From Flavobacterium sp. (lineage in GTDB: Bacteria; Bacteroidota; Bacteroidia; Flavobacteriales; Flavobacteriaceae), in contig JAHRWO010000090.1 of assembly GCA_019105125.1 (NCBI GenBank), positions 1 through 13,530 of the forward strand: 13,530 nucleotides of DNA, in the 5' to 3' direction. The notes under the pieces were generated by a model. The model saw only the letters and a list, made by a program, of their open reading frames with translations, was not told where the DNA came from and did not search any database. Position 1 is the stretch's first letter. The number at the start of each line of letters is the position of its first letter. Position numbers and translations under genes: made by a program. Below are positions 1 to 13,530 of this stretch, in pieces.

Positions 1-1578
1 TTTGCAAAATCTCAAAAATTGCAATCGAAAGGCATTAAGGTTTTAAGTTTAATTTTCATTGACAAGGTTTCAAACTATATGGGTGAAGAACCCAAGATTA
101 AAAACCTATTCGTTGAAAAATACAAAGCCATTTATCCAGAATACAACGATGGCAAAATTCCAACAGACCAACAAATTCAGGAATTGCAAGGATATTATTT
201 TGCACAAAATGCCAAAGGCGAGTATTCAGATAACGAGGGTGGTTTGAAAGAGCAAAAGAAAATCTACGAACTTATTTTACAGAAGAAGGACGAATTGTTG
301 ACAATAGGAAACTCAATTGAGTTTGTTTTTTCTCACTCGGCTTTAGGTGTTGGTTGGGATAATCCCAATGTTTTCAATATTGCAACTCTCAACACAGCAT
401 ATTCAGAAATTCGTAAACGCCAGGAAATAGGCAGAGGTTTGCGTATTTGCGTAAACCAACAAGGGCAACGTGTTTATGATGCCTTAAATGCAGAAGATGC
501 AGACAGAGTAAACCAATTGACTGTTATACCAAACGAAACATACGAAACCTTTGTAACGCAGTATCAGGAAGAAATTAAAGAAGTTTACGGAACAACCAAA
601 GCAGGTGCAGGGCTTACACATACACACAAAGGAAAACCGCAAAATGAAGTTCATTTTAAACGCAACACAAGCGAGCCGATTGATGCAGCTTTCAAACGCT
701 TTTGGAAATCATTAGCCAAGAAAACAGATTATCTTATTTCCTTCAACGAAGGAAATCTCATTGAAAAATCAATAGAGGAAATCAACAAAATAAATATTGC
801 CGATTATGTGGCAGAAGTAAGCAGCCGTTCAATTGGCGAAATTACAGAAGAAGGAATAAAAGATGAATTTGGAGGAACAGAAACTTATGCTTTGAAAGCC
901 TACTTCACCCCTTTGGATTTGGTGGAAGAACTAAGCGAAAACACAGGACTAAGTTACCCGACACTTTTTAAAATAGTTGAAGGAATTACCAATCACGAGC
1001 ATTTTGTAAAAAATCCACCGCAATTTATTCATCAGGCAGCAGCCATCATTCGCAACATTGAATTAGACGAAATGATAAGAGGACTTGACTATCACTTGAC
1101 TGGTGAAGATTTTCCATTCTCCTTTGATGATTTTGTAAAAAACATTACACCACAGGCGTATGTGGAAACTCCCAAAAGAGGCGTGTTTGATAAAATGCTT
1201 GTGGATAGTGATGTAGAAAGATGGTTTGCTAAAACAGCCGACCTTGATGATGAAATAATTTGTTTCCTCAAGCTTCCCAGCTATTACAAAATAAAAACAC
1301 CTATTGGCGAATATGAACCCGACTTTGGTTTGGTAATGAAACGCAAGAGCCTGAAAACAGGAAGTGAAAGCGAATATTATTTTGTAATTGAAACCAAAGG
1401 AACAAACGACATCAACGATAAAAAGTCGTTAACCGAAAGTGAAGTTTACCGCATTAAATGTGCAATGAAACACTTTGAAGCCCTTGGCGTGGAAGTGCAT
1501 TACAAAGCACCGGTAAAAGAATACAGCTACTTTAAAACAGAAGCTACCAAAACCATTAATAGTCTGAACCAGAATTAA
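1..1578 (+). CDS. res: Type III restriction enzyme, Res subunit (3' part of gene, start outside window)
   Basis: Res is the ATP-dependent translocase/endonuclease subunit of a Type III R-M enzyme and works with Mod, encoded downstream. The frame is open from base 1, so the true start and the Walker A and DEAD-box motifs lie upstream; 525 codons are visible. Seen here: an SF2 helicase motif V-like stretch (HSALGVGWDNP) followed by motif VI QEIGRGLR at visible residues 141-148. A C-terminal PD-(D/E)xK nuclease site follows, with P440-D441 and E464-T-K466. This is the family layout: helicase core first, nuclease last. Full Res proteins are usually around 850-1000 residues, so roughly 40-50% is missing. 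A TTG at 19 is in frame but is not a credible start, because the reading frame and family similarity continue through it. The next gene begins 12 nt after the stop. There is no internal frameshift in the visible part. Confidence 0.93.
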   Translation, partial: FAKSQKLQSKGIKVLSLIFIDKVSNYMGEEPKIKNLFVEKYKAIYPEYNDGKIPTDQQIQELQGYYFAQNAKGEYSDNEGGLKEQKKIYELILQKKDELLTIGNSIEFVFSHSALGVGWDNPNVFNIATLNTAYSEIRKRQEIGRGLRICVNQQGQRVYDALNAEDADRVNQLTVIPNETYETFVTQYQEEIKEVYGTTKAGAGLTHTHKGKPQNEVHFKRNTSEPIDAAFKRFWKSLAKKTDYLISFNEGNLIEKSIEEINKINIADYVAEVSSRSIGEITEEGIKDEFGGTETYALKAYFTPLDLVEELSENTGLSYPTLFKIVEGITNHEHFVKNPPQFIHQAAAIIRNIELDEMIRGLDYHLTGEDFPFSFDDFVKNITPQAYVETPKRGVFDKMLVDSDVERWFAKTADLDDEIICFLKLPSYYKIKTPIGEYEPDFGLVMKRKSLKTGSESEYYFVIETKGTNDINDKKSLTESEVYRIKCAMKHFEALGVEVHYKAPVKEYSYFKTEATKTINSLNQN

Positions 1579-1590
1579 AAGAATGTAAGA

Positions 1591-1989
1591 ATGGACAGAA
1601 TAAAGAGAACAGTTGAAGAATTTCAGGATTGCACCAGTAAGATAATTGGTTGTGCTATGCGTGTTCATTCAACATTAGGCAATGGTTTTCAGGAAGTGAT
1701 TTACCAAAGAGCGCTAGAAATTGAGATGCGATTAGAGAGTTTAGAATTTCAACGTGAAATGGAAATGCCCGTCATTTACCGTGATGAGCAAATAGGAACT
1801 CGTAGGGTTGATTTCTTGGAGAATGAAATAATGGTTGAACTAAAAGCCATTATTGAGTTAGAAGATGTTCATCTTGCCCAAGCCATCAACTACCTTGAGG
1901 CTTACAATGTAAAAACAGGATTACTTATCAATTTTGGAAGTAAGTCGCTCACATTTAAAAGATTACTAAACAAAAAATTTAGACCGTAA
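1591..1989 (+). CDS. GxxExxY-family small PD-(D/E)xK nuclease-like protein
   Basis: A 132-residue protein recognised by the family signature GFQEVIY at residues 32-38 (G32, E35, Y38). It carries a compact PD-(D/E)xK-type core: D74 in RRVDF, then E83-L-K85, then Q97xxxY101 in a following helix. Family members are small stand-alone proteins, frequent in Bacteroidota, with a predicted nuclease fold and no well-established function that I know of. It sits between res and mod. It starts 12 nt after res, and its TAA shares one base with the mod ATG, so translation of mod is probably coupled to it. An ATG at 1583 is followed at once by a stop, which supports the start at 1591. All likely catalytic residues are present, so it is probably active. 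Whether it serves the R-M system or is an inserted passenger cannot be decided from sequence. Confidence 0.9.
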   Translation: MDRIKRTVEEFQDCTSKIIGCAMRVHSTLGNGFQEVIYQRALEIEMRLESLEFQREMEMPVIYRDEQIGTRRVDFLENEIMVELKAIIELEDVHLAQAINYLEAYNVKTGLLINFGSKSLTFKRLLNKKFRP

Positions 1990-3941
1990 TGGAAGATATA
2001 AAAACAAATTCAGGCAATTCTGAAAATTCCAAAAATTCCGGTTCAGACAATGTGTGGATGCCATTGAGCAACGACTGGAACAAAGAGCGTTTGGAAACTT
2101 TGAAGCAACTATTTCCTGACCTTTTTACAAATGAAGGAAAGTTGAATATCAATGAACTGAAAAAAGTAGTTGACCCCGAAAGCGTAAGCGAAACAGAACG
2201 CTATGAATTTCGTTGGTTTGGGAAAAGTGCAGCCAAACGCGAAGCATTTTCGCCAAGCAATGCCACATTAGTTTTTGACGAGAAAAGAAGTGTTAATCCA
2301 ACAGCAACTGAAAACCTCATTATTGAAGGGGAGAATTTGGAAGTGCTAAAACTATTAAGCACTGCATACAGAGAAAAAGTAAAGTGTATTTACATTGACC
2401 CGCCTTACAACACTGGAAAAGATTTTGTGTATTCTGACAATTATTCGCAAGACAAAAAAGCATATTGGGAAGATGCAGGCGTAACCGAAGAAGGATTAAA
2501 AATTGACACCAATACCGAAACAGACGGACGTTACCACAGCAATTGGCTGAATATGATGTATAGCCGTTTGCTTATTGCAAGGCAACTTTTGCGTGAAGAT
2601 GGAGTGATTTTTATTTCGATTGATGATACGGAGGTTCATCATTTAAGAAAACTATGTGATGAAGTTTTTGGCGAAGAAAATTTTATTTCTACTGTTATTT
2701 GGGAGCGTTCATTCTCTCCCGTTAATCTTAAAAAGCACTTTTCATTATCTCACGACTACATTTTGTGTGTTTCAAAGAACATTGAACTACTTGAAAATTT
2801 CGGGATTGCCCGTAATGGAGATAACGATGATGGCAGATATAATAATCCTGACAATGACCCAAGAGGAGATTGGACTTCTTCCGATATGACGGTCGGACCT
2901 GCTATTTCTGAAAAAATCTATGAAATTAAAACGCCCTCTGGAAAAGTTGTTTTACCAACAAGCGGAAGATGTTGGCTTTTTACAAAAGAAAGATACGAGG
3001 AAATGTTAGCTGATAATAGAATATGGTTTGGTGAAAATGGCTCCAATGTTCCTCGTGTTAAGAAATTCCTTACTGAGGTTAAACAAGGAATTACACCTAT
3101 GACGATATGGAAATATTCAGAGGTTGGACACAGTCAGGAAGCTGCACAGAGATTAAAAGAGTTATTTGATGGCAAGGACATTTTTGATTATCCTAAATCT
3201 GTTCCTTTATTGAAACGACTTTTACAGCTTTACACTACAAGTAATGATATTATTCTTGATTTTTTTGCTGGTTCAGGCTCTTGTGGTCAGGCTGTATTTG
3301 AGTTAAATAAAGAAGATGGGAATAACAGAAAATTTATTTTAGTTCAAATTCCTGAGGTTACTGACGAAAAAAGTGAAGCTTTCAAAGCAGGTTACAAAAA
3401 AATCAGTGACATTACCATAGAACGTAACAAGCGAGTTGCTGATAGAATTATTAAAGAAAAAAAGAAAGAGCAACCTGATTTATTTACCAACGGACATAAA
3501 GAAGATGCAATAAAAGGTTTGGGCTTCAAAGTTTTCAAATTGGTAAAATCTAACTTTCCAAGAGTTGAGTTTGCTCCCGACCCTGAAAAGACAACCGAAG
3601 AAAATATTGAGTTACTGAAAAAATATATTAGAGACAAAGAAGCACAACTCAATACCGCTTTCAATCGTGATGAATTAGTAACCGAAATTTTAATTAAAAA
3701 CGGCTTTACACTCAATTACACTTTAACCAAGCAAGAGGAGTTTAAGAAAAATGATATCTTCTTTGCCACAGACGGAGAAAAAGAAACTTTGATTTGCTTA
3801 GACATTTCCATTGATATGGAAACCGTAGAGCATTTCAAAAAACACAACACTCAAAAATTCATTTGCCTTGAACGTGCTTTAGACACCACCAAAAAATGGA
3901 ACTTGAAGCATTATTTAGGTGATAAATTTAATGCGTTTTAA
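1989..3941 (+). CDS. mod: Type III DNA methyltransferase, Mod subunit (N6-adenine, beta class)
   Basis: Mod recognises the target sequence and methylates adenine using S-adenosylmethionine; it also supplies specificity to Res. The 650 residues fit the family. The catalytic motif IV, DPPYNTGKDF, starts at D137. The SAM-binding motif I, DFFAGSG, is at 424-430 (F426, G428, G430). Catalytic motif before SAM motif is the beta-class order typical of Type III Mod. The region between them (about 230-400), including the stretch after EENF, should hold the target-recognition domain. A low-complexity NSx repeat lies at residues 7-18. The start ATG overlaps the stop of the upstream gene by one base. The next gene begins 9 nt after the stop. 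Classical systems have mod first and res second; here mod is downstream. No frameshift is seen. The recognition sequence cannot be read from the protein. Confidence 0.95.
   Translation: MEDIKTNSGNSENSKNSGSDNVWMPLSNDWNKERLETLKQLFPDLFTNEGKLNINELKKVVDPESVSETERYEFRWFGKSAAKREAFSPSNATLVFDEKRSVNPTATENLIIEGENLEVLKLLSTAYREKVKCIYIDPPYNTGKDFVYSDNYSQDKKAYWEDAGVTEEGLKIDTNTETDGRYHSNWLNMMYSRLLIARQLLREDGVIFISIDDTEVHHLRKLCDEVFGEENFISTVIWERSFSPVNLKKHFSLSHDYILCVSKNIELLENFGIARNGDNDDGRYNNPDNDPRGDWTSSDMTVGPAISEKIYEIKTPSGKVVLPTSGRCWLFTKERYEEMLADNRIWFGENGSNVPRVKKFLTEVKQGITPMTIWKYSEVGHSQEAAQRLKELFDGKDIFDYPKSVPLLKRLLQLYTTSNDIILDFFAGSGSCGQAVFELNKEDGNNRKFILVQIPEVTDEKSEAFKAGYKKISDITIERNKRVADRIIKEKKKEQPDLFTNGHKEDAIKGLGFKVFKLVKSNFPRVEFAPDPEKTTEENIELLKKYIRDKEAQLNTAFNRDELVTEILIKNGFTLNYTLTKQEEFKKNDIFFATDGEKETLICLDISIDMETVEHFKKHNTQKFICLERALDTTKKWNLKHYLGDKFNAF
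2007..2042 (+). repeat. Four-unit degenerate 9-nt tandem repeat near the mod 5' end
   Basis: Four units beginning AATTC or AATTCT (at 2007, 2016, 2025 and 2034) encode a run of Asn-Ser-x at residues 7-18 of Mod. The unit is a multiple of three, so unit gain or loss would change length but not frame. Copies differ at the last bases. Confidence 0.6.
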
Positions 3942-3950
3942 AGTATTCCT

Positions 3951-5903
3951 ATGGCAACAAAAAAATCAAATACAATGTTTCAGGGTTCTTTATTTGAGGA
4001 AGATTATCTCATAAGAACTCTTGGTGCGTTAGTTCATTCCCCTGAAATTGCATTGACTGAATTGGTTGCCAATGCTTGGGACGCAGGTGCTACAAGAGTT
4101 GAAATATTAATTCCTGATGATTACAATTTGAAATTGGTTGTTGAAGATAATGGAACAGGATTAACTAAAGAGCAATTTGAAAACCGTTGGATGCGGTTGG
4201 GTTATAACAGAATTAAGCATCAAGGAAAGAATGTAATTTTTCCTCCTAATGTTGATGGTAAAAGATTAGCTTATGGGAGAAATGGGGTTGGCAGACACGG
4301 TTTACTTTGTTTCAATAACGAATACACGGTAATAACAAATTCAGGAGGTAAACAATCCAAATTTGTAATATCTACAAAGAGTGAAAATCAACCATTTATA
4401 ATCAAGGAATACAGTTTTGATAAATCAACCACATTCGGAACGCGGCTAGAAGTAATTGTAACCAAAAATCTACCCAAGCCCGAAAAAATACTGGAAATTA
4501 TTTCTGCAAGGTTTTTACACGACCCGAATTTTGTCATTTCCATAAACAAGCAAACTGTTCCATTAGAAGAACATTCGGGTCTTATTGATTCAACTGAAAT
4601 AAAAGTTGATGACATTTCATTAATGGCACATTTTATTGATTCTCAGAAATCGGCAAGGTCAACCTTGTATCAAGGTATTGCATTTTGGCAAAGTAACAGG
4701 CTTGTTGGTGAGCCTTCTTGGGTTTTAGGAAGTGAAGTTGTTATTGACGGCAGGACAAAATTTGCAAAGCGTTATACTGTTGTAATTAAAACCAACGATT
4801 TAGCGGAATATATTTTTGAAGATTGGACTGGATTCAAGAAAGTTGAAACTATGGACAAGGTTTATGCAGAGGTTATATCTTACGTAAACAAAATGTTTTC
4901 TGAAATTGCAAAAGACAGTATTGAAGAAACCAAACAACAAATAAAAAGTGATTTCTCTTCTGAATTTTCCAACTTAACACCGCTTGCAAAATACGAAGTA
5001 AATGAAGCGATTGAAGCAATTACAATTGCACACCCAACCGCAAAACCTGAAACAATTTCTATTGCTGTTGAGGCAATTATCAATCTTGAAAAATCAAGAA
5101 CTGGTAAGGAATTACTGGTAAAACTGGCAAAACTTTCTGATGATGATATTTCAGGATTGAACAGTTTATTAGAGAAATGGTCTGTTAGAGATGCTTTAAG
5201 TGTGTTGGACGAGATTGACAATAGAATTTCTGTTATAGAAGCCATTAGAAAATTATCGAAAGATGAGGATGTTGACGAACTACACGTTTTACATCCACTC
5301 GTTACTGCGGCAAGATGGCTATTTGGACCCGAATTTGAATCGGCTGAATATTCATCCAATCGCCAATTACAAAGTGCTGTTGAGACTGTCTTTAAAAAGA
5401 AGATTGGAAAAGAAGTATTCAACAATCACCGTAAACGTCCAGATATTGTAGTTCTCAATGACGCTACTGCATCTATTACAGGAACAGAAATGTTTGATAA
5501 TGAAACTGGACTTTCAACAGTAAACAAAGTTCTAATCATTGAACTGAAAAGAGGAAAATTTAAACTGACACGTGAAGAACGAAATCAAGCACAAGGATAT
5601 GTTGAAGACTTTGTAAACTGCGGTAGTTTAATCGGAACGCCATACATTGAAGCTTTTGTAGTTGGAGAATCATTTTCAGAAAAAATACAACCAATTTCGA
5701 CAGTTCAGAATGAAAACAAAGTTGAAATGGGTAAAATTCGCATAACAACATTTGGACAATTGGTTGACACTGCGGAGAAACGACTATTCGGGCTTCGACA
5801 AAAATTAAGTGAGCGTTATGACGATATTCCAGGGATGGACTTATTCAGACAACAAGCAACGCAATTGAAAGTTGACTTTGCAAAAGATGGAACAAATAAT
5901 TAA
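3951..5903 (+). CDS. GHKL (MORC/MutL-like) ATPase fused to C-terminal PD-(D/E)xK nuclease domain
   Basis: The 650-residue protein opens with a GHKL ATP-binding fold: N-box ELVANAWDAGA (E37, N41, D44), G1 box EDNGTGL (D66, G68, G70) and G2 box GRNGVGRHG (109-117). This fold dimerises on ATP binding in MutL, Hsp90, gyrase and MORC proteins. Residues about 220-300 are probably the second half of the ATPase module; about 300-440 look helical. From about 445 (LHVLHPLV, then RWLFGPEFES) a nuclease region follows with P497-D498, E531-L-K533 and Q546xxxY550, a PD-(D/E)xK signature. Prokaryotic MORC-like ATPases have been described in restriction-modification loci (work of Iyer, Abhiman and Aravind, recalled from memory), so the context fits. 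It starts 9 nt after mod. Likely role: an ATP-gated DNA clamp carrying a nuclease. The C-terminal region could alternatively be Shedu-like. Both active sites look intact. The fold call is firm; the function is inferred. Confidence 0.87.
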   Translation: MATKKSNTMFQGSLFEEDYLIRTLGALVHSPEIALTELVANAWDAGATRVEILIPDDYNLKLVVEDNGTGLTKEQFENRWMRLGYNRIKHQGKNVIFPPNVDGKRLAYGRNGVGRHGLLCFNNEYTVITNSGGKQSKFVISTKSENQPFIIKEYSFDKSTTFGTRLEVIVTKNLPKPEKILEIISARFLHDPNFVISINKQTVPLEEHSGLIDSTEIKVDDISLMAHFIDSQKSARSTLYQGIAFWQSNRLVGEPSWVLGSEVVIDGRTKFAKRYTVVIKTNDLAEYIFEDWTGFKKVETMDKVYAEVISYVNKMFSEIAKDSIEETKQQIKSDFSSEFSNLTPLAKYEVNEAIEAITIAHPTAKPETISIAVEAIINLEKSRTGKELLVKLAKLSDDDISGLNSLLEKWSVRDALSVLDEIDNRISVIEAIRKLSKDEDVDELHVLHPLVTAARWLFGPEFESAEYSSNRQLQSAVETVFKKKIGKEVFNNHRKRPDIVVLNDATASITGTEMFDNETGLSTVNKVLIIELKRGKFKLTREERNQAQGYVEDFVNCGSLIGTPYIEAFVVGESFSEKIQPISTVQNENKVEMGKIRITTFGQLVDTAEKRLFGLRQKLSERYDDIPGMDLFRQQATQLKVDFAKDGTNN

Positions 5904-5921
5904 TTCATTTTAATTAAAGAA

Positions 5922-6794
5922 ATGTTATTGCAGCAAAAGACATTAGAGAAACTAAGAAATTTAATCAATAAAGAAACCGAATATCGTTCGGGGCCAAAAC
6001 TCGTTGATTTCTTTAATGGTTTAGGAGCAAACGACACATATAACAGAGGTGGTGGTTTCCCTTCTCGATGGATTTATACGGACGAAAAACTATCGAACAT
6101 CAACGGCACACCCGAACTCGATAAATGTATTCGTAAACTTTTTGCACCTGTAAATTTTATTGGTCGCTTTGCAGAATTGGACAAATTCATTGCTGACTTC
6201 AATCAATACCTTGCATTTGACGGATGGCAGGTTTTAAGAAAGGAAACCGAAATAACATTTGCCAAGGCAGGTAAAATAAAATTTGAAGAAAAGGTTGAAG
6301 TAAAGGAGGATGATTTTTTACAAAAGGAATTTAGCGATATTTCCCTCGACAAATTAGGCTTGGACAGCATCATTACAGAAACATTGAACCTTCGTTTTGA
6401 CGAAATAAAAAAATGTTTAAATGCTAAAGCTCCAATGTCTGTCATATTCCTTTCTGGTAGTTCACTTGAAGGGATACTGTTAGGAATTGCATCAAAACTT
6501 CCGAGAGAATTTAACCAATCAAGAACATCGCCTAAAGACCAAAGCGGAAAAGTAAAACCATATCACGAATGGACACTTAGCAATTTCATTGACACAGCAC
6601 ACGACATCGGAATTTTGAAAGAGGACGTTAAGAAATTCAGCCATTCACTGCGTGACTTTAGAAATTACATTCATCCTTACGAACAGGTAAGTTCAAGATT
6701 TAATCCTGATGAACATACAGCAAGAATTTGTTGGCAAGTGTTGAAAGCTGCAATTTATCAACTAACAAACAACAAACCCAATGCACAGGTGTAA
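5922..6794 (+). CDS. Hypothetical protein with HEPN-like RNxxH C-terminal motif, possible abortive-infection partner
   Basis: I do not recognise a characterised family for this 290-residue protein. There is no signal peptide or membrane segment. The N-terminal part (1-105) has a conserved-looking glycine/aromatic block (GGGFPSRW around 44-51). Residues about 125-165 are charged and helical. The C-terminal part (about 170-285) looks all-helical and contains SLRDFRNYIHPYEQ with R244, R247, N248 and H251. R244 to H251 has the Rx6H spacing of HEPN-type ribonucleases, and an RN pair is typical of them, though RNxxH is shorter than the usual RNxxxH. HEPN domains are frequent in abortive-infection and toxin proteins. 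It starts 18 nt after the GHKL-nuclease gene with an A-rich leader (AAAGAA), so it is probably co-transcribed and may be its partner. It could also be a non-catalytic HEPN scaffold. The gene call is firm; the function is inferred. Confidence 0.7.
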   Translation: MLLQQKTLEKLRNLINKETEYRSGPKLVDFFNGLGANDTYNRGGGFPSRWIYTDEKLSNINGTPELDKCIRKLFAPVNFIGRFAELDKFIADFNQYLAFDGWQVLRKETEITFAKAGKIKFEEKVEVKEDDFLQKEFSDISLDKLGLDSIITETLNLRFDEIKKCLNAKAPMSVIFLSGSSLEGILLGIASKLPREFNQSRTSPKDQSGKVKPYHEWTLSNFIDTAHDIGILKEDVKKFSHSLRDFRNYIHPYEQVSSRFNPDEHTARICWQVLKAAIYQLTNNKPNAQV

Positions 6795-7026
6795 GCACAT
6801 TTGCAAACCGCTACAAGCCGACCCGCAGACCAAAGTTTGCAAAAGAACTTCCACCTCTCCCACCCGAGAAAAATTATTTTTTAAAATTTCCTTCCCTTCA
6901 AAAATTTTTAAAACCGCAACCGCACAACCGATACATAAAGACCAAAACACAAACCTGACAATGACAGCGAAACCCTTATCAGACCTGACTTTCACGACAC
7001 GGACAACAGAACGCCATCTGGTAACA

Positions 7027-7139
7027 GCGGTTTGGCGTAATGGCGGGTTCAGTGGTAAATTGAAGTTCAGTAATTCTTGTCAAGTTTTGTGGTGGGTTGA
7101 CAGTTTTGTGCTTCTAAATCCGCCACTTCGCCAAGCCGC
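7027..7139. repeat. Imperfect 26-bp inverted repeat with 61-nt loop
   Basis: The left arm 7027-7052 and the reverse complement of the right arm 7114-7139 match at 21 of 26 positions by eye (cores TTGGCG and TGGCGG conserved in order). The loop is 7053-7113. The arms are much more GC-rich than the surrounding genes. It looks like a dispersed palindromic intergenic element or a structured RNA/DNA hairpin. It has no U-tract at its end, so it is not a typical intrinsic terminator. Confidence 0.6.
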
Positions 7140-7233
7140 AAACCGTTGGCAACAAGTGTAAAAAGACAGACGACAGACAGATACGATATTGACAAAATTA
7201 AAATAAGAAAGGATTTAGCTTTTTGACAGGACA

Positions 7234-7397
7234 GTGCAAATTTGATGGAAATTTATTTTGTTTTTTTCTTCCCCCCGCAAAAAAAGAAGAAAGAAACTCC
7301 ACCCACATTGCACACATTGCCAAAGCCCCACAAGCCAACGCTGAAGCCAAAGCTTTGTCAAAGAGTTCAATCTTGCCGACACACCCGTGCAAATTTG
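7234..7397. repeat. Direct repeat GTGCAAATTTG (two copies)
   Basis: Identical 11-mers at 7234-7244 and 7387-7397, 153 nt apart start to start. The second copy lies just upstream of the proposed -7 element of the hsdM promoter. It could be a pair of regulator sites or the flanks of a small insertion; chance is not excluded in AT-rich DNA. Confidence 0.45.
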
Positions 7398-7406
7398 TTA
7401 CATTTG
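7373..7406 (+). promoter_or_regulatory. Candidate Bacteroidota-type promoter for the hsdM operon
   Basis: TACATTTG at 7399-7406 matches the Bacteroidota -7 consensus TAnnTTTG. A TTG at 7373-7375 lies 23 nt upstream, at the long end of the accepted spacing for the -33 element. Transcription would start near 7413, giving a leader of about 30 nt before the hsdM ATG at 7442. The leader is A/T-rich without a Shine-Dalgarno motif, as usual for this phylum. Confidence 0.45.
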
Positions 7407-7441
7407 AGCTTTAATTAAACGGATTTTGAGATTATAAAAAT

Positions 7442-9016
7442 ATGAGTGAAGACCAAAAGAAAGTATTAGAACAACAACTCTGGAATATTGCCAATACCCT
7501 GAGAGGTAAAATGAATGCTGACGAGTTCCGTGATTACATACTCGGATTTATTTTTTATAAATACTTGTCGGAGAAAATGGAGATTTATGCAAATACCATT
7601 CTGAAACAGGACAAAATAAAATACCACGACATACAGGAAAACACCAAACAAGGCAAAGAATACATTGAAGCCATAAAAGAAGAATCACTTGAAAAATTGG
7701 GTTACTTCTTAAAACCTTCCGAATTGTTTGGTGAAGTTGCAAAACGTGGAAACGGCAACGGAAACAAGGACAAAGAAAGTAATTTCATACTTGAAGATTT
7801 ACAAAAAATCCTGACTAATATCCAACTTAGTACAATGGGAACGGCAAGCGAAGAGGACTTTGACAACCTCTTTGAGGATATGGATTTGAACAGCACAAAA
7901 CTTGGAAAATCACCCGAAACAAGAAATGAAATTATTGCAAAGGTGCTGTCGCACCTCGACAAGATTGATTTTAAACTTGAACATACGGAACTTGACGTTT
8001 TGGGCGATGCTTACGAATATCTGATTGGACAGTTTGCCAGTGGAGCAGGGAAAAAAGCAGGGGAATTTTATACACCACAACAGGTCTCAATGGTTTTAGC
8101 AAAATTGGTTACAACAGGAAAGACCAAACTAAAAACTGTTTACGACCCAACTTGTGGTTCGGGTTCTTTATTGTTGCGTGTGGCAAAGGAAGTAAAAGAA
8201 GTAAGCAACTTTTACGGACAGGAAATGAACCGCACCACTTACAACCTTGCCCGAATGAATATGATTTTGCACGGTGTGCATTATCTTAAATTCGACATAA
8301 AGCAAGAGGACACTTTAGAACATCCACAACACATTGACAAACAATTTGAAGCCATTGTCGCTAATCCACCATTTTCGGCACAATGGAGTGCAAACCCATT
8401 GTTTACAAGCGATGACCGTTTTAGCCAATACGGAAAATTAGCACCAAGCAGTAAAGCCGATTATGCCTTCGTGCAACATATGATTTACCATTTAGCCGAC
8501 AACGGCACAATGGCAATTGTTTTGCCGCACGGGGCATTATTCAGAAGCGGTGCAGAACAGCATATCCGTAAATATTTAATTGAGGACAAAAACTATTTGG
8601 ACGCAGTTATTGGTTTACCTGCAAACTTGTTTTATGGCACACCGATACCAACCTGCATAATGGTTTTCAAAAAGTGCAGAGAAAATCCCGAAAATGTATT
8701 ATTCATTAACGCAGCCGAATATTTTGAGCGTGGTACGCAAAACACATTACGCCCCCAAGATATTGATAGAATTATTTCAACTTACAGAGAACGCAAAGAA
8801 GTTGAAAAGTACAGCAGTTTGGCTACTCTTGAATTTATTGCTGAAAACGATTATAACCTGAATATTCCCCGATATGTAAACACGTTTGAGGAAGAAGCAC
8901 CAATTGACATTTCGGAAGTTTCAAAACAATTGAAAAGCCTTGAAAAAGAAATGAAAAGCACCGATGAAGAATTGATTGCTTTTTGTAAAGAATTAAAAAT
9001 TGACACGCCGTTTTAA
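7442..9016 (+). CDS. hsdM: Type I restriction-modification system DNA methyltransferase subunit HsdM
   Basis: HsdM transfers a methyl group from SAM to N6 of adenine and joins HsdS (methylase) or HsdS plus HsdR (full restriction enzyme). The 524 residues match the usual length. Residues 1 to about 150 form the HsdM N-terminal helical domain (start MSEDQKKVLEQQLWNIANTL). The methylase core follows: DPTCGSGS at 235-242 is the SAM-binding motif I, and NPPF at 308-311 is the catalytic motif IV, in the motif I then IV order of gamma-class adenine methylases. The ATG at 7442 follows an A-rich leader and gives the family N-terminus. hsdS starts 3 nt after the stop. The gene is first in its operon, behind a candidate promoter. 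It appears intact. Confidence 0.97.
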   Translation: MSEDQKKVLEQQLWNIANTLRGKMNADEFRDYILGFIFYKYLSEKMEIYANTILKQDKIKYHDIQENTKQGKEYIEAIKEESLEKLGYFLKPSELFGEVAKRGNGNGNKDKESNFILEDLQKILTNIQLSTMGTASEEDFDNLFEDMDLNSTKLGKSPETRNEIIAKVLSHLDKIDFKLEHTELDVLGDAYEYLIGQFASGAGKKAGEFYTPQQVSMVLAKLVTTGKTKLKTVYDPTCGSGSLLLRVAKEVKEVSNFYGQEMNRTTYNLARMNMILHGVHYLKFDIKQEDTLEHPQHIDKQFEAIVANPPFSAQWSANPLFTSDDRFSQYGKLAPSSKADYAFVQHMIYHLADNGTMAIVLPHGALFRSGAEQHIRKYLIEDKNYLDAVIGLPANLFYGTPIPTCIMVFKKCRENPENVLFINAAEYFERGTQNTLRPQDIDRIISTYRERKEVEKYSSLATLEFIAENDYNLNIPRYVNTFEEEAPIDISEVSKQLKSLEKEMKSTDEELIAFCKELKIDTPF

Positions 9017-9019
9017 ACT

Positions 9020-10264
9020 ATGGAAAAACTACTAGGCAAAATACCGCAAATTAGGTTTCCAGAGTTTAAAGAAACTTGGGAACACAAGAAATTAAGCGAT
9101 TTATTAAGCGAATCGAAACTAAAAAATACTGATTTAAAATACGACAAAGACGAAGTTTTATCGGTTTCGGGCGAATTAGGCATTGTAAACCAAATTGAAC
9201 ATTTGGGCAGAAGTTACGCTGGCGAATCGGTTCACAATTACGGAGTAGTTGAAACGGGCGATATTGTTTACACCAAAAGCCCATTAAAAGCAAATCCGTT
9301 CGGCATTATTAAGCTCAATAAAGGCAAAGCGGGTATTGTATCTACTCTTTATGCAGTTTATAAAGTAAATCATAAAAACGCCTTCGGCGCTTTTATTGAT
9401 TACTATTTCTCGTTGGATGCCAATACAAACCGCTATTTGCGACCATTGGTTAGAAAAGGGGCGAAAAATACATTGCAGATTACCAATGAGGAAGCAATTA
9501 GTTCTGAAATATTTGTACCAACAATTGACGAACAAAAACGCATTGCTTCTTTCCTCACGGTTTTAGACAAGAAAATAACTCAGCTCAAACAAAAGAAAAA
9601 CCTTTTGGAGCATTACAAAAAAGGAGTAATGCAAAAAATATTCACTCAGGAGCTTCGCTTTAAAGATGAAAATGGTAAAGAGTTTCCGAATTGGCAGAAA
9701 AAGACACTTGGCGAAATATTTTCAATTTTTAACGGATACGCATTTGCAAGCGAAGATACTGTTACAGAAGGAATCCTTTGGGTGAAAATTGCTGATGTTG
9801 GTATTCAAGAAATGAGAAAAGAAAATTTATCATTCCTTCCTTATGACTATTTTGAGAAACACAAAAAATTCATTTTAAAAAAGGGAGATTATGTAATTGC
9901 ACTCACTCGTCCAATACTAAGCGGAGAACTTAAAATAGCTGTCATTGATGATTTTTTTAATAATTCACTTTTAAATCAAAGGGTTGGTAAAATTGTAAGC
10001 GAGCACAATACAACTTTCGTCTATTATATGTTACAATTATCTTGGCTAATTAAAGCAATTGAGAATAATATTGCTGGTACAGACCCGCCTAATTTATCAC
10101 CCAAGGAAATAGATTTTATCAAAATATCAATACCACAAAAAAAGGAACAAAATAAAATCGCCAATTTTCTTGCAACTATTGACGATAAAATAAACCGAAC
10201 CGAAAACCAGTTACAGCAAACCCAAGAATACAAAAAGGGTTTACTTCAAAAAATGTTTTGTTGA
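9020..10264 (+). CDS. hsdS: Type I restriction-modification specificity subunit HsdS
   Basis: HsdS sets the bipartite DNA target of the Type I enzyme. The 414 residues form two half-repeats. TRD1 is about 20-168, followed by a conserved helical spacer at 170-208 (EQKRIASFL ... YKKGVMQKIF). TRD2 is about 225-372, opening with NWQKKTLGEIF, followed by the second spacer at 374-413 (EQNKIANFL ... YKKGLLQKMF). The spacers align with an offset of 205 residues, so the protein has the usual pseudo-symmetric structure in which the helices set the spacing between the two half-sites. The start is 3 nt after hsdM, consistent with coupled synthesis. The stop is 2 nt before the GIY-YIG gene's ATG. Both TRDs look complete. 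The DNA target cannot be deduced from the sequence alone. Confidence 0.96.
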   Translation: MEKLLGKIPQIRFPEFKETWEHKKLSDLLSESKLKNTDLKYDKDEVLSVSGELGIVNQIEHLGRSYAGESVHNYGVVETGDIVYTKSPLKANPFGIIKLNKGKAGIVSTLYAVYKVNHKNAFGAFIDYYFSLDANTNRYLRPLVRKGAKNTLQITNEEAISSEIFVPTIDEQKRIASFLTVLDKKITQLKQKKNLLEHYKKGVMQKIFTQELRFKDENGKEFPNWQKKTLGEIFSIFNGYAFASEDTVTEGILWVKIADVGIQEMRKENLSFLPYDYFEKHKKFILKKGDYVIALTRPILSGELKIAVIDDFFNNSLLNQRVGKIVSEHNTTFVYYMLQLSWLIKAIENNIAGTDPPNLSPKEIDFIKISIPQKKEQNKIANFLATIDDKINRTENQLQQTQEYKKGLLQKMFC

Positions 10265-10266
10265 TT

Positions 10267-10710
10267 ATGAATTTAACAGAGACAGAAATATTAGAAATAG
10301 TTGATAATTGCGAAAAGGAACTTAAAACTAAAAAACGTATAAAGTTCTCTTTTGATAAAAAATGGTCAGACAATTTCCCCCAAAAAGCAGGAATATATGC
10401 CATTTTTTATAAAGATAACTTTGTATATGTTGGTGAATCTGCCAACTTAAAGGAAAGAATGAAAGAAGTGAAAAGAACCTACAACCATTCATTTAGGCGA
10501 AAATTAGGTAAGTTTTTAAAGCCTGATGCAGTTATAGAAAAGGGCAAGTTCAGTAATGATTTAGAATTACTATTAAATGAACATTACGAAAATTTTTTGA
10601 AGTTCACTTTCAAGGAAGTCAACTTTGGGCGTATTGAAATTGAAAATTATCTTATGCAAAAAAATGAGGGTGTGTTAAATTCAATTGGAAAAAGAGGAAT
10701 TATAAAATGA
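10267..10710 (+). CDS. Small GIY-YIG nuclease-domain protein inside the hsd operon
   Basis: A 147-residue protein with a GIY-YIG nuclease core: AGIYAIFY (G42-I-Y44), YVG at 54-56 and the catalytic-position R64 in NLKERM. A later glutamate in the segment IENYL (E126) fits the metal-binding position, followed by N138. Residues 1-37 form a helical N-terminal extension. The start is the ATG at 10267, 2 nt after the hsdS stop; an in-frame TTG at 10258 is possible but would overlap hsdS. The stop overlaps the hsdR start as ATGA (10707-10710), so hsdR translation is probably coupled to it. GIY-YIG domains occur in homing, repair and restriction enzymes. Here it may be an accessory nuclease of the Type I system or a selfish insertion. 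No DNA-binding domain beyond the core is evident. Confidence 0.88.
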   Translation: MNLTETEILEIVDNCEKELKTKKRIKFSFDKKWSDNFPQKAGIYAIFYKDNFVYVGESANLKERMKEVKRTYNHSFRRKLGKFLKPDAVIEKGKFSNDLELLLNEHYENFLKFTFKEVNFGRIEIENYLMQKNEGVLNSIGKRGIIK

Positions 10711-13530
10711 GCAAGCAACCCGAACAAATATTAGAAGAACAATTGGTTGAGCAACTTCAAAAGCTCAATTACAGTTTGGTAATTATCAGAGACGAAAAGG
10801 AGTTGATTGCCAACCTTAAAAGCCAGTTAGAAAAGCACAACAATATAAAATTTTCCGATAGCGAATTTGAAAAAGTCCTGAATATTCTCAGCAAAGGTTC
10901 GGTTTTCGAGAAAGCGAAAACACTTAGGGAAAAACAGCACATAGTTAGGGATAACGGCGACAATTTGTATTTTGAATTTATCCAAACCGAGCATTGGTGC
11001 CAAAACCAGTTTCAGGTTACGCATCAGGTTACGATGGAAGGCAAATACAAAAACCGCTATGATGTTACTTTGCTTATTAATGGTTTGCCTTTGGTACAAA
11101 TTGAACTAAAACGCCGAGGGCTTGAACTCAAAGAAGCATTCAACCAAATAAACCGTTATCAACGTCATTCATTTGGTGCAAATTCAGGTTTGTACCAGTA
11201 CATTCAAATATTCGTTATCAGCAATGGCGTAAACACAAAGTATTATGCCAACAACAGGTTTCAATCATTTAAACAAACTTTTTTCTGGACTGATAAAGAG
11301 AATAAAAGACTTACAAATATTCTCAACGGTTTTACAAGCGAGTTTTTAGAACCTTGCCACATATCGAAAATGATTTGCAAGTACATTGTGCTGAACGAAA
11401 CGCAAAAAATACTAATGGTGCTTCGCCCTTATCAGTTTTATGCAGTCGAAGCACTTGTCGATAAGGTGATGCACAGCCGAAGCAACGGCTATATTTGGCA
11501 CACCACAGGTTCGGGAAAAACGCTAACTTCGTTTAAAGCCAGTCAGATTTTGACCGCTTTACCAAAAGTTAAAAAAGTGGTTTTTGTAGTTGACCGTAAA
11601 GATTTGGATTACCAAACAACCAAAGAATTTAACAGTTTTAGTAAAGGAAGTATTGACGGAACGGACAATACAAAAGCATTGGTTAAACAATTTACAGATG
11701 ATACCAAACTGATTGTTACCACCATTCAAAAACTCAATACCGCCATAAGCAAACAGCATTATGTGGCAAAAATGGAAAAACTCAAAGATGAACGCATCGT
11801 TTTCATCTTCGATGAGTGCCACCGTTCACAATTTGGCGAAACACACGGAAGAATTAACAAGTTTTTCAATAATCCGCAAATGTTCGGTTTTACAGGAACG
11901 CCCATATTTGCCGACAATGCCGTTAAAAACGAATTAGGAAAACGCACCACCAAAGAACTGTTTGGCGATTGCTTGCACAAATACGTCATTACCGATGCCA
12001 TAAAGGACGAAAATGTTTTAAAATTCTCGGTTGAATATGTTGGCAGGTACAAACGAAAAGATACCGCCACCGAAATAGATATTGAGGTAGAAGATATCGA
12101 CACAAAAGAGTTGATGGAATCGCCTTTACGTTTAGAAAAGATTGCAGATTATATTTTAGCAAACCACAACCGTAAAACGCACAATAAAGAATTTACCGCA
12201 ATGTTTTGCGTGAGTGGCATTGAAACGCTGATAAAGTATTATGATATTTTCCAAAAGAAAAAAGACGAAGGCAAACACAACTTAAAAATTGCCACCATTT
12301 TCAGTTACGCAGCCAACGAAGAAGATGCAGACGCAAATGGTTTTATCCCCGAAGAACTTTCGGTTGTGGAAGAACCACGGGCTTTATATGGTTTACAGGC
12401 TCATAGTCGTGAAAAACTGGACGAGTATATTGAACATTACAACAAAATGTTTGAGACAAAATTCTCGACCAAAGACAGCGAATCATTTTACAATTATTAC
12501 AACGATATTTCAAAGAAAGTTAAGGAACGAAAAATTGATATTTTGCTTGTGGTAAATATGTATTTGACAGGTTTTGACAGTCCACCATTAAATACTTTGT
12601 ACGTTGACAAAAATCTGAAATATCACGGTTTAATTCAAGCCTATTCACGCACCAACAGAATACTAAACGAGCAAAAATCTCAGGGAAATATTGTTGTTTT
12701 CCGCAATCTCAAAAATGCAACAGACGAAGCAATAACCTTGTTCAGCAACAAAGAAGCGATAGAGGTTATCATAATGAAACCATACGAGGATTATGTAAAG
12801 AAATTCAACGAAGCGTTTATTTCCTTGCTAAAAATTACGCCAACCGTAAACAGCGTAAACGAACTGCAAACCGAGAATGACGAATTGGAATTTATCAAAG
12901 CATTCAGGGAACTGATGCGGATAAAAAACATTCTAACTGCATTTGCCGACTTCAAATGGCAAGATTTGGCAATGAATGAGCAACTTTTCGAGGACTTTAA
13001 AAGCAAATATCTTGACTTGTACGACAAAGTAAAAAGCGACCACCAAAAAGAGAAAGTTTCGATTTTAGAGGATGTGGACTTTGAACTGGAATTAATCCAC
13101 CGAGACGAAATTAATGTTGCTTACATCATTCAATTACTGATAAAACTTAAATCGAAAGTACAAAAAGACGTTTCACAAACCGAAAAGGAAATTTTCAATT
13201 TACTTAATACAGAAGCACATTTACGAAGTAAACGTGAATTGATTGAACTGTTTATAAAGGCTAATTTACCATCAATTGAAGACACAGACGATATTCCGCA
13301 AGAATTTGAAAAATTCTGGAATGCCGAACAACAAAAAGCATTTAACCAACTCGTAAGTGTAGAAAAACTTTCAGCCCAAAGAACACAATCCCTGATTGAA
13401 GATTATTTGTATGCCGAAAGAGAACCGCTTCGTGATGAAATATTGCAATTGCTTGAAGGAGAACAACCAACTCTTTTAGAACGCAAAAAGACAGGCGACA
13501 GAATCTTGAAAAAAATATTGGATTTTGTAG
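10707..13530 (+). CDS. hsdR: Type I restriction endonuclease subunit HsdR (3' end outside window)
   Basis: HsdR is the ATP-driven motor and nuclease of the Type I enzyme. 941 codons are visible and the frame is still open at the last base; typical lengths suggest only a short tail is missing. An N-terminal nuclease domain has D119, E133-L-K135 and Q147xxxY151. The SF2 motor follows: Walker A TTGSGKT at 266-272 (K271), DECH at 369-372, TGTP at 396-399 and motif VI QAYSRTNR at 644-651. The remaining C-terminal part is helical and probably binds the HsdM/HsdS core. The start ATG overlaps the GIY-YIG stop (ATGA), the usual sign of translational coupling. I translated the first two thirds by hand and found no frameshift; the last segment to DFV also reads in the same frame. 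The TAG at 13528-13530 is out of frame and is not its stop. Confidence 0.95.
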   Translation, partial: MSKQPEQILEEQLVEQLQKLNYSLVIIRDEKELIANLKSQLEKHNNIKFSDSEFEKVLNILSKGSVFEKAKTLREKQHIVRDNGDNLYFEFIQTEHWCQNQFQVTHQVTMEGKYKNRYDVTLLINGLPLVQIELKRRGLELKEAFNQINRYQRHSFGANSGLYQYIQIFVISNGVNTKYYANNRFQSFKQTFFWTDKENKRLTNILNGFTSEFLEPCHISKMICKYIVLNETQKILMVLRPYQFYAVEALVDKVMHSRSNGYIWHTTGSGKTLTSFKASQILTALPKVKKVVFVVDRKDLDYQTTKEFNSFSKGSIDGTDNTKALVKQFTDDTKLIVTTIQKLNTAISKQHYVAKMEKLKDERIVFIFDECHRSQFGETHGRINKFFNNPQMFGFTGTPIFADNAVKNELGKRTTKELFGDCLHKYVITDAIKDENVLKFSVEYVGRYKRKDTATEIDIEVEDIDTKELMESPLRLEKIADYILANHNRKTHNKEFTAMFCVSGIETLIKYYDIFQKKKDEGKHNLKIATIFSYAANEEDADANGFIPEELSVVEEPRALYGLQAHSREKLDEYIEHYNKMFETKFSTKDSESFYNYYNDISKKVKERKIDILLVVNMYLTGFDSPPLNTLYVDKNLKYHGLIQAYSRTNRILNEQKSQGNIVVFRNLKNATDEAITLFSNKEAIEVIIMKPYEDYVKKFNEAFISLLKITPTVNSVNELQTENDELEFIKAFRELMRIKNILTAFADFKWQDLAMNEQLFEDFKSKYLDLYDKVKSDHQKEKVSILEDVDFELELIHRDEINVAYIIQLLIKLKSKVQKDVSQTEKEIFNLLNTEAHLRSKRELIELFIKANLPSIEDTDDIPQEFEKFWNAEQQKAFNQLVSVEKLSAQRTQSLIEDYLYAEREPLRDEILQLLEGEQPTLLERKKTGDRILKKILDFV

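Follow-up and report, generated by a model that had tools for sequence, protein, structure and literature searches.

The locus described here resembles several known systems, which are cited from excerpts of the sources. In paraMORC3 proteins (Iyer, Abhiman and Aravind 2008, PMC2292703), a GHKL ATPase domain is followed by an S5-type region and a C-terminal restriction-endonuclease-type domain with an E-D-ExK signature. They are described as prevalent in proteobacteria and Bacteroidetes, part of them linked to restriction-modification (R-M) genes and part standalone, and the excerpt describes paraMORCs as devoid of the MORC signature GhXhhpXXRhl. The Shedu-type protein VcSduA (PMC12137116), reported to be paraMORC3-like, joins a GHKL ATPase to a C-terminal PD-(D/E)xK nuclease, and both sites are required for phage defence. 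HEPN proteins with AbiJ-type N-terminal domains (PMC3710099) have exchangeable N-terminal domains, are located in or beside R-M operons and were proposed to be suicidal RNases. Finally, sedentary chromosomal integrons have been described as defence biobanks (Darracq 2025, as cited in PMC12409362). According to the excerpt of PMC9024848, Salinibacter ruber is the one case of a complete integron in Bacteroidota besides those of Chlorobi/Ignavibacteriae.

Organization of the locus

The window, that is the whole stretch of 13,530 nucleotides that was analysed, corresponds to contig positions 1-13530 of a Flavobacterium sp. assembly of 2.19 Mb in 402 contigs. The contig starts inside a type III res gene, and the sequence 5' of res lies outside it; a second piece of this res was not found in the host genome. 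Loci, genomes and contigs used for comparison are designated L, G and C, respectively. The features of the window are as follows.

1..1578, + strand: res (type III restriction subunit), 3' part, truncated by the contig start; RE_endonuc E 4.3e-30, PADLOC REase_III E 5.5e-92, 76% to residues 378-900 of the 903-aa res of L014
1591..1989, + strand: GxxExxY / PDDEXK_3 protein, between res and mod; PDDEXK_3 E 1.4e-36, GxxExxY E 5.2e-38
1989..3941, + strand: mod (type III methyltransferase); N6_N4_Mtase E 1.9e-35, PADLOC MTase_III E 4.7e-180
3951..5903, + strand: A, GHKL/MORC-type ATPase with a PD-(D/E)xK-like nuclease signature at its C-terminus
5346..5600, + strand: residues 466-550 of A, with E466, D498, E531xK533 and Q546xxxY550
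5922..6794, + strand: B, HEPN-fold protein with an exchangeable N-terminal domain
5922..6296, + strand: residues 1-125 of B, N-terminal domain type 1 (NTD-1, Stk2/AbiJ-like); PADLOC Stk2 N-terminus, AbiJ matches in relatives
6651..6674, + strand: motif R244..R247-N248-Y-I-H251 of B
7018..7150, + strand: attC-like recombination element, 3' end of the putative cassette; 136.9 bits with model R1 (the copy is one of the 15 used for the model), folding and covariation
7442..13529, + strand: next unit, type I R-M (hsdM, hsdS, GIY-YIG protein, hsdR), reaching the contig end

The reading frames and spacings are those of the original prediction, with A starting 9 nt after mod and B 18 nt after A on the same strand, and the motifs of both proteins are at the residues it had assigned. 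The R-M neighbourhood that it had proposed is also borne out, with type III res and mod identified by profile matches upstream of A and B. The open reading frame 6781-7161 was rejected as a gene; it has no Pfam family and overlaps the attC-like element. An Rfam search of the window gave 0 matches and a promoter scan found 13 promoters in it, versus 17.4 in shuffles.

Protein A, a GHKL ATPase with a nuclease signature

A had been predicted to combine a GHKL ATPase with a PD-(D/E)xK nuclease. The ATPase is well supported, with residues E37, N41, D44, D66, G68, G70, G109, G112 and G114 conserved in 31/31 aligned members, and it is followed by an S5-type transducer region. At the C-terminus, the nuclease stands as a conserved signature (D498 and K533 in 31/31 members, E531 in 30/31 and E466 in 28/31 by the rows listed) but not as a confirmed fold; the structure search with the whole of A as query gave no nuclease fold among the matches listed, and GHKL rows fill the list. 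The HSDR_N_2 match in A is weak. Assignment of A to the BbrUII/HgiDII restriction enzymes (NF050001) was rejected, the score of 116.5 bits being compared with a curated cut-off of 550.

A shares with paraMORC3, as described in the excerpt of PMC2292703, the succession of GHKL domain, S5-type region and C-terminal nuclease signature. It differs by the presence of GhXhhpXXRhl at residues 242-252 and by its position between mod and a HEPN gene. This MORC signature is found in 26/31 rows (it is absent in L120-L123 and L126) and in 20/5000 shuffles. A also resembles VcSduA (PMC12137116, excerpt) in that a GHKL ATPase is joined to a C-terminus with PD-(D/E)xK-like signature residues. In contrast, SduA_C has no match in the window's A at E≤1; within the A family its matches are weak (3/31 members at E≤0.1, best E 0.0035). 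Family knowledge (PMC2292703, PMC12137116, excerpts) and motif conservation together suggest that A is a putative ATP-gated nuclease.

A could be functionally tied to mod and res, as a MORC-type ATPase looping DNA for the R-M complex, B being an unrelated fail-safe. Such looping was proposed for R-M-linked MORCs by Iyer et al. (PMC2292703, excerpt) and would fit the close spacing of mod and A. Other relatives of A are also located near DNA methylases or R-M genes: a C5 methylase in L112 and L126, an Eco57I/TaqI-type enzyme in L110 and a type I HsdR-like gene in L119. However, besides the window, 29 mod loci with flanks of about 1.45 kb show neither A nor B, and the neighbours of A in L109 are YaaC and a peptidase. 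A moreover carries a nuclease signature of its own, and some paraMORC3 proteins are standalone according to the excerpt of PMC2292703. A functional tie of A to mod and res thus appears unlikely. We favour the idea that A would be a self-contained ATP-gated clamp-nuclease, attacking incoming DNA beside mod and res.

Protein B, a HEPN protein with exchangeable N-terminal domains

B has 4028 homologues at E≤0.001. The HEPN-like character that had been predicted from its R/RNxxH motif is corroborated both by the fold, as the C-terminal half of B is a HEPN bundle, and by conservation of the motif (RNxxH in 45/45 members, R244 of Rx6H in 43/45). PADLOC Stk2 aligns through its N-terminus with NTD-1 in 40/45 members. 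PADLOC AbiJ has no match in the window's B and matches 12/45 members at E≤0.01 (best 4.8e-6), with the AbiJ N-terminus placed on NTD-1 in 2/10 members examined; AbiJ_NTD3 is weakly matched in 1/45 members (E 0.095). A second N-terminal domain, NTD-2, is found in 5/45 members, which are 12-19% identical in the N-terminal domain and 62-66% identical in HEPN. As judged from these alignments, the N-terminal domain of B is swapped between unrelated types on one HEPN domain.

The R-M genes upstream of B are of type I, IIG or III, or there are none in view. They were called with phmmer seeds (≥60 bits, same strand, ≤5 kb from B). Type I genes are near B in 9/15 NTD-2 loci versus 5/85 NTD-1 loci, the window left out (Fisher p 3.9e-6, with loci that are related and not independent of one another, some viral ones being nearly identical). 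Type III-like or IIG genes are near B in 16/85 NTD-1 loci, again leaving out the window, versus 0/15 NTD-2 loci (Fisher p 0.12, related loci counted singly). Two loci were unclassified, and L114 and L115, which duplicate L009 and L055, as well as L184 (no HEPN ORF kept although its genome had matched) were left out of this count. Among the 55 nearest same-strand neighbours of B, N6_N4_Mtase is represented at least 7 times, N6_Mtase at least 5 times and Methylase_S at least 4 times (best 25 of 39 families); among 64 distant genes of the same loci, N6_N4_Mtase and MmeI_Mtase are each represented at least once (best 25 of 103 families). The view that B is always R-M-linked was rejected, as the seeds detect no R-M gene in 64/85 NTD-1 loci. 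A same-strand neighbour within 60 nt of B is absent in 34/80 loci.

B shares with the AbiJ-type HEPN proteins a HEPN domain carrying an exchangeable N-terminal domain and a position in or beside R-M operons. It differs from them in that its HEPN domain matches DUF4145 below cut-off and in that NTD-2, with its concentration at type I genes, is not found in the excerpt of PMC3710099. Motif conservation and what that excerpt tells of the family argue for a putative sensor-gated RNase. B plausibly serves as a fail-safe behind R-M genes; its Stk2/AbiJ-type N-terminal domain would sense infection or restriction failure and would release the HEPN RNase, stopping the cell.

An attC-like element behind B

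Behind B, the original prediction had missed an attC-like element. The DNA match of the window to L009 (F. profundi) starts 10 nt before B and extends to 7147. Because this match ran beyond B, region 7010-7171 was searched in the host genome and in two genus members, where its copies form same-strand rows on single contigs. A covariance model, R1, built from 15 element copies including that of the window, gave 20 matches on G375:C2, 12 on G084:C21 (11 used) and 6 on G084:C20. On each array contig the elements are on one strand, overlapping palindrome shadows aside. At E≤1e-5, elements are found in 82/101 genus genomes. As to specificity, at E≤0.01 the model has no match in 47/48 mostly non-Bacteroidota loci, the other one, L017 (Cloacimonadota), having three. 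It finds no element in L197 and L198, which flank the G375 array, and no second element in the window.

In integrons, the closing core of one site (n-1) is part of the cassette that follows (n), and it must agree with the core that opens the next site (n). Over G375, G084 and L025, the cores of consecutive copies match (5 or 6 of 6) in 29/35 pairs, with a mean of 5.43 of 6, compared with 45/526 pairs and a mean of 2.45 for non-consecutive copies; within one single copy, a match is seen in 3/39 cases. This comparison excludes a weak element of L199 (19.5 bits) as well as the shadows on the opposite strand. In the stem, 13/20 pairs are changed on both sides yet still paired, with a structure predicted from that very alignment. 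Intervals in the G375 array number 19 and measure 0.2-8.5 kb, and 27/28 of the called genes of this array are on the array strand. Its 8.5 kb interval contains five called genes, one of which, of 1036 aa, resembles HsdM.

A tyrosine recombinase is coded on G084:C20, at the array head and 816 bases from the nearest site. At E≤1e-60 it is present in 48/101 genus genomes, and it occurs together with elements in 43 genomes (Fisher p 0.045); 5/48 genomes have the recombinase without element and 39/82 have elements without recombinase at this threshold. In 12/15 comparisons, made among the elements listed on its contig, the recombinase is at most 15 kb from an element. It is then at the array head in 12/12 cases and on the same strand in 10/12; some listed elements are far from it. 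The recombinase at the head of the G375 array is frameshifted.

The best solved relatives of the recombinase are XerC-like/XerA proteins (147.7 and 142.9 bits), followed by IntI4 (126.5 bits). At the place of the IntI-specific region, which is missing, the IntI4 alignment sets 65 chain residues against 23 query residues. It continues through the common C-terminal SP motif, where the XerA alignments end. The TIGR02249 match is in two pieces, with positions ~177-237 unmatched, and is below cut-off. We rejected it as proof of an integron integrase because below-cut-off matches are also found in 14/14 control genomes. No IntI above the TIGR02249 family cut-off was found in the three genomes. Overall, these comparisons point to an XerA-like recombinase without the IntI-specific region.

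Alternatively, 7018-7150 could be a passive genomic repeat, such as a MITE-like or terminator-like hairpin, the island having been assembled otherwise. The single copy in the window, its folding z-score of only -1.65, the lack of IntI above cut-off in three genomes and the elements far from the recombinase would agree with this. The cores also deviate from strict GTTRRRY, the core consensus of textbook attC sites. Yet the cores match between consecutive copies and not within one copy, which is the pattern that insertion at G^TT would leave. With the common orientation of the G375 array genes and the compensatory stem changes, this makes a passive repeat improbable. Rather, 7018-7150 looks like an attC-like recombination site of an integron-like system in the genus Flavobacterium.

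R-M genes and B as cassette cargo

One complete R-M-plus-B cassette with both ends was found, in L009. It extends from element 1234-1314 (45.4 bits), with core GTTACCAGC at 1309, to element 6757-6889, and contains two smaller genes, a IIG enzyme and B. L010 has the sequence of L009 from the L009 core onward and a different one before it, which is what a single cassette present at two places would look like. In L025, B is alone between elements 7842-7975 and 9205-9335, whose cores match at 6 of 6 positions. Near B, the 3' element only was found in the window, L010, L012 and L013, and the 5' element only in L027. Possible 5' cassette ends in L010 and L012 were not upheld; a 9-nt core match follows C at 3649 and 4134, but the upstream element is absent (7.1 and 7.2 bits, filters off). 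L017, L078 and L180 were rejected as B cassettes, having elements near B with unmatched consecutive cores.

From the 3' element, the lack of any other element in the window and the L009 example, we infer that res, mod, A and B of the window form one cassette. In this case, the element just 5' of res would end in CGTTACCAGAT. This 5' boundary core is absent from the contig, and in the host genome it is found at 23 places with ≤2 mismatches versus 19 for the backward control, which is not above chance. The cassettes may still be mobile.

A and B as probable independent add-ons

At ≥100 bits, A is found in 0/102 B loci other than the window. They comprise 14 viral loci, 8 further genome stretches and, out of 218 genome loci, the 80 best; in 90/102, the sequence on the low-coordinate side of B exceeds 2.1 kb, this side being upstream in the 94 loci fetched in B's orientation. 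Conversely, B is found in 0/13 A loci (5 genome, 8 viral; 8/13 at ≥200 bits), among them L113, a fragment lying at the end of a contig, and L109, which stops about 0.7 kb past A. In the loci examined the two genes are thus rarely adjacent, the outcome that the original prediction had named as refuting it, and the recurring two-gene module that had been suggested is not supported.

L014 has the layout res-mod-B without A. Window positions 3940 and 5918 both align to L014 7997, so that A lies exactly between mod and B. L014 also does without the GxxExxY gene between res and mod, and in L014 as in L038 (res..mod-B) 2 nt separate mod and B. The nearest B sequences, those of L009-L011 (95-96%), are placed after IIG-type genes. 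The L014 layout and the limits of the L009 match thus leave two possible histories and either order of events, with A entering an operon in which mod already adjoined B, or with a replacement of B. A and B look like two independent add-ons to a type III R-M operon, without linkage in the loci examined. Metagenomic relatives of A at 95-99% identity exist outside the 13 A loci counted for context, so a local lineage may have fixed A-B among close relatives of A.

That A and B are one dedicated defence system, an ATP-gated clamp with DNase plus an RNase firing on type III restriction failure, is very improbable, for the counts above and L014 outweigh their tandem placement behind mod, the paraMORC-HEPN(Ymh) fusions of R-M neighbourhoods (PMC3710099, excerpt) and a Ti plasmid in which a distant A homologue adjoins a convergent gene annotated as HepT-like ribonuclease.

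Discussion

The explanation that we prefer, and hold to be somewhat probable, is that A and B are independent accessory defence genes on a type III R-M operon that is, or was, a multi-gene cassette of a Flavobacterium integron-like system. B would act as a fail-safe RNase and A as a clamp-nuclease, and 7018-7150 would be a cassette recombination site used by an XerA-like tyrosine recombinase whose gene lies at another place in the genome. For a wider proposal the balance seems even. Flavobacterium as a genus would possess a widespread integron-like platform, overlooked by IntI-based searches, with an XerA-like recombinase devoid of the IntI domain; whole R-M operons would be stored and moved on it as single cassettes of at least 5 kb together with the HEPN fail-safe B, whose sensor would be exchanged according to the R-M type.

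The Flavobacterium arrays share with sedentary chromosomal integrons, as presented in the excerpt of PMC12409362, folded sites, a head recombinase and phage-defence cargo, the latter recognized here by gene identity. They differ from them by an XerA/XerC-type recombinase without the IntI-specific region, by units of at least 5 kb with R-M genes and by their occurrence in Bacteroidota.

The larger cassette context is more interesting than the A-B pair. A tempting two-gene system is replaced by two testable things, an R-M-linked HEPN protein and a cassette-collecting system. The former, with its exchangeable N-terminal domains, would account for the way in which R-M systems acquire a suicide back-up. 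The latter occurs in a phylum where integrons are reported to be very rare, and its recombinase is without the region distinctive of integron integrases. Provided that this recombinase recombines folded sites, it would become possible to test directly whether integrons descend from Xer-type recombinases.

Exchange of N-terminal domains and attC-like arrays

Loci L082, L083, L085, L086 and L087 encode proteins in which the HEPN domain of B, the HEPN-fold protein of the window, follows an N-terminal domain unrelated to that of B (NTD-2 in place of NTD-1). Type I R-M genes accompany the NTD-2 forms in 9 of 15 loci. In the type I system of the window, a GIY-YIG protein (10258-10710) is encoded between hsdS and hsdR.

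Elements resembling integron attC sites are present in 82 of the 101 genomes of the genus; those of the window and of the Flavobacterium genomes G375 and G084 are:

window 7018-7150: attC-like element
G375:C2, about 152.7-182.6 kb: array of attC-like elements
G084:C20 and G084:C21: arrays of attC-like elements

Within these arrays, consecutive cores, the sequences at the element ends, were matched, and a XerA-like recombinase is found near the array head. The G375 array also carries, flanked by two of its elements, a 267-aa protein (L106; G375:C2:162717-163520) that contains the N-terminal domain of B and in which the HEPN part of B is unmatched. Thus, the N-terminal domain of B also travels with another C-terminus.

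Sequence behind B

A 126-aa ORF (window 6781-7161) overlaps the end of B. Because it matched no Pfam family and extends across the attC-like element, it is probably not a gene. The motif GCACATTTGCA.. lies behind B (window 6794-6850), and a similar form is found behind B in L009 (F. profundi), L012, L014 and L127. Region 7225-7397 of the window is framed by a 20-nt imperfect direct repeat.

Neighbours of distant A homologues

On a Rhizobium plasmid (L175, 5001-8406), the gene lying 10-11 nt behind a distant homologue of the ATPase-nuclease A bears the annotation Shedu immune nuclease. On a Ti plasmid (L171), a distant A homologue faces a convergent gene (7957-8610) with the annotation HepT-like ribonuclease, behind which RusA follows. 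In L173, the A homologue has a similar RusA-containing pair nearby.

The res-mod junction

In the window, a GxxExxY protein (1591-1989) is encoded at the res-mod junction. The corresponding junction of L038 (4711-6040) encodes a 287-aa protein and a SocA/Panacea protein, and that of L014, a res-mod-B locus, has no gene between res and mod. Because its content differs among the three loci, the res-mod junction is a second insertion slot of this operon.
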